From: Streptomyces sp. NBC_01268
GTDB lineage: Bacteria; Actinomycetota; Actinomycetes; Streptomycetales; Streptomycetaceae
Direction of reading: 5' to 3'
Assembly (NCBI RefSeq): GCF_036240795.1
Contig: NZ_CP108454.1
Coordinates: 4,216,001-4,280,000, forward strand
DNA length: 64,000 nucleotides
Position numbers and translations under genes: made by a program. Below, in pieces: positions 1 through 64,000 of this stretch (position 1 is its first letter; every line of letters begins with the position of its first letter). A model generated the notes under the pieces. The model was not told the DNA's origin. It did no database searches and was given only the letters and a program-made list of their open reading frames with translations.

Positions 1-762
1 ATCCCGGAGGTTGCGGGCCCGCTGCACCGCAGCGTCCCGCCCAGCTCGCACCCGTCCACCCAGCGCCGAACTCCGCTTCGTGTGGCTGGAGTTGGCGCCG
101 CCGCCATGTTTGCTGTTGGTGGTGGCGGAGGGGCGGGGTGAGGGGGTGTTGCGGCGGGTGCCGGCAACCTGACGCCGGTCCTGCACACCCTGTGTACGGC
201 GCTCCGCCCGCGTCCTTCCGGCGGCCGTCGAGCGGGCGTCCTGCCGCAGCGCCTTGACCTGCCCCACCCGGCCCGGCGACTTGGGCGAGCGCGCAGAGGA
301 AGACCCGGAGGTGCCGCTGCCGGTGCGGCCGGTGGACGTCCGCGACGCCCCCGAACCGCTCCGGGTACCGCCTGCCCGACGGGCGCCGGTGCCGCTGCCT
401 CGGCCTCCAGCGCTGCGGTTACTGCCGCTGCCCGACTGCCGGGGGGTGGGGACCTTCTTCGCGGCGCGGGTGGTGGTCTTGGCGGTGCGGTTGCGTACGG
501 CGCGGCGGGCCAGGATCGCGCCGCCGATGAGCGCGGCACCAGTGGCTGCGACGGCGGCACCGGCCGGACCGGCGGCGAGCGCGGCGGCGGCGATCCCGCT
601 GATCGTGGAGTTGGCGCTGGTGGTGGCCAGCGGCACCACCGGCCAGCCGCCCGGGGTGTGCTCGACCTTCGGGGTCTCCTTGACCGGCTGCTCGGCGGCC
701 GGCGGCGGGGGCGGAGCCGGGGCGGTGACGCCTACTACCGGCTCGGTGCTGATGTCCGTCAT
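1..762 (-). CDS. Spread/transfer-region membrane-associated protein (3' part outside window)
   Basis: It reads leftward from an ATG at 762-760 behind a GGGAGG ribosome site (776-771) and stays open to the window edge, so at least 254 residues are present and the C-terminus is missing. Residues 1-50 are Pro/Ala/Glu-rich, about 54-86 form one Gly/Ala-rich hydrophobic segment, and the rest is a very basic Ser/Gly/Arg/Thr-rich tail. This layout, and its place at the downstream end of the element operon, fit the membrane-associated spread (Spd) or transfer proteins of conjugative Streptomyces elements, which help DNA move between mycelial compartments. The assignment is from context; no conserved domain is recognised. 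Confidence 0.65.
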   Translation of the reverse strand, partial: MTDISTEPVVGVTAPAPPPPPAAEQPVKETPKVEHTPGGWPVVPLATTSANSTISGIAAAALAAGPAGAAVAATGAALIGGAILARRAVRNRTAKTTTRAAKKVPTPRQSGSGSNRSAGGRGSGTGARRAGGTRSGSGASRTSTGRTGSGTSGSSSARSPKSPGRVGQVKALRQDARSTAAGRTRAERRTQGVQDRRQVAGTRRNTPSPRPSATTNSKHGGGANSSHTKRSSALGGRVRAGRDAAVQRARNLRD

Positions 763-789
763 CCTTGCTACCTCCCTTAGGGAGATCAG

Positions 790-829
790 GGGCCCGACCA
801 AATGCTGTGGAAGGTGGATGGTCGGGCCC
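790..829 (-). terminator. Stem-loop between two element genes
   Basis: A perfect 11-bp inverted repeat (790-800 with 819-829, arm GGGCCCGACCA) has an 18-base loop and lies between the 71-residue gene and the Spd-like gene. There is no T-tract after it on the minus strand, so it may be a weak terminator or an mRNA processing/stabilising hairpin that lowers expression of the downstream gene. Confidence 0.45.
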
Positions 830-844
830 TGTCTGATGTGCAGG

Positions 845-1060
845 TCAGAGGGTGTTCGGGTCCAGGGAGAAGAACAGGACGATCGCGCTCTCCAGCCCCT
901 GGTACGGGTGCTGGCGGCAGGCGTCCTTGCGCAGCTGGGTGAGCACGTCGAAGCGGGTCCATCCCCGGGCCGGGGTGTGGGTCCCGGACAGGGTGCAGAC
1001 CTGGCCGCGCTCGCCCTGCAGCGTCAACACGTAGACGTGGGTGCCCTGGGTGGTCGACAT
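845..1060 (-). CDS. Small conserved-type element protein, function unknown
   Basis: This 71-residue protein starts at an ATG (1060-1058) seven bases after a GGAG site, 14 bases after the DUF3307 stop. The N-terminal half reads like a short beta-rich fold (VYVLTLQGERGQVCTLSGT) and the C-terminal half like an amphipathic helix. No catalytic motif is seen. It is the sixth gene of the leftward element operon and is followed by a stem-loop. I do not recognise a function; a role in transfer or maintenance of the element is only inferred from position. Confidence 0.7.
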   Translation of the reverse strand: MSTTQGTHVYVLTLQGERGQVCTLSGTHTPARGWTRFDVLTQLRKDACRQHPYQGLESAIVLFFSLDPNTL

Positions 1061-1074
1061 GGCAAGACTCCGTT

Positions 1075-1491
1075 TCAGGCAGCGAGGGCGAGGGCCGCGA
1101 AGGCCAGTGCGGTGATGTGGGCGGTCTGGTCGACGTGCGCGGCACCGCCGTTGGCGGCCCAGTCGGACTGCCCGAAGCGGTGCATCCACCAGCGGACCGG
1201 CCAGCGGCGGTCGATGAACGCGTGCGTCCCGCCGATCCACGCCAGGGCGGCGTAGGCGGACCAGGTGCTGATGTGCAGGTCGAGGAAGACCATCCCGGTC
1301 AGCAGGGCGAGGCCGCAGATGCTGGCGTGGGTGCTGGCGTGGTTGAGGTTCGCCCGCCACCCCACCCGACCGGGGTCGGCCTTGTGGGCGGCCTGGTGAT
1401 CGGTCTGGAAGGGGTAGTCGGCCAGCAGGTGACCGACGTAGAGCAGCAGGAACACGGTCGCGAACACGCGGATCTCCTCGGCGTCGGTCAC
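1075..1491 (-). CDS. DUF3307-family membrane protein
   Basis: This 138-residue protein is almost entirely hydrophobic, with about four membrane segments. The N-terminal pattern LLLYVGHLLADYPFQTDHQA is the hallmark of DUF3307 proteins (an HxxxDYxxQ-type block early in helix 1-2). The GTG start (1491-1489) overlaps the preceding stop as GTGA, so translation is coupled. DUF3307 proteins recur in the transfer/maintenance operon of actinobacterial integrative elements; their biochemical role is not known. The protein would lie in the cell membrane. Confidence 0.8.
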   Translation of the reverse strand: MTDAEEIRVFATVFLLLYVGHLLADYPFQTDHQAAHKADPGRVGWRANLNHASTHASICGLALLTGMVFLDLHISTWSAYAALAWIGGTHAFIDRRWPVRWWMHRFGQSDWAANGGAAHVDQTAHITALAFAALALAA

Positions 1492-1826
1492 GCAGCAGTG
1501 GCGGTTTCGGGGTAGGCGCAGGGCACGCACATGCCGAGCGAGCCAGGGATGCGGTATCCCGCGTCCCGCCCGCACTCCGGGCACACCCGCCGGGCCGCGT
1601 TCGCGCGGCCCAGGGCCGCCCACTTCGCCGGGGTCATCGGGCGGACCGGCAGGGCCAGATCGACCCGGTAGAGGTAGGCGACCAGCGGGCCGCGTCGGCG
1701 GCGGGGGCGTTCGAGCTGGGCGACGACGTCCTGACCGCCGGGCCGAAGGCCGGCGGCGCGGAGCTGCCGGACCGTGGCCAGACCCTCCGGGGCGAGGCGC
1801 CACGGGTAGACCGGGAGCACGCTCAC
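1488..1826 (-). CDS. RRQRL-motif zinc-binding element protein
   Basis: This 112-residue protein has a GTG start (1826-1824) that overlaps the upstream stop as GTGA. It opens with VLPVYPWRLAPEGLATVRQL, the conserved head of the small 'RRQRL motif-containing zinc-binding' family of actinobacterial mobile elements (here degraded to VRQLRAAGL). The C-terminal third carries four cysteines (CPECGRD and CVPC) that make a zinc ribbon. A nucleic-acid or protein contact role in element maintenance is plausible but unproven. It sits between the coiled-coil gene and DUF3307, the usual neighbours. Confidence 0.75.
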   Translation of the reverse strand: MSVLPVYPWRLAPEGLATVRQLRAAGLRPGGQDVVAQLERPRRRRGPLVAYLYRVDLALPVRPMTPAKWAALGRANAARRVCPECGRDAGYRIPGSLGMCVPCAYPETATAA

Positions 1827-2332
1827 CGGGTGCCGCCCAAGGGAACCGGCCGGATGCTCCACGGGATCTCGGCGGCGGCCGCCGGGGTCGCGCAGCACGC
1901 GGTCGAGGTGGTCCAGCCGTCCCGGGCGGCGCCCTCGGCCTCGGCCGCGATCTGCGCCGCGTCCAGGGAGGCGTGCACGCTGTGCAGCTCCCCGGAGCGG
2001 AACAGGACGTAGACGAACTCGGCCCGCGCGTTCTGCTTCCGGGTGACCCGCAGCAGGGTCCGCAGCGCCTGCCGGTCCTCGGTGTCGAGCAGCGATTCGG
2101 CGCGCAGGGTCTCCAGCTCACCCTCCAGCCGGGCCGCGTCGGCGATCGCCTGGACGAGCCGCGCGCGCTGCGTCTCCAGGGCGTTCTCCGCCCGGATCGC
2201 GAAGTCGGCGGACAGCTCGCTGCTCTGCTGGTGGTGTGCGGCCTCGGCGCGGGCGACGGTGGTGGCCGCCTCGGCGTCGGTGACATCGTCGCGCAGGGCG
2301 CGCAGGGTGCGGGTACGGACGATCGCGATCAC
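1823..2332 (-). CDS. Coiled-coil element protein, function unknown
   Basis: A 169-residue protein with a GTG start (2332-2330) overlapping the DUF2637 stop as GTGA. Residues about 10-95 are a long, charged, Ala/Glu/Arg/Leu-rich helix that should form a coiled coil. Residues 100-140 (FVYVLFRSGELHSVHASLD) look like a small alpha/beta domain, and the tail is Pro/Ala-rich with two adjacent cysteines. No known domain is recognised. Its fixed position between DUF2637 and the zinc-ribbon gene suggests a shared structural or maintenance role. Confidence 0.7.
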   Translation of the reverse strand: MIAIVRTRTLRALRDDVTDAEAATTVARAEAAHHQQSSELSADFAIRAENALETQRARLVQAIADAARLEGELETLRAESLLDTEDRQALRTLLRVTRKQNARAEFVYVLFRSGELHSVHASLDAAQIAAEAEGAARDGWTTSTACCATPAAAAEIPWSIRPVPLGGTR

Positions 2333-3354
2333 GCGGTGGCTCCCTCAAGGACGGTGGTGGACTGGGCGTCGCGGAGTTCCTGGTAGCGGGTGGAGACCCA
2401 GCCGACGGACCAGCCGCACAGCTCTGCGGCCTGCCGCACCGACACCCCCGCACCGAACGCGGCGGTCACGGTCTGGCGGGCCCGCTCCTCCGACTGCTTC
2501 TCGTTCGCGGGGCCGGCGGCGAGGAGGGCGGCGCGTTCACGCTCGGCGCGCTCGGCCTGCTCACGCTGTTCACGCCGCGTCGCTTCCTCGCGCTCCCGGC
2601 GCTCCTTGTCGCGCTGCTGCGCGGCCTGCCGTTCACGCTCCCGCTGCTGGCGTACACGCTCGCGCTCGGCCTGTTCACGCTGTTCACGCTCGCGCTCGGA
2701 GCGTTCACGCTCGGCCCGCTGCTCGCGCTCTGCAGCTGCCCGCTGCTCGCGCTCTTCACGGGCCCGGCGCTCTTCTCGTTCAGCCTGTTCACGGGCCAAC
2801 GCGGCTTCGTGCTCGCGCTGTTCACGGGCGAGAGCCGCCTGATGCTCGCGCTCCTCGCGGGCCCGGCGCTCCGCCCGTTCCTCGCGCTCCTCGGCCTCCC
2901 GCCGCGCCTCGGCCTGCTCGGCCCGTTTACGGGCGTTCAGGCCGTCCAGGGCGGCGGTGATAGCCCGGCGGTAGGCGAGGCTGGTCTCCGCTGTGACGAT
3001 GAGCAGCAGCGGGGCGACCGAGTGCACGGCGACGCCGACCAGGTCCTTGTTCAGCGCGGAGTCCGCGACGTTCAGGGCCAGGGTCATGGTGCCGGTCATC
3101 CACCGCAGCACCACCGACCACCGACCGCCGTGGTGACCGAGACGGGCCAGGACCGAGTCCAGCCGGACCACGATCACGACCGCCGCGTCCACCACGATCG
3201 GCAGGATCGGCGCCGTCCACTTCCACTCGTCGAGCGTGTGCGCCCGCATCAGCGGCGTCACCGTCAGGACCGAGTAGAGCATCGCCCCGCACACGATCAA
3301 CCACGTGCCGAACGACAGGGCCCGCTCCGCTGAACGGATCTGAACATCGTTCAC
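2329..3354 (-). CDS. DUF2637 membrane protein with long Arg/Glu coiled coil and C-terminal HTH
   Basis: A 341-residue protein from a GTG (3354-3352) overlapping the previous stop. About residues 10-110 hold four hydrophobic segments (DUF2637). Residues about 125-285 are a near-uninterrupted series of short Arg/Glu/Gln/Ala repeats (EREQREQ-like), a very long single helix or coiled coil. Residues about 290-335 read as a helix-turn-helix (VSVRQAAELCGWSVGWVSTR). A membrane anchor joined to a DNA-binding end is typical of this family in actinobacterial integrative elements. A role in positioning element DNA at the membrane is inference. Confidence 0.8.
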   Translation of the reverse strand: MNDVQIRSAERALSFGTWLIVCGAMLYSVLTVTPLMRAHTLDEWKWTAPILPIVVDAAVVIVVRLDSVLARLGHHGGRWSVVLRWMTGTMTLALNVADSALNKDLVGVAVHSVAPLLLIVTAETSLAYRRAITAALDGLNARKRAEQAEARREAEEREERAERRAREEREHQAALAREQREHEAALAREQAEREERRAREEREQRAAAEREQRAERERSEREREQREQAERERVRQQRERERQAAQQRDKERREREEATRREQREQAERAERERAALLAAGPANEKQSEERARQTVTAAFGAGVSVRQAAELCGWSVGWVSTRYQELRDAQSTTVLEGATA

Positions 3355-3692
3355 GACCCGACCCCCGCACCCGTCAGGACCGCCTCGGCGGCCGGGACCG
3401 GCGAGTAGCCGACCAGCTCCACCGTGGCTCCGGCGAACCTGCCGTGAACGGTCAGGACCCCCGTGCGCCCCCCGGACTGAACGTGGTGAGCAACGTCCTC
3501 CGAGGCCAGGTTCAGCGCCTGCCGCCACGCCTCGAACGCGCCGAAGCCGCCTTCGTGGAACGCCAGCTCCAGCCGGTCCGGGACGACCGTCGACACGTGC
3601 ACGGACGGCGCCGGCAGGTCCGCGAACTCCGCCGCAACAGTCCGCAGCGCCAGCAGCGGGGTGCTCAGCCCCGCCAGGGTCAGCCCGCTCAC
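3351..3692 (-). CDS. Small element protein, function unknown
   Basis: This 113-residue protein uses a GTG start (3692-3690) overlapping the DUF6284 stop as GTGA, and its own stop overlaps the DUF2637 start. It seems to be one compact alpha/beta domain, with a Trp/Gly-containing stretch (FHEGGFGAFEAWRQAL) and a beta-rich C-terminal half. No catalytic residues stand out. Proteins of this size between DUF6284 and DUF2637 are usual in AICE-like elements, but I know of no assigned function. Confidence 0.7.
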   Translation of the reverse strand: MSGLTLAGLSTPLLALRTVAAEFADLPAPSVHVSTVVPDRLELAFHEGGFGAFEAWRQALNLASEDVAHHVQSGGRTGVLTVHGRFAGATVELVGYSPVPAAEAVLTGAGVGS

Positions 3693-3952
3693 GCGGCACC
3701 GCCCAGCACCGTGGCGACGCGGTTGGTCAGGTTCCGACGCTCGGCCAGGCCCCGGTTACGGGCCCGGCGCACCCGCCGGCCGTCCAGGTCGTTGACCGGA
3801 CGGTCCAGGGTCTTGATGTACAGGTCGAGCCCCGCCAGGTCCGCCAGAATCTCCGGCATCTCCAGCTCGATCGCGTCCAGCTCAGCGTCCGACGGCTCAA
3901 GATCGTGCGGCAGCCTCGTAACGAGGCCCTGAAGTGCAGCGATGGACTTCAT
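3689..3952 (-). CDS. DUF6284-family protein, first gene of the element operon
   Basis: This 87-residue protein starts with MKSIAALQGLVTRLPHDLEP at ATG 3952-3950, behind a GAGAGGA site. It is acidic then basic: a SDAELDAIELEMPEI helix followed by an Arg-rich helix (RRVRRARNRGLAERR), the pattern of DUF6284 proteins found at the head of such operons. The ATG is preferred over longer in-frame openings because of the ribosome site and family start. The leader contains two hairpins, one covering the ribosome site, so expression may be controlled at translation. Confidence 0.8.
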   Translation of the reverse strand: MKSIAALQGLVTRLPHDLEPSDAELDAIELEMPEILADLAGLDLYIKTLDRPVNDLDGRRVRRARNRGLAERRNLTNRVATVLGGAA

Positions 3953-3959
3953 TGGGTGT

Positions 3960-4017
3960 GTTCCTCTCACACAGGAACGGCCCGAACGAACCCCCGGAGT
4001 AGCCGCTCCGGGGGTTC
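3960..4017 (-). promoter_or_regulatory. Structured leader of the element operon
   Basis: Two inverted repeats lie just upstream of the DUF6284 start. The nearer one (3960-3965 with 3973-3978, arms GTTCCT/AGGAAC) pairs the GAGAGGA ribosome site with upstream leader. The farther one (3988-3999 with 4006-4017, 12 perfect bp, 6-base loop) is strong enough to act as a terminator or attenuator. On the plus strand the same hairpin could stop transcripts entering the operon. Function is inferred from position. Confidence 0.5.
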
Positions 4018-4388
4018 TCGCCGTTGGAACCATCCGGCTCCCCTCAACCCCGCCCGTACGGCACCCCGCGTGGGGCCCGGACGGGCGGAGGAGGCAACCG
4101 GCCGCAGCCGAGAAGGCTGCGAAGTCGGGTAAGTACATGGGTCGCGATCTTTGCCCCTGTGTCACCGCACGTGACGGGTCCTCGGCCAGCCCGAAGGGTG
4201 ACCTAGATCAAGGTGCGTGCTGCTCTCGTGCGGCAGGGCCTACGGCTTGTCGCAGGTGCCTGGACGTACTGACGACCGCTCTTCCCTAGCGAAGGCTGCG
4301 GTGCGTCCCCTGTTTAGTTCTCAAGCCAGCAGTCGCTTCCATCGAGCCGATCCGCCTAGTGCGGAGCCCTCCGGGCGCATACGGATGG

Positions 4389-4492
4389 CAAGGGGGGGTT
4401 AGCACCCAAGCCGTCCGGCAACCTCTCCTGTTAAGGGGGGGTTGCCATGTAGCTTGCTGGAGACTGGCGACCTGTGTCAACCCCCCCTTAAC
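4389..4492. promoter_or_regulatory. G7 inverted-repeat operator region
   Basis: A perfect 15-bp inverted repeat (4430-4444, GTTAAGGGGGGGTTG, with 4478-4492) is separated by 33 bases, and a third related half-site, AAGGGGGGGTTAG, lies at about 4390-4402. The block sits in the roughly 590-base gap between the leftward operon and the rightward HTH gene, 48 bases before its start. Repeated half-sites of this length are what a dimeric regulator controlling both directions would need. The cognate regulator is unknown. The rest of 4018-4388 shows no convincing gene. Confidence 0.6.
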
Positions 4493-4539
4493 ATGAGTCG
4501 AGGGAACATCCACTCTGAGCTGATTCGCGAGGCGAGACA

Positions 4540-5376
4540 TTGATCGAGGAAGTACGGCGGGTCTCGGCGATGCAGGATCACTCCCTGCGCGTCAAAGCCG
4601 CTGTTGACCTGATGACAGAGCTGCAAGCCGCAGTCGTCGAGACATCACGGATGCGGAAAGAGAGCATCGCGTGGCTTCGCAAGAACGGGCACTCGATGGC
4701 CGACGTGGCGAAGTTGATGGGGGTGAGTCGTGCGCGTGTCGCTCAGCTTCGTGATGCTGGGCCGCCCGCGGAGAGGGGGTTCCTTGGTTCACAGCTAGTA
4801 CAGGTCGTTGTGCCTCTCCGGCCCGGTGAGCGGGAGTACGTGGCTGTGGAAGACAGCTCGACCGGGCAGAAGCTGTTGACGCTGGCACAGAGCCTTCAGC
4901 TCGATGGAGACCTCGGGTACATCCCGGTGACGGGAGAGCTCGACCTCAACCGTGACGACCTGCTGGTGGTGTGCGGGCCGAAGACGTCTCCAGAGGCTGC
5001 GGCGGCACTCGCTCAAGACCCCCGACTCCTGTTCGAGACGCTGCCTGACGGGCGATGGGCTCTCACGGAGAGGGAAAGCGGCAAGGTCTACACATCGCCG
5101 AGTGACGATCCGCAGGAGCCGAGGCCGGCAGATGTGGCGTACCTCGGGAGGCTTCCTCGCCCGGATGGGCAGGGAACGTTCATCTTGATCGCCGGGGTCC
5201 ATGCGGTCGGGTCGCTGGGCGTGGCCCAGTTCCTCACCGAGAACCTTGCGTCCCTTTACGGGGAGGTGGGCATCGAACCGTTCTCGATGGTCGTGGCCTG
5301 CGACTACAACCCCAGTGACAAGTCGGTGACGGCGACTCGATCGATGAGCGGTGTGCTGCGTCACGAGGCCGCTTGA
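4540..5376 (+). CDS. HTH protein with unrecognised C-terminal sensor-like domain
   Basis: A protein of up to 278 residues, from TTG 4540 (GAGGCGAG just upstream) or ATG 4570. Residues about 20-75 contain a helix-turn-helix of the sigma-4/Xre kind (SMADVAKLMGVSRARVAQL). The remaining 200 residues form a mixed alpha/beta domain with DLLVVCGPKTSPEAAAAL and FILIAGVHAVGSLGVAQFL, which look like Rossmann-type strands with glycine turns, perhaps a ligand pocket. It is followed after one base by the PP2C gene, so the two are co-translated. A regulator whose output depends on the phosphatase is one reading. The domain is not identified. Confidence 0.75.
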   Translation: MIEEVRRVSAMQDHSLRVKAAVDLMTELQAAVVETSRMRKESIAWLRKNGHSMADVAKLMGVSRARVAQLRDAGPPAERGFLGSQLVQVVVPLRPGEREYVAVEDSSTGQKLLTLAQSLQLDGDLGYIPVTGELDLNRDDLLVVCGPKTSPEAAAALAQDPRLLFETLPDGRWALTERESGKVYTSPSDDPQEPRPADVAYLGRLPRPDGQGTFILIAGVHAVGSLGVAQFLTENLASLYGEVGIEPFSMVVACDYNPSDKSVTATRSMSGVLRHEAA

Positions 5377-5377
5377 G

Positions 5378-6187
5378 ATGGACGTGTCGGCGCACAGTAG
5401 TGCGTGCCCGGGGCGGGCTAACGAGGACTTCGCAATCTGGAGCGACCGCGTCGCCCTTGTTGTGGATGGCGCTGGCATGCCCGATGCACTGCAGGCACCG
5501 TGCATCCATGGGGTCTCCTGGTTCGCCAAGACACTGGGAGCGGAGTTGCTCGCCGAGGCAAGCGGGTCCGCCTCTCTTCGAGACGCCCTCGCCGGCGCCA
5601 TCGAGCTGACAGCCGACGCGCACCGCAGCACGTGCGCGATCGATGATCCTCTGTCCCCATCGGCGACGCTCGCTGTCCTCCGGTGGAGTAGCGATGCCGT
5701 CGATTGGCTGGTCCTGGGGGACTGCACTCTCGTGGTCGAGCGCGAGGGTGCAGTGGAAGCGGTTTCGGATACGCGTCTCGCGTCGGTGGCTGCCAGTGAG
5801 CGAGCGGCGATGAAAGGGGCAGCCCCCGGGTCCCCCGAGCGTCAGCGCTTGCACGCCAGTCTTGTGCGGGCTGAACGTGCCCGCCGGAATCGGCCGGGTG
5901 GTTACTGGGTGGCTGCTTCAGAGCCAGCGGCGGCTGAAGCGGCGTTGTGCGGCTCGTACCCCTCACAGGATCTGGTTCAGGCGGCGCTCCTAACCGACGG
6001 AGCGGCTCGCTTGGTCACCACGTTCGCTTTGGCCAGCTGGCCGGGGTGCCTGAGAATTCTCGGGGAGCGGGGGCCTCAGGCTTTACTCCGCAGCGTTCGC
6101 GCTGCGGAGCTGTCCGATGGAGATATGACTCGGTGGCCCCGCAGTAAGCCGCACGACGACGCCACCGCGCTCTACATCCGTTCATAG
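5378..6187 (+). CDS. PP2C-family serine/threonine phosphatase-like protein
   Basis: A 269-residue protein from ATG 5378, one base after the HTH gene stop. PP2C metal-site motifs are in order: ANEDFA (residues 14-19), VVDGAG (28-33), a GDCTL strand near 118, LLTDGAA near 215 and HDDATALYI close to the C-terminus, so the acidic residues that hold two Mn/Mg ions appear intact. It lacks membrane segments and would act in the cytoplasm. In PP2C proteins of bacteria the partner is often a kinase or anti-sigma target; here the only partner is the upstream HTH protein. Codon use is less GC-extreme than in the chromosomal part. Confidence 0.8.
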   Translation: MDVSAHSSACPGRANEDFAIWSDRVALVVDGAGMPDALQAPCIHGVSWFAKTLGAELLAEASGSASLRDALAGAIELTADAHRSTCAIDDPLSPSATLAVLRWSSDAVDWLVLGDCTLVVEREGAVEAVSDTRLASVAASERAAMKGAAPGSPERQRLHASLVRAERARRNRPGGYWVAASEPAAAEAALCGSYPSQDLVQAALLTDGAARLVTTFALASWPGCLRILGERGPQALLRSVRAAELSDGDMTRWPRSKPHDDATALYIRS

Positions 6188-6329
6188 CGGGGCTCGCCCC
6201 CTCCTCAGTGCGGTTGGTGCTGGCGTCACTTCTTGTGCCGTGAGCGACCGCGCTCAAGTCCTTGCGTGTGCCCCGGAGCGAGCGATGACGATGACTCTCT
6301 CCGGGGTAGCGAATATCAGAAATTGATCA

Positions 6330-6352
6330 AGCCCGGGCCTAAGTCCCGGGCT
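6330..6352. terminator. Bidirectional terminator between convergent cargo genes
   Basis: A perfect 8-bp inverted repeat, AGCCCGGG/CCCGGGCT (6330-6337 with 6345-6352), has a 7-base loop. It lies between the PP2C gene and the convergent Xre-ImmA gene; the Xre-ImmA stop codon is inside the loop. T-rich sequence follows on both strands. Confidence 0.65.
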
Positions 6353-7529
6353 CATCGTTATTTCTCCGAAATAGAGGAATCACTCCGTCTGGGCTCTCCA
6401 TTTCTTGACTCTCAAGGAACAGGTCATCGCGTACGGGGGCCCTGGCTGTCACTGTTCGAAAAATCCCTGGAGTCACTCGGGATTCCCTAGCCAGTGACAA
6501 TTCATCCATTCCAACGCTCGAAAGGATTTCCACGGCCTTTGGGTAAAGGGAAGGCTGTTCTACAGTGGGCATCTCGCCAGGTTCTCGGCGGCGCCAGCCC
6601 TTCGAGGACAAGTAGGTGACTGCATTGCGATACGTGACGTCACTCATGACGCCTAGGGCCCTAGATCGGTACAGCAATGCCTGTAGGCTAACGCCGTAAG
6701 TCTCCTTCAGCCTTGCGAGGACTCTCCAGTCTGCCTTGCTCGGCAGGAGGTCGCGCAGTTCGTCTTCTGGGAGTAGCAGTTCGGCCGCGAAACGGTGAGC
6801 CTGATTTTCGACTACTTTACTCCCCGGTTCGGCATCCACGTGCATTACGAGGTGACCGAGTTCGTGGGCGACGTCGAAACGCTGACGGTAGTAATCCTCC
6901 TTGGCTGGGTTGAGAAATACCGTCGGCCTGTAGCCATCGTCGAAGGAGTAGGCGTCCACTGCGGCGGTCTGCGCAGGGCTGAAGACCACCACAACGCCGT
7001 GATTCTCTGCAATTCGCACCAGATGGCCGACAGGCCCCGCAGTAATGTCCCAGTGCTTCCGGAGGAGGCGGGCTGCCTCCTCCGGAAGGGTGCTCGACTC
7101 GTCCTCCACGTCGACGCTTAGGCGCGGGACGTCGGGTTCTGGAAACTCGACGTGCCTTTCGAGGGCTGCGCCTACCTCCCCAGAAATGACGCCATAAGCA
7201 AAGGCTTGATCGCGGGCCAGCTGTGTCGTCGAACGCAATGAACGGAAATGAGGCACGGAGTCGCTGGTAGTCGACTGATTGGGGCCAGGGAGAAAGAATC
7301 CGGGATCCACCCCAAGCGTCAGACATAGCTGCGCGACCGTAGCCGGAGCTGGGCGTTTTGTGTTGTTTTCGTAAGCTGCAACGGCGGTGGGGCTTTTATC
7401 GATCCTCACTGCGAGGGCATTCTTCCGCAAGCCGACTAGTTGTCGCGCGAGCTTCAAGCGGCGCCCTTCGAAAAGGCGAGAGGCGTCACCAACCTGTACC
7501 TCCGTGCGGCGTGAGGAATACATGACCAT
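6339..7529 (-). CDS. Xre HTH - ImmA/IrrE metallopeptidase fusion
   Basis: A 396-residue protein, probably from ATG 7529-7527. The N-terminal 75 residues are an Xre-type HTH (RLKLARQLVGLRKNALAVRI). After a linker comes a COG2856 zinc peptidase with HELGH at 222-226 and the downstream acidic ligand region NQAHRFAAELLLPED. In ICEBs1 the related ImmA cleaves the ImmR repressor, and IrrE of Deinococcus cleaves DdrO; here repressor-like and peptidase domains are in one chain. The gene follows the unrecognised 271-residue gene by 28 bases. Its codon use is clearly lower in GC than the chromosome, a sign of recent transfer. Confidence 0.85.
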   Translation of the reverse strand: MVMYSSRRTEVQVGDASRLFEGRRLKLARQLVGLRKNALAVRIDKSPTAVAAYENNTKRPAPATVAQLCLTLGVDPGFFLPGPNQSTTSDSVPHFRSLRSTTQLARDQAFAYGVISGEVGAALERHVEFPEPDVPRLSVDVEDESSTLPEEAARLLRKHWDITAGPVGHLVRIAENHGVVVVFSPAQTAAVDAYSFDDGYRPTVFLNPAKEDYYRQRFDVAHELGHLVMHVDAEPGSKVVENQAHRFAAELLLPEDELRDLLPSKADWRVLARLKETYGVSLQALLYRSRALGVMSDVTYRNAVTYLSSKGWRRREPGEMPTVEQPSLYPKAVEILSSVGMDELSLARESRVTPGIFRTVTARAPVRDDLFLESQEMESPDGVIPLFRRNNDEPGT

Positions 7530-7557
7530 CCACTCGTTTCGTTGCTTGTCGTTCTCC

Positions 7558-8373
7558 CTACGCCTGGTGGTTCTCCCCGCTTCCTTCGGACGGCTGGCGA
7601 CGAAGGCGAACGGGTGCATCCTGAATGCTGGACGACTCGGGGAGGGGGCCGAGAGGCGTAGGAGTAGGTTTGGTGGCGGGTGTTCCAGGGTTGGCGGCAA
7701 GTAGATCATGCCTCCAGTACCAGGCGTCTCCGCCCCCACGGTTAAGTCGTGAGCGGCCCAGGTAAAGTTCTCGGATTCCCAGCTCTCGTTCAATGCTGTG
7801 CGCGACGATGAGCGTTGTCGCGTTGAGTTCCGCGTCCACTTCCCTCAACGCTTCGATAGCAGCAGCGAGAGTGTCGGGTTCCTCGTCGAACAGGGTGGGG
7901 TGAGAGTCCTGCCACCCAGCAGGCTGCCCCTGTGACGCGACGCGTTGTTTGGTGGGGCTCTTCTGAGGCCAGGGGATGCGGTTGATCTCCCCGTAGCCGA
8001 AAGACGTGAGCAGGAAGCGCCAGTCGCCGCATCGCCAACCCGGCGACTGGGTGAGGGGGGACCAAACGACCCGACCCGGGGTGATGAGCGGCATCTTGCG
8101 ATGCTCGCCAGGAGCCAGTCCGGCGGCGACGAGGTCCAGGCCGGCGGAGGCGGACTCCGGGGAATCCACGCCATGCTTGCCCGTGCTGAACACCCGGTGC
8201 AGTCGGTCCACCAAGAGCCTGTGGGCGGTAGATCCAACCCAGCCTCGGTCATGCCCCGTGTCGGGGTCGTAGTCGTCCATGGTGCGCCGGTAGGCCGACG
8301 TGGCTGCCCATGCCAGGGCCGCGAGAACACCGCTGGACTCAAGGTCCTCAAGCGCATCCTGCTGTTCGCTCAT
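7558..8373 (-). CDS. Unrecognised cargo protein upstream of Xre-ImmA
   Basis: A 271-residue cytoplasmic protein from ATG 8373-8371. The first 75 residues are helical and carry DDYDPDTGHDRGWVGSTAHR; the middle has Trp-rich stretches (WRCGDWRFLLTSFGYGEI), and near 215-245 there is IVAHSIERELGIRELYLGRS. The C-terminus is Pro-rich. I see no known catalytic motif. Co-transcription with an Xre-COG2856 gene is the arrangement of predicted toxin-antitoxin pairs, so it might be a toxin or a protein controlled by the peptidase, but that is inference. Confidence 0.7.
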   Translation of the reverse strand: MSEQQDALEDLESSGVLAALAWAATSAYRRTMDDYDPDTGHDRGWVGSTAHRLLVDRLHRVFSTGKHGVDSPESASAGLDLVAAGLAPGEHRKMPLITPGRVVWSPLTQSPGWRCGDWRFLLTSFGYGEINRIPWPQKSPTKQRVASQGQPAGWQDSHPTLFDEEPDTLAAAIEALREVDAELNATTLIVAHSIERELGIRELYLGRSRLNRGGGDAWYWRHDLLAANPGTPATKPTPTPLGPLPESSSIQDAPVRLRRQPSEGSGENHQA

Positions 8374-8377
8374 GCCA

Positions 8378-8410
8378 CACGACTGTACCTCACTTAAGTA
8401 AAAGGTGCAC
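8378..8410 (-). promoter_or_regulatory. Operator/promoter region of the cargo pair
   Basis: A perfect ACTTAAGT palindrome (8392-8399) lies inside a wider imperfect repeat with ACCT on one side and AGGT on the other, just upstream of the ATG at 8373. It is AT-rich in a GC-rich setting and is a natural binding site for the Xre domain encoded by the second gene. No clear -35/-10 pair is assigned. Confidence 0.4.
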
Positions 8411-8667
8411 GAAACTAAACCAGGCGCCGATGATGGCGCCATCGGATGAACCGAACATGTGCACGATTTCACGGGGAAACTTACCGCTCTAGAAGGTCGG
8501 CTGGCCAGCGTTTCAGTGCCGCTCATGCCGCCGGGTGCCATCGACGAGGCGGGGTCGCGTAGGGGTTTGGGCCCTTGCCCTGTGGGCCAGGTGCGGGCCA
8601 GGGGTGGCGTGCGACGCCCTGAACGCGAGGAACGTGCAGGTGGGAACGGGGGCGGGCGGGGTGTCGC
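8411..8667. other. Element right-end sequence without a gene
   Basis: Between the cargo promoter and the attachment site I see no supported gene. The stretch would form the end of the integrated element and may hold integrase/excisionase arm sites, which cannot be defined here. Confidence 0.4.
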
Positions 8668-8727
8668 GAACGGTCTTGAAAACCGTCGTGGCGCGAGTCA
8701 CCGTGGGTTCAAATCCCACACCCACCG
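8668..8727 (+). pseudogene. 3' half of tRNA-Ser(UGA): element attachment site
   Basis: The anticodon arm (ACGGT-CTTGAAA-ACCGT, anticodon TGA), the long variable arm, the T arm (GTGGG-TTCAAAT-CCCAC) and the 3' acceptor strand ACCCACC are intact. The 5' acceptor and D arm are not: upstream sequence is a G-run without a D-loop GG or D-stem. Integrative elements using a tRNA target leave exactly this, a 3' fragment at one end and a rebuilt tRNA at the other, which should lie left of the window. The original tRNA terminator follows at once. Confidence 0.75.
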
Positions 8728-8740
8728 CGGTGCCTGGAAC

Positions 8741-8772
8741 GGCCCCCGACCGGTCACGACCGGTCGGGGGCC
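8741..8772 (+). terminator. Terminator of the original tRNA-Ser gene
   Basis: A perfect 14-bp inverted repeat (8741-8754 with 8759-8772, arm GGCCCCCGACCGGT) has a four-base loop and begins 13 bases after the tRNA fragment. Confidence 0.7.
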
Positions 8773-9279
8773 GTCGGCTTTCCCGCCCCGCTGCCCGCCC
8801 CGGCTGCCCCCCCCGCGCCTGCCGCGCCAGACCCACCGCCCGCACGCCGGTCGCCCGCACGCCGGTCGTCCCACGCCTGTCGTCCCGGGTTCCGTGCGCC
8901 GGTTCTGCGCCCGCGCTCGACCGGCCCCCGCCCCGCTTTTCGCCCCGTTCTCGTGGCCCCCGGGCGGGGTTTTTCGGGCAGAAGGACGGATTGGCTGAAA
9001 AGCTGCCGAAACGCTTCAGCCCTTGGGAGGAACGGCCTCCCCCGCCCCTCCGGCTCCTCCGTGCGCGTGGCCTGGGGCTTTGTCGTGGTCGAGGGGGTTT
9101 ATCGACTTGTCCTCACGCTTGAGGGGGAATCAGGCGCTAGGGGGTGGTTCGACGGGGATTCGGTGGGCAACTCTGATCTTGCGACGTCGAGCAGGAAACG
9201 ACCGAGGTGGTCGGCCAACCGCCTTGGAATCAGCAGCAGTTCGCAGCATTCAGAGCTTTCAGTTCCCGGAGGAACAGAC
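8773..9279. other. Long leader/intergenic region without a gene
   Basis: After the tRNA terminator there is a C-rich stretch with a repeated CGCACGCCGGTCGCC-like unit (about 8838-8880). The region then becomes the upstream region of the secreted-protein gene. No coding frame is convincing, and I assign no promoter. Confidence 0.4.
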
Positions 9280-9591
9280 ATGGCAAGCATCCGTACCGCC
9301 CGCGTCATCGCCGCTGTCGCCGCCCTGCCCCTCGCCGCCGCTCTCTTCGGCGGGGTGGCCCAGGCCGACAACGGAGGATTCGCGGACAACGGATCGAACA
9401 CCAGCGTCGCCACGATCATCGGCAGTGGTGTGGGTGGCAACAACCACGGCAACTCGACCACGACCCAGCAGGTGGCGACGGGTTCCGGTGCCTCCAACCA
9501 GAACAACACCGCGAGCGTGAACGGCTCCGCCCTCACGCACATCGACCAGGCCAACGTGAACTCGGTCGTCAACTTCTATCCGTGGTGGTGA
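9280..9591 (+). CDS. Small secreted Asn/Ser/Gly-rich protein
   Basis: A 103-residue protein from ATG 9280 with a GGAGGA ribosome site (9268-9273). A signal peptide (IAAVAALPLAAALFGGVAQA) is followed at about residue 29 by DNGGFADNGSN and a mature chain of about 75 residues rich in Asn, Gly, Ser, Thr and Val, ending VVNFYPWW. There is no cysteine. The composition resembles surface-active or amyloid-prone secreted proteins, but it lacks the chaplin and rodlin motifs. The function is unknown. The gene stands alone behind a long leader. Confidence 0.75.
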   Translation: MASIRTARVIAAVAALPLAAALFGGVAQADNGGFADNGSNTSVATIIGSGVGGNNHGNSTTTQQVATGSGASNQNNTASVNGSALTHIDQANVNSVVNFYPWW

Positions 9592-9723
9592 CCGGCCCGA
9601 CGGGGGGAAGGCTCGCGGGGTGAACGGCGGCCCGTGCGGCGGCGCTTCGGCGCCGGCGCACGGGCCGCTTTCCGTCGTGGGGCCGACGCTCCCGTCGACG
9701 GGGATCCGGTGACCGTCGTGACC

Positions 9724-9757
9724 TTGACAGGGTGAGTGAATCTGACGGACAGTCAGA
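9724..9757 (+). promoter_or_regulatory. Promoter/operator of the steroid-type operon
   Basis: TTGACA (9724-9729) is followed by an inverted repeat, TCTGAC-ggaca-GTCAGA (9741-9757), about 40 bases before the first gene. The palindrome overlaps where a -10 element would lie, the usual position of a TetR-type repressor site. No TetR gene adjoins, so the regulator is elsewhere. Confidence 0.55.
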
Positions 9758-9797
9758 AACCTTAGGTGGAAGTCCTGTCCCGACGAGAGGCGTCGCC

Positions 9798-10970
9798 GTG
9801 CACCTCGCCCCGACCGAACGGCAACTGCGGCTGCGCGCCGAACTCCGCGCGTACTTCCGCGACGTGATGCCCGACGGGCCCCCGCCCCCCACCGACTCCG
9901 CCGCCCAGCGCCGGCTGCTGCTCCGCATCGGCGGCGACGGCATGCTGGGGCTCGGCTGGCCCGAGGAGTACGGCGGCCAGGGCCGCGGCCCCGACGAGCA
10001 GTTCGTCTTCTTCGACGAGGCCTACCGGGCCGGCGCCCCCGTCTCCATGGTCACCCTCAACACCGTCGGCCCGACCCTCATGAAGTACGGCACCGACGAG
10101 CAGAAGGCGTACTTCCTCCCCCGCATCCTCAGCGGCGAGATCGTCTTCGCCATCGGCTACAGCGAGCCCGAGGCCGGCACCGACCTGGCCTCGCTGCGCA
10201 CCAGGGCCGTACGGGACGCCGACTCCTGGCTGATCGACGGGCAGAAGGTCTTCACCTCGAACGCCCAGAACGCCGACTGGATCTGGCTCGCCTGCCGCAC
10301 CGACGCCGACCCCGGCACCCCCCGCCACCGGGGCATCTCGATCGTCCTCGTCCCCACCGACGCACCCGGGTTCTCGTGGACCCCGATCGAGACCGTCGGC
10401 GGGCTGACCACCACGGCCACCTACTACGACTCCCTCCGCGTCCCGGCCGGCAACCTCGTCGGGCCCGAGCACGGCGGCTGGGGGCTCATCACCAACCAGC
10501 TCAACCACGAGCGGGTCGCGCTCGCCGCGATCGGCATGCAGGCCGAGGACTTCTTCGCCGCCGCCCTCCGGCACGCCCGCACCCCCGATCCGGTCACGGG
10601 CGCGCGCCGGATCGACGAGCCGTGGGTCCGCATCCGCGCCGCCGAGGCCCACGCCCGGCTGGCGGCCACCCGTCTGCTCAACTGGCGCCTGGTCGGGGAG
10701 GTCGGGGCGGGCCGGCTGGCCCCCGGCGACGCGAGCGGGGTGAAGTTCGCGGGCACCGAGTCGGCCGTCGAGGTCTACCGGATGTGCCAGGAGATCGCGG
10801 GCGGCGCCGCACTGGTCCGGGCCGGATCGCCGGGCGCGTTCGAGGACGGCGAGCTGGAGCGGATGAACCGGGCGGCCCAGATCAACACCTTCGGGGGAGG
10901 CGTGAGCGAGGTGCAGCGCGAGATCGTCGCGACGATGCGGCTCGGCATGAAGGGGAGGGGGCGGCGATGA
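9798..10970 (+). CDS. Acyl-CoA dehydrogenase, ChsE1/FadE28-type subunit
   Basis: A 390-residue flavoprotein. GTG 9798 is chosen because GAGAGG sits eight bases upstream and the family starts near LAPTERQLRLRAELRAYF; longer in-frame starts lie inside the operator. It shows the acyl-CoA dehydrogenase order: helical N-domain with GLGWPEEYGGQG, mid beta-domain with IGYSEPEAGTDLASL, and helical C-domain ending FGGGVSEVQREIVA. With the second dehydrogenase two genes on, it matches the heteromeric ChsE pair that dehydrogenates steroid side-chain CoA esters. The next gene overlaps by ATGA. Substrate is inferred from the operon. Confidence 0.85.
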   Translation: MHLAPTERQLRLRAELRAYFRDVMPDGPPPPTDSAAQRRLLLRIGGDGMLGLGWPEEYGGQGRGPDEQFVFFDEAYRAGAPVSMVTLNTVGPTLMKYGTDEQKAYFLPRILSGEIVFAIGYSEPEAGTDLASLRTRAVRDADSWLIDGQKVFTSNAQNADWIWLACRTDADPGTPRHRGISIVLVPTDAPGFSWTPIETVGGLTTTATYYDSLRVPAGNLVGPEHGGWGLITNQLNHERVALAAIGMQAEDFFAAALRHARTPDPVTGARRIDEPWVRIRAAEAHARLAATRLLNWRLVGEVGAGRLAPGDASGVKFAGTESAVEVYRMCQEIAGGAALVRAGSPGAFEDGELERMNRAAQINTFGGGVSEVQREIVATMRLGMKGRGRR

Positions 10971-11971
10971 GCCAGGACCCACGTGATCCGCACGACCCGC
11001 ACACCCCTCACGACCCGCACACCCCGCGCGACCCGCACACCCCTCACAGTGACCTGTTCTACGAGCGGTTGAAGGCGTACGAGGGGCGGGCCGCCGCCGT
11101 CGGCGGCACCGGCAAGGACCCCGTCAACGAGCCCATGATCCGGCACTGGTGCGAGGCCATGGGCGACACCGACCCCGCCTACCAAGGCCCCGACGCCGTC
11201 GCCCCGCCCACCATGCTCCAGGCGTGGACCATGGGCGGCCTCTCCGGCCACACCGACCGCTCCGGGGCGTACGACGAACTCTCCGCCCTCCTCGACGCCG
11301 CCGGGTACACCTCCGTCGTCGCCACCGACTGCGAGCAGGAGTACCTGAAGCCGCTGCGGCCCGGGGACGCGATCACCTTCGACGCCGTCATCGAGTCCGT
11401 CTCGCCGCGCAAGACCACCAAGCTGGGCACCGGCCACTTCGTCACGACCCGGATGGACGTACGGGCCGGCGGCGAGCTCGCCGGCACCCACCGCTTCCGC
11501 ATCCTCAAGTACACGCCCGCGGCCCGCCCCGAGCGGCGGGAGGAGACCGCGCCCCAGGCGGCCGGCCGTCCCCGGCGCCCCCGCCCCGTCGTCAACCGCG
11601 ACAACGCCGGCTTCTGGGAGGGCGTGGCCGAGCACCGGCTGCTCGTCCAGCGCTGCGCCGACTGCGCGACCCTCCGCTTCCCCTGGCTGCCCGGCTGCAA
11701 CGCCTGCGGCTCCCGGCAGTGGGACACCGTCGAGGCGAGCGGCGAGGGCACCGTCTACTCGTACGTGGTGATGCACCACCCGCCCTTCCCGGCCTTCGAC
11801 CCCCCGTACGCGGTCGGGCTCGTCGAACTGGCCGAGGGCGTACGGATGATCAGCAACGTCGTCGGGGTGCCCTACGACAAGGTGCGGATCGGGATGCCGG
11901 TCCGACTGGAGTTCCTGAAGGTGGACGAGGAGCTCGAACTCCCCGTCTTCCGCGCGGGAGGCGAGGACTGA
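10967..11971 (+). CDS. MaoC-like hydratase fused to DUF35 OB-fold, ChsH2-type
   Basis: A 334-residue protein from ATG 10967. After a low-complexity head of repeated DPHTP units, residues about 28-180 are a hot-dog (MaoC/FAS1-like) hydratase domain. Residues about 205-330 are a DUF35 domain: zinc ribbon CADC...CNAC near 228-245, then an OB fold (EGTVYSYVVMHHPPFPAF). In M. tuberculosis, ChsH2 pairs with ChsH1 for hydration, and its DUF35 part binds Ltp2 to form the retro-aldolase. All those partners are in this operon. The repeated head is unusual and probably dispensable. Confidence 0.85.
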   Translation: MSQDPRDPHDPHTPHDPHTPRDPHTPHSDLFYERLKAYEGRAAAVGGTGKDPVNEPMIRHWCEAMGDTDPAYQGPDAVAPPTMLQAWTMGGLSGHTDRSGAYDELSALLDAAGYTSVVATDCEQEYLKPLRPGDAITFDAVIESVSPRKTTKLGTGHFVTTRMDVRAGGELAGTHRFRILKYTPAARPERREETAPQAAGRPRRPRPVVNRDNAGFWEGVAEHRLLVQRCADCATLRFPWLPGCNACGSRQWDTVEASGEGTVYSYVVMHHPPFPAFDPPYAVGLVELAEGVRMISNVVGVPYDKVRIGMPVRLEFLKVDEELELPVFRAGGED

Positions 11972-11972
11972 C

Positions 11973-13169
11973 ATGGACTTCACGCCCACGGAGGAGCAGC
12001 AGGCCGCGAGGGAACTGGCCGCGCGGATCTTCGGCGACCTCGCCACGCACGAACGCCTCACGGCCGCCGGCACCGACACCGACGCCGAACTCTGGAAGGC
12101 CCTGTGCGCCGCCGGTCTCCCCGAGTCGGTCGAGGAGACCGGACTGCTCGGACTCGTCCTCCTCGCCGAGGAACAGGGCCGCACCACCGCGCAGGTCCCC
12201 TTCACGGTGAGCTGCGTGTACGGGCTGCTCGCCGTCGCCCGGCACGGCACGGAGGACCAGCGGGCCCGGCTGCTGCCCGGCCTCCGGGACGGCACGACCG
12301 TGGTGACCGGCGCCTTCCCGGCGGTCGCCGGAACCGGCGCCGTACGGGTCGACGCCGAGGGCCGGCTCACCGGCGCCCTGGACCGGGTGCCCTGGCTGCG
12401 GGACGCCACCCACGTCCTCGTCCCGGCCGAGGACCGGACGCTGTGGCTGGTGCGCACGGCGGACGCCGCCCGCCCGGTCGAGCCCGTCGACCTCACCGCG
12501 CCCTGGTCCGCCGGCCGCCTGACCCTCGACGGGGTCCGCGGGGAGCGGCTCGGCGAGCGGCTCGGCGAGCGGCTGGGGGAGCGGCTCGGAGAGCGGGCGG
12601 GCAGCCTCGACGGGCGTCCTTCCGACGGCTCCCACGGCAGCCCCTCCGGCCGTCCGGCCGACGGCTCCCACGTCAGCCCCTCCGGCCGTCCGGCCGGCGG
12701 CTCCTCCCACGGCACCCCCTACGCCGACGTCCTCGCCGCCGCCAGGATCGCCTTCGCCGGGCTCCAGGCCGGGGTCTGCGCCGGGTCGCTGGCCCGGGCC
12801 GTCGCGTACACCTCGGAGCGCGAGCAGTTCGGGCGCCCGCTCTCCTCCCACCAGGCGGTGCAGCTGCGGGCCGCCGACGCGCACATGGACACCGAGTCCA
12901 TCCGGGTCACCGCCTACGAGGCCGCCTGGCGCCACGACGAGGGCCTGCCCGTGGGCGAGCACGCGCTGACGGCGGCCTGGTGGGCCGCCGAGGCGGGCAG
13001 GCGGGTCGTGCACGCCGGCCAGCACCTGCACGGCGGGCTCGGCGCCGACCTCGACCACCCCGTGCACCGGCACTTCCTCTGGGGGCGGCAGCTCGACGCG
13101 TACCTGGGCTGCGGCACCGAACTCCTCGCCGAACTGGGCGACCTGCTCGCGAAGGGAGCGGCCGCGTGA
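11973..13169 (+). CDS. Acyl-CoA dehydrogenase, ChsE2/FadE29-type subunit
   Basis: A 398-residue protein, one base after the ChsH2-type gene. It begins MDFTPTEEQQAARELAARI and has the shorter, divergent acyl-CoA dehydrogenase fold of the second ChsE subunit, with SEREQFGRPLSSHQAVQL in the C-domain and QHLHGGLGADLDHPVHRHF near the end. About residues 185-250 hold an inserted low-complexity stretch: GERL repeated, then a repeated SPSGRPADGSH unit, lying between mid and C-terminal domains. It would form the alpha-beta partner of the first dehydrogenase. The next gene overlaps as GTGA. Confidence 0.85.
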   Translation: MDFTPTEEQQAARELAARIFGDLATHERLTAAGTDTDAELWKALCAAGLPESVEETGLLGLVLLAEEQGRTTAQVPFTVSCVYGLLAVARHGTEDQRARLLPGLRDGTTVVTGAFPAVAGTGAVRVDAEGRLTGALDRVPWLRDATHVLVPAEDRTLWLVRTADAARPVEPVDLTAPWSAGRLTLDGVRGERLGERLGERLGERLGERAGSLDGRPSDGSHGSPSGRPADGSHVSPSGRPAGGSSHGTPYADVLAAARIAFAGLQAGVCAGSLARAVAYTSEREQFGRPLSSHQAVQLRAADAHMDTESIRVTAYEAAWRHDEGLPVGEHALTAAWWAAEAGRRVVHAGQHLHGGLGADLDHPVHRHFLWGRQLDAYLGCGTELLAELGDLLAKGAAA

Positions 13170-13573
13170 CCGCCGTGCAGGCCGGGGACGAGCTCGCCCC
13201 GCTCGTCGTCCCGATCACCCGCACCCTGATCGTCGCCGGGGCCGTCGCCTCCCGCGACTACCAGGACGTGCACCACGACGCCGAACTCGCCCGGGCCAAG
13301 GGCTCCCCGGACATCTTCATGAACATCCTCACCACCAACGGCCTGGTGGGCCGGTACGTCACCGACCGGTTCGGCCCCGGGGCCGTGCTCCGCAAGGTCG
13401 CCATCCGGCTCGGCGCGCCCAACTACCCGGGAGACACGATGACGCTCACCGGCACGGTCACGGAGGTCGACGGCGACACCGCCCTGGTGCGGGTCGTCGG
13501 CGCCAACGGCCTCGGCCACCACGTCACCGGGACGGTGACGGTGCGGCTGCCCGGAGAGGAGCGGGACCGATGA
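13166..13573 (+). CDS. MaoC-family hydratase subunit, ChsH1-type
   Basis: A 135-residue single hot-dog protein from a GTG overlapping the preceding stop. The segment SRDYQDVHHDAELARAKGSP carries the Asp/His hydratase motif of R-specific MaoC hydratases (D-x4-H type), and the C-terminal half gives the strands (GDTMTLTGTVTEVDGDTALV). It should form the ChsH1-ChsH2 complex with the two-domain protein upstream, hydrating the enoyl-CoA made by the dehydrogenase pair. Confidence 0.85.
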   Translation: MTAVQAGDELAPLVVPITRTLIVAGAVASRDYQDVHHDAELARAKGSPDIFMNILTTNGLVGRYVTDRFGPGAVLRKVAIRLGAPNYPGDTMTLTGTVTEVDGDTALVRVVGANGLGHHVTGTVTVRLPGEERDR

Positions 13574-14736
13574 GCGTCCGCGGCCGGGACTCGCTCGGCG
13601 GCCGGGCCGCCATCGCCGGGATCGGGGCCACCGAGTTCTCCAAGGACTCGGGGCGAAGCGAGCTCACCCTCGCCGTCGAGGCCGTGCACGCGGCGCTCGA
13701 CGACGCCGGGCTCACCCCCGCCGACGTCGACGGCATGGTCACCTTCACCATGGACACCAGCCCCGAGATCACCGTCGCCCAGGCGGCCGGCATCGGCGAG
13801 CTGTCGTTCTTCTCCCGCGTGCACTACGGGGGCGGCGCCGCCTGCGCCACCGTCCAGCAGGCCGCCCTCGCCGTCGCCACCGGCGTCGCCGAGGTCGTCG
13901 TCTGCTACCGGGCGTTCAACGAGCGTTCCGGGCGCCGCTTCGGCTCCGGGGTGCAGCAGCGCGAGCCGTCCGCGGAGGGCGCGGCGCTCGGCTGGCAGCT
14001 CCCCTTCGGGCTGCTCACGCCCGCCTCCTGGGTGGCGATGATCGCCCAGCGCTACCTCCACACGTACGGGCTGACGCCGGAGGCCTTCGGCCACGTCGCC
14101 GTCACCGACCGCCGCCACGCGGCCCGCAACCCCGCCGCGTACTTCCACGGCAAGCCGATCACGCTGGAAGAGCACGCCGCCTCCCGCTGGATCGCCGAGC
14201 CGCTGCGGCTCCTCGACTGCTGCCAGGAGACCGACGGCGGCCAGGCCCTCGTCGTCACCTCCGTCGAGCGCGCCCGCGACCTGCGGCGCCCGCCCGCCGT
14301 GATCGTGGCCGCCGCCCAGGGCGCCGGGCGCAACCAGGAGGCGATGACCAGCTTCTACCGGGACGACCTGACCGGGCTCCCGGAGATGGGTGTGGTGGCC
14401 CGGCAGCTGTGGCGCACCTCGGGCCTCGCACCCGACGACATCGACGTGGGCATCCTCTACGACCACTTCACCCCCTTCGTGCTGATGCAGCTGGAGGAGT
14501 TCGGCTTCTGCGGGCCCGGGGAGGCGGCCGACTTCGTCGCGGCGGACGCGCTGCCGCTGAACACCCACGGGGGGCAGCTCGGGGAGGCGTACCTGCACGG
14601 TATGAACGGCATCGCGGAGGCGGTGCGGCAGATGCGCGGCACGTCCGTGAACCAGGTGCCGGGGGCGGCCAGGACTCTGGTCACGGCGGGCACCGGCGTT
14701 CCCACGTCCGGGTTGATCCTGGGCACGGACGGCTGA
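13570..14736 (+). CDS. Thiolase-like lipid-transfer protein, Ltp2-type aldolase
   Basis: A 388-residue thiolase-superfamily protein from ATG 13570, overlapping the ChsH1-type gene. It has the Ltp/SCP2-thiolase look: AAIAGIGATEFSKDSG at the start, GGGAACATVQQAALAV in the first half, and NTHGGQLGEAYLHGMNG near the end, without the usual biosynthetic active-site set. With the DUF35 domain of ChsH2, Ltp2 cleaves the hydroxylated side chain, releasing propionyl-CoA in cholesterol catabolism. It closes the operon; the cleaved substrate here is inferred. Confidence 0.85.
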   Translation: MSVRGRDSLGGRAAIAGIGATEFSKDSGRSELTLAVEAVHAALDDAGLTPADVDGMVTFTMDTSPEITVAQAAGIGELSFFSRVHYGGGAACATVQQAALAVATGVAEVVVCYRAFNERSGRRFGSGVQQREPSAEGAALGWQLPFGLLTPASWVAMIAQRYLHTYGLTPEAFGHVAVTDRRHAARNPAAYFHGKPITLEEHAASRWIAEPLRLLDCCQETDGGQALVVTSVERARDLRRPPAVIVAAAQGAGRNQEAMTSFYRDDLTGLPEMGVVARQLWRTSGLAPDDIDVGILYDHFTPFVLMQLEEFGFCGPGEAADFVAADALPLNTHGGQLGEAYLHGMNGIAEAVRQMRGTSVNQVPGAARTLVTAGTGVPTSGLILGTDG

Positions 14737-14788
14737 GGACAGGGCCCCAGCGGTGGCCGCGCGGGGCGCGGCGCTCTTCACTCGCGCC

Positions 14789-15925
14789 ATGGACGCCAGG
14801 AACGCCAGGAACGCCGTGGACGCCAGGAACGCCATGAACGCATCGGACGACGCCCTTCGTGCAGCGGACGCCCTCCGTGCGGCGGAGGGCGCACCTGCCG
14901 CACCCGCCGCACCCGCTGCCCCCGCCGCGCCGGAGACGCCCGTCCCGACCGGGCCCCGCCCGCCCCGCCCGCGGGTCCGCTGCCGAGCCCGCCGTCGGGC
15001 CTGCGCCGCGGCGGCCGCCGTCGCGGTGCTGGTGGCGACCGCGCTCCTGGCGGGGGCGGGAGCGGGCCGGGGGACCGACGGCCGGGGGACCGACGACCGA
15101 GGAACAGACGGCCGGAGGACCGACGGCCGGGGGACCGACGGCCCAAGGCCTGACGGCAGGGTGCCCGGCGGGCGGGCTGCCGCCCCTGCCGCCGCCCCCG
15201 CCGCCGCCCGCTACTTCACCGGCCGCGCCTTCGACACCTGCGACGCCCCGTCCCTCGCCGTGATGCGGGCCTGGCGGGCGTCCCCCTACCGCGCGGTCGG
15301 GGTGTACTTCGGCGGCCGCGGGCGGGGCTGCCGTGCGCAGCGGCAGCTCACTCCCGGGTGGGTCGCCTCGGTCCACGGCCTCGGCTGGCGGCTGCTGCCG
15401 CTGTTCGTCGGCTCGCAGGCCCCGTGCGTGCTGTCCGAGGCCAAGCGGCGGTACGCGATCGGCCGCACCCCCTGGACCCAGGGCACCCGCGAGGCCGGGG
15501 ACGCGGTGCGGGCGGCCCGTGCCCTCGGGTTCGACGCGGCGAGCCCGCTCTACCTCGACATGGAGGCGTACCGGATCGGCGACGCCGGCTGCGCCGCGAC
15601 GACCCTGCGCTTCGTGCGGGCGTGGAGCCGGGAGGTGCGGCGGCACGGCTACCTGCCGGGCTTCTACAGCAGCGCCGAGACGGGGGTCCGGCACCTGGAG
15701 CGGGAGCGGCGGGCGGGGACGGCGGACCTGCCGTCGGTGATGTGGTTCGCGCGCTGGCGCGGGGTGCCCACGCTGGAGGCGGAGGCGGTGCTCGCCGCGC
15801 CGGCCTGGCAGCCGCACGGCCGGATCCACCAGTACGCGGGGAACGTCTCGGAGACGTACGGCGGCCGGCGGCTGCGGATCGACCGCAGCCTCGTCGACGC
15901 CCCGGTCGCCCGGGTCCGACCCTGA
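14789..15925 (+). CDS. Exported DUF1906 glycoside-hydrolase-like protein
   Basis: A protein of about 378 residues if started at ATG 14789; GTG 14753 is also possible and neither has a good ribosome site. The N-terminus is an odd Asp/Ala/Arg/Asn repeat, then an Arg-rich stretch and one membrane/signal segment (AAAAAVAVLVATALLAGAGA), then a GTDGR-type tandem linker. The rest, from YFTGRAFDTCDAPSLAVMRA, is the TIM-barrel-like DUF1906 domain (Rv2525c family) with LYLDMEAY as acidic strand. Proteins of this family act outside the membrane, probably on cell-wall glycans; substrate unknown. Confidence 0.75.
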   Translation: MDARNARNAVDARNAMNASDDALRAADALRAAEGAPAAPAAPAAPAAPETPVPTGPRPPRPRVRCRARRRACAAAAAVAVLVATALLAGAGAGRGTDGRGTDDRGTDGRRTDGRGTDGPRPDGRVPGGRAAAPAAAPAAARYFTGRAFDTCDAPSLAVMRAWRASPYRAVGVYFGGRGRGCRAQRQLTPGWVASVHGLGWRLLPLFVGSQAPCVLSEAKRRYAIGRTPWTQGTREAGDAVRAARALGFDAASPLYLDMEAYRIGDAGCAATTLRFVRAWSREVRRHGYLPGFYSSAETGVRHLERERRAGTADLPSVMWFARWRGVPTLEAEAVLAAPAWQPHGRIHQYAGNVSETYGGRRLRIDRSLVDAPVARVRP

Positions 15926-16050
15926 CCCGGAGGTCCGGGTGCTCCACCTGAAGGAGGTCCGGCAGGCCCCACCCCTACAACCTGAGGGGGAGTGCGGTTC
16001 GGGACCTGGGGCCGATCCCCGGCGGGGTCGGGCGCTCATAGCGTGGAGCC

Positions 16051-16632
16051 ATGACTCCGCCGCCTTCTGGCCCCGTCTGTGCCGGCGCCTCGCAGTACGC
16101 GACGTACCCGTCGCTCGTGACGCGCCCGTCCGCCGCGACGTACCCGTCGTTCACCTCGTACGTACGGGCTCGCGGCCCCGTCCTCCTCCGCACCGCGCGC
16201 TCGCTGACGGCGAACCCGTCGGACGCGGAGGACCTGCTGCAGACGGCGCTGGCCAAGACCTTCGTCGCCTGGGAGCGCATCGAGGACCACCGCGCCCTGG
16301 ACGGCTACGTCCGCCGCGCGCTGCTGAACACCCGCACGTCCCAGTGGCGCAAGCGCAAGGTCGACGAGTTCGCCTGCGAGGAGCTGCCGGAGCCGGCCGG
16401 GCTGCCGGAGCCGGACCCGGCCGAACGCCAGGTGCTGCACGACGCCATGTGGCGCGCGGTGATGAAGCTGCCCGACCGTCAGCGCGCGATGGTCGTCCTC
16501 AGGTATTACGAGGACCTGAGCGAGGCGCAGACCGCCGAGGTGCTCGGCGTCTCCGTCGGCACGGTCAAGAGCGCGGTCTCGCGGGCGCTCGGCAAGCTGC
16601 GCGAGGACCCGGAGCTCTCCCCCGTACGGTGA
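16051..16632 (+). CDS. SigE-family (ECF) RNA polymerase sigma factor
   Basis: A 193-residue sigma-70 family factor. Region 2 (SYVRARGPVLLRTARSL to VRRALLNTRTSQWRKRK) and region 4 (LPDRQRAMVVLRYYEDLSEA with HTH AEVLGVSVGTVKSAVSRAL) are complete. The first 30 residues are a repeated TYPS-rich head. No anti-sigma gene adjoins. SigE-family factors of this kind are numerous in Streptomyces; the regulon is not deducible. The upstream gap (15926-16050) should hold its promoter. Confidence 0.85.
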   Translation: MTPPPSGPVCAGASQYATYPSLVTRPSAATYPSFTSYVRARGPVLLRTARSLTANPSDAEDLLQTALAKTFVAWERIEDHRALDGYVRRALLNTRTSQWRKRKVDEFACEELPEPAGLPEPDPAERQVLHDAMWRAVMKLPDRQRAMVVLRYYEDLSEAQTAEVLGVSVGTVKSAVSRALGKLREDPELSPVR

Positions 16633-16792
16633 GGGCGCCCCAGCCCCGTCCCGCCGGGCCCCGACCCGTTCCGGCAGCCCCCAGCCCGTCCCGCCGGCCC
16701 CAGCCCGTCCCGCCGGGCCCCCGTCCTTCCCGACGGCCTCTGACGGCCCCGACAGGCCCCGACAGGCCCCGACCGGGCGTTACCCTCGGTTA

Positions 16793-16810
16793 TGCCAGTG
16801 ATCACTGGCA
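16793..16810 (+). promoter_or_regulatory. 18-bp palindromic operator upstream of acyl-CoA synthetase
   Basis: TGCCAGTGATCACTGGCA is a perfect 18-bp palindrome 91 bases before the synthetase start, flanked by TTA/AAT. It is the size of a TetR/FadR-type fatty-acid regulator site. The preceding 16640-16780 is C-rich tandem CCCGTCCCGCCGG sequence and holds no gene. Confidence 0.6.
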
Positions 16811-16901
16811 AATTCGTACTCCTGGGTAGTGACATACCGCGTGGTACGTGCGCAGAATCGGCACATCCTTACTGCCGCGTAGCGCCCTCGGGAGGACGCC
16901 C

Positions 16902-18554
16902 GTGCTCAGCACCATGCAGGACGTACCGCTGACCGTGACCCGCATCCTGAACCACGGGATGACCATTCACGGGAAGTCCACCATCACCACGTGGACCGGG
17001 GAGGGCGAGCCGCAGCGCCGCACCTTCGCCGAGACCGGTGCCCGGGTCGCCCAGCTGGCCCACGCCCTGCGCGACGAACTCGGCGTCACCGACGACGAGC
17101 GGGTCGCGACCCTCATGTGGAACAACGCCGAGCACGTCGAGGCGTACTTCGCGATCCCCGCCATGGGCGCGATCGTCCACACCCTCAACCTGCGCCTCCC
17201 GGCCGAGCAGCTGGCCTGGATCGTCAACCACGCCGCCGACCGCGTCGTCCTCGTCAACGGCTCGCTCCTCCCGCTCCTCGCCCCGCTGCTGCCGCACCTG
17301 CCGACCATCGAGCACGTCGTCGTGACCGGCCCCGGCGACCGCGCCCTCCTCGACGGCACGGCCCCCCGGGTGCACGAGTACGAGGAGCTGATCGCCGGCC
17401 GCCCCACCACGTACGCCTGGCCCGAGCTGGACGAGCGCGCCGCCGCCGCCATGTGCTACACCTCCGGCACCACCGGCGACCCCAAGGGCGTCGTCTACTC
17501 GCACCGTTCGATCTACCTGCACTCCATGCAGGTGAACATGTCCGAGTCGATGGGCCTGACCGACCAGGACACCACCCTCGTCGTGGTGCCGCAGTTCCAC
17601 GTGCTGGCCTGGGGCCTGCCGCACGCCACCTTCATGACCGGCATCAACATGCTCATGCCGGATCGTTTCCTCCAGCCGGCCCCGCTCGCCGACATGATCG
17701 AGGCCGAGAAGCCGACCCACGCCGCCGCCGTCCCCACCATCTGGCAGGGCCTGCTCGCCGAGGTCACCGCCCGCCCCCGCGACCTGACCTCCATGGCCCA
17801 GGTCACCATCGGCGGCGCCGCCTGTCCGCCCTCCCTCATGGAGGCGTACGACAAGCTGGGCGTCCGCCTCTGCCACGCCTGGGGCATGACGGAGACCTCC
17901 CCGCTCGGCACCATGGCCCACCCGCCGGCCGGTCTCACCCCCGAGGAGGAGTGGCCCTACCGCGTCACGCAGGGCCGCTTCCCCGCCGGCGTCGAGGCCC
18001 GGCTGGTCGGCCCCGGCGGCGAGTTCCTGCCCTGGGACGGCGAGTCGGCCGGTGAGCTGGAGGTCCGCGGCAACTGGATCGCCGGCGCCTACTACGGCGG
18101 CGCCGCGGGCGGCGAGCTGCGCCCCGAGGACAAGTTCAGCGCGGACGGCTGGCTCAAGACCGGCGACGTCGGCGTCATCAGCTCCGACGGCTTCCTCACC
18201 CTCACCGACCGCGCGAAGGACGTCATCAAGTCGGGCGGCGAGTGGATCTCCTCCGTCGAGCTGGAGAACGCCCTGATGGCCCACCCGGCCGTCGCCGAGG
18301 CCGCCGTCGTCGCCGTACCGGACGAGAAGTGGGGCGAGCGCCCGCTCGCGACCGTCGTGCTCAAGGAGGGCGCGAGCGCGGACTACGACGAGCTGAGGGC
18401 CTTCCTCGCCACCGAGGGCGGCATCGCCAAGTGGCAGCTCCCGGAGCGCTGGGCGATCGTGCCGACCGTCCCGAAGACGAGCGTCGGGAAGTTCGACAAG
18501 AAGGTGATCCGCAAGCAGTACGCGGAGGGCGACCTGGACGTCACCCAGCTGTAG
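16902..18554 (+). CDS. Fatty-acyl-CoA synthetase (AMP-binding family)
   Basis: A 550-residue adenylating enzyme that activates fatty acids to CoA thioesters. GTG 16902 is chosen for the GGAGGA five bases upstream; ATG 16914 is an alternative. Motifs: P-loop-like [16 protein letters not shown] (near 190), [12 protein letters not shown] (about 325), and the hinge/catalytic end [15 protein letters not shown] with [15 protein letters not shown] carrying the adenylation lysine. It is cytoplasmic and stands alone. The length is normal for medium/long-chain acyl-CoA ligases of actinobacteria. Confidence 0.9.
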
Positions 18555-18555
18555 C

Positions 18556-18639
18556 CCCCGCGACGCCGGCACCGACCGGCACCGACTGCCACCCACCGGC
18601 ACCGACCGGCACCCACCGGCACCGACTGCCACCCACCGG
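18556..18639. repeat. Tandem CACCGACCGGCAC repeat
   Basis: About six copies of a 12-13-base CACCGACCGGCAC/CACCCACCGGCAC unit follow the synthetase stop. It is probably a slippage minisatellite and has no coding sense. Confidence 0.6.
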
Positions 18640-18666
18640 CCCGTACGTGCGTACCGCGCGTACGGG
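18640..18666. terminator. Bidirectional terminator
   Basis: A perfect 8-bp inverted repeat, CCCGTACG/CGTACGGG (18640-18647 with 18659-18666), touches the stop codon of the leftward kinase-like gene and ends the rightward synthetase gene. Confidence 0.55.
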
Positions 18667-21600
18667 CTAGTTGGTGCCGATCTTCGCGAGCAGGTCGACG
18701 ATCCGGGCCTGCACCTCGTCGCTGGTCGAGCGCTCGGCGAGGAACAGCACCGTCTCGCCCGAGGAGAGCGTGGGCAGTTCGGCCTCGTCGAGCCCGGCGG
18801 AGGTGTAGACGACGAGCGGGGTGCGGTTCAACTGCCCGTTCGCGCGCAGCCAGTCGATGATCCCGGCCCGGCGGCGGCGCACCTGCATCAGGTCCATCAC
18901 CACCAGGTTCGGGCGCATCTGCGCGGCCAGCGTGACCGCTTCGGTGTCGGTCGCCGCCCGCGCCACCTGCATCCCGCGCCGCTCCAGCGTCGCCGCGAGC
19001 GCCTGCGCGATGTCGTCGTGCTCCTCGATGAGCAGGACGCGGGACGGGTGCTGCTCACTGTCCCGCGGGGCCAGCGCCTTGAGCAGGACGGCGGGATCGG
19101 CGCCGTACGCCGCTTCCCGGGTGGCCTGCCCGAGCCCGGCCGCGAGCAGGACGGGCACCTCGGCGGCGACGGCCGCCTGGCGCAGCGACTGCAGCGCGGT
19201 CCGGGTGATGGGCCCGGTCAGCGGGTCGACGAAGAGCGCGGCCGGGAAGGCGGCGATCTGCGCGTCGACCTCCTCGCGGGAGTGCACGATCACCGGCCGG
19301 TAGCCGCGGTCGCTCAGCGCCTGCTGGGTGGAGACGTCCGGCGCGGGCCAGACCAGCAGCCTGCGGGGGTTGTCCAGCGGCTCCGGGGGCAGCTCGTCGT
19401 CGACGGGCTGGGGCAGCGGCTGGTTCGACACCTCGACCGCACCGCCGGGCCCGTCCAGCGGCTCCGGCCCCTCGGCCGAGCCCTCGGCGGGCGCCCCTAT
19501 GGCGTACGCGCGCCCCTCGGGGGCCGCGGCGGGCGCCGGGATCGGGGCGGGCTTGGGGGCGGGCGGCACGGGCGGCATGGTGGGCACGGGCGGCATGGCC
19601 GGTAGGGGCTGGGCCGCGGGCAGCGGGTGCGGCCTGGCGGCCGCCTCCGGAGCCGGGGCGGAGCCCGGACGGCTCTCCTCGGCGGGGTTGCCCAGCTTGC
19701 GGCGCCGACCGGAGGGATTGGGCTGGCCGTTGGGCTGTGCTGCGGCGGGGCTCGCCGGGGCCGGGGTCGGGGTTTGCGCCGGGGCCGGGGCCGGGGTCGG
19801 GGCCTGGGCCGGGTGGGCGAAGGGGACGCCCTGCCCGAGGGTGCGGACGCTGAACGCCCGCCCCTGGGTCGAGTCCGTGCCGGGCACGGAGCCGGGTACG
19901 GAGCCGGGCACGGAGCGGGCCGCCGGAACCTCCGGCGGCAGCGGCACGGACCCCGTGCCCGTCCCGCTGGTGGTCTCCTGCGGCCCACGGCGCCGCCCGG
20001 GCAGCGGATGCGGCTGCGGCGGGGTGTGATCGTCCTCGGGAAGCGCCCGTACGGCCTCGTGGCGCTCCGCGTGCTCCGGCCCCCGCACCTGCTCCAGGGC
20101 GGGGACGGGCGCGGGCTCCAGGAGGGCCTCCGAGTCGCGGTCGGCCTCGGCCGGCGGCAGCGCGAACGGCGTGCGCGGCCCCGCCTCCGCCGCCGCGGCC
20201 CGCTCCTGCGCTGCCGCGAGCGCCCGGCGCCTGCGCCCGGTCGGCTGGGCGGGCGACTCCTCGGACGCGACGGCGGGCAGGGCGAGCGCGGGGGCGAGCG
20301 CGTTGTGCGGCGGCACATCGACCGGCACGCCCTGCGGGGGAACGGTGTCACCGAGCGCCGGACGGGCCTGTGCGCCCTCGGCGGCGGTCACGACGGCACC
20401 CTCGGCGGGTCGCCCACGGCGCCGCCCGGTCCCGGTCGGTTCGACGGGCCCGGCGTTCTGAGCCGGGATCAGCTCACCCTGCGCGCCCGCGGGGACCCCC
20501 GCGGCGGGCGTGTCGCCCGTACGGCCCCGGCGGCGGCCGGTCGGTTCGGGAGCGGCGCCGTCCTCGGGAGCGAGCGGGCTCTCCAGGAAGGCGTCGGTGG
20601 AAGCACGCCGGGCCCGGCGGCGACCGCCGCCGTTGGTGCCGTCCTGGGAGGCGACGGGCTCGGCGGGGACGGCGGACGGACCCTCCGGCACGACGGCCGG
20701 AGCGGCGTCCCCGGCTCCCCCGACGGCGCCGGCGTCCCCGGCCTCCCCGCCCCCGGCGGCCTGCGCGGGTACGGGAGGCAACGCGGGCAGCTCCCGGCCG
20801 CCCCCTGCCCCTGCCTCGGCTCCTGCCGCCGTACCCAGCTCACGCGCGGGACCCAGCTCGGGCCGGCCCCCGGCGTCCGGGGCGGCGGGCGGCGCGGCGA
20901 CGGTCCCGCGCCCCGCGCCGAGGGGAACCTCGACGACGTAGGCGCTGCCGGTCGTCCCCGGCACCTCGTGCGTCTGCACGACACCGCCGTGGGCGTCGAC
21001 GATCCCGCGCACGATCGGCTGGTGGACGGGGTCGCCGCCCGCGTACGGCCCGCGGACCTCGATGCGGACGACGTCGCCGCGCTGTGCGGCCGCGACGACG
21101 ATCGTGGAGTCGGCGTAGCCGCTCGGCTGGGCGGCCTTGTTCTTGCCGGTGGCGTCGACCCCGGCGACGTCGGCGACGAGGTGGGCCAGCGCCGTGACGA
21201 GCCGTGCGGCGTCGACCTCGGCCTCGATCGGCGGCGCGTGGACGGCGAACTGGGCGCGGCCGGGCCCGATCAGCTCGACGGCGTGGTCGATGCCGGCCGT
21301 GACGATCTTGTCGAGGAGGACGACGTCCTTGTCGAGGGCCTCGGCGCCGGCGTCGAGCCGCTGGTAGCCGAGGACGTTGTCGACGAGGGTGGTCATCCGG
21401 GTGTATCCGGCGGCCAGATGGTGCAGGACCTGGTTCGCCTCGGGCCACAGCTGCCCGGCGTCGTCGGCGGCGAGGGTGCCGAGCTGGGTGCGCAGCTCCT
21501 CCAGGGGCCCGCGCAGGGAGTCGGCGAGCACGGCGGTGAGCTGCTCGTGCCGGGCGGAGAGCTCGGCGTACCGCTCGCGCTGCTGCTCCAGCTCGGCCAG

Positions 21601-22455
21601 GTGCCGTTCGGCACGGTCGGCGGCCTCGCCGGCGTGCTGCTCGACGAGCTGCTCGTACGGCCTGCGGTCGGTGAAGGTCATGACGGCGCCGACGAGCTGG
21701 TCCCCGTCCCGTACCGGCGCGGTGGTCAGGTCGACCGGCACGCGGTCGCCGTTCTTCGACCAGAGCACCTGGCCGCGGACGCGGTGCTTGCGGCCGGACT
21801 TGAGGGTGTCGGCGAGCGGCGACTCGGCGTACGGGAAGGGCTCGCCGTCCGGGCGGGAGTGCAGCACCAGGGTGTGCAGCTCCTTGCCGCCGAGGTCGGT
21901 GGCGCGGAAGCCGAGGATCTGCGCGGCGGCCGGGTTGACCAGGACGACGCGCCCGTCGGTGTCGGTGCCGACGACGCCCTCGGCCGCGGCGCGCAGGATC
22001 ATCTCGGTCTGGCGCTGGGAGCGGGCGAGTTCGGCCTCGGTGTCGAGGGTGCCGGTGAGGTCGCGGACGACCAGCATGAGCAGCTCGTCACCGGTGTAGC
22101 TGCTGTACGAGTCGTAGGCCTCGCGCCCGTCCTCCAGGCTGGCGCTGGTCACCTCGACCGGGAACTCGCCGCCGTCGGTGCGGCGGGCGATCATCCGGGT
22201 CGGCGTGGTGCGCCCCCGCTCGTCGGCGGCCTCGGGGAGGCGCATCGAACCGGGGATGAGGCGGGAGTCGAACTCCGGCAGGAGATCCAGCAGCCCGCGC
22301 CCGACGAGCGCGGTGCCGGGCGTCTCGAACATGCCGAGGGCGATCGTGTTGGCGTTGACGACCGTGCCGTTGCAATTGACGAGCACGAGGCCGTCCGGGA
22401 GGGCGTCGAGTATGGCTGCGAGGCGAGCAGCGCCTCGGGATGGCCTGCTGCTCAC
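18667..22455 (-). CDS. Large PAS-kinase-like-receiver protein with degenerate kinase core
   Basis: A 1262-residue protein. GTG 22455-22453 is chosen for the GGAGGA ten bases upstream. Order: PAS (about 10-140), second PAS (155-275), coiled coil (275-330), a dimerisation helix reading VLADSLRGPLEELRTQL, an ATPase-like domain to about 530, a 500-residue Pro/Ala-rich region dotted with TGRRRGR-like motifs, a pseudo-receiver (about 1035-1130) and a C-terminal receiver with LVVMDLMQ. The histidine expected before the LRxPL motif is replaced by Asp, so autophosphorylation is unlikely. A scaffold or light/redox-sensing adaptor role is possible. Confidence 0.85.
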   Translation of the reverse strand: MSSRPSRGAARLAAILDALPDGLVLVNCNGTVVNANTIALGMFETPGTALVGRGLLDLLPEFDSRLIPGSMRLPEAADERGRTTPTRMIARRTDGGEFPVEVTSASLEDGREAYDSYSSYTGDELLMLVVRDLTGTLDTEAELARSQRQTEMILRAAAEGVVGTDTDGRVVLVNPAAAQILGFRATDLGGKELHTLVLHSRPDGEPFPYAESPLADTLKSGRKHRVRGQVLWSKNGDRVPVDLTTAPVRDGDQLVGAVMTFTDRRPYEQLVEQHAGEAADRAERHLAELEQQRERYAELSARHEQLTAVLADSLRGPLEELRTQLGTLAADDAGQLWPEANQVLHHLAAGYTRMTTLVDNVLGYQRLDAGAEALDKDVVLLDKIVTAGIDHAVELIGPGRAQFAVHAPPIEAEVDAARLVTALAHLVADVAGVDATGKNKAAQPSGYADSTIVVAAAQRGDVVRIEVRGPYAGGDPVHQPIVRGIVDAHGGVVQTHEVPGTTGSAYVVEVPLGAGRGTVAAPPAAPDAGGRPELGPARELGTAAGAEAGAGGGRELPALPPVPAQAAGGGEAGDAGAVGGAGDAAPAVVPEGPSAVPAEPVASQDGTNGGGRRRARRASTDAFLESPLAPEDGAAPEPTGRRRGRTGDTPAAGVPAGAQGELIPAQNAGPVEPTGTGRRRGRPAEGAVVTAAEGAQARPALGDTVPPQGVPVDVPPHNALAPALALPAVASEESPAQPTGRRRRALAAAQERAAAAEAGPRTPFALPPAEADRDSEALLEPAPVPALEQVRGPEHAERHEAVRALPEDDHTPPQPHPLPGRRRGPQETTSGTGTGSVPLPPEVPAARSVPGSVPGSVPGTDSTQGRAFSVRTLGQGVPFAHPAQAPTPAPAPAQTPTPAPASPAAAQPNGQPNPSGRRRKLGNPAEESRPGSAPAPEAAARPHPLPAAQPLPAMPPVPTMPPVPPAPKPAPIPAPAAAPEGRAYAIGAPAEGSAEGPEPLDGPGGAVEVSNQPLPQPVDDELPPEPLDNPRRLLVWPAPDVSTQQALSDRGYRPVIVHSREEVDAQIAAFPAALFVDPLTGPITRTALQSLRQAAVAAEVPVLLAAGLGQATREAAYGADPAVLLKALAPRDSEQHPSRVLLIEEHDDIAQALAATLERRGMQVARAATDTEAVTLAAQMRPNLVVMDLMQVRRRRAGIIDWLRANGQLNRTPLVVYTSAGLDEAELPTLSSGETVLFLAERSTSDEVQARIVDLLAKIGTN

Positions 22456-22593
22456 GACGACGGTTCCTCCCTGACCCACTGCACTTGCCTATCGCCTGTG
22501 CCTATCGCCTGTCGGCCGGGCCCATCTTGCCCCTCGGGTCGCGGCCTGTCACGGAGGGAGTCTAAGGGAGGCGCTCACTCCGCTCCCCGGGGC

Positions 22594-23031
22594 TCACCCC
22601 TGGACGCGGGGAAGAACGGGCCTCAGGTCGTCCCAGCGCCCGATCTCGCACCCGTTCGCGCGGGAGAAACGAGCGTCGATCGACCGCCCCTGCCAGTCGC
22701 CGGTGACGTGCGCGGTGGCGGGCCCGCCGTACTGCTGGGTGCACATCTGGTCCTTGGGCACGGGAGCGAACGGATTCACTCCGGCGGCGGCGAACTCCGC
22801 CAGCTTCTTGCAGGCGTTCCCGGCCGCGGGATGCGTCCCCCCGGGCGTCCCCTCGCACTCCAGCCGGAACGTCCCGTCGGCCTCGGTGCTCCCGGCGTCC
22901 GCGACGACGATCGTGAGGGAGTCGGGCACGGAGAACAGCGGCAACGGAGGCAACGCCCCGAGCCCGCCGCCCGAGGCGGCGGCGGTGACGGCGAGCGGGG
23001 CGAGGGTGGCGAGGACGAGGCGGCGCAGCAT
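22594..23031 (-). CDS. Subtilisin inhibitor-like (SSI family) secreted protein
   Basis: A 145-residue secreted protease inhibitor with a signal peptide (LVLATLAPLAVTAAASG). The mature domain has the four SSI cysteines (LECEGTPGG, GNACKKL, DQMCTQQY and NGCEI) and the typical GTHPAAG and GDWQGR strands. The reactive loop aligns as MCT-Q-QY where SSI has MCP-M-VY, so the P1 residue is Gln instead of the usual Met, Lys or Arg. It would act outside the cell on secreted subtilisin/trypsin-type proteases; the target preference is uncertain. Confidence 0.85.
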   Translation of the reverse strand: MLRRLVLATLAPLAVTAAASGGGLGALPPLPLFSVPDSLTIVVADAGSTEADGTFRLECEGTPGGTHPAAGNACKKLAEFAAAGVNPFAPVPKDQMCTQQYGGPATAHVTGDWQGRSIDARFSRANGCEIGRWDDLRPVLPRVQG

Positions 23032-23037
23032 GCGAAC

Positions 23038-23283
23038 TCCAGGAAGCGGCGGACGAAGAAGCGGGGGACCGAAGAACGGAGGACGGATGAACGGGGAACC
23101 GATGAACGGAGGGCGGGCAAGAACCCGGATGCCGAAGGGACCGGAGGAGCCGAGGGGACCAGAGGAGCCGAAGGGACCAGAGGAGCCGGGGAAGCAGGGG
23201 AAGCAGGGGAAGCGGGGGAAGCGGGGGAAGGCAGGGAGAAACAGGGGAAACAGGGAGAGCGCCAGCGGACGCCCCCTCCTCTA
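23038..23283. repeat. Purine-only tandem tract
   Basis: Almost 250 bases upstream of the inhibitor gene are nearly all G and A on the plus strand. They are built of GAGGAGCCGAAGGGACCA-like and GGGGAAGCA-like units. The tract separates the inhibitor gene from the tRNA-Ser region. There is no credible gene in it. Confidence 0.6.
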
Positions 23284-23455
23284 ACGCTCAGCCCCCCGCT
23301 CCGTTGCGCAACCGGGATGCGCCGGGTGGGGGGCGCGAGGGCGCGAGGGCTTTGCCCTGGGCCCCCGGGGCCTAGTACGGTGATAAGCGATTGGTGGCGC
23401 GGTGCTCGTCTGTGTCATCATCTGCACGCACCACTCGCGTACGCGCGGGGTGCGA

Positions 23456-23546
23456 GGAGGCGTCGCCTAGTCCGGTCTATGGCGCCGCACTGCTAATGCG
23501 GTTTGGGTCTTAAAGCCCATCGAGGGTTCAAATCCCTCCGCCTCCG
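23456..23546 (+). tRNA. tRNA-Ser (anticodon GCT)
   Basis: The full cloverleaf fits 91 bases: acceptor GGAGGCG/CGCCTCC, D arm with CTAGTCCGG, anticodon loop CTGCTAA, long class II variable arm, T arm GAGGG-TTCAAAT-CCCTC and discriminator G. CCA is not encoded. It reads serine codons AGC/AGU. Confidence 0.95.
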
Positions 23547-23552
23547 CCCACC

Positions 23553-23581
23553 GAAGCCCCGGCCCCCAAGGCCGGGGCTTC
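23553..23581 (+). terminator. Terminator after tRNA-Ser(GCT)
   Basis: A perfect 12-bp inverted repeat, GAAGCCCCGGCC with its complement (23553-23564 and 23570-23581), has a five-base loop and starts six bases after the tRNA. Confidence 0.75.
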
Positions 23582-23745
23582 GCTCGTTCCCGGCCCTCAC
23601 GCCGGAACCCGCGCCCCCGCGCCACGGCACTGTGACCCCGGTCTCTTTCCCGCCATTCCAGCCCCACCAGGCCCGCCGCCGGCTCCGGCCCCGTTCCGCC
23701 CTCGTCCGACGTTTTCGCAGGTCACAAGGGGTGTGGTCTATGGAT

Positions 23746-23774
23746 TTCACATGACGGCGGCAGTCATGTAATGT
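23746..23774 (+). promoter_or_regulatory. Promoter of tRNA-Arg
   Basis: TTCACA (23746-23751), a 17-base gap and TAATGT (23769-23774) form a good sigma-70 type promoter about 60 bases before the mature tRNA. Confidence 0.55.
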
Positions 23775-23833
23775 TCTTCCTGTCGCCGCGAGCGGGTCGA
23801 AAGACCGGGGAGCGAAGACGAAAAACAAAACAA

Positions 23834-23906
23834 GCACTCGTAGCTTAACGGATAGAGCATCTGACTACGGATCAGAAGGTTGCAGGTTCGAATCCTGCCG
23901 AGTGCA
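23834..23906 (+). tRNA. tRNA-Arg (anticodon ACG)
   Basis: A standard 73-base cloverleaf: acceptor GCACTCG/CGAGTGC, anticodon loop CTACGGA, T arm GCAGG-TTCGAAT-CCTGC, discriminator A. A34 must become inosine to read CGU/CGC/CGA codons. The enzyme for that, TadA, is encoded at 52028-52522 in this window. Confidence 0.95.
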
Positions 23907-23913
23907 CATGGAC

Positions 23914-23943
23914 AAGAGGCCCGGACGAGAGTCCGGGCCTCTT
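23914..23943 (+). terminator. Terminator after tRNA-Arg
   Basis: A perfect 13-bp inverted repeat (AAGAGGCCCGGAC and complement, 23914-23926 with 23931-23943) has a GAGA loop. Confidence 0.8.
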
Positions 23944-24068
23944 GCTTTGCGTTGTGGTGTGCGGCCCGGCCCCGTTGACAGTGGTACTTGAACGCGTTCA
24001 GGATGATGTTCGCCGCCTTCTTGAGGCGTCGCCCCTGGGCATGTGCGAGACACGAGAGGCAGGGTCGT

Positions 24069-24491
24069 ATGGCTGTCGGCCGGGATCTTCTGCGGATGCG
24101 ACGTGTATGCGTCGGCGCTGTGTTGGGGTGCGCGGTGACGTTCCTGGCGACCTCCTGCTCCGTGTACCCGGTCGAGGTCGAGACCGCTGATCAGTTGGTG
24201 GGCGTCTGGTCGGACTTCGCCGGGAGGACCGTCGAGTTCAAGGGCGACGGCACGTTCACGGCCAAGGGCCTGGACGAGGCGGAGGTCGCCGCCGATTGTT
24301 CCGGGATCGCCGACCCGCAGCAGGGGAGCCTGGCCCTCGGCGGAACCTACGCCGACGTCACCTTCGACGGCGTCGACTGCGAGGGCATGAAGCTCGCCTT
24401 CTACGGCTCCCCGAGCTCCTTCGTCGCCTGCTTCACCCGGGACGTCACGGTCGGGGCGTGCACGGACGAACTCAGCCGGAAGAGGGACTGA
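24069..24491 (+). CDS. Small lipoprotein, function unknown
   Basis: A 140-residue protein from ATG 24069 (ATG 24096 is possible). Residues about 10-30 are a lipoprotein signal (CVGAVLGCAVTFLATSC) with the lipobox LATS-C. The mature domain of about 110 residues has beta-type segments (LVGVWSDFAGRTVEFKGDGT) reminiscent of small lipocalin-like or META-like proteins and four further cysteines. It would be anchored to the outer face of the membrane. No partner gene is apparent. Confidence 0.7.
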   Translation: MAVGRDLLRMRRVCVGAVLGCAVTFLATSCSVYPVEVETADQLVGVWSDFAGRTVEFKGDGTFTAKGLDEAEVAADCSGIADPQQGSLALGGTYADVTFDGVDCEGMKLAFYGSPSSFVACFTRDVTVGACTDELSRKRD

Positions 24492-24600
24492 CCTGTCGTC
24501 CCGCGCTTCAGAGGCGTGCGGCTCTCGGCCGGTGCCGGTGTTGCTCCCGGCTCTGTAGGGTGCGGCCACAGGTTCGGGCTGGACGGCTGCGGGGGGCGCT

Positions 24601-25032
24601 GTGAGTGAGGTGAAGGTCGACGGGCGGCGGGCTGCCGTGCGGCCGTGGCACGTGTTCGCGTTCGGGTCGGTGCTGGCGGTGGGCGCGCTCGTCGAGCGGG
24701 TGCAGGGATTCCGGGCCGGGCGGCAGTACGTGCTGTGTCACGCGTCCGCGACACTGGACCACCTCACCCTCCTGGCCCTCGGGCTGGTGGCAGGGGCCCT
24801 TCTGGTGGGCATCGTCGGTGCGGCGGCGGAGACCGTACGGGGCAAGGCATCCCGTCCCGCGTTCCTCGTCGCCTGCATGGTGGCCGCCCTGGCCTTCGTG
24901 GTGGCGGCCGACAGGGTGGACGCCGGCGCGGAGGAGCGGGCCGTGAGGATGGCGGGCGAGCCCTTCACGGAGGGCGCCTGCGACTACGCGCCGCAGGTCT
25001 ACTCGGCCACGCCCGGCTGGTTCTCCTGGTGA
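24601..25032 (+). CDS. Small membrane protein, function unknown
   Basis: A 143-residue protein from GTG 24601, with three predicted membrane helices (about 16-34, 52-78, 88-104) and a short extracytoplasmic-looking C-terminus containing GACDYAPQVYSATPGWFSW. No family is recognised. The coding frame is supported by strong third-position GC. Confidence 0.65.
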   Translation: MSEVKVDGRRAAVRPWHVFAFGSVLAVGALVERVQGFRAGRQYVLCHASATLDHLTLLALGLVAGALLVGIVGAAAETVRGKASRPAFLVACMVAALAFVVAADRVDAGAEERAVRMAGEPFTEGACDYAPQVYSATPGWFSW

Positions 25033-25094
25033 GCGGCTGAAGAGCGGCGGGCTTTCGGGCGCAACGCGCGGCCGCCAGCCCTTACGATCCGTGG

Positions 25095-25355
25095 ATGTCT
25101 ACCGAAGCACCCGCGGCCGTCTGGGTCCTGGAGGGGTACCGCAAGGCCGATGAGTTCCTGCGGGCCGAGTTCCCCGTCAGTCGTGAGCAGATGCTCCGGC
25201 TCCGCGAGGTGATCGAGCCGGATCCCGACGACCCCTGGATGGTCCTCTGGTACGACGTGCCCGTCGAGGCGTGGCCGGAAGTGGAGGCGGTGCTGGGGTG
25301 CGGGCCCGCCGACCCCGAACTCGACTACCAGCTCGGCGGCTACGCGACCGAGTGA
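25095..25355 (+). CDS. Small acidic protein, function unknown
   Basis: An 86-residue soluble acidic protein with WVLEGYRKADEFLRAEFPVS at the N-terminus and a WPEVEAVLG helix near residue 60. It looks like a compact alpha/beta domain. I do not recognise it. Its start ATG has little ribosome-site signal. Confidence 0.6.
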   Translation: MSTEAPAAVWVLEGYRKADEFLRAEFPVSREQMLRLREVIEPDPDDPWMVLWYDVPVEAWPEVEAVLGCGPADPELDYQLGGYATE

Positions 25356-25492
25356 GGCCCCTGCCTGGCCCGCCAGGTGCGGGTACGGGGGCGGGCGCGG
25401 AGGCGGGTACGGGTGGGGGCGTGTTCGGACACGTGCGGCTTGGGCGTCCGTCCGGGCCTCGTGTGCCGGCGGGGCCGGTAGCGTCGGGTGGT

Positions 25493-26143
25493 GTGACGGC
25501 CGAGCGGGGATCTTGGGTCTGGTACGTCGCTTACGGGGCGAACATGGACCTGGAGCGGCTCCAGCGGTATCTGGACGCCGGGCGGGATCCGGCCGCGCCG
25601 GTCGCCTCGCGCGGTGTCGTGATGCCGGGGGTCGTCTACTTCGCCACCGAGTCCCCCGTCTGGGGCGGCGGGCGGGCGTTCTACGATCCGGCCGCCGACG
25701 GGAGGGTGTACGCGCGGGCACACCTGATCGGACTCGGGCAGTTCGCCGACCTCGCCGCTCAGGAGATGTACCGCTTGCCCGGTGCCGAGACCGAGACCGA
25801 GGCCGAGACCGACATCGGCCTCGACCTCGACGAGGTCGTACGGCGCGGGCGGGTCCGGCTCGGGCCCGGGCGGTACGAGACCGTCGTGCGGGTCGGGGAG
25901 GTCGGGCGCGTTCCCATGGTCACCTTCACCGCGCCCTGGCGCGTGGGCGAGGTCGAGCTGCGGCGTCCCTCCGGCCCCTACCTGCGGCATTTCGTGCGGG
26001 GGCTGCGTGCCGTGGGGGGACGGTCGGATCTCCGGATCGCCCGGTATCTGGCCGCCTGCCCCGGCGCCGCGGGGGAGTGGGCGGTCCATGACCTGCTCGC
26101 TCTGATGGGGGCGGAACCTCCTGATTCCCACACGTTTGGGTGA
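25493..26143 (+). CDS. Gamma-glutamylcyclotransferase-like protein
   Basis: A 216-residue protein; GTG 25493 is the start that places the conserved head VWYVAYGANMDLERLQRYL near the N-terminus. The YGxN signature and a downstream acidic residue in the GQFADLAAQE helix match the GGCT-like fold. Close relatives are often mislabelled as histone deacetylases in Streptomyces databases, but no deacetylase motif is present. The substrate is unknown. The middle has an ETETEAETD low-complexity insert. Confidence 0.65.
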   Translation: MTAERGSWVWYVAYGANMDLERLQRYLDAGRDPAAPVASRGVVMPGVVYFATESPVWGGGRAFYDPAADGRVYARAHLIGLGQFADLAAQEMYRLPGAETETEAETDIGLDLDEVVRRGRVRLGPGRYETVVRVGEVGRVPMVTFTAPWRVGEVELRRPSGPYLRHFVRGLRAVGGRSDLRIARYLAACPGAAGEWAVHDLLALMGAEPPDSHTFG

Positions 26144-26209
26144 ACCGGACTGATTTCCATGTCAGTTGAATATGCCCTCGGCCTAGCTTGCAGGTGGAGG
26201 TGATGTCCG

Positions 26210-27043
26210 ATGAACGCCAACGTCAACACCGACGCCATTGACATCGACGACTTCGTTTTTGCCGCCACCGGGGTCCGGCTGCGCAGGCTCACCCTGGCCG
26301 ACGGCACACACTGGTTCCCCGCCGCGGACGTGGCCGGAGCCCTCGGCCACACCGACGTGCGCAAAGCCCTCCGCGCCCACGTCGGCCAGGCCATGCAGGC
26401 CACCCTCGGCGAACGGATGGTCAGCCTCGACGGGCTCGTCCAGCTCGTCGCCGCCTCCACCGGGGCCCGCGTCGCCCCCTTCACCGCCTGGATCGCCGAG
26501 ATGGTCACCGCCGTCCAGCGCCACGGCGCCTACGGACTCGAACCCTCCTCCCTGCAAGGCCGGTTCGTGCCCCCGCAGCCCGTCCTCGACGAAGTCGTCC
26601 GGCTGGAGGCCGACGAGCTCGACGACCGGAGCCTCACCCGGCTCGCCGAGGCCGGCGACCTGCTCGCCGTGCCCGTCCAGCGCGTCGGCCCCGACCCGTA
26701 CGCCGGTCCCGCGCTCACCCCGCAGGACCTGCTCGCCTCCTGGCGCGAGCGGAACGTCGAGCTCAGCGACGACGTCCACGCCGTCGCCGCCTGCCTCGCC
26801 CCCGAGCTCGTCCGCGGCGGCGTCCGCTACCGCCTGGAGGAGGTCGCCCGCCGCACCGGACTCCCCTCCGACCGGGTCCGCGACTGCGTCCGCATGCTCG
26901 TCGAGCGGGGGTGCATGCGGCATGCGGAGGGCGGGGACGGCGGGGACGGTGGAGACGGTGGGGCTGGAGGGGGCGGTGGTGGTTCTGACGGCTCCGACGG
27001 CTCCGATGGTTCCGATGGGGGGTTGCTCTATCTGTTGCCCTGA
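26210..27043 (+). CDS. BRO-N domain protein (phage antirepressor-like)
   Basis: A 277-residue protein with a clear GGAGGTGATG start context. Residues about 12-110 are a BRO-N domain (FAATGVRLRRLTLADGTHWF then AADVAGALGHTDVRKAL), the DNA-binding module of phage antirepressors. Residues 170-235 include a winged-helix-like segment (LEEVARRTGLPSDRVRDCV). The tail is a Gly/Asp/Ser run from GGN-type and SDG repeats. No phage genes surround it, so it may be a domesticated regulator. Confidence 0.75.
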   Translation: MNANVNTDAIDIDDFVFAATGVRLRRLTLADGTHWFPAADVAGALGHTDVRKALRAHVGQAMQATLGERMVSLDGLVQLVAASTGARVAPFTAWIAEMVTAVQRHGAYGLEPSSLQGRFVPPQPVLDEVVRLEADELDDRSLTRLAEAGDLLAVPVQRVGPDPYAGPALTPQDLLASWRERNVELSDDVHAVAACLAPELVRGGVRYRLEEVARRTGLPSDRVRDCVRMLVERGCMRHAEGGDGGDGGDGGAGGGGGGSDGSDGSDGSDGGLLYLLP

Positions 27044-27110
27044 CCGGTGGGCGTCGGCACCCGTCGCCCGTCCCCTGACCGCTGTCAGTGTCCTGCGTCA
27101 GACTTGATCC

Positions 27111-27980
27111 ATGGTGTGGCGGAGTGCCGGAGTGTCCTGGCGGGGTGGTGCGCCCGCGCTGCGGTGGGACGGGGGGCGGGTCAGTCCGCTCGCGTACGGG
27201 CGGGTCATCGGCTTCCGCGCGGTCGGGGAGCGGCGGTGCACCGGGGCCCGGGGGAACGTCTGCCCCCTGGGGGCCGTCGTGAGCGGGCGGAGTACCGGTG
27301 GGCGGTGCCCCGAGTGCGCGCGGCTCGACCGGGCGCACTCCGTCGCCGCCGACACCCTCCTCGACGACCCCCGGCCGTACCGCGTCTACCTCGCCTGGTT
27401 CGGGCCCGGCATGGTCAAGGTCGGGATCACCAGGGAGGAGCGCGGGGACGCGCGGCTGCTGGAGCAGGGTGCGGTCGCGTTCAGCTGGCTCGGGCGGGGG
27501 CCGCTGATGGCCGCGCGGCGGACCGAGGAAGTGCTGCGGCACGCGCTCGCCGTGCCCGACCGCATCCCGTACGCGCGCAAGCGGGCCGTCCGCACCGTCC
27601 TGCCGCCCGCCGCCGAGCGGGCCCGCGAGGTCGAGGAGCTGTACGCGCGCGCGGTCGGCGTCGGCGCCTGGTCGGAGACGCTGGAGCGGCTGGAGTGCGA
27701 GGTCCACGACCACGTGGGGGCGTTCCGCCTCGACGGGCTGGCGCCGCTCGACGCGAGCGTCGTCGAGCTCGTGCCCGCCGGGGTGGTCGCCGGGCGGCTG
27801 CTCGCCGCCGCCGGGCCCGATCTGCACCTCCTCGACGGGGACGGGCGGCACCTCGCCCTCGACACCCGGCTGTTGACCGGGTGGGGGATCGAGAGCGCGC
27901 CGGGCGGATCGCCCGTCAGCGTGCCTCTCGGGGCCGTCCCCCGAGAGGGTTCGGGGGACGGGCAGGAACAGCTCTTCTGA
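27111..27980 (+). CDS. DUF2797 protein with GIY-YIG-like core and zinc cysteines
   Basis: A 289-residue protein from ATG 27111. A cysteine set (RRCTGARGNVCPLG and GGRCPECARLD) should bind zinc. It is followed by YRVYLAWFGPGMVKVGITRE, the segment that in DUF2797 proteins aligns with the GIY-YIG nuclease fold, and an RxxE-type helix further on. Family members are uncharacterised; nuclease activity is possible but unproven. The gene is alone in its direction. Confidence 0.75.
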   Translation: MVWRSAGVSWRGGAPALRWDGGRVSPLAYGRVIGFRAVGERRCTGARGNVCPLGAVVSGRSTGGRCPECARLDRAHSVAADTLLDDPRPYRVYLAWFGPGMVKVGITREERGDARLLEQGAVAFSWLGRGPLMAARRTEEVLRHALAVPDRIPYARKRAVRTVLPPAAERAREVEELYARAVGVGAWSETLERLECEVHDHVGAFRLDGLAPLDASVVELVPAGVVAGRLLAAAGPDLHLLDGDGRHLALDTRLLTGWGIESAPGGSPVSVPLGAVPREGSGDGQEQLF

Positions 27981-28124
27981 GGGCCGGCTGCCCAGGCTTC
28001 CGGTGCTGTTCCGGGCTTCCGGGGCTGTTCCGGGGTGCCTGAGGGACAGCGTGATCGTAAAGTCTTGGATCCCTTCCGGCGACGGCCATGGACACGTCCA
28101 CCCGGCCCGGACCAGGGTGATCAC

Positions 28125-28460
28125 ATGACTCCTCGCCCTGTCGGCGGTTTCGAACCGCCTTACTACACCGCTGTCTTCACCTCCGTCCGGCCCGACGCCC
28201 CCGAGGGCTACGCCGAGACCGCCGCCGCCCTGCAGGCCCTGGTCCAGGACATGCCGGGCTACCTCGGCTACGAGTCCGCCCGGACGCCCGGCGGGATCGG
28301 CATCACCGTCGCCTACTTCCGCGACCTGGAGGGACTCGCCGCCTGGCAGCACCACCCCGAGCACATGGAGGCGAAGCAGCGCGGGCGGGAGGAGTGGTAC
28401 GACAGCTACCGGGTCCACATCGGCAAGGTGGAGAGGACGTACGGCTTTGACCGCGACTGA
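28125..28460 (+). CDS. Antibiotic biosynthesis monooxygenase (ABM) domain protein
   Basis: A 111-residue ferredoxin-like dimeric alpha/beta barrel protein. YYTAVFTSVRPDAPEGYAET and the end of strand 4, AWQHHPEHMEAKQRGREEW, are typical of the ABM/heme-degrading superfamily. These are small cofactor-free or heme-binding oxygenases. Its stop lies inside the start of the next gene, so it should be coupled with the amidohydrolase. Confidence 0.8.
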   Translation: MTPRPVGGFEPPYYTAVFTSVRPDAPEGYAETAAALQALVQDMPGYLGYESARTPGGIGITVAYFRDLEGLAAWQHHPEHMEAKQRGREEWYDSYRVHIGKVERTYGFDRD

Positions 28461-29415
28461 CGGCCCCGGCGGTAACGCCGCCCCCCGCGGTAGCGCCGCC
28501 CCCCACGACGACGCCGCCCCCCGCGGCGACGAGGGCGGCGAGGTCCGGGCGTGGGCGGCACGGCTCGGGCTGCCGGGGCTCGTCGACGTCCACACCCACT
28601 TCATGCCGCGCAACGTCCTCGACAAGGTGTGGGCCTACTTCGACTCCGCCGGGCCCCTCACCGGCGTGGAGTGGCCCATCACCTACCGCGAGGAGGAGGA
28701 CCGCCGGGTCGCGCTGCTGCGCGAGTTCGGGGTGCGCGCCTTCACCTCGATGCTCTACCCGCACAAGGCCGGCATGGCCGCCTGGCTCAACGACTGGGCG
28801 GAGGCCTTCGCCCGGCGCACCCCCGACTGCCTGCACACCGCCACCTTCTTCCCCGAGCCCGGCGCCCCCGCCTACCTGAGCCACGCGCTCGGCCGCGGCG
28901 CCCGGGTCCTCAAGGTGCACGTCCAGGTCGGCGGCTTCGATCCGAACGACGCGCTGCTCGACGAGGTGTGGAGCCTGGTCGAGGACGCCGGGACGCCCGT
29001 CGTCGTGCACTGCGGCTCCGGGCCCGCGCCCGGCGCGTTCACCGGGCCCGGGCCGGTCGGGAGGCTGCTCGCCCGCCACCCGCGGCTGCGGCTGATCGTC
29101 GCCCACATGGGCATGCCCGAGTACGGGGACTTCCTCGACCTCGCCGAGCGGTACGAGGGCGTCCACCTCGACACCACCATGGCCTTCACCGACTTCAGCG
29201 AACGCCTCGCGCCCTTCCCCGGGGCGGAGCTCAAGCGGCTCCAGGACCTCGGCGACCGGATCCTCCTCGGCACCGACTTCCCGAACATCCCCTACCCGTA
29301 CGTCCACCAGCTCCACGCCCTCGAACGCCTCGGGCTCGGCGACGACTGGCTGCGGGCGGTCTGCCACGACAACGCGGCCCGGCTCTTCGGACTGCCGCAG
29401 CCGCCGGCTCCCTAG
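28447..29415 (+). CDS. Amidohydrolase-2 family metal hydrolase/decarboxylase
   Basis: A 322-residue protein probably starting at TTG 28447, with GAGAGGA nine bases upstream and a 14-base overlap with the monooxygenase gene. After a low-complexity head (repeated APRG/APHD), the TIM barrel has VDVHTHFMP (metal-binding HxH), VVHCGSGP, LIVAHMGMPEY and LLGTDFPN (catalytic Asp). The set matches COG2159 amidohydrolases, many of which decarboxylate aromatic acids. Substrate unknown. Confidence 0.85.
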   Translation: MTATDGPGGNAAPRGSAAPHDDAAPRGDEGGEVRAWAARLGLPGLVDVHTHFMPRNVLDKVWAYFDSAGPLTGVEWPITYREEEDRRVALLREFGVRAFTSMLYPHKAGMAAWLNDWAEAFARRTPDCLHTATFFPEPGAPAYLSHALGRGARVLKVHVQVGGFDPNDALLDEVWSLVEDAGTPVVVHCGSGPAPGAFTGPGPVGRLLARHPRLRLIVAHMGMPEYGDFLDLAERYEGVHLDTTMAFTDFSERLAPFPGAELKRLQDLGDRILLGTDFPNIPYPYVHQLHALERLGLGDDWLRAVCHDNAARLFGLPQPPAP

Positions 29416-29427
29416 CCCCAAGCCGCG

Positions 29428-29506
29428 CTCAGAGCCCACCCAGAGCCCACCCAGAGCCCGCCCAGAGCCCGCTCAGAGCCCGCTCAGAGCCCGCTCAGAC
29501 CGCCCC
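29428..29506. repeat. 11-base tandem repeat CAGAGCCCRCY
   Basis: Seven copies of an 11-base unit (CAGAGCCCACC / CAGAGCCCGCT) lie just after the amidohydrolase gene. This is a minisatellite in an intergenic spacer. Confidence 0.7.
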
Positions 29507-29585
29507 AGACCGCGTTCCGGGCATTCTCAGGAGATTCACAGGGAAGGGAAAGAACGGTCTCAGCAGCGGCGGACACCGTGGTGCC

Positions 29586-30323
29586 ATGACTGCGACCACT
29601 CCCCGCTCGCGTACCGATCTGCTCCGGCTCGACGGCACCGCCGTCCGCGTCCTCGTCGTCGACGACGAGGCCTCGCTCGCCGAGCTGCTCTCGATGGCCC
29701 TGCGCTACGAGGGCTGGCAGGTGCACAGCGCGGGCGACGGGGCCGGGGCGCTGCGCACCGCGCGGGAGTTCCGGCCCGACGTGGTCGTGCTCGACATGAT
29801 GCTGCCCGACATGGACGGGCTCGCCGTCCTCGGGCGGCTGCGGCGCGAGCTGCCCGAGGTGCCGGTGCTGTTCCTCACCGCGAAGGACACGGTCGAGGAC
29901 CGGATCGCCGGGCTCACCGCGGGCGGCGACGACTACGTCACCAAGCCGTTCAGCCTGGAGGAGGTCGTCGCCCGGCTGCGCGGGCTGATCCGCCGCTCCG
30001 GGGCCGCGCAGGCGCGCAGCGAGTCGCTGCTCACCGTCGGCGATCTCACCCTCGACGAGGACAGCCACGAGGTCACCAGGGGCGGCGACTCGATCCACCT
30101 CACCGCGACCGAGTTCGAGCTGCTGCGCTACCTCATGCGCAACCCGCGCCGGGTGCTCAGCAAGGCGCAGATCCTGGACCGCGTCTGGTCGTACGACTTC
30201 GGCGGCCAGGCCAACGTCGTCGAGCTCTACATCTCGTACCTGCGGCGCAAGCTGGACGCCGGACGCAGCCCGATGATCCACACCCGGCGGGGGGCCGGTT
30301 ACCTCATCAAGCCGGCGGAGTAG
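29586..30323 (+). CDS. OmpR-family response regulator
   Basis: A 245-residue regulator. The receiver domain has the acidic pair D26-D27, phosphoacceptor D70 (VVVLDMMLPDMDG) and a conserved Lys (VTKPFS). The C-terminal 100 residues form the winged helix (HLTATEFELLRYLMRN, ending IHTRRGAGYLIKP). The histidine kinase follows after six bases, so the pair is one two-component system, with two glycosyltransferase genes downstream as likely members of the operon or regulon. Confidence 0.92.
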   Translation: MTATTPRSRTDLLRLDGTAVRVLVVDDEASLAELLSMALRYEGWQVHSAGDGAGALRTAREFRPDVVVLDMMLPDMDGLAVLGRLRRELPEVPVLFLTAKDTVEDRIAGLTAGGDDYVTKPFSLEEVVARLRGLIRRSGAAQARSESLLTVGDLTLDEDSHEVTRGGDSIHLTATEFELLRYLMRNPRRVLSKAQILDRVWSYDFGGQANVVELYISYLRRKLDAGRSPMIHTRRGAGYLIKPAE

Positions 30324-30329
30324 CCCGGC

Positions 30330-31928
30330 ATGCGCATCCGCTCCCGGACGCCGCGGGCACCCCATGCATCCCGGGCACCCCATGCATCCCGGGCACCCCA
30401 TGCATCCCGGACGCCCTGGGCACCCCGTGCGCCCCGGACGCCCCGTGCGCCCCGGGCACCCTGGTCGCTGCGGACCCGGCTGGTCGTCTCCGCCGTCGCG
30501 CTGATCGCCGTCGTGTGCGCGGTCATCGGCACGGTGACGACGATCGCGTTCCGGTCGTACCTGTACGACCAGGCGGACACCCGCCTCCAGGAGGTCGCCA
30601 ACCGGGCGGCCGGCCCGCCGCACTCCGCCCCCGGGCCCACGCCGGGCGACGGCTTCGAGGTGCCCCTCGGCTTCGTCATCGGGCCCGGCGCGCCGCTCGG
30701 GACGGTCGGTGCGCGGGTCGTGGAAGGCGAGCTGACCTCGGCGAGCGTCTCCGTGCCGCCCGAGGACGGGACGTACGGGCAGCGGTACCGGATGGACGAG
30801 CTGAGCACCGCCCAGTCCGCCGCCCTCTCCGCCGTCCCCCGCGACGGCGGCCCGCACACCGTGGCGCTGCCCGGCGGCCTCGGCGACTACCGGGTGCAGT
30901 ACGCCACCGGCAAGAACGGCGACTACCTCATCGGCATCCCGCTGTCCGAGGTCCAGGACGCCCTCTCCACCCTCGTCGTCGTCGAGCTGAGCGTCACCGG
31001 CGCCGGGCTCGTCGCCGCCTCGCTCGCCGGGACCGTGCTCGTACGGATCGCCCTGCGGCCGCTGCGCCGGGTCGCCGCGACCGCCGCCCAGGTCTCCCGG
31101 CTGCCCCTGCACAGCGGCGAGGTGGCGCTCGACCACCGGGTGCCGGAGGCGCAGGCCGACCCCCGGACCGAGGTCGGGCAGGTCGGCGCGGCCATCAACC
31201 GGATGCTCGACCACGTCCACTCGGCGCTCGACGCGCGCCAGCAGAGCGAGACCCGGGTACGCCAGTTCGTCGCCGACGCCAGCCACGAGCTGCGCACCCC
31301 GCTGGCCTCGATCCGCGGCTACGCGGAGCTGACCCGGCGCGGGCACGAGGAGTGCGGGCCCGACACCCGGCACGCGCTCGGGCGCATCGAGTCCGAGGCG
31401 ACCCGGATGACGGGCCTGGTCGAGGACCTGCTGCTGCTCGCCCGGCTCGACACCGGACGCCCGCTCTCGTACGAGAGCACCGATCTCGCCCGGCTGGTCG
31501 TGGACGCCGTCTCCGACGCCCGCGCCGCCGGACCCGGGCACCACTGGCGCCTCGAACTCCCCGACGGGGGCGCGGCGGTGAAGATCCCGGCCGACGGCGC
31601 CCGGCTCCACCAGGTCCTCGTCAACCTCCTCGCCAACGCCCGTACGCACACCCCGCCCGGCACCACCGTCACCGGGCGCCTGCGGACCGGCCCCACCCAC
31701 GTCGTCGTCGAGGTCGAGGACGACGGGCCGGGCATCGCGCCGGAGTTGGTGCCGTCCGTCTTCGAACGGTTCGCCCGCGGGGACGCCTCCCGCTCCCGGC
31801 ACGCCGGCAGCACCGGGCTCGGCCTCGCCATCGTCCGGGCGGTCACCCTCGCCCACGGCGGCGAGGTGGGCGTCGACAGCGCACCGGGCCGCACCCTGTT
31901 CACGATCAGGCTGCCGAAGCAGCTCTGA
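30330..31928 (+). CDS. Membrane sensor histidine kinase
   Basis: A 532-residue kinase partner of the preceding regulator. It starts with an odd head of three APHASR repeats, then a membrane helix (LVVSAVALIAVVCAVIGTV), an extracytoplasmic sensor of about 150 residues, a second helix near 225, HAMP, the HisKA box ASHELRTPLASIRGY and HATPase boxes (NLLANARTH, DDGPGIAPE, GSTGLGLAIV). All catalytic elements are present. The DNA repeats of 18 bases in the head are absent from typical kinases. Confidence 0.92.
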   Translation: MRIRSRTPRAPHASRAPHASRAPHASRTPWAPRAPRTPRAPRAPWSLRTRLVVSAVALIAVVCAVIGTVTTIAFRSYLYDQADTRLQEVANRAAGPPHSAPGPTPGDGFEVPLGFVIGPGAPLGTVGARVVEGELTSASVSVPPEDGTYGQRYRMDELSTAQSAALSAVPRDGGPHTVALPGGLGDYRVQYATGKNGDYLIGIPLSEVQDALSTLVVVELSVTGAGLVAASLAGTVLVRIALRPLRRVAATAAQVSRLPLHSGEVALDHRVPEAQADPRTEVGQVGAAINRMLDHVHSALDARQQSETRVRQFVADASHELRTPLASIRGYAELTRRGHEECGPDTRHALGRIESEATRMTGLVEDLLLLARLDTGRPLSYESTDLARLVVDAVSDARAAGPGHHWRLELPDGGAAVKIPADGARLHQVLVNLLANARTHTPPGTTVTGRLRTGPTHVVVEVEDDGPGIAPELVPSVFERFARGDASRSRHAGSTGLGLAIVRAVTLAHGGEVGVDSAPGRTLFTIRLPKQL

Positions 31929-32032
31929 GTCGGGGGGAGGCCCCGCCTCCCCCCGGGCCCTCGCCCCCGACTCACAGCCACAGCACAGGCTCAGCACACC
32001 GCCGTGACAGCGGCCCTGGCGAGGGTCGGGAC

Positions 32033-33295
32033 ATGCAGATGTCACCGACCGCCGAAACCCTTCCCGCCCGGGAGCACCTCCCCGTCGGCGCGGCCGGCCG
32101 GCCCGTCCTCGACGTGGTGATCCCCGTGTTCAACGAGGAGAAGGACCTGGAGCCCTGCGTCCTGCGGCTCCACGAACACCTTTCCCGCACCTTCCCGTAC
32201 GACTTCCGCGTCACCGTCGCCGACAACGCCTCCACCGACTCCACCCCGGACGTGGCGCGTGCGCTGGCCGCCCGGCTGTCCGGCGTACGTTCCGTACGGC
32301 TGGAGCAGAAGGGGCGCGGGCGGGCGCTGCGGACCGTGTGGTCGGCGTCCGAGGCGCCGGTCCTCGCGTACATGGACGTGGACCTGTCCACCGACCTCAA
32401 CGCGCTGCTGCCGCTCGTCGCGCCGCTCATCTCCGGCCACTCCGACCTCGCGATCGGCTCGCGGCTCGCGCGCTCCTCGCGCGTGGTGCGCGGCCCGAAG
32501 CGGGAGTTCATCTCCCGCGCCTACAACCTGATCCTGCGCGGCTCGCTCGCCGCCCGCTTCTCCGACGCGCAGTGCGGCTTCAAGGCGATCCGGCGCGAGG
32601 TCGCCGAGCGCCTGCTGCCGATGGTCGAGGACACCGGCTGGTTCTTCGACACGGAGATGCTGGTGCTCGCCGAGCGGGCCGGGCTGCGCATCCACGAGGT
32701 GCCGGTCGACTGGGTCGACGACCCCGACTCGACCGTGCACATCGTGCGGACCGCCACCGACGACCTGCGGGGCGTGTGGCGGGTGGGGCGGGCGCTCGCG
32801 ACCGGTTCGCTGCCGCTGGACCGGCTGGCCCGGCCCTTCGGCGACGACCCGCGCGACCGCGACCTGTCCGGCGTGCCGGGTGGCCTGGCCCGCCAACTGG
32901 TCGGCTTCTGCGTGGTCGGGGCCCTGTCGACCCTCTTCTACGTGGCCCTCTACTCCCTCTTCCGCCTCGGTGTCGGGCCCCAACTCGCCAACGCCGGCGC
33001 CCTCCTCGTCTCCGCCGTCGCCAACACGGCCGCCAACCGGCGGCTCACCTTCGGCGTACGGGGCCGGGAACGGGCCGCCCGCCACCAGGCGCAGGGGCTC
33101 GTCGTCTTCGGCATCGGCCTCGCCCTGACCAGTGGCTCCCTCGCCGCGCTCGGCGCCGCGACGGGCGATCCGGCGCACTCGACCGAACTCGCCGTGCTGA
33201 TCGTCGCCAACCTCGCCGCGACCGTCGTCCGCTTCCTCCTCTTCCGGCTCTGGGTCTTCCCGGAGCGCGCCACCGTCACAAGGACCTCTCGATGA
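32033..33295 (+). CDS. Glycosyltransferase family 2 fused to GtrA-like membrane domain
   Basis: A 420-residue protein from ATG 32033 (ATG 32039 possible). Residues about 25-270 are a DPM1-like GT2 enzyme (LDVVIPVFNEEKDLEP, ADNASTDST, MDVDLSTD with the metal-binding DxD). Residues about 280-415 hold four membrane helices of the GtrA type. Such enzymes transfer sugars to polyprenyl phosphate and flip them for use outside. The next gene overlaps by ATGA and is a GT39-type transferase that could use the lipid-linked sugar. Confidence 0.88.
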   Translation: MQMSPTAETLPAREHLPVGAAGRPVLDVVIPVFNEEKDLEPCVLRLHEHLSRTFPYDFRVTVADNASTDSTPDVARALAARLSGVRSVRLEQKGRGRALRTVWSASEAPVLAYMDVDLSTDLNALLPLVAPLISGHSDLAIGSRLARSSRVVRGPKREFISRAYNLILRGSLAARFSDAQCGFKAIRREVAERLLPMVEDTGWFFDTEMLVLAERAGLRIHEVPVDWVDDPDSTVHIVRTATDDLRGVWRVGRALATGSLPLDRLARPFGDDPRDRDLSGVPGGLARQLVGFCVVGALSTLFYVALYSLFRLGVGPQLANAGALLVSAVANTAANRRLTFGVRGRERAARHQAQGLVVFGIGLALTSGSLAALGAATGDPAHSTELAVLIVANLAATVVRFLLFRLWVFPERATVTRTSR

Positions 33296-35490
33296 ACTCC
33301 CTGACCCGACCCGGCCGTCTGTGGCGCGGGCGGCCCGATGACGCCCCCTGGGTGCGGCCCGCCTTCCTCGGACTGCTCCTCGTCACCGCGGCGCTCTACC
33401 TGTGGAACCTGAGCGCCGGTGGCTACGCCAACTCCTTCTACTCCGCCGCCGTGCAGGCCGGCAGCGAGAGCTGGAAGGCCTTCTTCTTCGGCTCGCTCGA
33501 CGCGGCCAACGCCATCACCGTCGACAAGCCGCCGGCCGCGCTGTGGCCGATGGCCCTGTCGGTCCGCCTCTTCGGCCTCGGCTCCTGGCAGATCCTGCTG
33601 CCCGAGGTGCTGATGGGGGTCGCCACCGTCGGCGTCCTGTACGCGTCGGTCCGGCGCCGTTTCGGCGCGGGCGCGGGCCTCGTCGCGGGCGTGGTCCTCG
33701 CGCTCACCCCGGTCGCCGCGCTGATGTTCCGCTTCAACAACCCGGACGCGCTGCTGGCGCTGCTGATGACCGTCGCCGTCTACTGCGTGCTGCGCGCGCT
33801 GGAGCTCGACAAGGGCGCGGCGCGGTGGCTGGTGTGGGCGGGGGTGGCCCTCGGCTTCGCGTTTCTCACCAAGACCCTGCAGGCCTTCCTGATCCTGCCG
33901 GTCCTCGCGCTCGTGTACGTGGTGTGCGCGCCGGGCGGGATCGGGCGCCGGTTCGGGCGGCTCGGCCTCGGCGGGCTCGCGATGCTGGTGTCGGCGGGCT
34001 GGTGGGTGGCGCTGGTCGAACTGTGGCCGGCGTCCTCCCGCCCGTACGTCGGCGGCTCGCAGAACAACAGCTTCCTGGAGCTGACCTTCGGCTACAACGG
34101 CCTGGGCCGGCTCAACGGCGACGAGGTCGGCAGCGTGGGCGGCGGCGGTGCGCGCGGCGGTGGCACGGGCATGGAGCTCCCGGCCGGGCTGGAGCTGCCG
34201 GGGCGCGGCGGCCGGGGCGGTGGCGGCGGCTGGGGCGAGACCGGCCTCGGGCGCATGTTCAACGAGCAGGTCGGCGGCCAGATCTCCTGGCTGCTGCCGG
34301 CGGCGCTGCTGCTGCTCGTCGCCGGTCTCGTGGTGACCTGGCGGGCCTCCCGCACGGACACGGCGCGTGCGGCGTTCCTGGTGTGGGGCGGTTCGCTGCT
34401 GCTGACGACGGGTGTCTTCAGCTTCATGGCCGGCATCTTCCACGAGTACTACACGGTGGCCGTGGCCCCGTACCTCGCCGCCCTGATCGGCATGGGCGCC
34501 GCCGTGCTGTGGGAGGAGCGGACGCGGTTCCTCGCCTCGGCGGCCCTCGCCGCCTCGGTCGCGGTGACGGCGGTGTGGGCGTGGGTGCTGCTCGGCCGGA
34601 ACCCGGACTGGCTGCCGTGGCTGCGCTGGGCGGTGCTCGTCGCGGGCTGCGCGGCGGCGCTCGGGCTGCTCGTCGCGGCCCGGCTGGGCAGGGCGGCCCG
34701 CCGGATCGGCCTGACGGCGGCGGGCCTCGGCCTCGCGGCCGCTCTCGCGGGCCCCTTCGCGTACACGCTGGCCACGCTGGCCGACGGGCACCAGGGCTCG
34801 ATCGTCACGGCGGGCCCGGCGGGCGGGATGCGCGGCGGTCCGGGGATCACGCGGATGATCTTCGGGGAGGGGCCGGGCGGCCCGGGCATGGGGCAATTCC
34901 CGGGCGGCGGCCAGGACGGGCAGGACGGCCAAGGCGGGCAGGGCGGCCGGGGCGGCCAGGACGGCCGGGGCGGCCAGGGCGGCCGGGGCGGTCAAGGCGC
35001 CGGCCGGGGCGGTCAGGGCGCCGGCCAGTTCCCCGGGGGCGCAGGTCAGCCTCCCGCCGCCGGTCAGGCCCCCGCGGCACCCGGCGAGAGCGTCCGTCGC
35101 GGCACCCCCGGCGGCCTTCTCGACGGGGCGAAGGTCGGCGCCGCCGCCCGTGCCAAGCTGCTCGCCGACGCCGACGCGTACACCTGGGCCGCCGCCGCCG
35201 TCGGCGCGCAGAACGCGGCCAGCTACCAGCTCGCGACGGAGAAGCCGGTGATGGCGATCGGCGGCTTCAACGGCAGCGACCCGTCGCCGACGCTCGCGCA
35301 GTTCAAGCGGTACGTGGCCGAGGGGAGGATCCACTACTTCGTCGGGTCCGTCGGCGGCATGGTCGGCGGCCCCGGCGGTGGCGGCAGCAGCGAGATCAGC
35401 TCGTGGGTGGAGTCCACCTTCGAGAAGACGACCGTGGACGGCACCCCCTTCTACGACCTGACCAGCGCGAAGCAGGCCGCCCGGAAATAA
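33292..35490 (+). CDS. GT39-type membrane mannosyl/arabinosyl transferase-like protein
   Basis: A 732-residue protein. About residues 20-500 are a GT-C fold with some 10-12 membrane helices; the first extracytoplasmic loop has NAITVDKPPAALW, the acidic/DKP site of ArnT/PMT-like enzymes. A Gly/Gln/Asp/Arg low-complexity stretch follows (about 540-600). The C-terminal extracytoplasmic domain (ASYQLATEKPVMAIGGFNGS onward) is usual in Streptomyces members. It likely glycosylates a cell-surface acceptor with sugar from the GT2-GtrA partner. Confidence 0.85.
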   Translation: MNSLTRPGRLWRGRPDDAPWVRPAFLGLLLVTAALYLWNLSAGGYANSFYSAAVQAGSESWKAFFFGSLDAANAITVDKPPAALWPMALSVRLFGLGSWQILLPEVLMGVATVGVLYASVRRRFGAGAGLVAGVVLALTPVAALMFRFNNPDALLALLMTVAVYCVLRALELDKGAARWLVWAGVALGFAFLTKTLQAFLILPVLALVYVVCAPGGIGRRFGRLGLGGLAMLVSAGWWVALVELWPASSRPYVGGSQNNSFLELTFGYNGLGRLNGDEVGSVGGGGARGGGTGMELPAGLELPGRGGRGGGGGWGETGLGRMFNEQVGGQISWLLPAALLLLVAGLVVTWRASRTDTARAAFLVWGGSLLLTTGVFSFMAGIFHEYYTVAVAPYLAALIGMGAAVLWEERTRFLASAALAASVAVTAVWAWVLLGRNPDWLPWLRWAVLVAGCAAALGLLVAARLGRAARRIGLTAAGLGLAAALAGPFAYTLATLADGHQGSIVTAGPAGGMRGGPGITRMIFGEGPGGPGMGQFPGGGQDGQDGQGGQGGRGGQDGRGGQGGRGGQGAGRGGQGAGQFPGGAGQPPAAGQAPAAPGESVRRGTPGGLLDGAKVGAAARAKLLADADAYTWAAAAVGAQNAASYQLATEKPVMAIGGFNGSDPSPTLAQFKRYVAEGRIHYFVGSVGGMVGGPGGGGSSEISSWVESTFEKTTVDGTPFYDLTSAKQAARK

Positions 35491-35494
35491 TCCC

Positions 35495-35552
35495 TATACA
35501 GCGTACGAGAGCTCCTATACGGTGTACGAGAACCTGCCTCGTACACCGTATA
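35495..35552 (+). promoter_or_regulatory. TetR-type operator of the MFS exporter
   Basis: A perfect 15-bp inverted repeat (35516-35530, TATACGGTGTACGAG, with 35538-35552) with a 7-base spacer ends right at the AAGGAG ribosome site of the exporter gene. A half-site differing at two positions lies at 35495-35509. The TetR gene downstream is the likely ligand-controlled repressor. Confidence 0.75.
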
Positions 35553-35562
35553 AGGAGTTGCC

Positions 35563-37080
35563 ATGACGGCGCCGAACGGGACCGGGGGCGGCCACCCACA
35601 GCGTTGGCTGATCCTCGGCGTCATCTGTCTCGCCCAGCTCACCGTGCTGCTCGACAACACCGTGCTCAGCGTCGCCATCCCTTCGCTGACCTCCGAGCTG
35701 CACGCCACCACCAGCGACATCCAGTGGATGATCAACGCCTATTCGCTGGTCCAGTCCGGCCTCCTGCTCACCGCGGGCAACGCCGCCGACCGCTACGGCC
35801 GCAAGAAGCTCCTCGCCGCCGGCCTCGCTCTCTTCGGCCTCGGCTCGCTCGCGGCGGGCCTCGCCGACTCCACCGCGCAGTTGATCGCCGCCCGCGCGGG
35901 CATGGGCGTCGGCGGCGCGCTCCTGATGACCACGACCCTCGCCGTCGTCATGCAGATCTTCGACGACTCGGAGCGGGTCAAGGCCATCGCGCTCTGGTCC
36001 ACCGTCGCCTCGCTCGGCTTCGCCGGCGGGCCGCTGATCGGCGGCGTGATCCTGAACCACTTCTGGTGGGGAATGATCTTCCTGATCAACATCCCGGTGG
36101 CCGTCGTCGCCCTGGTCGCCGTCGTCAAGCTGGTCCCCGAGTCCAAGAACCCCCAGGGCGAGCGCCCCGACCTGCTCGGCGCACTGCTCTCCACCATCGG
36201 CATGACCGCGGTCGTGTACGCCATCATCAGCGGCCCCGAGCACGGCTGGATCTCCGGCGAGGTGCTGGTCCCGGCAGCGATCGGCCTGCTCGGCCTGGGC
36301 GCCTTCGCGCTGTGGGAGCTGCACACCCCGTACCCGATGCTCGACATGCACTTCTTCCGCAACCAGAAGTTCGTCGGCGCCGTCGGCGGCTCGATCCTGG
36401 TCGTCTTCGGCATGGGCGGCTCGCTCTTCCTGCTCACCCAGCACCTGCAGTTCGTCCTCGGTTACGAACCCCTCGAGGCGGGCCTGCGGATGGCGCCGCT
36501 CGCCCTGACGATCGTCGGACTCAACCTGACCGGCATCGGCCCGAAGGTCGTCATGAAGCTGGGCACCCCGCCCACCGTCGCCCTCGGCATGACCCTGGTC
36601 GCCGCCGGTCTCACCTCGATCTCGCTGCTCGGCGGCGGCACGGACGGCAGCTACTGGGGCATGCTGCTCGGCCTGGTCCTGATGGGCGCCGGCATCGCCG
36701 TCTCCTCCCCGGCGATGGCCAACGCGCTCATGAGCGCCATCCCGCCGGAGAAGGCGGGCGTGGGCGCCGGGATCAACGGCACGCTCGCCGAGTTCGGCAA
36801 CGGCCTCGGCGTCGCCGTCCTCGGTGCCGTCCTCAACGCCCGCTTCGCCGCCCTCGTCGCCGTCACCGCCACCTCCCTCCCGGCCGCCCTGGCCGCGGCG
36901 GGCAGCGACGCCCAGCGACAGCAGATCTCCGACGCCTTCGCCTCCGGCCTGCAGACCAGCCAGCTGGTCGGCGCGGTCGCCGTCTTCGCCGGCGGACTGC
37001 TCGCCGCGGCCCTGCTCCAGCGGGCCGAACGGGCGGAGCGGCGCGAGCAGGGCGCGGAGAACCTCGAAGTGGCTGCATAG
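35563..37080 (+). CDS. DHA2-family (EmrB/QacA-like) drug:H+ antiporter
   Basis: A 505-residue protein with 14 membrane segments. Motif A is NAADRYGRKKLLAAG, helix 1 has TVLLDNTVLSVAIPSL, and motif C-like GFAGGPLIGGVI is present. It exports hydrophobic drugs or secondary metabolites by proton antiport. An exact inverted repeat overlaps its promoter and its repressor gene follows 36 bases downstream, so it is almost surely induced by a substrate of the TetR protein. Confidence 0.9.
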   Translation: MTAPNGTGGGHPQRWLILGVICLAQLTVLLDNTVLSVAIPSLTSELHATTSDIQWMINAYSLVQSGLLLTAGNAADRYGRKKLLAAGLALFGLGSLAAGLADSTAQLIAARAGMGVGGALLMTTTLAVVMQIFDDSERVKAIALWSTVASLGFAGGPLIGGVILNHFWWGMIFLINIPVAVVALVAVVKLVPESKNPQGERPDLLGALLSTIGMTAVVYAIISGPEHGWISGEVLVPAAIGLLGLGAFALWELHTPYPMLDMHFFRNQKFVGAVGGSILVVFGMGGSLFLLTQHLQFVLGYEPLEAGLRMAPLALTIVGLNLTGIGPKVVMKLGTPPTVALGMTLVAAGLTSISLLGGGTDGSYWGMLLGLVLMGAGIAVSSPAMANALMSAIPPEKAGVGAGINGTLAEFGNGLGVAVLGAVLNARFAALVAVTATSLPAALAAAGSDAQRQQISDAFASGLQTSQLVGAVAVFAGGLLAAALLQRAERAERREQGAENLEVAA

Positions 37081-37116
37081 CATGGGCACGGAAAGGTGAT
37101 CGGACGGAGGAACGCG

Positions 37117-37884
37117 ATGGTCAAGGCGGCGGACAGGGCCAAGAACCCTGCGCGTTCCAGCGTCTGGCTGGAGAACCGGGCCACCCGCAGCGGCGGCGGC
37201 CCGGCCGGGCTCGACCGGGAGCGGATCGTGAGCACCGCGATCCGGATGCTCGACGAGGACGGCCTCGCCAAGCTGTCGATGCGCAGGCTGGCGACCGAGC
37301 TGAACGTCACCGCGATGTCCCTGTACTGGTACGTGGACACCAAGGACGACATCATCGAGTTCGCGCTCGACGCCGTCCACGAGGCGATCGACCTGGCGGC
37401 CGTCGAGGCGGCGGGGAGCTGGCAGGAACGGCTCCGGCTGATGGCGAACGACTACCGCCGGATGCTGGTCGCCCACCCGTGGGTCTCGTCGATCTCGGGG
37501 ACCTACCTCAACGTCGGGCCGCAGGCCGTCGCCGTCGCGAAGGGCATCTACTACCTGATCGAGTCGACCGGGCTGCCGCTGGACGGGCAGCCGGGAGCCA
37601 CCTCGGCCGTCTTCCAGTTCGTGTACGGATTCGGCACGGTCGAGGGGCACTTCGAGCGGCGGGCCGTCGAGACGGGCATGTCGCAGGACGAGTACTACCG
37701 GGAGGCGATCGAGGCCTTCGTGGACGAACCGCGGTTCGCCGACGACCTGAAGATCATGCGGCCCGTCATCGACGAGCGGGCCAACCGCCCGATGGACGCG
37801 CTGTGGGACCGCGACTTCGACTACGCCCTGGACGTGCTGATCGCGGGCATCGAGGTCATGGTCGCCCGCGGGCAGGAGAAGTAA
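37117..37884 (+). CDS. TetR-family repressor of the exporter
   Basis: A 255-residue regulator; ATG 37117 is chosen because GGAGG lies six bases upstream. The HTH (ATELNVTAMSLYWYVDTKDD) is of the TetR_C_1-type subfamily, with a longer N-terminal arm (residues 1-35) before it. The C-terminal domain has VSSISGTYLNVGPQAV and other ligand-pocket-like helices. It probably binds the repeat at 35516-35552. Confidence 0.88.
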   Translation: MVKAADRAKNPARSSVWLENRATRSGGGPAGLDRERIVSTAIRMLDEDGLAKLSMRRLATELNVTAMSLYWYVDTKDDIIEFALDAVHEAIDLAAVEAAGSWQERLRLMANDYRRMLVAHPWVSSISGTYLNVGPQAVAVAKGIYYLIESTGLPLDGQPGATSAVFQFVYGFGTVEGHFERRAVETGMSQDEYYREAIEAFVDEPRFADDLKIMRPVIDERANRPMDALWDRDFDYALDVLIAGIEVMVARGQEK

Positions 37885-37885
37885 G

Positions 37886-37994
37886 CGGGAACAGCGGGCA
37901 CGCGCCCACCCCGAACAGCAGGAACAGCAGGAACAGCTGGAACAGAGGGCACGCCCGCACCCCGAACAGCGGGAACAGCGGGAACAAGCGGAAA
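37886..37994. repeat. GGAACAGC tandem repeat
   Basis: About ten copies of an 8-9-base GGAACAGC/GGAACAGCG unit in two blocks, separated by GGGCACGC-type spacers, lie after the TetR gene. It is a slippage repeat without coding value. Confidence 0.6.
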
Positions 37995-38079
37995 TGACGG
38001 AGCGGCGGGCCGTCCCCTGCCCGCCGCTCCGTACCGAACCCCGCCGCGCCTCCGCTCGAAGCGCGGCCGGGAGCTTTTC

Positions 38080-39675
38080 CTACTGGGCGTCCGCCGTGGC
38101 GTCCTCCGCCTTGACGGTGTTGCTCTTCAGCGCGACCTCCTTGATGAACAGGGTCACGATGAAGGCCAGCAGCGCGAAGGGCGCCGAGTAGAGGAAGACG
38201 TCGCCGACGCCGTGGCCGTACGCGCTCTCCATGACCGTACGGATCGGGGCGGGCAGCTTGTCCATGTCGGGGATGCCGCCACCGCCGCCCTGGCCCATGG
38301 CCGCCGCGGCCTTCGGGCCGAGCTCGGCCAGACCGTCCTTGACGTAGTCGGTGACCCGGTGGGCCATGACCGCGCCGAGCGCCGAGACACCGATCGCACC
38401 GCCCAGGGAGCGGAAGAAGGTGACGACGGAGGAGGCGGCGCCGAGGTCGGAGGGGGCGACCTGGTTCTGCGTGCAGAGGACCAGGTTCTGCATCATCATG
38501 CCGAGGCCGAGGCCGAGGACCGCCATGAAGAGGGCGATGTGCCAGTACTCCGTGTCGTAGCGGATCGTGCCGAGCAGACCGAGTCCGCCCGCGGCGAGGG
38601 CGCCGCCGGCGACCAGCCAGGCCTTCCAGCGGCCGGTCTTGGTGATGATCATGCCGGAGACCGTCGACGAGACGAACAGACCGCTGATCATCGGGATGGT
38701 GAGGACGCCGGACATCGTCGGCGACTCGTTGCGGGCCAGCTGGAAGTACTGGCTGAAGAAGACCGTGCCGGCGAACATCGCGACACCCACGAAGAGCGAG
38801 GCCAGCGAGGCCAGCGTGATCGTGCGGTTGCGGAAGAGGCGCAGCGGGATGATCGGCTCGGAGGCCTTGGACTCCACGAGGAGGAACACCGCGCCGAGGA
38901 GGACCGAACCGCCGACCATGGCGGCCGTCTGCCAGGACATCCAGTCGTACTTGTCGCCCGCGAAGGTGACCCAGACCAGGAGCAGGGAGACGGCGGCGCT
39001 GATGAAGAAGGCACCCGCCCAGTCGACCTTGACCTGACGCTTCACGACGGGCAGCTTCAGGGTCTTCTGCAGCACGAACAGCGCGATCAGCGCGAAGGGC
39101 ACGCCGACGTAGAAGCACCAGCGCCAGCCGAGCCAGTCCGTGTCGGTGATGACGCCGCCGAGCAGCGGGCCGCCGACGGTGGCGACGGCGAAGGTCGCGC
39201 CGAGGTAGCCGCTGTACCGGCCGCGCTCACGCGGGGCGATCATGGCGGCCAGGATGATCTGGGAGAGGGCGGTCAGACCGCCGACGCCGATGCCCTGGAC
39301 CACGCGGCAGGCGATCAGCATGCCGGTGTTCTGCGAGAGGCCGGCGACGATCGAGCCCGTGACGTAGATGACCAGGGCTATCTGGACGAGCAGCTTCTTG
39401 GAGAAGAGGTCCGCCAGCTTGCCCCAGAGCGGGGTGGTCGCCGTCATCGACAGGAGCGCGGCGGTGACCACCCAGGTGTAGGCGGACTGGCCGCCGCCGA
39501 GGTCGGTGATGATCTGGGGGAGGGCGTTCGAGACGATCGTCGAGGACAGGATGGCGACGAACATGCCGAGCAGCAGCCCGGAGAGCGCCTCCATGATCTG
39601 CCGGTGCGTCATCGGGGCACCGGAGTTGTCGGTCCGGCCTTCCCGTACACCCGTGGCAGGTGCGGTGGTAGCCAT
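38080..39675 (-). CDS. DHA2-family MDR exporter
   Basis: A 531-residue, 14-helix major facilitator with LSSTIVSNALPQIITDLGGG in helix 1, motif A GKLADLFSKKLL, and AVATVGGPLLGGVITD as motif C. It belongs to a different DHA2 branch from the exporter at 35563. It follows the MarR gene by 85 bases on the same strand, which suggests MarR-controlled co-expression. The C-terminal cytosolic tail is short and charged. Confidence 0.9.
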   Translation of the reverse strand: MATTAPATGVREGRTDNSGAPMTHRQIMEALSGLLLGMFVAILSSTIVSNALPQIITDLGGGQSAYTWVVTAALLSMTATTPLWGKLADLFSKKLLVQIALVIYVTGSIVAGLSQNTGMLIACRVVQGIGVGGLTALSQIILAAMIAPRERGRYSGYLGATFAVATVGGPLLGGVITDTDWLGWRWCFYVGVPFALIALFVLQKTLKLPVVKRQVKVDWAGAFFISAAVSLLLVWVTFAGDKYDWMSWQTAAMVGGSVLLGAVFLLVESKASEPIIPLRLFRNRTITLASLASLFVGVAMFAGTVFFSQYFQLARNESPTMSGVLTIPMISGLFVSSTVSGMIITKTGRWKAWLVAGGALAAGGLGLLGTIRYDTEYWHIALFMAVLGLGLGMMMQNLVLCTQNQVAPSDLGAASSVVTFFRSLGGAIGVSALGAVMAHRVTDYVKDGLAELGPKAAAAMGQGGGGGIPDMDKLPAPIRTVMESAYGHGVGDVFLYSAPFALLAFIVTLFIKEVALKSNTVKAEDATADAQ

Positions 39676-39760
39676 GAGGTTCCTTTACGTGTACGTGGGC
39701 GTACGTGAAGTCCGCTGCGGTCGGATGTCGGGGCCGGACGGTGGGTCGGTCGGTCGGCGG

Positions 39761-40201
39761 TCAGGCGTGGGACCGGCAGTCCCCGAAGGCGTCGCGCAGC
39801 CGGGAAAGCATCGTGGTGAGCAGTGCGACGTCGTCGTCGGACCACTCCGCGAGGTGGCGGGTGAAGGCCTCGGCGACCCGGCGGTCGAGCTCGCCGAGCA
39901 TCGCGTAACCCTCGGTGGTGAGCCGCAGGATCCGGGAGCGCTTGTCGTCCGGGTCGGGCAGCCGCTCGATCCAGCCGTACTCCACGGTGTGCGCCACGTG
40001 CCGACTGCAGACGGACATGTCGACGGCCATCAGTTCGGCCAGCCGGCTCATCCGCATGTCGCCGTGGTGCTTGACGAGGGCGAGCACGGCCGCCGCGCCG
40101 CCCTGGCAGTGGGCGGGCAGGACCCGTGCGACGCCACGCTTGACGGCACCGATGGCGCTCACCGCCCTGGCGAGCTCCTCGTACCGGTTCAGCGTCTCCA
40201 T
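39761..40201 (-). CDS. MarR-family regulator
   Basis: A 146-residue winged-helix regulator (KHHGDMRMSRLAELMAVDMS then wing YGWIERLPDPDDKRSRIL). It heads a two-gene unit with the DHA2 exporter. Two copies of a TTGC-CTNA-GCAA type palindrome lie just upstream, fitting autorepression relieved by a drug-like ligand. Cysteines near residues 32, 64 and 142 might sense oxidants, but that is speculation. Confidence 0.9.
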   Translation of the reverse strand: METLNRYEELARAVSAIGAVKRGVARVLPAHCQGGAAAVLALVKHHGDMRMSRLAELMAVDMSVCSRHVAHTVEYGWIERLPDPDDKRSRILRLTTEGYAMLGELDRRVAEAFTRHLAEWSDDDVALLTTMLSRLRDAFGDCRSHA

Positions 40202-40221
40202 CGAGCTCCCCCAACATCTTG

Positions 40222-40263
40222 TTGCTTAGGGCAACCATAGAGATCGATGGTTGCTTCAGGCAA
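40222..40263 (-). promoter_or_regulatory. Two MarR operators
   Basis: Two 13-base near-palindromes, TTGCTTAGGGCAA (40222-40234) and TTGCTTCAGGCAA (40251-40263), are spaced 29 bases start to start, 21-62 bases before the MarR ATG. Confidence 0.6.
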
Positions 40264-40402
40264 ACTAAATCGGTCAAAGCGCGCTAAAGAATCGGTAAAG
40301 GGGGCCTGGAAGGGGAGGGGAGGTGTGGGTCCTGGGGCGGGGGCGGTACGGGAGGAGGGCGGGGCTTGGGCCGGGAAGCCCTGTTTCGCTAGGGTCCGGG
40401 CC

Positions 40403-40657
40403 ATGGCACACAACCCCCAAGCACCGTACGGCCAGGGCGGCCAGGGCCCCGAGGGCTCCTACGACCCCGCCGGCAGCACCCAGATGTTCCGCGCCTTCGT
40501 CGACGAGGGCACCCCCCAGCAGCAGAACCAGCCGGGGCAGCGGCAGCAGCAGTACCAGACCACGACCCACTCCTCCGGCCCGCGCGTCGGCCTGATCGTC
40601 GGCGTCATCGTGGCGATCGCCGTCCTGGCGGGCGTCGCCTGGCTGGCGCTGGGCTGA
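40403..40657 (+). CDS. Small single-pass membrane protein
   Basis: An 84-residue protein from ATG 40403. Residues 1-58 are hydrophilic and Gln/Pro/Gly-rich (FRAFVDEGTPQQQNQ), residues about 62-82 are one membrane helix (GLIVGVIVAIAVLAGVAWLA), and there is almost nothing after it. Similar short tail-anchored proteins are common in Streptomyces. The function is unknown. Confidence 0.7.
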   Translation: MAHNPQAPYGQGGQGPEGSYDPAGSTQMFRAFVDEGTPQQQNQPGQRQQQYQTTTHSSGPRVGLIVGVIVAIAVLAGVAWLALG

Positions 40658-40671
40658 CGCGGTCGGATTCG

Positions 40672-40795
40672 GGGCCGGGGCCGGGGCCGGGGCCGGGGCC
40701 GGTCGGGTCCGGTTCGGGTCCGGTTCGGTTCGAGTTCGGTTCGGGTCCGGCTTCCGGTTCGGTTTCCGGTTCGGTTTCGGTTCGGGCTCGGGGAG
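40672..40795. repeat. GGCCGG / GGTTCGGTTCC microsatellite
   Basis: Five GGGGCC units are followed by many copies of TTCGGTTC/GGTTCC-like hexamer and dodecamer units. It is non-coding and directly outside the long inverted repeat. Confidence 0.6.
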
Positions 40796-40821
40796 AGGGC
40801 GGTCGTGGTGGGAGTCCTGGT

Positions 40822-42078
40822 GGGCTTCTGGCGCGGCCGCCCTCTTTCCGAGTGTGGCCCCCGGGACCGGGCCGTCAAGGGCGCTCCCTGCGGTCGCGTC
40901 GCTTCGCGATTCCGCTGCGCTCCACCCTTGACGGCCCGGCCCCGGGGGCCCTTTCACACTCGGAGGGCGGCCGGGGGCGGGGCCACGCGGGGGACGGGGA
41001 GTGGTGCTGGTGGGTGCGCGGCCGCCGGGCCGGTGGGTGGGGAGGCCGGGTATCGGCGGGCCTCGTTCCCTGTCCGTCGGCCGGGTGGGTGGGGGGCTCG
41101 GTTCGTGGCCGGGGCCGGTGGGGGCGACTCCCTTGGTTCGGGGTGCGCGGCAGTGGAATGGGGCGGCTGGGCTTGGCTCAGCGGCGGACGGTCGGCGGAT
41201 GGCGGGTCTTCAGGCCCCGCTGGTCATCGCCGGTGGGTTGATCGCCGGGGAGAACCGGCGGCCGAGAGCGTCGAGAGTCTTGAGACTGCCGGGAGTGTCG
41301 AGAGCTCCGGGTTCCCAGCCGAGTAACGCCGCTCACTTCGTGCCCGAGATGGCCGGTCGGCACCTCCCTCGTCACACGAGTCGCAGACCGTCCCATCGCG
41401 GGCCGGAGTTGCACGTTTTGCATGGACGGGGCGGCCAGGACACGGAGATACGTCGGCCCGCTGAGCGTCGGGAGGGCCGTCCGGCACCTCTCCCGTCACA
41501 CCAGCCACCTCCCGTCCCACCGAGGAGGGGAGAAGGGACTGCGCGGGGCGAGCGGGGTGGACTGCCATGCAAAGTCTCCACACCATGCACGGAGGGGACC
41601 GGCCACCACCTCTCCCGTCACACGAGTCCTCGCCTGCCCCATCCCGGCCGGGGATCGCAGACTTTGCATCCCAGAGTGACCAGCCGGGCCTGAAGCCCAC
41701 CCATCGCGAGCCGGCGTCCGCTGAGCCAAGCCCAGCCGCCCCATTCCACTGCCGCGCACCCAGAAGCGACGGATGTCCGCCCACCGGCCCCGGCCACGAA
41801 CCCAGCCCCCACCCACCCGGCCGACGGACAGGGAACGAGGCCCGCCGATACCCGGCCTCCCCACCCACCGGCCGACGGCCGCGCACCCACAGGCACCACT
41901 CCCCCGTCCCTCCGCGTGGCCCCGCCCCCGGCCGCCCTCCGAGAGGTTTTTCGCACCTTCCAGCGCCGGGTCAAGGGTGGCCGTAGGTCATCGCGCAGCG
42001 ACGCGACCGTAGGGAGCGCCCTTGACGCGGTGGTGGAAGGTGCGACTCTCGGAAAGAGGGCGGCCGCACCAGAAGCCC
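40822..42078. repeat. 1.26-kb long inverted repeat
   Basis: The left arm, 40822-41226, is the near-exact inverse of the right arm, 41678-42078 (shared landmarks: GGGCTTCTGG at the outer ends, GTGCGCGGCAGTGGAATGGG and GGCCGGGTATCGGCGGGCC inside). The arms are about 400 bases and flank a 451-base centre. Each arm starts with a smaller hairpin with an arm of the TCAAGGGCGCTCCCT type. No open frame in the block behaves like a gene. It could be a MITE-like element or an inverted duplication; see findings. Confidence 0.75.
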
Positions 42079-42132
42079 GCCCGCGCCCCCACCCCGACGA
42101 ACCCAGAGACCAGCGCGCCCAGGAGGACACCG

Positions 42133-42828
42133 ATGCCCGAGACGTCCGTACCCGACGCATCCGATGCGCCCGACGTTTCCCACGTCCTGGCCGAGCTGGC
42201 CGCGCTGGAGGACCCGAAGGCGCGTGCCGTGAACGAGCGGCACGGTGACGATCACGGTGTGAACCTCGGCAAGCTGCGTGCGCTCGCCAAGCGGCTCAAG
42301 ACGCAGCAGGAGCTCGCGCGCGGGCTCTGGGCCACGGACGACACGGCCGCGATGCTCCTCGCGCTCCTGATCTGCCGCCCCAAGGCGTTCGAGCGGGACG
42401 AGCTGGACGCGATGCTGCGGCGGGCCCGCGCGCCCAAGGTCCACGACTGGCTCGTCAACTACGTCGTCAAGAAGAGTCCGTACGCCGAGGAGCTCCGCGT
42501 GGCCTGGTCCGCCGACCCGGACCCCGTCGTCGCCAGCGCCGGCTGGGCTCTCACCACCGAGCGCGTCGCCAAGAAGCCTGACGGCCTCGACCTCCCCGCT
42601 CTCCTCGACGTCATCGAGGCGGACATGAAGGACGCCCCTGACCGCCTTCAGTGGGCCATGAACCACTGCCTCGCCCAGATCGGGATCGAACACCCCGAGT
42701 ACCGCGTCCGCGCGATCGGCATCGGCGAGCGCCTCGAAGTCCTGAAGGACTACCCGACCTCCCCGGGCTGCACGTCCCCCTTCGCCCCCGTCTGGATCGC
42801 CGAGATGGTCCGCCGCCAGACGGCGTGA
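42133..42828 (+). CDS. AlkD-like DNA alkylation repair protein
   Basis: A 231-residue protein with AGGAGGA five bases before ATG 42133. It is built from HEAT-like helical repeats with RAVNERHGDDHGVNLGKLRA, ICRPKAFERDELDAM and AWSADPDPVVASAGWALTTE, matching the COG4912 DNA_alkylation family. AlkD enzymes remove bulky cationic alkylpurines by trapping DNA on a helical solenoid. The exact catalytic Trp/Asp set cannot be confirmed here, so it may be one of the non-enzymatic relatives. Confidence 0.75.
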   Translation: MPETSVPDASDAPDVSHVLAELAALEDPKARAVNERHGDDHGVNLGKLRALAKRLKTQQELARGLWATDDTAAMLLALLICRPKAFERDELDAMLRRARAPKVHDWLVNYVVKKSPYAEELRVAWSADPDPVVASAGWALTTERVAKKPDGLDLPALLDVIEADMKDAPDRLQWAMNHCLAQIGIEHPEYRVRAIGIGERLEVLKDYPTSPGCTSPFAPVWIAEMVRRQTA

Positions 42829-42926
42829 CCCGCCCCCGTCCCCGACGCCGCTCCGACCCCTCCCCGACGCTTCTCCGCCCTCCGACCCCTCCCCCCGCAC
42901 CCCCCGCCGCCCCTACGGTGGCCCGC

Positions 42927-43979
42927 ATGACCAGCCGTCCGCCGCTGATCCACCGGCATTGGCCCGCCCTCGCCGACGCCCTCCCGTACCTGCCGCTCGG
43001 CACCGGCCCCACCCCCGTCCGCCCGCTCACCCGCCTCGGCCCGCGCACGCCGGTCTGGGTGAAGGACGAGAGCGGGTACGGCGACGGCGGCTGGGGCGGC
43101 AACAAGGTCCGCAAGCTGGAGTGGCTCCTCCCGGACGCCCGCCGCCGGGGCGCCCGGACCCTCCTCAGCGTCGGCGGCCTCGGCACGAACTGGGGCCTCG
43201 CGGCCGCGCTCTACGCCCGCGAACAGGGCCTCGACGTCGCCCTCGCGCTGATCGACCACCCGGTCGACGACCACGTCCGGGCCCAGCTCGCCCGGCTGCG
43301 GGCCTCCGGCGCCACGCTGCACTTCCCGCACACCAAGGCCCGGCTCGTCCTCTCGCTGCCCTGGCTGCTCGCCCGTCACACCCGCGGCCTCCGCCTCCCG
43401 TACGTCCTGCCGGCGGGCGGGTCCTCGGCGCTCGGGACGCTCGGGTACGTCGAGTGCGCGCTGGAGCTGGCCGAGCAGGTGGCGGAAGGGCTGCTGCCGG
43501 AGCCCGCCTGGATCGTGACGCCGGTCGGCTCCGGTGGTACCGCCGCAGGGCTGGCCCTCGGACTACGGCTGGCCGGGCTGCGCACCCGGGTGCTGGCGGT
43601 CGTCGTGAACGACACGCTGCGCCTGGACGGCGGCCGGCTCGCGGCACTGGCGGGGAAGGCGGAGCGGCTGCTGCGGGCACGGGGCGCCGACGTGCCGGCC
43701 GTACGGCTCGGTGCCGAGGACATCGTCACGGAGCGCGGGTGGCTCGGCCCGGGGTACGCGCACTCGACCGAGCCGGGCGCGCGGGCACTGCGATGGGCGG
43801 CCGCGGAGGCGGATCTGGAACTGGAGCCCGTCTACACGGCGAAGGCAATGGCGGCCCTGTTGCCTCCGGAGACGGAGGGGCGCTTCGACGACGGCGGTCC
43901 GGTGGTCTTCCTGAACACGTTCGGGCCCAGGCCGGACGGGGCCCGGGGCAGGGGCGAGGATCGGGGCTCCTCGGAATGA
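42927..43979 (+). CDS. PLP-dependent ACC deaminase/D-cysteine desulfhydrase-family protein
   Basis: A 350-residue fold-type II PLP enzyme. GGNKVRKLEW holds the Schiff-base lysine (K60), SVGGLGTNWGLAAALYA is the phosphate/substrate loop, and TPVGSGGTAAGLALG binds PLP phosphate. The family deaminates ACC or beta-eliminates D-cysteine; the exact substrate cannot be told. ATG 42927 is preferred over earlier openings. It stands alone. Confidence 0.85.
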   Translation: MTSRPPLIHRHWPALADALPYLPLGTGPTPVRPLTRLGPRTPVWVKDESGYGDGGWGGNKVRKLEWLLPDARRRGARTLLSVGGLGTNWGLAAALYAREQGLDVALALIDHPVDDHVRAQLARLRASGATLHFPHTKARLVLSLPWLLARHTRGLRLPYVLPAGGSSALGTLGYVECALELAEQVAEGLLPEPAWIVTPVGSGGTAAGLALGLRLAGLRTRVLAVVVNDTLRLDGGRLAALAGKAERLLRARGADVPAVRLGAEDIVTERGWLGPGYAHSTEPGARALRWAAAEADLELEPVYTAKAMAALLPPETEGRFDDGGPVVFLNTFGPRPDGARGRGEDRGSSE

Positions 43980-44145
43980 CGGAGGGTTCAAGTGACCGCA
44001 CGGGGACGGTGGGACTGCCCTGCATCTGCATCCGAAGCTGAATCTGAAAAAACTTCGGTCGTCCGGTCACACGTCCGTCGGGCGCGGTGTCAGAGGGACA
44101 GAGCGAGCGAGAAGCGCCCGCCACAGCCCCTCCGAGGAGCCTCCG

Positions 44146-44487
44146 ATGTCCACCACCGCCATCGTCGTCACCGCCGTCGCCGCCTTCATGGCCGGGTTCT
44201 CGGGCGCCTCGATCTTCTTCAAGGCGAAGTTCACCGTCGAGCCGCTCGCCGAGTACGGCGTTCCGCGCGCCTGGTGGAACTGGCTGGGTGCCGCCAAGGC
44301 GGCCGGCGCGGTGGGTCTGCTCGTCGGCTACGCGATCCCCGCGATCGGGATCGCCGCCGCGATCGGCCTGGTCCTGTACTTCCTCGGCGCCGTGATCACG
44401 GTCCTCCGCGCCAAGGCGTACGCCCACGCGGTCTTCCCGCTCGTCTACATGGCCCCGGCGGTCGCCGTCCTGGCCCTGGCGGCGTGA
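44146..44487 (+). CDS. DoxX-like membrane protein
   Basis: A 113-residue protein with four membrane helices. GVPRAWWNWLGAAKAAGAVG is the loop typical of DoxX-like (COG2259/DUF4870-neighbour) proteins, followed by ITVLRAKAYAHAVFPLVY. These small proteins are linked to redox or quinone processes. There is no gene partner here; the 3' end is four bases from the end of the convergent DUF397 gene. Confidence 0.8.
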   Translation: MSTTAIVVTAVAAFMAGFSGASIFFKAKFTVEPLAEYGVPRAWWNWLGAAKAAGAVGLLVGYAIPAIGIAAAIGLVLYFLGAVITVLRAKAYAHAVFPLVYMAPAVAVLALAA

Positions 44488-44490
44488 AGG

Positions 44491-44679
44491 TCAGACGCTG
44501 CGGACGAACGAGTCCCACGCGGAACGCCCGAAGACGACAGCAGGGCCCTCAGGGGCCTTGCTGTCACGTACGGGGACGAGGGCGGGGAATCCGGGGGCGA
44601 CTTCGAGGCAGTCTCCGCCGTTGGCTCCGCTGTAGCTGCTCTTGATCCAGGTCGCCACGGTCAGATCGCGCCTCTGCAT
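44491..44679 (-). CDS. DUF397 protein
   Basis: A 62-residue protein with the DUF397 signature ATWIKSSYSGANGGDCLEVA and VVFGRSAWDSFVRS. In Streptomyces it normally sits right after an Xre/DUF5753 gene, and such pairs (Scr1-like, as in WhiJ/BldB-associated families) are linked to development. Here its first 116 bases overlap the end of the Xre gene in another frame, much more than usual. Confidence 0.85.
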   Translation of the reverse strand: MQRRDLTVATWIKSSYSGANGGDCLEVAPGFPALVPVRDSKAPEGPAVVFGRSAWDSFVRSV

Positions 44680-45514
44680 GGTGCCCGTACCTTTCCATCA
44701 TGTCGCTGATCAGAGCGGCGGACTCGCGGCCCGACAAGCAATCGGCTCTCAGCACATCATAGGTCTGGCTGTGTCGGGCGAAGACGGCTGGATCATCGCT
44801 GAAGTGGCCGCTGTCGAGCGATTCCGAGTACACCCATTGGTGTCCGTCAGGCAGCAGGATCAGCGACATCGACGCGTCCGGCCGGTCGATCCCGGACTGG
44901 CTGAACGGTGCTACCTGGACTCGGATGTTGGGGAGTCGACCCACATCCAGCAGATGGGCGCACTGCTCTCGCATCACCTCGGTGTCTCCCATCGTGTTGA
45001 GGAGGCAGCTCTCGTCCAGCACGGCGATGTATGAAGGTCCGCCAGGAGAGAGGAAGCGCTGCTGGCGGCTCAGTCGGGCTCGGACTCGGTCTTCCACTTC
45101 CTCGGCATCTTCGAGGCGTTGCGCATAAAGCGCGTAAGCGTAGGCCGGAGTCTGCAGGAGGCCCGGTACCACCTGGATCTGATACGCACGGATCTGGGTC
45201 GCCTCCGCGTCCATCTCCGCCCGGCGCTCGAACCAGTCCGGGTGTTCGACCTGTGGGTACCAGTCGATCCGGCCCCACAGGCGCAGTAACACCCCGCCCG
45301 TGCCGAGGATCTCGTCGCCCGCTCTCGCGAACGTGTCCGTCGGCACCCGTTTCGCCGCCTCCACCCGGGCGACCTGTGAGCGGTCGCAGTGGACGAGGCG
45401 GGCCAGGGCCGACTGGGTCAGGCCCGCTGACTCGCGGTAGTGGCGGAGGAGTTCGCCGAACATCTCCGCCGTCGTGGCGGCCGGCTCGGGCCCCGCGATA
45501 TGCCTCTTGGTCAC
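44564..45514 (-). CDS. Xre regulator with DUF5753 domain
   Basis: A 316-residue protein from GTG 45514-45512 (GAGGGG six bases upstream). The N-terminal HTH (LLRHYRESAGLTQSALARLV) is followed by DUF5753 (YQIQVVPGLLQTPAYAYALY; IAVLDESCLLNTMGD; VQVAPFSQSGIDRPDASMSL). The usual end near DMMERYGHHAE is followed by about 35 extra Arg-rich residues read through the DUF397 start region, which suggests loss of the original stop. Such pairs are regarded as developmental regulators or antitoxin-like. Confidence 0.88.
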   Translation of the reverse strand: MTKRHIAGPEPAATTAEMFGELLRHYRESAGLTQSALARLVHCDRSQVARVEAAKRVPTDTFARAGDEILGTGGVLLRLWGRIDWYPQVEHPDWFERRAEMDAEATQIRAYQIQVVPGLLQTPAYAYALYAQRLEDAEEVEDRVRARLSRQQRFLSPGGPSYIAVLDESCLLNTMGDTEVMREQCAHLLDVGRLPNIRVQVAPFSQSGIDRPDASMSLILLPDGHQWVYSESLDSGHFSDDPAVFARHSQTYDVLRADCLSGRESAALISDMMERYGHHAEARSDRGDLDQEQLQRSQRRRLPRSRPRIPRPRPRT

Positions 45515-45641
45515 TCCGAACCCCCTCGTGACAGCAGTCCTTGGCACGCCGCAGGCGTTGTGGCCGCCTCTTCCATTGAGCAACGCTGAGGGCACGCAGA
45601 GTAGTCGCCCGATCGGGTGACCGTGAGACGAGGAGTGCGGA

Positions 45642-46013
45642 ATGGCAGGGCACGAGGAGTGCGGCGCGTACCTGTACGACCCGGCGGCGAGGAAGGTCGG
45701 CGAGTACCGGGGGCAGGCCGGGCCGTACGCCATGCTGCGGCCGCTCGGGGGCGGGCGGGAGTGGCAGGCGGACCCGGAGCGGGTGCGGCCGGCCACGCAG
45801 GAGGAGCGGCTGAGCGCCGGGGTGCGCGCCGCCAACGCGCGGGCGACGGCCTCGTACGAGATGAGCCGCCCGCCCGTCCCCGTGCCGCACTGCGTCGCGT
45901 GCGGCGCGCTCGACCGGGCCCGTGCGGCCGCCCGCGCCCGGTTCGACTGGAGCGCCGAGACCGACGCGAACGTCCTGCTGCGGCGGCACCTCCGGGCGGA
46001 CCATCCCGAGTGA
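45642..46013 (+). CDS. Small soluble protein with Cys pairs, function unknown
   Basis: A 123-residue protein divergent from the Xre gene. It has YLYDPAARKVGEYRGQAGPY (a beta-strand pair), then an acidic/Ala-rich helix and VPHCVACGALD, which could bind zinc with the His residues in LLRRHLRADHPE. Genes of this kind are frequent next to DUF5753/DUF397 pairs, but I know no function. Confidence 0.65.
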   Translation: MAGHEECGAYLYDPAARKVGEYRGQAGPYAMLRPLGGGREWQADPERVRPATQEERLSAGVRAANARATASYEMSRPPVPVPHCVACGALDRARAAARARFDWSAETDANVLLRRHLRADHPE

Positions 46014-46049
46014 CGTGTCGAGCTCATGATCGTTGGCCTCGCCGTGAAC

Positions 46050-46298
46050 ATGAAGAAGCTGGCCGCCACGGCCACCCTCGCCCTCGCCGCGGTCTCCCTC
46101 GCGGCGCCCGCCCACGCCGACGACAGCGACTTCGGCAGCGGCGTGAACGCCGCGAACAACTGGAACTTCACGGCCGCCGACGTCTGTGTCCAGGAGCTCG
46201 CGGTCGTTCCCGCCCTCAGCGACTGGTCGGGCAACCACCAGAACAACTGCTCCAGCGGGAACGTCATCGACCACTCCGGCTCCGGCGCCCGGCTGTAA
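46050..46298 (+). CDS. Small secreted protein
   Basis: An 82-residue protein from ATG 46050 (upstream GTG 46044 and ATG 46026 are in frame; no good ribosome site, so translation may be weak or leaderless). The signal peptide MKKLAATATLALAAVSLAAP ends with AHA before DDSDFGSG. The 60-residue mature chain has two cysteines (DVCVQE, NNCSSGN) and Asn-rich segments. Function unknown. Confidence 0.65.
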   Translation: MKKLAATATLALAAVSLAAPAHADDSDFGSGVNAANNWNFTAADVCVQELAVVPALSDWSGNHQNNCSSGNVIDHSGSGARL

Positions 46299-46313
46299 TC
46301 TCCGCGCCCTGCC

Positions 46314-46353
46314 TTCCTAGGGATGCTAGCTTTTAACCTAGAGTCCCTAGGAA
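46314..46353 (+). promoter_or_regulatory. Operator of the TetR-hydrolase operon
   Basis: A perfect 10-bp inverted repeat, TTCCTAGGGA (46314-46323) with TCCCTAGGAA (46344-46353), spans the promoter and ends at the AAGGAGT ribosome site; another TAG-containing half-site lies between. It fits binding by the TetR protein it precedes. Confidence 0.65.
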
Positions 46354-46364
46354 GGAGTCCGGCA

Positions 46365-46928
46365 ATGGTCCGCGCCGGCATCACCGTCGACCGTCTCGTC
46401 CGGGCCGCCGCCGAGCTGGCCGACGCGGACGGCCTCGACAAGGTCACCGTCTCCGCCCTCGCCCGCCGCTTCGGCGTCAAGGACGCGAGCCTCTACTCGC
46501 ACATCAGGAACCTCCGCGACCTGCGCGTCCGCCTCGCCCTCTTCGCCTCCGGGGAGATGAACGAGGCCATCGGGACAGCCGTCGCCGGGCGTTCCGGCAA
46601 GGACGCGCTCGTGGCCTTCGCCGACGCCTACCGCGGCTACGCGCTCGCCCACCCCGGCCGCTACGCCGCCACCCAGCAGCGGATCGAGCCGGAGGAGATC
46701 GGTGACCCCGCCGTCCTCCTCCGCGCCGTGGAGCTCACGTACGGGATGCTGCGCGGCTACGGGCTCGCCGAGCCCGACCTCACCGACGCCGGGCGGCTGC
46801 TCCGCGCCACCTTCCACGGCTACATCCATCTGGAGCTGAGCGGCGGGTTCCACGCCTCCCGGCCCGTCACCGACTCCTGGGCTCGCTCGCTCGACGCCCT
46901 GCACACCACCCTGGAGAGCTGGTCGTGA
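46365..46928 (+). CDS. TetR-family regulator
   Basis: A 187-residue regulator with ITVDRLVRAAAELADADGL and the HTH ALARRFGVKDASLYSHIRNL, followed by the TetR_C_33-like ligand domain. It is coupled to the alpha/beta hydrolase by GTGA overlap. The strong palindrome in its leader suggests self-repression with the hydrolase gene as target. Confidence 0.88.
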   Translation: MVRAGITVDRLVRAAAELADADGLDKVTVSALARRFGVKDASLYSHIRNLRDLRVRLALFASGEMNEAIGTAVAGRSGKDALVAFADAYRGYALAHPGRYAATQQRIEPEEIGDPAVLLRAVELTYGMLRGYGLAEPDLTDAGRLLRATFHGYIHLELSGGFHASRPVTDSWARSLDALHTTLESWS

Positions 46929-47779
46929 AGCCCGTCCTGAACGCCGCCGTCCTGTCCGTCCCCGGCGCCACCCTGCGGTACGAGACGCGGGGCACCGGCC
47001 CCGTCCTCCTGCTCATACCCGGTGGCGCGGGCGACGCCGGACTGTACGAGGGGATGGCGGACCTGCTCGCGGGCGCCGGGCACACGGTCGTCTCCTACGA
47101 CCAGCGCGGTCTCTCCCGCAGCCCGCTCGACGGGCCGCTCGCCGACCAGCGGGTCGAGGTGTGGGCCGAGGACGCCCGCGCGGTCCTCGACGCGGTCGTG
47201 CCGGACGGCGAAGCCGCGTACGTCTACGGCGGCAGCTCGGGCGCGATCGTGGCCCTCGCCCTGCTCGCCGCCCACCCCGGTCGCCTGCGCCGCGTCGTCG
47301 CCCACGAGCCGCCCCTGGTGGAACTGCTCGCCGACCCCGGCCCGTACCGCGCCCACTTCGCCGAGGTGCGCGAGCTGCACCGTACGCAGGGGCTCGGCCC
47401 CGCGATGGCCCGGTTCGCCGAGACGCCCGACGGACGCAGGCCGGAGCCGGCGGCGGGGCAGCGGCGGCATGCCGAACTGCCCGAGGCCATCCGGCCGATG
47501 GCCTCCCGCATGGCGGCCAACATGCCCGTCTTCCTGGAGCACGTGCTGTGCCCCTTCTCCTCCTCCGCCCCGGATCTCGACGGGCTGCGCGCCGCCGCCG
47601 GGAAGCTGGTCCTGGGGGTCGGCCGGGAGTCGGACGGTCAGGAGGCGCTGGTGGGTCCGGCGCGGCGGATCGCCGAGGTGACCGGGGCCGCCGCGGTGGT
47701 GTTCCCGGGCGGGCACCTCGGGTGCGTCGAACGCCCGGAGGAGTTCGCCGAGGTGCTGCTCACTGCCATGAGGCCGTGA
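46925..47779 (+). CDS. Alpha/beta hydrolase
   Basis: A 284-residue cytoplasmic hydrolase from a GTG overlapping the TetR stop. The oxyanion region LLIPGGAGDAG, strand-4 SYDQRGLSRS, nucleophile elbow YGGSSGAIVAL (Ser) and C-terminal FPGGHLGCVERP (His) are in place. The usual GxSxG is GGSSG. Its substrate is unknown but probably induces the adjacent TetR protein. The 3' end overlaps the tail of the opposite lipoprotein gene by 20 bases. Confidence 0.88.
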   Translation: MKPVLNAAVLSVPGATLRYETRGTGPVLLLIPGGAGDAGLYEGMADLLAGAGHTVVSYDQRGLSRSPLDGPLADQRVEVWAEDARAVLDAVVPDGEAAYVYGGSSGAIVALALLAAHPGRLRRVVAHEPPLVELLADPGPYRAHFAEVRELHRTQGLGPAMARFAETPDGRRPEPAAGQRRHAELPEAIRPMASRMAANMPVFLEHVLCPFSSSAPDLDGLRAAAGKLVLGVGRESDGQEALVGPARRIAEVTGAAAVVFPGGHLGCVERPEEFAEVLLTAMRP

Positions 47780-48530
47780 CGGTCCGGGTGTCCACGCGCA
47801 TGCCGAGCGGGACCCGCCAGGACTCCACGCACACCGTGTAGGTCCTGGTGCGGGTCTCCCCGGCCGCGATCGGGGCCGGCAGGGGCTGGCTGGATCCGAT
47901 GGTGGCCCAGTCGACGCCGAGGGCGCCGATGATGTGGGTCGCGAAGGTGACCGTGCCCGAACGGGCAGCCGTTCCGCCGGTGTTGCGGATGGTGACCGTC
48001 ACGTTCTCGCACCAGCGCTTGTCGGTGTCGGCGAGCGTGGGCGCGGAGAGGGTGAGTGCGGCGGGCGGGGCCGTGGTGCCGGGGGGCGTGGTGGGCCGGG
48101 CGGGGCTCGTGGGCTTCGTGCCCGGTGTGCTGGGAGTGCCGGGGCCGCCTGGTGTGCCCGGCGCCGAGGACGGGGGCCTGGGGGCGGTCGTCGACGGTGT
48201 TCCGCCGGTACGGGTCGGGGGCGGCGCCGTGGCCGTGCGCGGGCCGCCGGGGTCTTTGGCGGCCGTACGGCCAGGGGCCGCGCCGTCCGTACCGCCCGGT
48301 GGGCGCGGCGACGGGGACGACGTGCTGGAGGTGTCTCCGGTGCGTGCCGGGTCCAGCGGGACGAGCGTCACCGATCCGCTCGGCGGAACCGCTCCCTCGG
48401 GGGAGGAGCCGGCGCCGACCGCCGCGTATCCCTCGCCGTCGTCGCCCGATCCGCAGGCGGTGAGCGCTCCGCCGAGGCAGAGCGCGACCACCACGAGTCC
48501 CGGACGCTTCCTTCGCCACGAGCTCACCAT
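47760..48530 (-). CDS. Cell-wall-spanning lipoprotein with Ig-like domain
   Basis: A 256-residue lipoprotein. VVVALCLGGALTACGSGDDG gives a signal with the LTA-C lipobox. Residues about 30-150 are a Pro/Thr/Gly/Ser linker. The last 100 residues are a beta-sandwich (VTIRNTGGTAARSGTVTFAT) with two cysteines that may pair. It would sit outside the membrane with the domain pushed into the wall. It follows the sigF gene on the same strand. Confidence 0.75.
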   Translation of the reverse strand: MVSSWRRKRPGLVVVALCLGGALTACGSGDDGEGYAAVGAGSSPEGAVPPSGSVTLVPLDPARTGDTSSTSSPSPRPPGGTDGAAPGRTAAKDPGGPRTATAPPPTRTGGTPSTTAPRPPSSAPGTPGGPGTPSTPGTKPTSPARPTTPPGTTAPPAALTLSAPTLADTDKRWCENVTVTIRNTGGTAARSGTVTFATHIIGALGVDWATIGSSQPLPAPIAAGETRTRTYTVCVESWRVPLGMRVDTRTVTASWQ

Positions 48531-48581
48531 GGGCGCCAGTGTGTCTGACGTTGCGTCAGGAAGGAAGCAGAACGGCTGGGT

Positions 48582-49565
48582 TCAGTCGGCGATCAGTCCT
48601 TCCCGCAGCTGTGCCAGCGTGCGGGTGAGCAGGCGGGAGACGTGCATCTGGGAGATGCCGACCTCCTCGCCGATCTGGGACTGGGTCATGTTGGCGAAGA
48701 AGCGGAGCATGATGATCTGCCGCTCGCGGGGCGGGAGTTTGGCGAGCAGCGGCTTCAGCGACTCGCGGTACTCGACGCCCTCCAGGGCGCTGTCCTCGTA
48801 GCCGAGGCGGTCCGCGAGGGAGCCCTCGCCGCCGTCGTCCTCGGGGGACGGGGAGTCGAGCGAGGAGGCCGTGTACGCGTTGCCGACGGCGAGGCCGTCG
48901 ACGACGTCCTCCTCCGACACCCCGAGCACCGCCGCGAGTTCGGGGACGGTGGGGGAGCGGTCCAGCTTCTGCGCGAGCTCGTCGCTGGCCTTGGTGAGGG
49001 CGAGGCGGAGCTCCTGGAGGCGGCGCGGGACGCGGACGGACCAGGAGGTGTCGCGGAAGAAGCGCTTGATCTCGCCCACGACGGTCGGCATGGCGAAGGT
49101 CGGGAACTCCACGCCCCGTTCGCAGTCGAAGCGGTCGATCGCCTTGATCAGGCCGATGGTGCCGACCTGGACGATGTCCTCCATGGGCTCGTTGCGGGAG
49201 CGGAAGCGGGCCGCCGCGTACCGCACGAGGGGGAGGTTGAGCTGGATGAGGGTGTCGCGGACGTAGGTCCGCTCCGGGCTGTCCGCGGCGACGCCCTTGT
49301 CGTCCAGGGCGCGCAGCCGCAGGAACAGGGAGCGCGAGAGGGTGCGGGTGTCGAGTGCCTCGGGCGTGACGGCCGGCGGGGCGACGAGGGTCTCGTCGGG
49401 CGCGGGCGCCGCGTCGGCGGCGGTCGGAGCCGTCGTCTGGGCGGGCACGCCCGTCGGCGGGGCCGTCTGCGCCATGGCGGCCGTCGGCACGGAGACGGGC
49501 GTCTGCACGGACGCGGGCATGGGCGTGAGCGTGAGCACCTTCGAGCTGCCCTGTTCTGCGGACAT
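48582..49565 (-). CDS. sigF: RNA polymerase sigma factor SigF
   Basis: A 327-residue SigB/SigF-group sigma factor. After a Pro/Thr/Ala-rich head (about 75 residues, longer than in S. coelicolor), region 2 ([37 protein letters not shown]), region 3 and region 4 ([20 protein letters not shown]) are complete. The N-terminus [14 protein letters not shown] and the tandem with SigN match S. coelicolor sigF, needed for late spore maturation and pigmentation. No anti-sigma gene adjoins; control is likely through a distant partner and development-stage transcription. Confidence 0.88.
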
Positions 49566-49800
49566 GCCACCCCCTTGAGGTCGCGGACGGTCGTGGCGGC
49601 CACGACCAACTGAGGAACGCAGCCTCCACCTGAATACCGGAGGCGGGGCCGCGGCAAACTCGGTTTCTGCAGAATGTCACATGTCGGCAACACGCTGTAG
49701 TGACTTGTCGACAAGCCGAGGGCGAATATCCGCAGGAAACAAGGGGTGTGCGGCATTTGGGGTGCCGAAAAACTGCTCCGAAACGGTCTACCCGTCTCAG
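49566..49800 (-). promoter_or_regulatory. sigF-sigN spacer with palindrome
   Basis: This 235-base gap holds the sigF upstream region. A perfect 12-bp palindrome, CTTGTCGACAAG (49704-49715), is a candidate regulatory site. Upstream part 49716-49800 should hold the sigN terminator, though no strong hairpin stands out. Confidence 0.4.
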
Positions 49801-50652
49801 CTACGCCTCGATCCGATTTGCGGATCTCAGCCGGGCGAAGCTTCGGGCGAGGAGCCTTGACACGTGCATCTGCGAGACCCCGAGCTCCTGGCTGATCTGG
49901 GACTGCGTCAGGTTGCTGTAGTAACGCAGCATCAGGATCCGCTGCTCGCGCTCGGGGAGCTGGACGAGCAGGTGGCGTACGAGGTCGCGGTGTTCGACGC
50001 CGGCGAGCGCCGGGTCCTCGTAGCCGAGTCGGTCGAGCAGGCCGGGCAGGCCGTCGCCCTCCTGGGCCGCCTCCAGGGAGGTGGCGTGGTAGGAGCGGCC
50101 GGCCTCGATGCAGGCCAGCACCTCGTCCTCGCCGATCTTGAGGCGTTCGGCGATCTCGGCGGTGGTCGGGGAGCGGCCGTGGGCCGTGGTCAGGTCCTCG
50201 GTGGCGCCGTTGACCTGGACCCACAGCTCGTGGAGCCGGCGGGGCACGTGGACGGTGCGGACGTTGTCGCGGAAGTAGCGCTTGATCTCGCCGACGACGG
50301 TCGGCATCGCGAAGGTCGGGAACTGCACGCCCCGGTCGGGGTCGAAGCGGTCGATGGCGTTGATCAGGCCGATCGTGCCGACCTGGACCACGTCCTCCAT
50401 CGGCTCGTTGCGGCTGCGGAAGCGGGCGGCGGCGTACCGCACGAGGGGCAGGTTGGCCTCGATCAGGGCCCCCCGCACGCGGTGGTGCTCGGGGGTGCCC
50501 GGCTCCAGGTTCTTGAGCTGCCCGAAGAGCACCTGGGTCAGGGCGCGGGTGTCGGCGCCTCGGGTGCTCTGGGGGCGGGGGCGTGGGGTCTCGGGCGCCC
50601 CGGCCTCGTTCTGGGGCGGGACTTGAGGCGCTGCACTGGCCGGCACGTTCAC
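49801..50652 (-). CDS. sigN: RNA polymerase sigma factor SigN
   Basis: A 283-residue SigB-group factor from GTG 50652-50650 (AAGGGGTGG just upstream). Region 2 ([20 protein letters not shown]), region 3 and region 4 ([20 protein letters not shown]) are present. It is very like SigF but is separate upstream; the pair and order match sigN-sigF of S. coelicolor. SigN acts in aerial development (the 'nether zone' sigma). An AT-rich leader at 50660-50760 carries GACATGTC-type palindromes and probably its promoter. Confidence 0.85.
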
Positions 50653-50869
50653 GCCACCCCTTCATGTCAACTTCGGTCGACTCATCCGTCAAAAGCGGTC
50701 ATAGCATCACAAGACATGTCCACTGTGTGCAAGCACCGTATAACCACGTGTTGAGGGCAAGTTGGGCGGGTAAAACTTTGGGCCCCCCGCCGAAGGTCGG
50801 CGGGAGGCCCGGAAGAAGTCAGGGGTGGAGCGGGGCGAGGGCGAGCCCGTGCGGGGGGCTCAGCCGGTC

Positions 50870-51169
50870 TCAGCCCTCGAAGGGGTAGTCGGCGATCACC
50901 CAGGTCGCGAACTCGCGCCACTGGCCCACGCCCGCCTGGTGCGCCGGGTGCTCCAGGTAGCGCTTGAGCGCGTCCGCGTCCTCGACGGCCGAGTTGATGG
51001 CGAAGTCGTACGCGATCGGGCGGTCCGAGATGTTCCAGTCGCACTCCCAGAAGCGCAGCTCCGGGATCTGGGAGCCGAGGGCGCGGAAGGCCTCGACGCC
51101 CGCCACCACGCGGGGCTCGTCGCGCTGCACGCCGTCGTTGAGCTTGAAGAGGACCAGATGGCGGATCAC
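50870..51169 (-). CDS. Dabb-family stress-responsive A/B barrel protein
   Basis: A 99-residue dimeric ferredoxin-like protein: MIRHLVLFKLNDGVQRDE, a central RFWECDWNISDRPIAYDFAI strand pair, and LKRYLEHPAHQAGV. These match Dabb (PF07876). The role of Dabb proteins in Streptomyces is unclear. The gene is next to a 54-residue membrane-protein gene on the same strand. Confidence 0.85.
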   Translation of the reverse strand: MIRHLVLFKLNDGVQRDEPRVVAGVEAFRALGSQIPELRFWECDWNISDRPIAYDFAINSAVEDADALKRYLEHPAHQAGVGQWREFATWVIADYPFEG

Positions 51170-51180
51170 GGGCGGTACTC

Positions 51181-51345
51181 CTAGTTGACGAGCTCGGTCA
51201 TGAACTGGCCGACGCCTTGAGCGGCGCTCGATATGCCTTCGAACCCTACCTGGACGAGATCCGCCGCCCGGGCCGGGGACGTGATGATCGTGTACAGCAC
51301 GAAAACCACGACCGCGTAGAGAGCGATCTTCTTCGCCTGCGCCAT
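51181..51345 (-). CDS. Very small membrane protein
   Basis: A 54-residue protein from ATG 51345-51343 with one membrane helix (ALYAVVVFVLYTIITSPARA) and a hydrophilic end with GISSAAQGVGQFM. The ARA before ADLV may also be a signal-peptidase site. It is 11 bases upstream of the Dabb gene. Function unknown. Confidence 0.65.
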   Translation of the reverse strand: MAQAKKIALYAVVVFVLYTIITSPARAADLVQVGFEGISSAAQGVGQFMTELVN

Positions 51346-51812
51346 CTGCTCCGCCCTCCCCTGGCCCGCCTCCGCCGCGCGGTCGCCGAGTCTAGCCCAG
51401 GCCCTCCTCACGGGGTCTTTATGGACCAAGGGCCCTGCCGTCGGGGCCTTTTGCCGCCGTCCGGGCGGGTGGCGGAGGAGCAGTATGGATCTCGAGCCCG
51501 GCGGGTCTGGCAGGAATCCGCAGGGTTCGAGGAACCGGCCCTCACTGCGGGGTCCGCGCCGTGAGCTTCCCCCCTGACTGCGGTGCAGGACTTGCAGGAC
51601 CGGTTCTCGTCGGGGGGAGCGGCTTGTCCCCCCGATGCCGCTCCCCCCGTCCCCAACCTTCTTCCATCCGGGCATGATTGTCATGGTCATGACTCGGGCG
51701 CATTCACCTTTGAGGGTTCGCCTTGGGTTCGGCTTGGGGTTCGGCTTGAGGGTTTGCCGTGAGGGGTTGCCGTGAGGGTTCGCCTTGAGGGGGGCGGGGG
51801 TTCGCGGACATG
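51346..51812. other. Non-coding region with repeats and a stem-loop
   Basis: I see no firm gene in this 467-base gap. It holds a 13-bp perfect stem (51611-51623 with 51637-51649, arm CGGGGGGAGCGGC) and, at about 51708-51790, many copies of a 12-base GGTTCGGCTTGAG-like unit. A 47-codon frame from ATG 51421 to about 51564 on the plus strand is possible but unsupported. Confidence 0.5.
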
Positions 51813-51816
51813 AAAA

Positions 51817-51846
51817 AACCTCCCCCAGCCGAAGCTGGGGGAGGTT
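51817..51846 (-). terminator. Terminator after tRNA-Ser(CGA)
   Basis: A perfect 13-bp hairpin with a four-base loop (51834-51846 with 51817-51829) is followed on the minus strand by six T, a classical intrinsic terminator, just after the tRNA. Confidence 0.9.
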
Positions 51847-51849
51847 CTC

Positions 51850-51937
51850 TGGCGGTAGCGGAGGGATTTGAACCCTCGGTGAGTTTCCCCACACTCGCTT
51901 TCGAGGCGAGCTCCTTCGGCCGCTCGGACACGCTACC
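51850..51937 (-). tRNA. tRNA-Ser (anticodon CGA)
   Basis: Class II cloverleaf of 88 bases including an encoded CCA: acceptor GGTAGCG/CGCTACC with discriminator G, anticodon loop CTCGAAA, long variable arm, T arm GAGGG-TTCAAAT-CCCTC. It reads serine UCG codons. Confidence 0.95.
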
Positions 51938-52027
51938 GAGAGAGAGCTTAGCCCAAAGGTGCCCCAGGACTGAAATCCTTATGTCTCCGCAGGTGGGAGG
52001 CGGGTCGGGGCCGGGCCGTAAGGAGCC

Positions 52028-52522
52028 TCAGCGGTCCCGGAAGAAGGCCGTCAGCTGACGGGAGCACTCCTCTTCCAGCACCCCGTGGACGACCTCGGGG
52101 CGATGGTTGAGCCGCCGGTCGCGCACGAGGTCCCAGAGCGAGCCGGTCGCGCCCGCCTTCTCGTCCCAGGCGCCGAAGACCACCCGTTCGACCCGCGCCT
52201 GGACGAGTGCGCCCGCGCACATCACGCACGGCTCCAGGGTCACCACGAGCGTGCAGCCGGTCAGCCGCCACTCGCCGGTCGCCGCGGCCGCCCGCCGCAG
52301 GGCGAGGACCTCGGCGTGGGCCGTCGGGTCGCCGGTCGCCTCGCGCTCGTTGTGGCCGAGGGAGAGGACCGTGCCGTCCGGGGAGAGCACGACCGCGCCG
52401 ACCGGTACGTCACCGGCCAGCGCGGCCCTGTCCGCCTCGGCGAGGGCCTGCCGCATCGGATCCCGCCAGGGGTCCCGTACGGGATCGGGGCCCACGCCGG
52501 GGCCAGGTACCGCCAGGGGCAC
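52028..52522 (-). CDS. tadA: tRNA adenosine(34) deaminase
   Basis: A 164-residue zinc deaminase from GTG 52522-52520, sharing one base with the upstream stop. The zinc/catalytic set is complete: HAE at 69-71 (Glu71 proton shuttle) and PCVMC at 98-102, with a FGAWDEKAGATGSLWDL recognition segment. TadA converts A34 of tRNA-Arg(ACG), encoded at 23834-23906, to inosine. The upstream partner gene is the conserved actinobacterial TadA-associated protein. Confidence 0.92.
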   Translation of the reverse strand: MPLAVPGPGVGPDPVRDPWRDPMRQALAEADRAALAGDVPVGAVVLSPDGTVLSLGHNEREATGDPTAHAEVLALRRAAAATGEWRLTGCTLVVTLEPCVMCAGALVQARVERVVFGAWDEKAGATGSLWDLVRDRRLNHRPEVVHGVLEEECSRQLTAFFRDR

Positions 52523-53049
52523 TAGCGCACGGCCTCCAGGACGGAGGAGGCACCGAGGGCCTCCGCGATCTCCCCGAGGGCGTCGCTGTCGAGCGCGAGC
52601 AGCTCCCGCTCGGAGATGCCCAGGTCCGCCAGGATGTGCCGGTCGCCGACGGGGGCGGCGGGCACGCCCGTCTCCTCGTCGTCCTCGCCGGCCGAGGCGT
52701 CGACGGGCTCGCCGTCCTCCGTGCCGTCCAGGTCCAGCGCGTCCACGTCGGTGTCAGCGTCGCGCGGGTCGTCGCCGAGGACCTCCGAAGTGAGGATCTC
52801 CCCGTACGAGGAACGGGCCGCCGCGGCCGCGTTCGAGACGAAGACCCGCGGGTCGTCCTCGCCGTCGACGCGGACGACGCCGAACCACGCGTCCTCCTGC
52901 TCGATGAACACGATCACGGTCTCGCTGTCGTCCGCCGCGGCCTCCCGGGCCAGATCGGCGATGTCCGACAGGGTCTCCACACTGTCGAGCTCTGTATCGC
53001 TCGCTTCCCACCCGTCTTCGGTGCGCGCGAGCAGTGCGGCGAAGTACAC
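52522..53049 (-). CDS. tRNA adenosine deaminase-associated protein
   Basis: A 175-residue acidic protein. GTG 53049-53047 (GGGAGAG upstream) gives YFAALLARTEDGWEASDTEL as the N-terminus; the family starts there. Residues about 1-85 form an alpha/beta domain (IVFIEQEDAWFGVVRVDGED) and the C-terminus is a very acidic stretch plus a helical end. It is always next to tadA in actinobacteria and its role is not established. Confidence 0.8.
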   Translation of the reverse strand: MYFAALLARTEDGWEASDTELDSVETLSDIADLAREAAADDSETVIVFIEQEDAWFGVVRVDGEDDPRVFVSNAAAAARSSYGEILTSEVLGDDPRDADTDVDALDLDGTEDGEPVDASAGEDDEETGVPAAPVGDRHILADLGISERELLALDSDALGEIAEALGASSVLEAVR

Positions 53050-53296
53050 CTGACTCTCCCACTGATCAGAGGTGTGACGATCCGGCGGCGCGCTCCTGAT
53101 GCCCCGCCCAATCGGCATCGTGGCAGAAACGGAGGCCTCAGGAGAGGTCTTCGGCTCTTGCGTCGTGCATCAGTCTGAACGACACCGCGATCGGGCGGGC
53201 GTGCGACCCCGGCGCACACGGGGGGCGCACGGCGGGCGGGTCAGTGGCGCTTCACCCGTACGTCACCGGGGGAGCCGTCGGCGGGTCACCGGCGCG

Positions 53297-53509
53297 TCAC
53301 CAGCGGAAGGTCCGCATGCGCATGGCCTGCCGCATCCGGGCCGCCCGGGCGCGCCGGGGCTGGACGCGGTCGCGCAGCGCCTTGGCCTCGTTCAGCTCGC
53401 GCAGGAACTGGGCGCGGCGCCTGCGGCGCTCCGCGTCGGTCTCCGGGCGGCGCTCCTCGGGAGCGGGTCCGCCGGGCTTGCCTTCCAGGTCGGGCATGGG
53501 CCACACCAC
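53297..53509 (-). CDS. Small basic protein, function unknown
   Basis: A 70-residue Arg-rich protein from GTG 53509 or ATG 53497. It is nearly one long basic helix (DAERRRRRAQFLRELNEAKA) and may bind nucleic acid or a phosphate-rich partner. It is divergent from upp. No family is recognised. Confidence 0.6.
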   Translation of the reverse strand: MVWPMPDLEGKPGGPAPEERRPETDAERRRRRAQFLRELNEAKALRDRVQPRRARAARMRQAMRMRTFRW

Positions 53510-53589
53510 CCCAGGACTAGGTCCGGTACCTGTGTCCCCACCTTCCCTCCACGGCGTGGTTCGACGCCAGTCCCGGCTACTGTGGAGCC

Positions 53590-54225
53590 ATGCGTCTCCA
53601 CGTCGTCGATCACCCGCTGGTCGCTCACAAGCTCACCACGCTGCGCGACAAGCGCACGGACTCCCCGACCTTCCGCCGGCTCGCCGACGAGCTGGTCACG
53701 CTGCTCGCCTACGAGGCGACCAGGGACGTGCGCACCGAGCAGGTCGACATCGAGACCCCCGTCACGCCGACGACCGGTGTGAAGCTGTCGTACCCGCGTC
53801 CGCTGGTGGTCCCGATCCTGCGGGCCGGCCTCGGCATGCTCGACGGCATGGTGCGGCTCCTCCCGACGGCCGAGGTGGGCTTCCTCGGCATGATCCGCAA
53901 CGAGGAGACGCTGGAGGCGTCCACGTACGCCTCGCGGATGCCGGAGGACCTGTCCGGCCGCCAGGTGTACGTCCTGGACCCGATGCTCGCGACCGGCGGC
54001 ACGCTGGTGGCGGCGATCCAGGAGCTCATCAAGCGCGGCGCCGACGACGTGACCGCGGTCGTGCTGCTCGCCGCCCCGGAGGGCGTCGAGGTCATGGAGC
54101 GCGAGCTGGCGGGCACGCCGGTGACCGTCGTGACGGCCTCGGTCGACGAGCGCCTCAACGAGAGCGGCTACATCGTCCCGGGCCTGGGCGACGCGGGCGA
54201 CCGGATGTACGGGTCCGCCGACTAG
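53590..54225 (+). CDS. upp: Uracil phosphoribosyltransferase
   Basis: A 211-residue enzyme that makes UMP from uracil and PRPP. Conserved blocks: [33 protein letters not shown] (PRPP loop) and the C-terminal [19 protein letters not shown] (uracil-binding). It is full length and stands alone upstream of a repeat-rich spacer. Confidence 0.95.
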
Positions 54226-54408
54226 TCCGTCTGCTGGCCCGTCTGCTGGTACGTCGACTGGTCCGTCGACTGGTCCGTCGTCCGGTTCGCCCGTGGGCAG
54301 TTCGCCTGCTGACCGTCCGTCCGTAGAGCCGGTTCGTCCGTAGAGCCGGTTCGTCCGCGGACCGGTCGGTCCGCGGACCGACCGGTCCGCGGACGGGTGC
54401 CCGGGTGT
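54226..54408. repeat. Tandem and palindromic GTCCGCGGACCGG spacer
   Basis: Between the convergent upp and LytR_C genes are repeats of TGGTCCGTCGAC and CGTAGAGCCGGTT (two copies each), then nested palindromes around GTCCGCGGAC (about 54353-54395). It would form stable hairpins and serve as a two-way terminator. Confidence 0.6.
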
Positions 54409-55041
54409 CTAGCAGTGTCCGGGCAGGGGCGGCTTGGGCCTGTTGAGGGCCACGAGCGCCGCGTCCGCCGCGGCCTTCGGGTCGAGGGTCTTGAAGGCCG
54501 TGCCGATGATCAGGTCGACGTCCGCCGTGGTGCGGGCGTCGACCTTTGTCGTGGCGCCCTTCAGCTGGGTGCCGAGCACGGAGAAGCTCCCCTTGGTGGC
54601 GGCGGGGGCGCCGAGCAGTATCCCGGAGCCGGTGACCTTCTTGTCGTACGCGGCCGGGGCGTTGCCCACCTTGCCGATGGCGAAGCCGCGCTTCTTCAGC
54701 TCGTCCGCGGTCGTCTTGGCGAGCCCGGCGCGCGGGGTCGCGTTGTAGACGTTGACCGTGATCTGGCCGGGCTTGGGCAGGGCGGTGGCGGGCTGTGCGC
54801 TCGCCTTGGCGACGGGTTTGCAGTCGGCCTGCTTCCCGGCGGCCGTGGTGGTCTTCCCGTCGCCTCCGGTGAAGACCTCGACCAGCTGCAGCGTCCCCCA
54901 GCCCGCCGCACCGAGCACGAGCGCTCCGGCCGCGGCTGTGAGGATGATCCTGCGCCGGCGGTGGGGGCGGCGCATGCGCGGGTAGACATCGCCCGTGATG
55001 CGGTACTTTCCGCCCATTCCGGGGGGAGTGAGCATGCTCAT
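54409..55041 (-). CDS. LytR C-terminal domain membrane protein
   Basis: A 210-residue protein. A short basic cytoplasmic head (RMRRPHRRRRIILTAAAGAL) leads into one membrane helix (to about residue 58). The rest is a LytR_C domain (ITVNVYNATPRAGLAKTTAD; DVDLIIGTAFKTLDPKA) outside. In LCP proteins this domain follows the transferase; here it is alone. A cell-wall-linked role is inferred. GTPs such as the GDGKTTTA stretch are not a P-loop in context. Confidence 0.85.
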   Translation of the reverse strand: MSMLTPPGMGGKYRITGDVYPRMRRPHRRRRIILTAAAGALVLGAAGWGTLQLVEVFTGGDGKTTTAAGKQADCKPVAKASAQPATALPKPGQITVNVYNATPRAGLAKTTADELKKRGFAIGKVGNAPAAYDKKVTGSGILLGAPAATKGSFSVLGTQLKGATTKVDARTTADVDLIIGTAFKTLDPKAAADAALVALNRPKPPLPGHC

Positions 55042-55217
55042 GAACGCAGCGTAATGCCGCCGGTGGGCGATGCCTACTGGATGATCATGTGATCGCGTCC
55101 GGATGGGGGCGAAGTGGCCCCGAAAGGATCAGCGGGGAGCGGTCCGAGGTGTCGGCCGGGGTGCCCGGCGGGCTGCCCGATGGGCGGGCCGGGAGGGCGC
55201 GGGGAGGCGGCCGACGG

Positions 55218-55514
55218 TCAGTCCATCTCCAGCACGCGGGCGTGCAGCACCTGGCGCTGCTGGAGCGCGGCGCGGACCGCGCGGTGCAGTCCGTCCTCCA
55301 GGTAGAGGTCGCCCCGCCACTTCACGACGTGCGCGAAGAGGTCGCCGTAGAAGGTCGAGTCCTCGGCGAGGAGGGTCTCCAGGTCCAGCTGGCCCTTGGT
55401 CGTCACCAGCTGATCGAGGCGGACCGGGCGCGGGGCGACGTCCGCCCACTGCCGGGTGTTTTCCCGGCCGTGGTCGGGATACGGCTTTCCGTTACCGATG
55501 CGCTTGAAGATCAC
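55218..55514 (-). CDS. Conserved actinobacterial protein of the region
   Basis: A 98-residue protein beginning MIFKRIGNGKPYPDHGR and continuing DVAPRPVRLDQLVTTKGQLD and LHRAVRAALQQRQVLHARVL. It is highly conserved in Streptomyces next to LytR_C and HerA genes and is sometimes named VapB-like in databases. No toxin partner is present, so a toxin-antitoxin function is not supported. Its real role is unknown. Confidence 0.75.
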   Translation of the reverse strand: MIFKRIGNGKPYPDHGRENTRQWADVAPRPVRLDQLVTTKGQLDLETLLAEDSTFYGDLFAHVVKWRGDLYLEDGLHRAVRAALQQRQVLHARVLEMD

Positions 55515-55621
55515 ACGGAAAGCCTACCGGGCGACCGGCTCCCGGCGCAGCCACGCAGGCCCGGTGCGATGCTGGGACAAACCGGGATCAAGCCGTACGC
55601 ACGTGGGACAGGGGTCCGCCA

Positions 55622-57235
55622 ATGAGTGGGAGCGACCAGCCGTCGACAGGCTCCGCGGTGCAGGCGGGCGCCGAGCCCTGGGCGCCGATCGCCGCCGGGT
55701 ACGCCTTCGACGGAGCGGCACTCGATCTGGGGGCCCTGCTCTGGGACGGGGAATGTCACCCGGACGCGCGCATCCGCATCCCGCTGCCCATGCTCAACCG
55801 GCACGGTCTGGTCGCCGGAGCGACCGGCACGGGCAAGACGAAGACGCTCCAGCTGATCGCCGAGCAGCTGTCCGCGAACGGCGTGCCCGTCTTCCTCGCC
55901 GACATCAAGGGCGACGTGTCCGGGGTCGCCGCGCCCGGCGTGGACGGCGAGAAGGTCCGGGAACGGGCCGCGCAGGTAGGGCAGGAGTGGACGGCGACGG
56001 GCTTCCCCTGCGAGTTCTACGGGCTCGGCGGCACCGGCCCTGGCATCCCGGTGCGGGCCACCGTGACCAGCTTCGGCCCGGTGCTGCTCTCCAAGGTGCT
56101 CCAGCTCAACCAGACGCAGGAGCAGTCGCTCGGCCTGATCTTCCACTACGCCGACGCCAAGGGCCTGGAGCTGGTGGACCTGAAGGACCTGCGGGCGGTG
56201 GTCGCCTTCCTCGTGTCGGACGTGGGCAAGGCCGAACTGAAGGGGATCGGCGGGCTTTCGACGGCGACGGCCGGGGTGATCCTGCGCACGATCACCGCGT
56301 TCGAGCAGCAGGGCGCGGGCGGCTTCTTCGGGGAGCCGGAGTTCGACACCGGCGAGTTCCTGCGCACGGCGGCGGACGGCCGCGGTGTCGTCTCCGTGCT
56401 GGAGCTGGCGGCGGTGCAGGACAAGCCGCAGCTGTTCTCGACGTTCCTGATGTGGCTGCTCGCGGACCTCTACGGCGACCTGCCGGAGGTCGGCGACGTC
56501 GACAAGCCGAAGCTGGTGTTCTTCTTCGACGAGGCGCACCTGCTGTTCAGCGGGGCCTCGAAGGCCTTCCTGGAGTCGATCACGCAGACCGTGCGGCTGA
56601 TCCGTTCCAAGGGCGTCGGGGTGTTCTTCGTGACGCAGACCCCCAAGGACGTGCCCGCGGACGTGCTCGCCCAGCTGGGCAACCGGGTGCAGCACGCGCT
56701 GCGCGCCTTCACGCCGGACGACGCCAAGGCGCTCAAGGCGACGGTGCGGACCTTCCCCCGGTCGGCGTACGACCTGGAGGAGGTGCTGACCGGGCTCGGC
56801 ACGGGCGAGGCCGTGATCACCGTCCTGAGCGAGAAGGGCGCCCCGACCCCGGTGGCGGCGACCCGGCTGCGGGCGCCGCAGTCGCTGATGGGCCCGGTCC
56901 CGGCGGCCGACCTGGAGGCGGCGGTGAGGGGATCGCTGCTGTACGGGCGGTACGCGGAGGCGGTGGACCGCGAGTCGGCGTACGAGAAGCTGACGGCCGA
57001 GCAGCAGGCGGCGGAGACGGCGGCGCTGCGGGCGGCGGAGGAGAAGGAGGCGGCCGAGGAGGCCGCGCGGGACGCGAAGGAGGCAGCGAGGGCTCCTCGC
57101 GGGAAGGAGGAGCCCTCGCTCGCCGAACAGGTCGTCGGCAGTGGGATCTTCAAGTCCCTCGCGCGCTCGGTCGGGACCCAGCTGGGCCGGGAGATCTCCC
57201 GTTCGCTCTTCGGGACGGCACGCAGGAAGCGCTAG
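55622..57235 (+). CDS. HerA-like DUF853 ATPase
   Basis: A 537-residue ATPase: an N-terminal beta segment, then GLVAGATGTGKTKTLQLIAE (Walker A at 66-73), VFLADIKGDVSG, and KLVFFFDEAHLLF (Walker B, about 300). The C-terminal part is an Ala/Glu-rich coiled coil and a short RSVGTQLGREISRSLF end. HerA/DUF853 proteins form hexamers that move along DNA; with NurA they process ends, but no NurA gene is next to it. The gene is monocistronic with a strong hairpin after it. Confidence 0.85.
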   Translation: MSGSDQPSTGSAVQAGAEPWAPIAAGYAFDGAALDLGALLWDGECHPDARIRIPLPMLNRHGLVAGATGTGKTKTLQLIAEQLSANGVPVFLADIKGDVSGVAAPGVDGEKVRERAAQVGQEWTATGFPCEFYGLGGTGPGIPVRATVTSFGPVLLSKVLQLNQTQEQSLGLIFHYADAKGLELVDLKDLRAVVAFLVSDVGKAELKGIGGLSTATAGVILRTITAFEQQGAGGFFGEPEFDTGEFLRTAADGRGVVSVLELAAVQDKPQLFSTFLMWLLADLYGDLPEVGDVDKPKLVFFFDEAHLLFSGASKAFLESITQTVRLIRSKGVGVFFVTQTPKDVPADVLAQLGNRVQHALRAFTPDDAKALKATVRTFPRSAYDLEEVLTGLGTGEAVITVLSEKGAPTPVAATRLRAPQSLMGPVPAADLEAAVRGSLLYGRYAEAVDRESAYEKLTAEQQAAETAALRAAEEKEAAEEAARDAKEAARAPRGKEEPSLAEQVVGSGIFKSLARSVGTQLGREISRSLFGTARRKR

Positions 57236-57238
57236 CGG

Positions 57239-57273
57239 CACCGGCCGGGCGGGGTGGCCCCGCCCGGCCGGTG
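57239..57273. terminator. Terminator after the HerA-like gene
   Basis: A perfect 16-bp inverted repeat, CACCGGCCGGGCGGGG and complement (57239-57254 with 57258-57273), has a three-base loop. Between it and 57322 a 21-base block is directly repeated; its second copy includes the M28 gene stop. Confidence 0.8.
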
Positions 57274-57310
57274 ACCGGCCCGGTGGACTACTCGGTGGCC
57301 GGCCGGTGGA

Positions 57311-58861
57311 CTACTCGGTGGCCTCGTCGTGGTCGGAGTGCAGGCCGCCGCCGCTGCCCGCGTCGCCGGTGGTCGGGACGGAGACGACCGGGCGCTTCAG
57401 GGAGCTGATGTCGTGGGCGTAGGTGCCCACGGCGTTGGCGATGACGTCGATGTTGACGTCGAAGGCCGTCATGTTGATGTTCGAGAGGTCGTCGCCCTTG
57501 GCGTGGTAGTTCACGTCGTAGGCGACGCCCGCCTGGCCGCCGAACTTGGCCGCCTGGCCCGCGGTCTTGATGCCCTCGGCGCCGGTGAAGGTGCCGCCGG
57601 AGGCGATGCCGGCGTCGACGAACGGGCCGTAGTCGGAGCGGCCGGTGAAGTCGGTTCCCTCGTGCGCGGTGCCGCGTCCGTCGAGGAAGTCGTTGATGTC
57701 GCGCTCCAGCTGGGCGGAGCCCTCGGGGCCCGCGCCCGAGCCGACGCCGTCGGAGTTGTCGCCGTCGTAGACGAAGAGTCCGTAGTTCGGCGAGGCGATC
57801 ATGTCGAAGTTCAGGTAGAGCTTGATCTCCTTCTTGCCGAGCTCGCTGAGGTTGGCGACGTAGTGCTCGGAGCCGAGCAGGCCGTTCTCCTCGGCGGACC
57901 ACCAGGCGAAGCGGACCTTGTTGCGGACCTTGTCCTTGGACTTGGCGAGCTCCAGGGCGGTCTGGAGGAGGCCGGCCGAGCCGGAGCCGTTGTCGTTGAT
58001 GCCGGGGCCCGCGGTGACGGAGTCGAGGTGCGAGCCGAGCACCACGGTGTTGGCGGCGTTGCCGCCGACGGTCTCCGCGATGACGTTGTTGGTGGAACGC
58101 TTCTCCTGGAGCTGGCGGATCTCGAAGGAGAGGTTCACCGCGCCCTTGGCGAGGTCGGCGACGAGCGCCTCGCCCTCGGCCTTGGTGATGCCGCCGGTCG
58201 GGACGCCGGGGCCGGGCTCGCCGAGGGTGCCGGAGAGGACGCCTTCGGCGTTGTTGTAGACGATCGCGCCGACGGCACCGGCGGCGCCCGCGTTCTGCTG
58301 CTTGACGGAGAAGTTGCAGCCGCCGCGCTTGATGAGCGCGATCTTGCCGGTGAAGGTGCCGGAGGCGAAGTCGCCCGGCTCGCAGCCGGTGGTGCCGTCC
58401 GCGTCGACCGGGACCGCGGCGAGCGCGGCCGTCACGCCGCCGACCGGGGTCGACTTGGTGTAGGTCATCGCCTTGATGTCGAGGTCACGGGCGGCGGGGG
58501 AGACGACGGAGGCCTTCTCGGCGAGCGTCTGGGTGTAGATGAAGTCGAACTTCTGGTACGTGACGGCGTAGCCGGCCTTCTTCAGCTGCGTGTACACGTA
58601 CGCGGCCGAGGCGTCGTGGCCGAGCGTGCCGGCGGCGCGGTTGCCGCCGGCCGAGTCGGCTATCGCCTGGAACTTCTGGAGGTGCTTGTAGGCGTCCTTC
58701 GCGGACGTCTCACGGACCAGCTTCTTCGCCAGCTTGGCGGCGTCGCGGGCTGCCGCGGCCCCGGGGTCGGGGGTGGCGGTGGCGGGCGCGGCGAGCACCA
58801 GCGGGGTGGCGAGTGCGGCGGCGGCCAGAACGGCGGCGGCTCTGCGCTGGGTTGCGTTCAC
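57311..58861 (-). CDS. Secreted M28-family aminopeptidase with PA domain
   Basis: A 516-residue protein from GTG 58861-58859 (GAAGGA upstream). The signal peptide (LAAAALATPLVLAAPATATP) leads into an M28 zinc peptidase with a PA domain inserted at about 150-250 (IALIKRGGCNFSVKQQNAGA). Zinc/catalytic motifs: LGSHLDSVTAGPGINDNGSG (His, Asp), WWSAEENGLLGSEHYV (Glu-Glu), DMIASPNYG, and FTGRSDYGPFVDAG near the end. It is close to S. griseus aminopeptidase S and should release hydrophobic N-terminal residues outside the cell. Confidence 0.92.
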   Translation of the reverse strand: MNATQRRAAAVLAAAALATPLVLAAPATATPDPGAAAARDAAKLAKKLVRETSAKDAYKHLQKFQAIADSAGGNRAAGTLGHDASAAYVYTQLKKAGYAVTYQKFDFIYTQTLAEKASVVSPAARDLDIKAMTYTKSTPVGGVTAALAAVPVDADGTTGCEPGDFASGTFTGKIALIKRGGCNFSVKQQNAGAAGAVGAIVYNNAEGVLSGTLGEPGPGVPTGGITKAEGEALVADLAKGAVNLSFEIRQLQEKRSTNNVIAETVGGNAANTVVLGSHLDSVTAGPGINDNGSGSAGLLQTALELAKSKDKVRNKVRFAWWSAEENGLLGSEHYVANLSELGKKEIKLYLNFDMIASPNYGLFVYDGDNSDGVGSGAGPEGSAQLERDINDFLDGRGTAHEGTDFTGRSDYGPFVDAGIASGGTFTGAEGIKTAGQAAKFGGQAGVAYDVNYHAKGDDLSNINMTAFDVNIDVIANAVGTYAHDISSLKRPVVSVPTTGDAGSGGGLHSDHDEATE

Positions 58862-58976
58862 AGAAGTCCTTCCCGATTCGTACGAGGTGGAAGGGAAGTT
58901 AGCGACGCGTGGTGGATTTTGTGAACACATCTGGCGCAATTCCTGTCAGGTTGAACAGGATTGAAATCTGGAATTT

Positions 58977-59591
58977 TCAATTCCGGGTTGTTTTGCTGGA
59001 TTTGGGGGCGGCCGCGCTCGCCTTGGCCGCCGCCTTCATCTCCTGCTTGTGGGCGCGCACCTTGGCCAGCGACTCCGGCCCGGTGATGTCGGCGGCCGAG
59101 CGGTAGCAGCTCGCCTCGCCGTACGCGCCCGCCGCCTCCCGCCAGCCCGTGGGGCGCACGTCGTACCGCTTGCCGAGCAGGGCCAGGAAGATCCGCGCCT
59201 TCTGCTCGCCGAACCCGGGCAGCGCCTTGAGCCGGGCGAGCAGCTCCGTCCCGGTCGCCGCGTCCCGCCAGACGGCCTCGGCGTCGCCGCCGTACTCGTC
59301 GACGAGGAACCGGCACAGCTGCTGGATCCGCTTGGCCATGGAGCCCGGGTAGCGGTGCACGGCCGGCTTCTCGGAGAGCAGCGCGGCGAAGGCCTCGGGG
59401 TCGTGGACGGCGATCTCGTGCGCGTCCAGGTCGTCGTGGCCCATCCGGGTCGCGATCGTGTACGGGCCGGAGAACGCCCACTCCATCGGCACCTGCTGGT
59501 CGAGCAGCATGCCGACGAGCGCGGCGAGCGGGGAGCGGCCGAGCAGCTCGTCTGCCTCGGGCTGCTGGGCGAGGTGGATCTCGGGGCTCAT
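58977..59591 (-). CDS. HhH-GPD base-excision DNA glycosylase family protein
   Basis: A 204-residue protein from ATG 59591-59589. It has the helix-hairpin-helix LARLKALPGFGEQKARIFLA and, at the start, LVGMLLDQQVPMEWAFSGP, a hallmark of a conserved actinobacterial HhH-GPD branch. The tail is Lys/Ala-rich. The family excises damaged bases; the precise lesion is unknown. It follows no clear operon partner. Confidence 0.8.
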   Translation of the reverse strand: MSPEIHLAQQPEADELLGRSPLAALVGMLLDQQVPMEWAFSGPYTIATRMGHDDLDAHEIAVHDPEAFAALLSEKPAVHRYPGSMAKRIQQLCRFLVDEYGGDAEAVWRDAATGTELLARLKALPGFGEQKARIFLALLGKRYDVRPTGWREAAGAYGEASCYRSAADITGPESLAKVRAHKQEMKAAAKASAAAPKSSKTTRN

Positions 59592-59632
59592 GACCGGATC
59601 ATCCCGCCGCCGCGCCCCGCCCGCGCGGTGGG

Positions 59633-60592
59633 TCACCCCTTTGCGAAGCGTTCGAGGGCCGTGAGCACGTGCGTACGGGTCTCCTCGCCGCCCATGTGCC
59701 CGGCGTTCTCCACGACGTGCAGCTCGGCGTCCGGCCAGGCCCGGGACAGCTCCCAGGCGGTGCCGAGCGGCCCGGCCATGTCGAGTCGGCCGTGCACCAG
59801 GACGCCGGGGATGCCGGCCAGCCGGTGCGCGCCCCTGATCAGGGCGCCCTCGTCCAGGAAGGCGCCGTGCGCGAAGTAGTGGGAGCAGATCCGCACGAAA
59901 GCGAGCCGGGTGGCGTCGACCCGGTCGGTGTACGGGGTGCCCTGCCCCTCCATCGACAGTACGGCGTCCTCCCAGGTGCACCAGTCGGCCGCGGCCTTCT
60001 CCCGTACGGCGGGGTCGGGGTGGTTCAGCAGGGCGGCGTAGGCGCTGACGAGCTCGGCGGACGTGCCGGCCCCTCCCGCCTCGCCCGCCCCCGCGCGGAA
60101 GCGGTCGTGGGCCTCGGGGAAGAAGCGGCCGGCGCCCTCGTACAGCCAGGCGATCTCGGAGCGGCGGGTGGTCGTGACGGCGGAGATGACGATCTCGCTC
60201 ACGCGCTCCGGGTGGGCCTGCGCGTAGGCCAGGATCAGCGTGGAGCCCCAGGAGCCGCCGTACAGCAGCCAGCGGTCGACGCCGAGGTGGATCCGGAGCC
60301 GTTCCATGTCGGCGACCAGGTGGGCGGTGGTGTTGACCGACAGGTCGGCGGCCGGGTCGCTCGCGTGCGGGGTGGAGCGCCCGCAGCCGCGCTGGTCGAA
60401 CTGGACGATCCGGTACCGCTCGGGGTCGAAGAGCCGCCGCGACCCGGGCGAGGACCCGGAGCCCGGCCCGCCGTGCACGACGAGCGCGGGCTTGCCTTCC
60501 GGGTTGCCGGCGACGGACCAGTGCACGTGGTTGCCGTCGCCGACGTCGAGCAGGCCTTCGGCGTACGGGGGGATGTCGTTGTGGGCGCGCAT
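59633..60592 (-). CDS. Proline iminopeptidase (alpha/beta hydrolase)
   Basis: A 319-residue S33-family peptidase; ATG 60592 leaves a 10-base gap to the upstream stop. HGGPGSGSSPGSRRLFDP is the HGGPG oxyanion loop, FDQRGCGRSTPHA is family-specific, YGGSWGSTLILAYAQ contains the nucleophile (GGSWGS) and VENAGHMGGE the His. It removes N-terminal proline from peptides. It is in the same strand direction as the next small hydrolase. Confidence 0.88.
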   Translation of the reverse strand: MRAHNDIPPYAEGLLDVGDGNHVHWSVAGNPEGKPALVVHGGPGSGSSPGSRRLFDPERYRIVQFDQRGCGRSTPHASDPAADLSVNTTAHLVADMERLRIHLGVDRWLLYGGSWGSTLILAYAQAHPERVSEIVISAVTTTRRSEIAWLYEGAGRFFPEAHDRFRAGAGEAGGAGTSAELVSAYAALLNHPDPAVREKAAADWCTWEDAVLSMEGQGTPYTDRVDATRLAFVRICSHYFAHGAFLDEGALIRGAHRLAGIPGVLVHGRLDMAGPLGTAWELSRAWPDAELHVVENAGHMGGEETRTHVLTALERFAKG

Positions 60593-60602
60593 CCGCCCGA
60601 CG

Positions 60603-61178
60603 CTAGCGGTTGGCACCCACCCGGACCGAGGGGTTTTCGCACCACTCCAGGACCGAGGGCCAGGCCCCGTACCCGGAGTCCGGGGTCAGATGGGCCCCGC
60701 CGGGCACCTCGTCCATGGCGAGGCCGAGCGGGGTGCCGTAGTGCGTGTCGGCGCCCTCGGGGCAGTACGGGTCGCTGGCCGCCCAGACGAGCCGGGCGGG
60801 CGCCTTCAGGCGGACGGCGCCGAGGTCGAGCCCGTCGGCGAAGCCGGCGATCTCCGGGAGGGAGGCGGTGACGCCGGGGGAGGGCGGCGCGACGAGCAGC
60901 ACCCGGTCCGCGTCCGGCACCCGGCCGGCCGCCGCGGCCCGCAGCCACAGCAGGACGCCCAGGCTGTGCGCGAGGACCACGAACCCGCCCTCGGCGGGCC
61001 GTCTCCCGTGCTCCTCCAGGGCGTCCAGCCAGTCGGCGAGCACCGGCGCGTCCGGCTCGGGGAGCTGCGGATAGCGCACCTCGTGCCCGCGCTCGCGCAG
61101 CGCGCCGGCCAGCCAGTGGTGCCAGTGGCCGGGCGGACGGTGGTTCTGGTAGCCGTGCAGGATCAGATACGTCGTCAT
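60603..61178 (-). CDS. RBBP9/YdeN-family serine hydrolase
   Basis: A 191-residue compact hydrolase. LILHGYQNHRPPGHWHHWL is typical of this family, VVLAHSLGVLLWLRA has the nucleophile Ser (AHSLG), and VPGGAHLTPDSGYG gives the His. These are small esterase-like proteins. It precedes the iminopeptidase gene by 10 bases, probably one transcript. Confidence 0.85.
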   Translation of the reverse strand: MTTYLILHGYQNHRPPGHWHHWLAGALRERGHEVRYPQLPEPDAPVLADWLDALEEHGRRPAEGGFVVLAHSLGVLLWLRAAAAGRVPDADRVLLVAPPSPGVTASLPEIAGFADGLDLGAVRLKAPARLVWAASDPYCPEGADTHYGTPLGLAMDEVPGGAHLTPDSGYGAWPSVLEWCENPSVRVGANR

Positions 61179-61264
61179 GGCGCCGATCGTGCGTCCTGGG
61201 CGCGCGATCGGTCCACCAGCGTCCAGGGGGCGGTCGCCCGAGCGGTCGCCGGGGCGGTCCGGGC

Positions 61265-61912
61265 TCAGCGCGGAACGGGAGTCTGCAGCCGTATCAACTG
61301 CCGCATCCCCGACTTGAGCTCACCGGCGGAGAGCTCCTTGTCCACCGAGAGGTGGTGGATCAGGCTCGGCGAGAACGGCGCGAGCAGCAGGTGCGCGAGG
61401 AGCGCGGCGTTGAACTCGGGGCGGGCCTGGCCGATCAGCAGCGTCAGGTGCAGGTGCATGGCGAGGTAGGCGCCGTTGCCGTAGCGGGCCACGGGCCCGG
61501 CGGTCTGGGCGGCGAGCAGGATCTCGCGCTGCTCGACGGACCGGTCGACGAGTGCGTCGAGGAAGGCGTCGAGCCGCTCGTCGGCGGGGGCGCCCGGGCC
61601 GAGCGGCGGCGGACCATTCAGGTACGCCTCCTGGAACTGCCGCTCGCGGTCGTCGAGGAGTGCCAGGAGCAGCTGGGCGACGTCGCCGAAGCGGCGGTAG
61701 ACGGTGCCGACGCCTATGCAGCTGGCGTGGGCGACCTGGTTCATGGTGACGGCCTCGGGGCCTTCCTCGGCGACGATCCGGGCGGCGGCATCGAGGATCT
61801 TGCGCCGGTTCCGGGCGGCGTCGGCGCGCTCGGGCGGCGGGCCTCCTGCGATCGGCAGCAAGTTGAGCATCGGCGCCGACCCGTCTCTGGCCTGCGGATT
61901 CTTCGTGCTCAT
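61265..61912 (-). CDS. TetR-family regulator of wrbA
   Basis: A 215-residue TetR protein with RNRRKILDAAARIVAEEGPE and the HTH QVAHASCIGVGTVYRRFGDV, followed by a C-terminal domain with VEQREILLAAQTAGPVARYG. It is divergent from wrbA and two exact operator-like palindromes lie in the shared promoter, so it almost certainly represses both genes. A cysteine in the HTH recognition region (ASCIG) is unusual and might make it redox-sensitive; speculation. Confidence 0.88.
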   Translation of the reverse strand: MSTKNPQARDGSAPMLNLLPIAGGPPPERADAARNRRKILDAAARIVAEEGPEAVTMNQVAHASCIGVGTVYRRFGDVAQLLLALLDDRERQFQEAYLNGPPPLGPGAPADERLDAFLDALVDRSVEQREILLAAQTAGPVARYGNGAYLAMHLHLTLLIGQARPEFNAALLAHLLLAPFSPSLIHHLSVDKELSAGELKSGMRQLIRLQTPVPR

Positions 61913-61984
61913 CTGCGACTGCCTCCCTAGTGGCGCACTTCCCCCTCGGTCCGTTCCAGGCCACGAGCATAACGTTCCCCTTGC

Positions 61985-62043
61985 GAATCGGATAGCTGTC
62001 CGCTTAGCCTCGGAGAGTCGAATCGGAAAGCAATCCGCTTAGC
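61985..62043. promoter_or_regulatory. Two operator copies between tetR and wrbA
   Basis: A 24-base block beginning GAATCGGA and ending TCCGCTTAGC occurs at 61985-62008 and 62020-62043, differing at three central positions. Each has an inverted CGGA/TCCG pair. The copies are 35 bases apart and end 18 bases before wrbA. Confidence 0.75.
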
Positions 62044-62061
62044 TCGATCGAGGAGCCCGCC

Positions 62062-62670
62062 ATGTCCGTCAAGGTCGCCGTCGTCTACTACTCGTCCACG
62101 GGGAACGTGCACCAGCTCGCCCAGGCCGTCGCCGAGGGCGCCGAGAAGGCCGGCGCGGAGGTCCGCCTCCGCCGGGTCCCCGAGCTCGCCCCCGACGCGG
62201 CCATCGACGCGAACCCGGCCTGGCGCGCGCACGTCGAGGCGTCCGCCGATGTCGAGATCGCCACTCTCGAGGACCTGGAGTGGGCGGACGCGTACGCGCT
62301 CGGCTCGCCGACCCGCTTCGGCAACGTCGCCGCCCAGCTCAAGCAGTACATCGACACCGCGGGCGGCCTGTGGCAGCAGGGCGTCCTGGCGGACAAGCCG
62401 GCCACCGGCTTCACCAGCGCGTACAACACGCACGGCGGCAACGAGTCGACGCTGCTCGCGCTCTACAACACGTTCCACCACTGGGGCTCGGTCATCGTCT
62501 CCCCCGGCTTCACGGACCCGTCCGTGTACGCGGCCGGCGGCAACCCCTACGGCACCTCGCACGCGAGCACCAACGGCGCCCCCGAGGAGAACGTCCTCGC
62601 GGCCGCCCGCCACCAGGGCGAGCGCCTCGCGAAGATCGCCAAGCGCCTGAAGGGCCTCGCGGACGCCTGA
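62062..62670 (+). CDS. wrbA: NAD(P)H:quinone oxidoreductase WrbA
   Basis: A 202-residue flavodoxin-like protein from ATG 62062 (GAGGAG upstream). VVYYSSTGNVHQLA is the FMN phosphate loop; SPTRFGNVAAQLKQYIDTAGG and TSAYNTHGGNESTLLAL are WrbA motifs. It reduces quinones by two electrons, avoiding semiquinone radicals. Induction by quinone-like compounds through the adjacent TetR protein is likely. Confidence 0.92.
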   Translation: MSVKVAVVYYSSTGNVHQLAQAVAEGAEKAGAEVRLRRVPELAPDAAIDANPAWRAHVEASADVEIATLEDLEWADAYALGSPTRFGNVAAQLKQYIDTAGGLWQQGVLADKPATGFTSAYNTHGGNESTLLALYNTFHHWGSVIVSPGFTDPSVYAAGGNPYGTSHASTNGAPEENVLAAARHQGERLAKIAKRLKGLADA

Positions 62671-62684
62671 CCGGCGGCGCGCGG

Positions 62685-62756
62685 AACGAGAGGTGCCGCG
62701 GTGCGAGACGTCCCGCGGGATGAGGAGTGCCGCGGTATGAGACGTCCCGCGGAATG
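62685..62756. repeat. 36-base tandem duplication after wrbA
   Basis: A unit containing GTGCCGCGGT, GAGACGTCCCGCGG and ATGAG is present twice in direct order just before the terminator. Confidence 0.55.
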
Positions 62757-62794
62757 AGAAGTACCCCCGGAGCGACACCTCCGGGGGTACTTCT
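62757..62794. terminator. Bidirectional terminator
   Basis: A perfect 16-bp inverted repeat, AGAAGTACCCCCGGAG and complement (62757-62772 with 62779-62794), has a six-base loop between the convergent wrbA and CsoR-type genes. Confidence 0.8.
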
Positions 62795-62848
62795 GTGCGT
62801 GCGCCTGTGCGTGCGCCCGCGTCGCGTTCTCCGCGCGGCCCCTCGGGC

Positions 62849-63887
<1,039 letters not shown>

Positions 63888-63905
63888 GGGGTCAGCGTAC
63901 CGAGA

Positions 63906-63955
63906 AACTGAACTGCACCGTTGAGTTCATGTGTACTGTGCCGTACAGTTCAGTT
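63906..63955. promoter_or_regulatory. Operator between TetR gene and divergent gene
   Basis: AACTGAACTG (63906-63915) and its exact inverse, CAGTTCAGTT (63946-63955), flank a further AGTTCA half-site. This is a wide operator that touches the start of the rightward gene. Confidence 0.65.
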
Positions 63956-64000
63956 ATGACGGCTCACCCGGACGTCCACGTCCCCCTCCCGCCCCCTGCC
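63956..64000 (+). CDS. Start of a divergent gene cut by the window edge
   Basis: ATG 63956 opens a frame reading MTAHPDVHVPLPPPA up to the last base. Only 15 codons are seen. The short polar, Pro-rich start and the TetR partner fit the first residues of an exporter (for example MFS), but the product cannot be identified from this. Confidence 0.45.
   Translation, partial: MTAHPDVHVPLPPPA

Follow-up and report, generated by a model that had tools for sequence, protein, structure and literature searches.

A long inverted repeat with its core at positions 40822 to 42078 of the window (the whole stretch of 64,000 nucleotides of Streptomyces DNA that was analyzed) raises the question of what kind of element it is and what keeps its two halves self-complementary. 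A preliminary description, made from the letters of the sequence, had considered a MITE-like element or fold-back remnant, a structured RNA locus, a recent origin, and an artifact of assembly.

Structure of the inverted repeat and its neighborhood

Comparison of the window with itself confirmed the inverted repeat and placed its core within a somewhat longer full repeat (Table 1). The best inverted-repeat score of the element was 708 bits, compared to at most 61 bits in 60 dinucleotide shuffles, and its folding energy was -1032 kcal/mol, compared to -683 ± 11 kcal/mol in shuffles (z = -31). Among the inverted matches listed within 6 kb in the window, the next one joins two paralogous coding sequences and scored 101 bits. 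Arms of about 400 bases with few changes had been reported. The length held (about 425 bases), but "few changes" proved generous, as the left and right arms aligned at 84% (431 bits) and contained near-perfect stretches of 68 nt (100%) and 35 nt (97%). The hairpin described within each arm was recovered, as was the center of 451 bases, to within one base, and this center was additionally found to hold three direct repeats that had gone unmentioned. A perfect 44-base palindrome elsewhere in the window (54352 to 54395) is unrelated to the element.

No frame had looked like a gene in the preliminary description. A crude gene finder based on codon position called no gene wholly inside the element, where the longest open frames reach up to 230 amino acids, and no frame in the center had good codon statistics, but two called frames enter the ends (40459 to 40878 on the minus strand, and 42022 to 42828, an extended frame of the downstream gene). 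A search of Rfam at E ≤ 1 gave the element three microRNA matches, all far below the gathering score, which we took to be due to chance, and it was not assigned to any known Rfam RNA family. No sigma-70-type promoter was matched in the element, and a terminator search of the locus gave one weak match, outside the element. Together with the scarcity of G-U intermediates described below, these results lend no positive support to a structured RNA locus.

Table 1. Features of the inverted repeat and flanking genes in the window
Feature	Position	Strand	Details
Upstream flanking gene (UPG), small membrane protein	40403..40657	+	No Pfam match above cut-off
CTCGGGGAGAGGGCGGTCG	40787..40805	+	Direct repeat, 84%, of the B end at 42048-42066
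Whole inverted repeat	40802..42098	.	Self-alignment: 73.7% over 1346 aligned columns, 730 bits
A-end hairpin	40833..40976	+	CCGAGTGTGGC ... CCTTTCACACTCGG; TCAAGGG/CCCTTGA closes the stem; nhmmer E 1e-29
Left conserved arm (ARM)	41082..41239	+	nhmmer E 1e-30
Center	41240..41671 (41227-41676, 450 nt, by self-comparison)	.	Without a plausible gene in the window copy
Three direct repeats of ~123 nt in the center	41346-41423, 41470-41547, 41592-41669		
Right conserved arm (ARM, inverted)	41672..41819	-	nhmmer E 1e-30
B-end hairpin	41925..42069	-	CCGAGAGTCGC ... AAAAACCTCTCGG; nhmmer E 8e-38
Downstream flanking gene, DNA alkylation repair (AlkD-like)	42133..42828	+	PF08713, E 2.6e-22
Next gene, PLP-dependent enzyme	42930..43979	+	PF00291, E 1.6e-33

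The gene for the PLP-dependent enzyme is called ACCD here. Low-complexity GGGGCC and GGTTCGG runs (40660 to 40790) lie directly upstream of the element and are missing from G334, the nearest relative found. Two exporter-like genes, which we take to be of the MFS type, lie in opposite orientation (35563 to 37080, plus strand; 38080 to 39675, minus strand), and parts of them match each other as an inverted repeat at 59% across 823 columns.

The gene order in G334 is the same as in the window, and the full repeat is absent there 3′ of the upstream gene. A terminator-like hairpin stands alone at that place; its right half resembles the A end, and its left half resembles, by eye, CTCGGGGAGAGGGCGGTCG, which in the window might base-pair with the A end of the element. 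G334 does have a related element, 70 to 73% identical, at a distance of three genes from the position that corresponds to the one in the window. In two other genomes, an element lies either directly 3′ of the upstream gene, with a GNAT gene in its center (G409), or one called gene away from it (G407). The best 80 named matches at the window locus were nearly all from Streptomyces, and in the surroundings of the best 80 named matches of the upstream gene, taken to at most 8 kb per side, there were no arms and one hairpin, about 3 kb away. Either two elements once lay beside this gene pair and one was lost in each species, or the element has moved.

A dispersed family in a minority of Streptomyces genomes

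The inverted repeat in the window is one copy of a dispersed palindromic intergenic family that is present in a minority of Streptomyces genomes. The same genome holds a second, partly decayed copy, and a whole-element search gave some match in 21 of 61 genomes, its own included. A search of Streptomyces genomes with one arm, put forward in the preliminary description, gave matches at E ≤ 0.001 in 86 of 392 genomes, many of them short and weak, and since two candidates per genome were scored, the copy counts are lower bounds. With profiles of the hairpins and arms, all four modules were found in order at 52 of 78 scanned loci, from 18 Streptomyces genomes; the 78 loci were fetched because they matched, so this fraction is not a frequency, and the hairpin match was shortened in 4 of the 52 complete elements. 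These elements span 653 to 2,443 bp and consist of an outer hairpin (about 145 nt), an arm of about 160 nt, a variable center, the inverted arm, and a second outer hairpin.

A signature of the A end, with up to one mismatch allowed, was found in 18 of the 392 genomes, and its reversed control was found in none. Sites were tallied, so that an element with A hairpins at both ends counts twice; on this tally, 17 of the 18 carriers had 1 to 9 sites and G006 had 23, the next highest count among the 392 genomes being 9. Six G006 copies align together at 66 to 83% over their longest stretches. The signature misses diverged ends, since the profiles recover complete elements in G100, G249, and G262, where the pattern has no match. 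In an order-wide sample it was present in 6 of 197 genomes and in none of the 16 from outside the genus Streptomyces. Among the open-licence PMC papers listed, nothing was recognized as this palindromic family. Two loci carry related structures. A 1.8-kb palindrome with several internal repeats (L052 in G012, 3454 to 5250) has the hairpin core alone in common with the family and perhaps belongs to a related but distinct one. At L333 (G065, 2164 to 3476), the start of a gene is present twice next to what is left of an element, and two called frames have the same first 45 residues.

This distribution refutes both the recent origin and the assembly artifact that had been raised, as complete relatives exist in 18 genomes and six of them occupy orthologous positions in two species. 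An artifact or a single recent inverted duplication would fit the lack of the full repeat at the exact place in the closest relative, but the complete elements elsewhere, the second, partial copy in the same genome, and the 16% divergence of the arms leave that explanation a vanishingly small chance.

Polarity of the hairpins and paired changes in their stems

Two kinds of outer hairpin, A and B, can be distinguished, and they give polarity to 35 of the 52 complete elements. Twelve of the others have A/A ends, five were unclassified, and none has B/B ends. In inverted alignment, the outer ends and the A and B hairpins form terminal inverted repeats. A dispersed noncoding family with terminal hairpins is in the direction of the MITE-like or fold-back remnant first suggested for the locus.

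Hairpins chosen by hand from the loci (29 A, of which 28 were distinct, and 26 B, of which 23 were distinct) were aligned, and standard pairs occupied 96.7% (A) and 97.2% (B) of the pair cells. When the partners were slid by 1 to 3 columns, pairing fell to 36 to 53%. Changes in the stems were two-sided in 106 cells (60 in A and 46 in B) and one-sided in 10 (5 in each), and 42 (A) and 24 (B) cells were unpaired. Four of five covariation measures beat nearly all shuffles, and the count of further pair types was not exceptional, being reached by 47 (A) and 422 (B) of 500 shuffles; the stem structure was derived from the same hairpin sequences that were used in this test. Few of the stem changes in the two kinds of hairpin had G-U intermediates. 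This scarcity would fit change at the level of DNA, through block replacement or template switching, better than a selected RNA, and the high G+C content also lowers the number of G-U steps expected.

The paired stem changes, as well as the TTTTC directly after most A-end stems, are also consistent with a transcription boundary, at which the end hairpins would stop RNA polymerase in both directions, the double-stranded transcript would be cut, and the neighboring genes would be insulated. Transcription insulation has been proposed for REP/BIME clusters. The orientation of neighboring genes agrees with this explanation: of 60 copies, 40 were usable in a hand recount, in that the calls of the crude gene finder did not overlap the element (17 overlapping and 3 uncalled copies were left out), and 2 of these 40 lie between divergent genes, compared to 19 between tandem and 19 between convergent genes. 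The unfiltered counts for all 60 copies were 28 tandem, 20 convergent, 9 divergent, and 3 uncalled. Nevertheless, 374 of the 392 genomes lack the signature, the sole terminator match is weak and lies outside the element, a hairpin would suffice without 1 kb of arms, and G-U intermediates are fewer than would be expected of a selected RNA, an expectation that the high G+C content again lowers. We consider a transcription boundary to be improbable.

Conserved places and homogenized copies

G186 and G294 have six element places in common, and the polarity agrees at each of them (seven G294 elements were fetched, six of which are at these places). The flanks are 82 to 95% identical where they align, which is on both sides at four places and on one side at two. 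Whole-element identity within a genome was 0.899 for G186 (10 pairs) and 0.913 for G294 (15 pairs), whereas between the two genomes it was 0.795 for orthologous elements (4 pairs) and 0.793 for nonorthologous elements (26 pairs); these values omit L270 and L144, which have no arm matches. L270 and L326 have a 193-column stretch in common that is 90.2% identical. At the level of sequence comparison, these results demonstrate concerted evolution of the G186 and G294 elements. The homogenization could alternatively have come from repeated insertion at the same sites.

The arms of 45 elements were then compared across genomes, keeping elements with exactly one arm match per side, which drops G006, and assigning loci by eye from common neighboring genes. 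Identity was 0.850 for arms from one genome (n = 58), 0.734 for arms of different genomes at a shared locus (n = 37), and 0.711 where neither genome nor locus was shared (n = 895). Relative to the background for the same pair of genomes, orthologous arms showed a mean difference of 0.000, with 15 of 34 differences positive. Same-side arms within seven genomes were 0.77 to 0.93 alike. The fit between left and right arms was also higher within a genome (0.780) than between genomes (0.735), a difference reached in none of 5,000 permutations that ignored phylogeny, and the excess was positive in 8 of 11 genomes and absent in 3; this test omits eight genomes with A/A or unclear ends. Within a genome, the two arms of one element fitted each other as well as the arms of different elements did (0.781 versus 0.779), so we rejected tuning of the pairing copy by copy. 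Because the excess is genome-wide and not element by element, the unit that is made alike seems, from these comparisons, to be the genome's set of copies. Homogenization was strongest in G186 and G294, the two genomes compared in full.

Evidence bearing on mobility

The strongest rival to recombination between resident copies is transposition of a conventional MITE or fold-back element in trans, with a transposase recognizing the A and B ends and hitting preferred targets repeatedly. The polar terminal hairpins, the outer terminal repeat, and the related element three genes from the window's place in G334 suit such movement, as does G006 above all, with its 23 A-end sites and six copies that align over much of their length. 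On the other hand, all six compared places and polarities are common to G186 and G294, and Pfam searches found a transposase domain in none of 30 proteins within or beside elements (batches of 10, 7, 8, and 5). Target-site duplications, which the locus had been expected to be checked for, were sought by eye at the KIN locus and at the junctions of 12 G186 and G294 elements, and none was clear. No parent insertion sequence with the same ends was recognized among the copies read, which included 13 G006 elements fetched of its 23 A-end sites, and viral contigs gave no exact matches of two signatures. We consider transposition in trans to be unlikely, though the likeliest of the alternatives, and G006 is a promising genome for finding a mobilizing enzyme. 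A 526-amino-acid frame in a G006 element (L323) was rejected as a transposase, being a DUF3089 protein with no NCBIfam match.

Plasmid searches with two elements matched the hairpin core alone (about 50 to 100 nt), in six records each, and the records opened (L100 to L103, from Curtobacterium, Kocuria, and two Streptomyces) had ordinary annotated genes around it. The core was also present, among the matches listed, on plasmids of Nocardia, Gulosibacter, and a Mycobacterium, and one plasmid with the core is 1,579 bp long. A racemase search provided no usable empty site.

Genes between the arms

In the 57 elements that were measured, the shortest center has 89 nt and the longest 2,122 nt, and 21 centers are under 160 nt. 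Alignment of 16 short centers showed an apex sequence conserved in most, with L266 and L140 diverging. A plausible gene lies between the arms in 13 elements (L335 and L323 included), while most copies, that of the window among them, have none. Seven of the 13 gave Pfam matches, namely, ankyrin, GNAT (twice), Glyoxalase_6 with SUKH-1, LysR, mycothiol transferase, and DUF3089; the genes of the other six had no Pfam match, and several had weak codon statistics. When 13 frames from G006 centers were tested, the DUF3089 frame was the single match. An Imm53 protein is encoded inside L338, which is missing one arm match.

Contents differ between genomes at particular loci. At the KIN locus, G342 and G186 have a short center, a lipoprotein-like gene occupies that of G004, and in G315 and G248 the element is absent and other genes are called at this place. 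At the oxidase locus, where the flanking gene was matched by eye, L045, L148, and L326 are short, L141 and L335 are loaded, and L270, L336, and L337 are each missing at least one module. The differing contents at the oxidase locus, together with an apex that is intact by eye beside the cargo in L042, L142, and L273, would be expected of a gene-capture platform, in which the apex serves as a receptor for single genes that are exchanged at fixed sites with no known integrase. However, a common junction motif was not established, most copies are empty, and nearly half of the 13 cargo genes are without a domain match. The sites themselves may be permissive, since genes occur at the KIN locus without an element and copies at the oxidase locus miss modules. 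Moreover, 4 of the 13 loaded elements (L042, L273, L277, and L278) are without a hairpin or arm match and may be decaying, so that what looks like capture in them may be insertion into a decaying element. We find such a platform very doubtful as an explanation of the family.

Discussion

The explanation that we consider the most plausible, and hold tentatively, is that of a fold-back-like element, non-autonomous and with polar hairpins at its ends, whose copies now stay alike chiefly through recombination with one another and whose center accepts genes. It would have begun as a mobile element of the fold-back type, and new copies would now be rare. The palindrome would extrude, or form hairpins at replication forks, and would be broken near its center; SbcD, which belongs to the nuclease that would be expected to open long hairpins, is present in the genome. 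Repair of the broken palindrome from another copy would make the copies of a genome alike and leave their places unchanged, copying from arm to arm by template switching would keep the self-complementarity, and repair that joined stray DNA instead would leave a gene beside the apex, between the arms. Such a history of break, conversion, and capture, reconstructed from sequences, would explain the stable places, the likeness within genomes, the self-complementarity, and the occasional genes in the centers.

Several known systems resemble the family in part. Mobile insertion cassettes (MICs) have inverted-repeat ends around passenger genes and no transposase, as do the loaded copies. MICs have their ends in common with a known insertion sequence, whereas the ends of this family are tied to none and most of its copies are without a plausible gene. 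REP/BIME clusters are likewise palindromes mostly beside the 3′ ends of genes and similar to one another within a genome. REPs measure 20 to 40 bp and usually exceed 100 copies, however, while the family's elements are 0.65 to 2.4 kb long and most carriers have few A-end sites; with hairpins of about 145 nt in elements of 653 to 2,443 bp and 1 to 23 A-end sites per carrier, it was not placed among the REP/BIME clusters. Like bacterial MITEs and fold-back elements (PMC10969869), the family is short, noncoding, dispersed, and intergenic with inverted-repeat ends, but it has long arms, nested hairpins, polarity, and common places with concerted evolution. The words "Streptomyces" and "actinobacter" are absent from the main text of that review of bacterial MITEs (PMC10969869). 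The family also differs from MITEs in that no parent transposase or target duplication was seen where inspected. Template switching homogenizes the arms of inverted repeats or creates and maintains hairpins, comparable to the arm homogenization and paired hairpin changes of the family (PMC8604942, PMC8794818). It is a mutational process and not an element, and it explains the likeness of arms but not that of distant copies.

A further possibility joins recombination with capture: a chromosomal gene-capture system without an integrase, made of fixed palindromic stations that would be kept alike by break-induced conversion and whose apex would time and again accept and swap single genes. The outcome would be comparable to that of integron cassettes, but the family has no known integrase. 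We judge this quite improbable; if true, the structure of DNA, and not a dedicated enzyme, would make the cassette site. Bacterial chromosomes are not expected to keep long palindromes stable, but the places of this family are constant across species, and within each genome its copies have become alike. The family may thus offer a natural system in which to ask whether gene conversion is driven by breaks that palindromes induce, how DNA stays self-complementary, and whether genes collect at such sites.
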